Below are positions 1-7,110 of a stretch of 7,110 nt of DNA, one piece after another. Made by a program: the position numbers and the translations under genes. The stretch is from Candidatus Aenigmatarchaeota archaeon (GTDB lineage: Archaea; Aenigmatarchaeota; Aenigmatarchaeia; PWEA01; JACRMZ01), in assembly GCA_016219455.1 (NCBI GenBank), contig JACRMZ010000029.1:1-7110 (forward strand), written 5' to 3'. The notes below the pieces were generated by a model, which saw only the letters and a program-made list of their open reading frames with translations, was not told the DNA's origin and ran no database searches. Positions within the stretch are counted from its first letter, which is position 1; every line of letters begins with the position of its first letter.

Positions 1-13
1 GCTCTTCCGATCT
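1..13 (+). other. Illumina adapter remnant at contig end
   Basis: The first 13 bases, GCTCTTCCGATCT, are identical to the 3' end shared by the standard Illumina TruSeq adapters. They sit exactly at the sequence end, as expected of untrimmed adapter carried into an assembly. They should not be read as genomic. Identity to the adapter is seen directly; that it is contamination is an inference, but a strong one. Confidence 0.93.
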
Positions 14-58
14 GATAGTGTTCATGAACAGCGCCTAGAACATTTAAAAGAAGCCTAA
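14..58 (+). CDS. Possible C-terminal end of an upstream gene (partial)
   Basis: Directly after the adapter, one frame is open for 14 codons and ends in TAA at 56-58. It reads DSVHEQRLEHLKEA, a charged, helix-prone sequence that could be the tail of a gene cut off by the contig end. A 14-codon open stretch is expected often by chance, so the support is only its composition, its same-strand orientation and its end 25 bases before the next start. No family can be named. If real, the gene may be the upstream member of the KaiC operon. Confidence 0.27.
   Translation, partial: DSVHEQRLEHLKEA
43..50 (+). promoter_or_regulatory. Possible TATA box for the KaiC-like operon
   Basis: TTTAAAAG lies 34-41 bases before the ATG at 84 and resembles an archaeal TATA box. 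Transcription would start near 70-75, leaving a leader of about 10 bases that includes the AGGTTATC element at 74-81. That element differs by one base from the archaeal Shine-Dalgarno AGGTGATC. If the fragment at 14-58 is a real gene end, this promoter would lie inside it, so it is tentative. Confidence 0.35.
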
Positions 59-83
59 TCAAATAGATAAAACAGGTTATCAG

Positions 84-1724
84 ATGGAAGTTTCCTCGGA
101 AAGCTCAAGAACCGGCATAAAGGAATTTGACGACATCCTGTCAGGCGGTTTCCCCAAGGGCTCTGTTGTTCTGCTGTCAGGCTCATCCGGTTCGGGGAAA
201 ACGACGTTTGCGTTCCAGTGGCTATTTGAAGGCGTCAGGAAAAACGAGAACGGCATTTACATAACTTTGACAGAACCCCTTTTCCGGACGCTGAAGAACC
301 TTGAGGTGATGGATTTTTATTCGCGGGATGCGGTTGAAAGCGAGTCGCTAAAGATACTTGACGCAAGGGAAATTGGCGAGTTCAATGCCGAGAAAACGCT
401 CAAGTTCATAGAGAACGAAGTCAAGAAGTGCGACGCCAAGCGGTTGTGCATAGACTCGATAACCGCAATCGCATACAGCATAGATGACAAGGCTGGCATA
501 CGGAGGTTCATGTTCGAGCTGGGCAAAACGCTTGCGTCTTTGGGATGCACCACCATTCTCACAAGCGAAGTGCATGATGAAAACAAGTTTTCTGTCTATG
601 GCGTTGAGGAGTTCATATCCGATGCAATCATACGCCTGGACCAGGTAAAGGTAGGGGAGGGACTCCAGCACCGCCTCCAGATAATAAAAGTAAGGGGTAA
701 GGGCTACCGCTCGGACGAGCTTTTCTATAGGATAACCAGGGAAGGCATTTCGATTTTCCCGAAGTTCCATCTGGCGCTTTCCCACGGCTCGTCGTCTGTG
801 AGGGTCTCAGCTGGCAACGGGACTCTCGACGATATGATGGGAGGCGGCGTTTTTGCCGGTTCATCCACCCTTATAACAGGGCCAAGCGGGGCTGGCAAAT
901 CATTGTCGTCAATCCAGTTCATTGCAGAAGGGCTGCGCCGCGGCGAAGCGTGCCGATATGCCGGCTTCGAGGAGAGCCGCGAGCAGATAATAAGGAACGC
1001 CAAGGGATTTGGGATAAATTTTGATGACTTTGAGAAAAGGGGGCTACTTACCATCCGCTCGCTGTACCCTGGTGAGAAGTTCATAGACGAGCATCTTATG
1101 GGCATAGCCAACGCGATAGAAAAGGGCAGCATAAAGAGGTGTGCAGTCGACTCGCTGTCTGCACTGTACAACACGTTCCCAGAGGAAAACTACAACAGTT
1201 TTTCCAGAAGCCTTGAAGCATACCTCAAAAGCAAGGAAGTCACAAGCCTCTTTACAGCAAACACAGGCCTGGTTTCAGGAAGCGAGAAGATAGACGGAAG
1301 GTCGCAGGTCATGCCAGACAACATCATCATGCTCCGTTATGTGGAAATGAACGGGGAGCTGAGGAGGGTCATGAACGTCGTAAAAGTCAATGGCAGCGCC
1401 CACAGCAAGGGCCTGCGGTTATATGAGATAAGTTCGGAAGGGATTGTTATAGGGCGGTCTCTTTCCGGATACGAAGGGGTAACGACAGGTGTCTCAAGGA
1501 AGATCTCAGAGACGACTGAGGACATTATAGACGCGGAGTTCCGGAGATACCTCGGGCCGATGGGAGCGTCGGTTTTCAGGGAGATGAAGAAGCGTGGGAT
1601 AAGTGCGAGGAACGTCTCTGTCTACATAGACGAGCTGGAGAATGAAGGCATTTTGAAAAAAGAAGACGCCAGGAAATTCAAGCATTCAGTGCTTGAAATA
1701 ATAGGGAAGCGGGGGGAGGAATGA
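84..1724 (+). CDS. Two-domain KaiC-like RecA-superfamily ATPase (signal transduction)
   Basis: A cytoplasmic ATPase of the KaiC family, expected to form a hexamer-like ring and act as a signalling hub. Domain 1 (about 10-228) opens with TGIKEFDDILSGG, then Walker A GSSGSGKT (33-40) and Walker B-like CIDS (D124). Domain 2 (about 240-455) has Walker A GPSGAGKS (266-273), the Glu pair E296/E297 and AVDS (D356). The stretch YVEMNGELRRVMNVVKVNG (419-437) is very close to the KaiC CII core. By eye the CII phosphosites S431/T432 correspond to Q408/V409, so clock-type autophosphorylation is unlikely. Residues 470-546 add a helical extension absent from cyanobacterial KaiC. The start is ten residues before the conserved TGI, behind a Shine-Dalgarno-like AGGTTATC. 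It is the first gene of a five-gene operon and overlaps the receptor gene by ATGA. No kaiA or kaiB is present. Assignment to the KaiC-like family is firm; the specific function is inferred. Confidence 0.94.
   Translation: MEVSSESSRTGIKEFDDILSGGFPKGSVVLLSGSSGSGKTTFAFQWLFEGVRKNENGIYITLTEPLFRTLKNLEVMDFYSRDAVESESLKILDAREIGEFNAEKTLKFIENEVKKCDAKRLCIDSITAIAYSIDDKAGIRRFMFELGKTLASLGCTTILTSEVHDENKFSVYGVEEFISDAIIRLDQVKVGEGLQHRLQIIKVRGKGYRSDELFYRITREGISIFPKFHLALSHGSSSVRVSAGNGTLDDMMGGGVFAGSSTLITGPSGAGKSLSSIQFIAEGLRRGEACRYAGFEESREQIIRNAKGFGINFDDFEKRGLLTIRSLYPGEKFIDEHLMGIANAIEKGSIKRCAVDSLSALYNTFPEENYNSFSRSLEAYLKSKEVTSLFTANTGLVSGSEKIDGRSQVMPDNIIMLRYVEMNGELRRVMNVVKVNGSAHSKGLRLYEISSEGIVIGRSLSGYEGVTTGVSRKISETTEDIIDAEFRRYLGPMGASVFREMKKRGISARNVSVYIDELENEGILKKEDARKFKHSVLEIIGKRGEE
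1711..1720 (+). promoter_or_regulatory. Ribosome binding site for the receptor gene
   Basis: GGGGGGAGGA directly precedes the ATG at 1721 and contains GGAGG, complementary to the 16S 3' end. The spacing is unusually short, about one base. Together with the ATGA overlap this suggests translation coupled to the upstream KaiC-like gene. It favours ATG 1721 over the out-of-frame ATG seven bases later. Confidence 0.6.
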
Positions 1725-3037
1725 ACATATGGACCAAGATTGCCGCCGGGTTCGTTGCGATGGCGCTTTTGGTCGTTGTTGTCGGTATCGTTTCCATATC
1801 AGAGCTGAATGGCATTGCCAGGCCTCTTGGAGTCGATGTGCCCCAGAAGATAAAGGAAAGCTTTGACAACGTCATATACACATCAGAGTTGGAGAGCCTT
1901 GGCGAGGAGGTAAGGTTCTATGACGAGATTCTGACGCAGTCGGCGCGCAACTATGCATTAACAGGGGATAAAAAATGGGAAAAAAGATACAGGGATGCTG
2001 AGCCCAAGCTTGACAAGATAATAAAGTCTGTGTTGGAAAAAGGCGACGACGTTGACAAGAAGTTTTTCCGTGACATCGACAAATCAAACCTGGAGCTTGT
2101 AGAGCTTGAATACAGGTCAATATCCCTTTCCGGGCAAAAGAAAAACAGCGAGGCCATAGCCGTTTTGGACGGCTCCAACTACTCCGCCAACAAGGCGATT
2201 TATGCCACGGGAATACAGAACTTCTTCAACAAGAGGCGCAGCCAGGTAGACAACGCTTTTTCCGACTCAGTCAAGACGCTGGACTTTGCATCCATGGAAA
2301 GGGAGAGAACATTGGGAGCCGCCACATCAGTCGTGGTCGAAGTGGTGATAGTGGCACTTATCTTGTCGATACCCCTTTCAATTGCTCTTTCCTATATCAT
2401 ATCAAAACCAATAGTGAAGTTGACAAGGATCATAGACGACATAAGCAAGGGAAAGCTCGACTCGGAGATAGACGAAAGGATAAAAAACGGCGATGACGAG
2501 ATATCCGATCTTGCACGCTCATTCAACAGGACTATTGTCAGCCTGAAGCTGGCGATGAGGGAGACTACCCCACAGTTGAAGGAAGAGATGAATCACCTCA
2601 GGGAGGGATTAGGCGACACCAATCAGATAATGGAGATGCTAAACCGCTGCTACATCGTTTCCAAGACGGACACGGACGGGAAAATAAACTACGCAAACGC
2701 CGTCTTTTGCGAACTTTCAGGATACACGAAAGAGGAGCTCGTTGGCGCAAACCATAGCATCGTGAGCTCCGGTTTTCACTCGCAGGCCTTCTGGGAAAAG
2801 TTCTGGAACGCCCTTGAAAGCAAAAAGGTGTGGAGAGGGGACATAAGGAACAAGGCAAAGGACGGCACCATATATTGGGTCCGGAGCGTGATTTCCCCGG
2901 CGCTTGACAACAACGGGAAGGTCACGGGCTTCGTTTCAGTCCGTTACCTCATAAACGACCTGATGGAAGACATAGAACTTGACATAAAAAGCGGAAAGGA
3001 AACAGAGACGATAAGGAGGCTGAGGGATGGCGACTGA
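1721..3037 (+). CDS. Membrane receptor: extracellular helical sensor, HAMP, Aer-like PAS; no output domain
   Basis: An inner-membrane sensor of 438 residues. TM1 is about 5-28 and TM2 about 203-228. Between them is a helical ligand domain (29-202) with YDEILTQSARNYALTGD (67-83), a pattern I recall from the extracellular four-helix sensor domains of bacterial diguanylate cyclases and kinases. HAMP follows (about 229-282, starting KPIVKL), then a short coiled linker and a PAS domain (about 305-415). The PAS holds SGYTKEELVG, WRGDIRNKAKDGTIYWV and GFVSVR, closely resembling the FAD-binding PAS of the redox receptor Aer. The protein then ends in a 25-residue charged tail. There is no histidine kinase, GGDEF, or methyl-accepting signalling domain, so output must pass to a partner. 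Its position between KaiC-like genes, overlapping both neighbours (4 and 11 bases), makes those proteins the likely partners. FAD binding and partner choice are inferred. Confidence 0.92.
   Translation: MNIWTKIAAGFVAMALLVVVVGIVSISELNGIARPLGVDVPQKIKESFDNVIYTSELESLGEEVRFYDEILTQSARNYALTGDKKWEKRYRDAEPKLDKIIKSVLEKGDDVDKKFFRDIDKSNLELVELEYRSISLSGQKKNSEAIAVLDGSNYSANKAIYATGIQNFFNKRRSQVDNAFSDSVKTLDFASMERERTLGAATSVVVEVVIVALILSIPLSIALSYIISKPIVKLTRIIDDISKGKLDSEIDERIKNGDDEISDLARSFNRTIVSLKLAMRETTPQLKEEMNHLREGLGDTNQIMEMLNRCYIVSKTDTDGKINYANAVFCELSGYTKEELVGANHSIVSSGFHSQAFWEKFWNALESKKVWRGDIRNKAKDGTIYWVRSVISPALDNNGKVTGFVSVRYLINDLMEDIELDIKSGKETETIRRLRDGD
3013..3019 (+). promoter_or_regulatory. Ribosome binding site for the first pseudo-ATPase gene
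   Basis: AAGGAGG lies seven bases before the ATG at 3027, a near-ideal Shine-Dalgarno match and spacing. It lies inside the end of the receptor gene and fixes the start that gives an 11-base overlap. Confidence 0.75.
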
Positions 3038-3581
3038 ATTGATGGCGGCATTGGAGAACGTGCTGAAAAGCAACAAGAAAGTGATAATGATGGAGTTGCC
3101 TGCAGACCGTTACTTGGAAGCAGGCTCCGCCTCTGTCAAGGTACTCATCGACCTTGGGTACAGGGGCGTCTACGTGAGCTTCCAGCGGCCGTGCTCCAAC
3201 ATATCTTCAATCCTCAGCAGAAACGGGATAGACACAAAAAAGCTCGTGTTCATAGACGCGGCTTCGCCACTTGCCGAAGAAAAGAAAACAGGAAATTGCG
3301 TTTATATTTCCGAGCGTGTCGAAGTAGACGAGCTTGTCCGCGCCGTATACACCTCGCTGGGGAAATTGGAAGGGAAAAAGTTCATCTACATAGACTCGAT
3401 TTCAACAATCGCGCTTTACAAGCCGTTGTCCGAGACCATGAGGCTTTCGGAATTCCTTGTGAGCACCGTGCGGAAAGAGAACTGCACCCTTGTTTTCAAT
3501 GTCGCCAAGGACCTTGCGCAGAAGAAGTTCGTGCGTGACATAGCGTTGAAGGCTGACGCAGTTATAGGGGTAGCTGAATGA
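3027..3581 (+). CDS. RecA/KaiC-fold protein without Walker A (pseudo-ATPase), 184 aa
   Basis: A soluble protein, probably one KaiC-like RecA domain that has lost nucleotide hydrolysis. The strand and helix order follows the fold: VIMMELPA (19-26) sits where the P-loop strand should be but has no GxxxxGK[ST]; then GVYVSF (47-52), KLVFIDAASP (72-81), and a clear Walker B-like strand FIYIDSIST (119-127, D123) matching the DSxS of KaiC. It ends IALKADAVIGV (172-182), like the end of a KaiC core, but stops before the KxRGxxH hairpin that supplies residues to a neighbouring subunit. It overlaps the receptor gene by 11 bases and the next gene by ATGA, with a strong ribosome binding site. The likely role is a structural or regulatory partner of the ring ATPase or receptor. 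A degenerate RecA-like sensory domain such as MEDS is an alternative. The coding call is firm; the fold is by motif order only. Confidence 0.88.
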   Translation: MATELMAALENVLKSNKKVIMMELPADRYLEAGSASVKVLIDLGYRGVYVSFQRPCSNISSILSRNGIDTKKLVFIDAASPLAEEKKTGNCVYISERVEVDELVRAVYTSLGKLEGKKFIYIDSISTIALYKPLSETMRLSEFLVSTVRKENCTLVFNVAKDLAQKKFVRDIALKADAVIGVAE

Positions 3582-4138
3582 TTGACCAGGCATTGATTGA
3601 GAAAAACATCGACAGCCTCGGGAAAGGATGGATAGCACTGCTGGAAGTCCCGGCTGAAAGCCTGACAGAGGCTGAAATCGTCTCACTGAAGGCGCTTGTT
3701 GACAGGAACATTTTTTGCATCGTCCTTTCGGGAACCAAGCCGTATACCAGCCTTTTGCAGTTCTACAATGGCCTTTCATTGGACACCAATAAAATAGCTG
3801 TCATCGATTGCGTAACAGGAACATCGAAGCAAAACGTTGAGGGCAAGGTATGGTATATGGACGGTCCTAATGCGCTCACCCAGATATCCATTGCCATGTC
3901 AGGCGCCATCTGCAATGGCGGGGAGGATAAGGCAGTCTTGGTGGACACGTTGACGTCATTTCTGATGCACAACAAGACTGAAATCTTCGTGCGCTTTGCC
4001 CATTCGCTTGTGACAAAGGCAAGGATAAACGGGGCAAGCTGCCTTCTCCTTTCCGTAGACGACACCATGTCACGCGAGACTCGGGCGGAGATAGTACAGC
4101 TCTGTGACAAAGTAATAAGTGTCCATGACAAATTATAG
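3578..4138 (+). CDS. RecA/KaiC-fold protein without Walker A (pseudo-ATPase), 186 aa
   Basis: A second single-domain protein with the same layout as its upstream neighbour and nearly the same length. WIALLEVPAESL (18-29) replaces the P-loop, FCIVLSGTKPYTSLL (46-60) matches the helix-initiating strand, and KIAVIDCVTG (72-81) matches the FIDA strand. The Walker B-like strand is KAVLVDTLTSFL (118-129, D123). GASCLLLSVDD (152-162) and LCDKVISVHDKL (175-186) close the core. No GK[ST] is present, so ATP hydrolysis is unlikely. It begins at the ATGA overlap with the preceding stop, behind a weak AGGGGT element, so translation is probably coupled. It is probably an ancient duplicate of the neighbouring gene, now strongly diverged. 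Its function is unknown; membership of a KaiC-type complex is inferred from the operon. Confidence 0.87.
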   Translation: MIDQALIEKNIDSLGKGWIALLEVPAESLTEAEIVSLKALVDRNIFCIVLSGTKPYTSLLQFYNGLSLDTNKIAVIDCVTGTSKQNVEGKVWYMDGPNALTQISIAMSGAICNGGEDKAVLVDTLTSFLMHNKTEIFVRFAHSLVTKARINGASCLLLSVDDTMSRETRAEIVQLCDKVISVHDKL

Positions 4139-4140
4139 CC

Positions 4141-4797
4141 ATGGAGAACCTTCTCGATTCCCTCAAGCCGATTGCCAAGGGCGGTTTGCCGGTTGAAAGT
4201 TACCTGTTAATAGGACCTCCTGGGTGCGGGCTTTCCACCTTCCTGAAGCATCTATCGAAAAGCTGGATTGAAAAAAAAGGGAACGTAGTTTTCCTCGACA
4301 CCGACAAGTATCCGGAAGAGCTGAAGAAGTTTTTCAGCGGAAGGGTGTACGGAAGCGAGACGTTGTCGATAATAGACGCCTATAGCTGGCGCTTCAACAC
4401 TGGATGGACAGAGACGCCGCGCCTGGACAGCCCGACTGCCCTTGCCATGGCGATAGACAAAGAGATTGATGGTAAGGCTAACGTCCTGTTTGTCTTTGAC
4501 TCGTTGACAACGATGCTTCCCCTCGTGTCGGTAAAGATGTTTGAGTCATTCGTCCACTCATCCATAGGCCGTTTGCGGGGGAAATCTGCGACATCATTCT
4601 TCTCACTTGCCGATGGGAGCGTTGACCCCGCAACAGAGTCGTTCCTGCGGTCCGTCTTCGACGGCGTGTTTGAGATAAAACTCGAGAACTCCAAGGAGGG
4701 ATTGAAAAGATTTTTGAGGGCGTTTTCATTGAAAGGCACGGAGCACTCTACAAACTGGAACGAGTTCAGGATAAACGACGGGATAGAGTTTGTCTAG
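4141..4797 (+). CDS. KaiC-like single-domain protein with altered Walker A (Lys to Leu)
   Basis: The most KaiC-like of the three small partners, 218 residues. The P-loop is recognisable as GPPGCGLST (25-33), but the invariant lysine is Leu31, so ATP hydrolysis should be lost or badly impaired while the loop itself remains. LSIIDAYSWRF (75-85) is typical of archaeal KaiC-like proteins, and VLFVFDSLTTML (115-126) is the Walker B strand with D120. Unlike the two upstream partners it keeps the C-terminal hairpin, including KGTEH (198-202), which resembles the KaiC KxRGxxH element that contacts the neighbouring subunit's nucleotide. The ATG comes two bases after the preceding TAG and has no visible Shine-Dalgarno, which points to re-initiation by terminating ribosomes. 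An in-frame stop at 4126-4128 rules out a longer ATG, GTG or TTG start. Last gene of the operon. Confidence 0.9.
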   Translation: MENLLDSLKPIAKGGLPVESYLLIGPPGCGLSTFLKHLSKSWIEKKGNVVFLDTDKYPEELKKFFSGRVYGSETLSIIDAYSWRFNTGWTETPRLDSPTALAMAIDKEIDGKANVLFVFDSLTTMLPLVSVKMFESFVHSSIGRLRGKSATSFFSLADGSVDPATESFLRSVFDGVFEIKLENSKEGLKRFLRAFSLKGTEHSTNWNEFRINDGIEFV

Positions 4798-4810
4798 CGC
4801 CGTCCTCATC

Positions 4811-4827
4811 AACGGTTTTTATCCGTT
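4811..4827 (+). terminator. Hairpin with T-rich loop ending the KaiC operon
   Basis: AACGG TTTTTAT CCGTT is a perfect 5-bp inverted repeat whose loop holds five T residues on the + strand. It begins 13 bases after the last stop of the operon. Archaeal termination depends mainly on T runs, so this is a plausible + strand terminator. On the - strand the run is A, so it does not obviously end the CDGSH transcript arriving from the right. The gap of 33 bases holds nothing else visible. Confidence 0.5.
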
Positions 4828-4830
4828 ATG

Positions 4831-5004
4831 CTATCCCTGAGCCACGGTTATCTCGAAAGCCGGCGCAATGAACGTCCCCTTGTGCGATTCGTCGCAGTAC
4901 GGGGGCTTTTTGGATTTACCGCATCTGCACAGGGAAAACTTCTTTTCCTCGTCCACGAAAACCTTGAGCGAGCCGTTCTCCTTTGCGGACAAGACGACTT
5001 TCAT
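4831..5004 (-). CDS. CDGSH iron-sulfur domain protein (second of pair), 57 aa
   Basis: A small single-domain [2Fe-2S] protein of the CDGSH (mitoNEET-like) family, expected to be a redox or cluster-transfer dimer in the cytoplasm. The motif is LCRCGKSKKPPYCDESH (25-41); the predicted ligands are C26, C28, C37 and H41. The Gly of CDGSH is Glu here, a position outside the ligand set. The real start is the ATG at 5004, giving MKVVLSAKENGS, two bases after the stop of the upstream CDGSH gene. The same frame stays open to an ATG at 5109, but those 35 extra codons are the upstream gene read out of frame and have no family resemblance. Only a weak AGGT precedes the start, so coupling to the upstream gene is likely. 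Both proteins have 57 residues, which suggests a tandem duplication. Confidence 0.9.
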   Translation of the reverse strand: MKVVLSAKENGSLKVFVDEEKKFSLCRCGKSKKPPYCDESHKGTFIAPAFEITVAQG

Positions 5005-5006
5005 AA

Positions 5007-5180
5007 TCACAGTACCTTTGTCTCTGATGCCGGAGCTTTGAATTCCGCTTTCCTGTGGGAACCGTCGCAACTGGGCTTCTTGTTGGAGTGGCCGCATCTG
5101 CAGAGCCATTGGACTGCTTTCCCGTCAACCTCCACTATTGAAGGGCCGTTTTCCATCGATTTTATCGTTACTTTGGACAT
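5007..5180 (-). CDS. CDGSH iron-sulfur domain protein (first of pair), 57 aa
   Basis: Reading the - strand from the ATG at 5180 gives MSKVTIKSMENGPSIVEV and onward to TGA at 5007. The core is LCRCGHSNKKPSCDGSH (26-42), an exact C-x-C-x2-S-x3-P-x-C-D-G-S-H motif, with predicted [2Fe-2S] ligands C27, C29, C38 and H42. The tail HRKAEFKAPASETKVL is normal for the family, so the gene is intact and not a frameshifted half of a double-domain protein. The start is supported by GAGGTGAT (5184-5191), three bases upstream, an eight-base match to the archaeal anti-Shine-Dalgarno. At 57 codons it falls below common gene-length cut-offs and is easily overlooked. It leads a two-gene unit diverging from the TauE/SafE transporter, which hints at a shared link to sulfur or redox state; that link is inferred. 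Confidence 0.92.
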   Translation of the reverse strand: MSKVTIKSMENGPSIVEVDGKAVQWLCRCGHSNKKPSCDGSHRKAEFKAPASETKVL

Positions 5181-5183
5181 TCA

Positions 5184-5191
5184 ATCACCTC
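5184..5191 (-). promoter_or_regulatory. Ribosome binding site of the first CDGSH gene
   Basis: On the - strand GAGGTGAT ends three bases before the ATG at 5180. All eight bases fit the expected archaeal 16S 3' end (complement of GGAGGTGATC). This settles the start of the short gene. Confidence 0.75.
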
Positions 5192-5211
5192 ACCATAATT
5201 AGCACAACACA

Positions 5212-5228
5212 TTAAAAAGCGTTTTTAA
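5212..5228. promoter_or_regulatory. Palindromic crossed TATA boxes of the divergent CDGSH and TauE/SafE promoters
   Basis: TTAAAAA GCG TTTTTAA is a perfect 7-bp inverted repeat around three bases. On the + strand the left arm lies 26-32 bases before the transporter ATG at 5244, the distance for a leaderless transcript; no Shine-Dalgarno is seen there. On the - strand the right arm (TTAAAAAC, 5228 to 5221) would start transcription near 5196, giving a leader of about 16 bases that includes the GAGGTGAT site. The palindrome is seen directly; its promoter role is inferred from spacing. Confidence 0.55.
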
Positions 5229-5243
5229 CCCAAACACCCATAT

Positions 5244-6179
5244 ATGACTATGGGCGAGGGCGATGCATTCCTTGGCGTTTTCGGCGAACAGCCAAAATCG
5301 AGGAGAGCAGGGATAATAGTCTTCCTTTTCCGCCTTCTCTGCCTGATTGTCATACTTGTGTCGTTCTTCAGGCAGGACATAAACGCCTTCCTTTCCTCTT
5401 CAAAACAAAACATTTCACTCGAGGTATTCACAGGCGAGATTGGGGCGACGACAATCGTGGCGTTCATTGTTGTCGGTTTTCTTGCGCAGCTAGTCGACGG
5501 CGCGCTGGGGATGGCTTACGGCATAACATCCACGACGTTCCTGCTCAGCGTTGGCGTTACTCCGGTGATATCAAGCGCTTCCGTCCACTCGTCAGAAGTG
5601 TTCACTACGGCAATCTCAGGGATTTCCCACCTGAAGCTTGGGAATGTCGACAAGGAGATTTTCAAAAAACTCGTGGTTCCGGGAGTCATTGGCGCCGTCA
5701 TGGGGGCTTACATACTCACGGCGCTGCCTGGCGAAAAACTGAAACCATTTGTTTCGCTCTATCTTCTCCTGATGGGAGTGAGGATACTTCTTGCAGCCAG
5801 CAACAGGGAACCCAGGACCCCCAAGATCAACATGGCCCCGCTGGGGTTTATCGGCGGCTTCCTTGATTCAATCGGCGGGGGAGGCTGGGGGCCTGTCGGG
5901 ACAACGACGCTAGTAGAGAAGGGACACACGCCGCGTTTTACCATAGGCTCCGTGAACGCCGCAGAGTTCTTCATTTCGATGGCGTCAAGCGCAACATTCT
6001 TCCTTACGATAGGGCTCCAGAACTGGAAAGTGATAGCAGGGCTGATAATAGGCGGGGCGCTTGCCGCACCCATAGCAGCGTTCGCGACGAAGTCCCTCCC
6101 GGAGAAACATATGCTGACTGCTGTCGGGCTTCTTATCTGCATCCTCAGCATAAGGACTATATTCCTTTCGGTTTTCTGA
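5244..6179 (+). CDS. TauE/SafE-family membrane transporter (putative sulfite/organosulfonate exporter)
   Basis: A polytopic membrane protein of 311 residues with about eight or nine hydrophobic segments. Two internal repeats carry the family signature: GFLAQLVDGALGMAYG (79-94) followed by TTFLLSVG, and GFIGGFLDSIGGGGWGPVG (201-219) followed by TTLVEKG. Members move sulfite, sulfoacetate or other anions across the cytoplasmic membrane; the substrate cannot be read from sequence here. The N-terminus is longer than usual, with an extra hydrophobic helix (about 22-42) and a polar stretch before the first repeat. ATG 5244 fits the upstream TATA-like arm as a leaderless start; ATG 5250, two codons later, is the alternative. 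It diverges from the CDGSH pair and shares its promoter region. No clear terminator follows the TGA at 6177-6179. Confidence 0.92.
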   Translation: MTMGEGDAFLGVFGEQPKSRRAGIIVFLFRLLCLIVILVSFFRQDINAFLSSSKQNISLEVFTGEIGATTIVAFIVVGFLAQLVDGALGMAYGITSTTFLLSVGVTPVISSASVHSSEVFTTAISGISHLKLGNVDKEIFKKLVVPGVIGAVMGAYILTALPGEKLKPFVSLYLLLMGVRILLAASNREPRTPKINMAPLGFIGGFLDSIGGGGWGPVGTTTLVEKGHTPRFTIGSVNAAEFFISMASSATFFLTIGLQNWKVIAGLIIGGALAAPIAAFATKSLPEKHMLTAVGLLICILSIRTIFLSVF

Positions 6180-6225
6180 ATTGCGATACCCGGCCACTTC
6201 CCGATTAGCTGCCAAAAAGTTAGCA

Positions 6226-6234
6226 CTTTATAAT
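6226..6234 (+). promoter_or_regulatory. TATA box upstream of the UbiD-family gene (distal)
   Basis: CTTTATAAT is the best match to an archaeal TATA box in the gap after the transporter gene. It lies 25-33 bases before an ATG at 6259, the same spacing as for the transporter, so a transcript would begin at or near that ATG. It is also about 75 bases before the decarboxylase ATG. The activity is inferred. Confidence 0.5.
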
Positions 6235-6258
6235 GGCTACATAAAATACGCAGAACCG

Positions 6259-6312
6259 ATGCCTGCTGGACAAAAGAAGCTTAAACCCTTTGGGAGCAAT
6301 TTATTTTCATGA
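6259..6312 (+). CDS. Possible 17-aa leader peptide overlapping the decarboxylase start
   Basis: ATG at 6259 opens a 17-codon frame, MPAGQKKLKPFGSNLFS, ending in TGA at 6310-6312. The stop shares ATGA with the decarboxylase ATG at 6309, the same junction used twice in the KaiC operon. The start lies 25-33 bases after the CTTTATAAT box, so it could be the first codon of a leaderless mRNA that delivers ribosomes to the decarboxylase, which has no Shine-Dalgarno. An ORF this short can arise by chance, and the peptide matches no family I know. Confidence 0.3.
   Translation: MPAGQKKLKPFGSNLFS
6279..6286 (+). promoter_or_regulatory. Possible proximal TATA box of the UbiD-family gene
   Basis: GCTTAAAC lies 23-30 bases before the ATG at 6309, preceded by a purine-rich stretch (AAAAGAA) where a BRE would sit. 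This would give a leaderless decarboxylase transcript and competes with the distal box as the explanation for the start. The remaining gap from 6180 to 6225 shows no gene, RNA or clear terminator. Confidence 0.42.
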
Positions 6313-7110
6313 AAGACATTTTGCAAGTTTTCGATTCTGCCGGGTTGCTTAAGAGAGTTAAGAGAAGCGTCGACCCGAGATTCGAGATACCCGCAATAAT
6401 AAAGGAGGCAGGCTCCACGCCGCTGCTTTTTGAGAACGTCAAAGGCTCCCGTATCCCAGTTGCCTCAAACATATGCGGCTCCCGCGAGCTTGTGGCAATC
6501 GGACTTGGCATAAAAAAAGACGAGATAATAAAAACTCTCGCCAACGCCATAGACAATCCCAAGGAGCCTTTCGTTTCCAAAAAGCACGATTACAGGGAAA
6601 TGGAAGTTGACCTTGGAAAAATCCCAATCCTTACATACTACCCCACAGACGGCGGCCCGTACGTCTCGTCCGGCATCGTTATCGCAAGGGACAAGGAGCT
6701 TGGGATAAACGCGTCTTTCCACCGCGGCATGGTGATAGGGAAGGACAGGATGGTTTTCAGGATTCTTGAAAGGGATTTTGGCAAGTTCATTTCACGCGGG
6801 CTCAAGGAATTTGCGTATTGCATCGGCTCGCCGATTCAGGTTCTTATTGCTGCGGCAATTTCGACTGAGAAGCCGGAACTGGGCATAGCCAACGCGCTGA
6901 AGAGCACAGAGCTTGTAGAGCTTGCCGGCCACGCCGTCCCGAAAGCTGACATCGTCATGATAATGGAGTTCACTGGCGAGATGGCCGACGAGGGGCCGTA
7001 TGTTGATTTGACAGAGACTTCTGACATCGTAAGGAAGCAGCGTGTGGCGAGGGTGAAAAAGATATTTGCAGTCGATAATCCGATTTTCCACGGGCTGCTT
7101 GCAGGCGACT
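6309..7110 (+). CDS. UbiD-family decarboxylase, likely anhydromevalonate phosphate decarboxylase (3' partial)
   Basis: The first 267 residues of a UbiD-family enzyme; the frame is still open at the window end, and the family is usually a little over 400 residues. UbiD enzymes decarboxylate with prenylated FMN supplied by a UbiX-type prenyltransferase. Family features visible are NICGSRELVAIGLGI (54-68), INASFHRGMVIGKDR (133-147) in the cofactor and metal region, and DEGPYVDLTETSDIVRKQ (227-244). That last motif matches the DEGPF-VD-T-TYD-VR pattern I associate with the archaeal branch acting in the modified mevalonate pathway to isoprenoid lipids, rather than the EGPFGE pattern of ubiquinone or phenolic-acid enzymes. 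PIFHGLLAGD at the truncated end is also family-like. No Shine-Dalgarno precedes ATG 6309; it is either leaderless from the box at 6279-6286 or coupled to the short upstream ORF. Family membership is firm; the exact substrate is inferred. Confidence 0.9.
   Translation, partial: MKDILQVFDSAGLLKRVKRSVDPRFEIPAIIKEAGSTPLLFENVKGSRIPVASNICGSRELVAIGLGIKKDEIIKTLANAIDNPKEPFVSKKHDYREMEVDLGKIPILTYYPTDGGPYVSSGIVIARDKELGINASFHRGMVIGKDRMVFRILERDFGKFISRGLKEFAYCIGSPIQVLIAAAISTEKPELGIANALKSTELVELAGHAVPKADIVMIMEFTGEMADEGPYVDLTETSDIVRKQRVARVKKIFAVDNPIFHGLLAGD

Follow-up and report, generated by a model that had tools for sequence, protein, structure and literature searches.

A predicted STAC-like domain fused to a two-domain KaiC ATPase, encoded beside a transmitterless HAMP-PAS receptor and three degenerate KaiC-fold proteins in an Aenigmatarchaeota archaeon

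The window, the whole 7,110-base stretch of DNA analysed here, comprises bases 1-7110 of the 8326-base contig C36 of a draft genome of 866 kb that is estimated to be 65% complete. Its first bases (1-13, gctcttccgatct) are what we take to be the end of an Illumina sequencing adapter left at the contig end. As the contig begins at window base 1, the upstream side of the gene row is cut off and upstream genes may be missing. Five open reading frames follow one another on the forward (+) strand: g1 (84-1724), encoding a two-domain KaiC ATPase with a C-terminal STAC-like domain (546 aa); g2 (1721-3037), encoding a transmitterless receptor with the order transmembrane segment, extracytoplasmic region, transmembrane segment, HAMP, PAS (438 aa); g3 (3027-3581), encoding a KaiC-fold protein without a P-loop (184 aa); g4 (3578-4138), encoding a KaiC-like, DUF7504 protein without a P-loop (186 aa); and g5 (4141-4797), encoding a KaiC-family protein with a damaged P-loop (218 aa). 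From g1 to g5 the genes overlap by 4, 11 and 4 bases and are then separated by a 2-base gap, exactly the layout of five same-strand genes given in the initial annotation. The row is followed on its 3′ side by a gene for a CDGSH iron-sulfur protein (4831-5109, - strand) and one for a TauE/SafE-family exporter (5244-6179, + strand). No two-component parts (HisKA/HATPase or REC) were found in the full Pfam lists of g2 to g5 (10, 6, 2 and 13 families, respectively) or among the best 25 of the 37 matches of g1.

Pfam analysis of g1 showed two PF06745 domains (319 bits, cut-off 26.6), and the protein aligned with the designed KaiC 8zn5 at 330 bits; its scores fell below the circadian KaiC cut-offs of both NCBIfam circ_KaiC (327.9 versus 546.25 bits) and PRK09302 (394.8 versus 408 bits). 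The two-domain KaiC of the initial annotation was thus recovered, with the addition of a third, C-terminal domain that had gone unlisted. Motifs were compared with the stretches of 8zn5 that we take to be the KaiC catalytic, phosphorylation and trans-finger sites. The CI domain (105-773, +) has the Walker A motif GSSGSGKT, TLTE at the catalytic Glu pair where KaiC has TFEE, so that one tandem Glu is retained, and a conserved KxRG finger motif (KVRG). The CII domain (801-1463, +) has the Walker A motif GPSGAGKS, retains FEES, and carries SQVMPDN at the position of KaiC ISTITDT and KVNG in place of KMRG; the g1 counterpart in a related genome, G003, has KVRG in both domains. Judged from these residues, the ATPase activity of g1 itself is uncertain, because CI has one of the two tandem Glu and CII has KVNG for KMRG. 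A KaiC-type phosphorylation cycle appears unlikely; with the phosphorylation-loop residues differing, the output would more likely be conformational or ATPase-based. In summary of the comparison with cyanobacterial KaiC, g1 shares the two-domain architecture and both P-loops, whereas the phosphorylation-loop residues are replaced and one CI tandem Glu is lost. Neither KaiA nor KaiB was found among the eight window proteins scanned with Pfam (for g1, among the best 25 of 37 matches).

The C-terminal tail of g1 (1500-1721, +) is predicted to be helical, and the single-sequence model of the 74 residues (pLDDT 88) consists of helices only, three in number, within the 60-90 residues of a helical STAC domain; the STAC family consensus is reported, in PMC4834066, as four helices. 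Residues 490-495 (1551-1568, +) read LGPMGA and fit the published STAC motif LGPx(x)A, as does LGPMA in a stand-alone copy of the domain encoded in G003, while a third copy, IGPMGT, does not fit. Both g1 and the stand-alone copy are coupled to a transmitterless HAMP receptor, g1 overlapping g2 by 4 bases and the stand-alone gene overlapping a Cache-HAMP receptor gene by 4 bases. On this evidence the g1 tail, of about 70 residues, likely belongs to STAC. The STAC-like domain had no Pfam or NCBIfam match above cut-off, and searches of PDB sequences with it gave no STAC-family chain at E<=10, only weak matches taken as chance; Af1502 is itself reported to be a singleton in such searches. Conservation was narrow: the domain was confidently present in 2 of the 156 genomes of the class search (a phylum search also covered 156, with the same leading rows and seemingly the same set), and in none of 24 KaiC loci of other organisms found with a g1 alignment. 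Nine weak, partial tblastn matches of the stand-alone STAC-like protein on plasmids were taken as unrelated.

The g2 protein has hydrophobic 19-residue windows at residues 1-34 and 196-232, followed by Pfam HAMP (residues 223-275; 2387-2545, +) and PAS (residues 310-407; 2654-2956, +) domains, and ends 26 residues past the PAS domain as aligned with 3ewk. This agrees with the receptor lacking a transmitter that had been read from the sequence, as none of the 10 Pfam matches of g2 is a transmitter. The C-terminal tail (2957-3034, +), which ends GKETETIRRLRDGD, is kept in the proteins P0011 and P0012 and in a G003 paralogue (L045). A transmitterless HAMP protein of another genome (G033, L060:15072-15950) ends EKDLEAGKLKAENKKIRERLDKLRKGNRK, loosely similar to the g2 tail. 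The PAS domain is identical at 46 of 101 residues to the first PAS of 3ewk (annotated 'Sensor protein') and is next closest to the aerotaxis receptor and the nitrogen fixation regulator NifL. We take 3ewk to be MmoS, and all three presumably have PAS domains that bind FAD. The g2 PAS is therefore likely a flavin/redox sensor, with redox input predicted from this similarity. Two relatives of 621 aa, P0018 (33% identity over 93% of g2) and the Nitrosopumilus adriaticus protein P0020 (31% over 95%), carry HisKA and HATPase domains besides the sensor-HAMP-PAS part. As both are complete histidine kinases, g2 resembles the receptor half of a kinase minus the kinase.

In g5, both PF06745 (43.3 bits) and DUF7504 (27.8 bits) were above cut-off; g4 matched DUF7504 (31.9 bits, cut-off 27) with PF06745 below cut-off (16.1 against 26.6); and in g3 PF06745 fell just short (26.2 against 26.6), DUF7090 was below its cut-off (24.0 against 27) and DUF7504 was not listed at E<=1. 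The P-loop motif GxxxxGK[ST] is absent from g3 and g4, and g5 has a degenerate Walker A, GPPGCGLST (4213-4239, +), in which Lys is replaced by Leu. The finger hairpin is retained in g5, with a finger-like loop SLKGTEH, and both g3 and g4 stop before it. The g3 model (pLDDT 87) gave FlaH (ArlH), PH0284 and KaiC as its best Foldseek matches, and a profile comparison of 12 g3/g4-type proteins with 8 KaiC proteins gave a probability of 93 and an E value of 2.4e-7. The three single RecA-fold proteins proposed at first are accordingly KaiC kin by family search, profile comparison and the g3 model. ArlH/FlaH is the top structural match of g3, which differs in having no P-loop, and no archaellum proteins were found among the eight window proteins scanned with Pfam (for g1, among the best 25 of 37 matches). 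The Foldseek matches of the g3 model also include two solved Pyrococcus proteins, PH0321, whose structure contains an unknown peptide, and PH0250 (PDB 3bs4, 2ekd). Peptide binding, as in PH0321, would suit an adaptor role. Elp4, Elp5 and Elp6 of Elongator are paralogues with altered nucleotide sites. Since Elp4-6 are reported to preserve ATPase activity (accessible part of PMC5088202), degenerate motifs or a missing P-loop alone would not exclude ATPase activity in such proteins. The mixed ring with g1 as its only ATPase, suggested in the initial annotation, is a conjecture.

Gene order was compared with G003, a member of another family in the same order, whose genome is a single 875-kb contig estimated to be 90% complete. 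One locus there (L044) has a KaiC-STAC gene, then after 38 bases a CHASE-HAMP receptor gene, an opposite-strand H-NOX gene, and counterparts of g3 and g4 that overlap by 4 bases. Identity to the L044 counterparts was 51% for g1, about half for g3 and 37% for g4, and the CHASE-HAMP receptor has a charged, helix-like C-terminal end. The H-NOX gene (haem-NO-binding, 127.5 bits; L044:8052-8588, +), between the receptor and g3, could represent a gas input to the same system. No match to g5 was found in G003 at E<=1e-3. The occurrence of KaiC, HAMP receptor, g3 and g4 in the same order argues that the row is more than chance, and with g5 unmatched the supported unit is four genes; conservation of the five-gene order thus holds in one related genome for its first four members. 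A second G003 locus (L191) carries the stand-alone STAC-like gene, which overlaps by 4 bases the gene for the Cache-HAMP receptor (3809-4987), whose sole cytosolic part is HAMP. A search of the whole G003 genome gave three HAMP matches (L044, below the Pfam cut-off; L045; L191), none on a transmitter protein, and no response regulator or histidine kinase; its single HATPase_c match is topoisomerase VI B. In the source's own draft genome g2 was the sole HAMP match. One REC gene and one HK gene were found there as neighbours on contig C37, and contig C7 holds a second HATPase_c match, which on visual inspection resembles that topoisomerase subunit.

In the wider class, the g3/g4 family was found in 47 of 156 genomes at E<=1e-10. 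Of 40 fetched loci, the count used 36, which hold 52 inactivated KaiC (iKaiC) open reading frames; it excluded L045, L060, L063 (the window's contig) and L137 (in overlap with L048). An HK, REC, HAMP, PAS or KaiC gene lay within 5 kb of 40 of these 52 genes, compared with 2 of 80 control open reading frames (150-230 aa), a comparison in which the seeds for the five labels came from the same loci and the window and so favour finding such genes there. Controls came from 20 of 30 random regions, with regions near iKaiC matches dropped and genes called as greedy longest open reading frames; two G050 controls overlap each other, and control L176 holds a sensor/KaiC cluster. Genes near HK and REC numbered 19 and 18 of the 52, respectively. 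Two or three iKaiC genes were present in 8 of the 36 loci (L046, L047, L049, L050, L054, L147, L149 and L156), one beside a stand-alone REC gene and another beside a PAS, HK or KaiC gene.

A tree was built from 43 of the 52 iKaiC proteins (150-300 aa), g3, g4 and four database proteins. The HK/REC-linked clade has 23 rows (support 100/99) and includes a clade of 10 (support 100/100) that holds nine of the 10 REC-adjacent rows; g3 and g4 fell outside the clade of 23, g3 being on a long branch and loosely placed. The g3/g4 pair and the REC-/HK-adjacent pair therefore differ. The phmmer leaning towards g3 and g4 as orthologues of the REC-adjacent and HK-adjacent iKaiC was ruled out by this placement of both outside the clade. 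A tail reading VGRELKMxELK or close to it was present in 12 of 16 transmitterless sensors, 0 of 13 kinases and 0 of 359 control open reading frames, as counted over 39 of the 40 fetched loci (L137 left out) with the window and L060 included; an unlabelled open reading frame (L147:9836-10390) also carries this motif. Shared sensor tails like VGRELKMIELKKRIRELEK were seen in loci L046, L047, L048, L050, L055, L060, L150 and L156. This VGREL-type tail is likely a docking helix; g2 does not have it, and neither do the receptors of L044 and L045. With these receptors lacking the tail and with g3 and g4 outside the HK/REC-linked clade, such systems seem to be wired in two ways, one HK/REC-linked and the other KaiC-STAC. 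Elsewhere, in G013, a PAS-HK lies upstream of a two-domain KaiC lacking the STAC-like domain (L185:1973-4546), and downstream come a thioredoxin/KaiB-like protein (KaiB match below cut-off) and a MEDS protein. In three genomes of family f15 (L186, L187 and L188), KaiC genes adjoin small, apparently membrane or V4R-type genes, V4R being Pfam-checked in L188.

The closest known parallel is the Archaeoglobus fulgidus pair Af1503/Af1502, a transmitterless HAMP receptor with a stand-alone STAC protein; Af1503 is said to be the source of the classical HAMP structure. STAC is known from small proteins translationally coupled to such receptors, with Af1502/Af1503 as the example, and reportedly connects SLC5 transporters with signalling parts (PMC4834066); the Af1503 receptor family has no recognisable effector module, and Af1503-like loci are often rich in transport genes (PMC4834066). 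The present row shares with this pair an effectorless receptor, a STAC-like partner with LGPx(x)A, and translational coupling, seen as an overlap between STAC and receptor genes at L191 and between KaiC-STAC and receptor genes in the window. It differs in that a KaiC ATPase carries the STAC-like domain, degenerate KaiC proteins follow in the row, and g2 has a PAS domain and tail after HAMP, whereas in Af1503-like receptors HAMP is the sole cytosolic part. Archaeal KaiC-like hubs and inactivated KaiC (iKaiC: DUF835, MEDS; Makarova, Galperin and Koonin 2017) are cited in the accessible parts of PMC5847659, PMC6393860 and PMC13286277. As described there, KaiC ATPases and inactivated KaiC domains are likewise combined with sensory modules; by comparison, the row here is without HK or REC, has a candidate adaptor domain on KaiC, and encodes its DUF7504/DUF7090-type iKaiC proteins as separate genes.

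We propose, with about even confidence, that the kinase-less HAMP-PAS receptor switches a KaiC-type ring through the STAC-like domain of g1, and that g3 to g5 probably serve as adaptors or partner subunits. A ligand outside the cytoplasm, together with the state of the flavin-type PAS, would alter the g2 HAMP/PAS dimer and thereby the way in which this dimer touches the STAC-like domain; in response, the KaiC ring might shift its nucleotide state or partners, and g3, g4 and g5 could bind the ring or the receptor and carry this state to a target. The coupling, the ring composition and the output are what we infer from the arrangement. The step from receptor to STAC-KaiC is the best supported, because one and the same small domain accompanies HAMP receptors in two ways, as a separate protein encoded next to a HAMP-only receptor and as part of a KaiC whose neighbour is a HAMP receptor. 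Support is weakest for the place of g3 to g5 and for the target. For the direct signalling from receptor to KaiC-type assembly suggested in the initial annotation, the g1 tail thus provides a candidate link, and the G003 genome, which has HAMP receptors and in which no two-component parts were found, is in keeping with it. A more far-reaching version, which we consider rather unlikely, is a kinase-free archaeal route from Af1503-type HAMP receptors through STAC adaptors to KaiC rings, with STAC here built into KaiC, P-loop-less paralogues completing a mixed ring, and the assembly state as output. If true, STAC would be to KaiC as CheW is to CheA, and a KaiC partner should exist for the stand-alone STAC proteins of other systems.

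The receptor might instead use two-component parts encoded elsewhere, such as the C37 HK beside REC, leaving the KaiC genes as separate housekeeping or scaffold partners. The source genome does have that adjacent pair, g3/g4-family genes do lie near HK and REC in the class loci, and most transmitterless sensors there share the tail motif; however, G003 keeps the KaiC-STAC, receptor, g3 and g4 set with no REC or HK found, the g2, L044 and L045 receptors are without the VGREL tail, and g3 and g4 lie outside the HK/REC-linked clade, and we regard this explanation as distinctly improbable. Much the same low probability applies to control of membrane transport by the STAC-like domain and receptor, for example of the TauE/SafE exporter, with KaiC merely powering or gating. 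The exporter gene begins 446 bases downstream of the row and such a role would follow the published STAC proposal, including SLC5 joining and the enrichment of transport genes near Af1503-like loci (PMC4834066), but the opposite-strand CDGSH gene intervenes, and the few proteins scanned at the two G003 loci included no recognisable transport protein.

Another alternative is a separate heterohexameric RecA-fold ring made of g3, g4 and g5, comparable to that of Elp4-Elp5-Elp6, which would hold or release a target, with KaiC-STAC as a receptor-controlled loader. The row encodes three different KaiC-like subunits whose P-loops are damaged or missing, and they recall the three RecA-fold subunits of Elongator, described as a heterohexameric ring of RecA-like fold (accessible part of PMC5088202), and g3 resembles the Elp5 family (Pfam E 0.007, below cut-off) and g1 the Elp4 family (E 2e-9). 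Since g1 matches many P-loop families, its similarity to Elp4 is unspecific, and the proteins here differ from Elongator in belonging to a signalling-type row and in that their ring is hypothetical. Against such a ring, g5 is unmatched in G003, and g3 and g4 are short and without the C-terminal finger hairpin, which makes it unlikely.

Archaeal KaiC-like hubs and inactivated KaiC are already proposed (accessible part of PMC5847659). The KaiC-STAC fusion as effector for orphan HAMP receptors may be the new part. KaiC is not mentioned in PMC4834066, nor STAC in the accessible part of PMC5847659. On the preferred reading, in which a receptor acts on KaiC through STAC, the fused KaiC encoded next to a transmitterless HAMP receptor becomes a concrete candidate for the effector that the Af1503-type receptors lack, and G003, with its HAMP receptors and two-component parts not found, is a place to test this idea. 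If true, the archaeal KaiC hubs proposed earlier would gain a defined input from the membrane, and the inactivated KaiC proteins a role.
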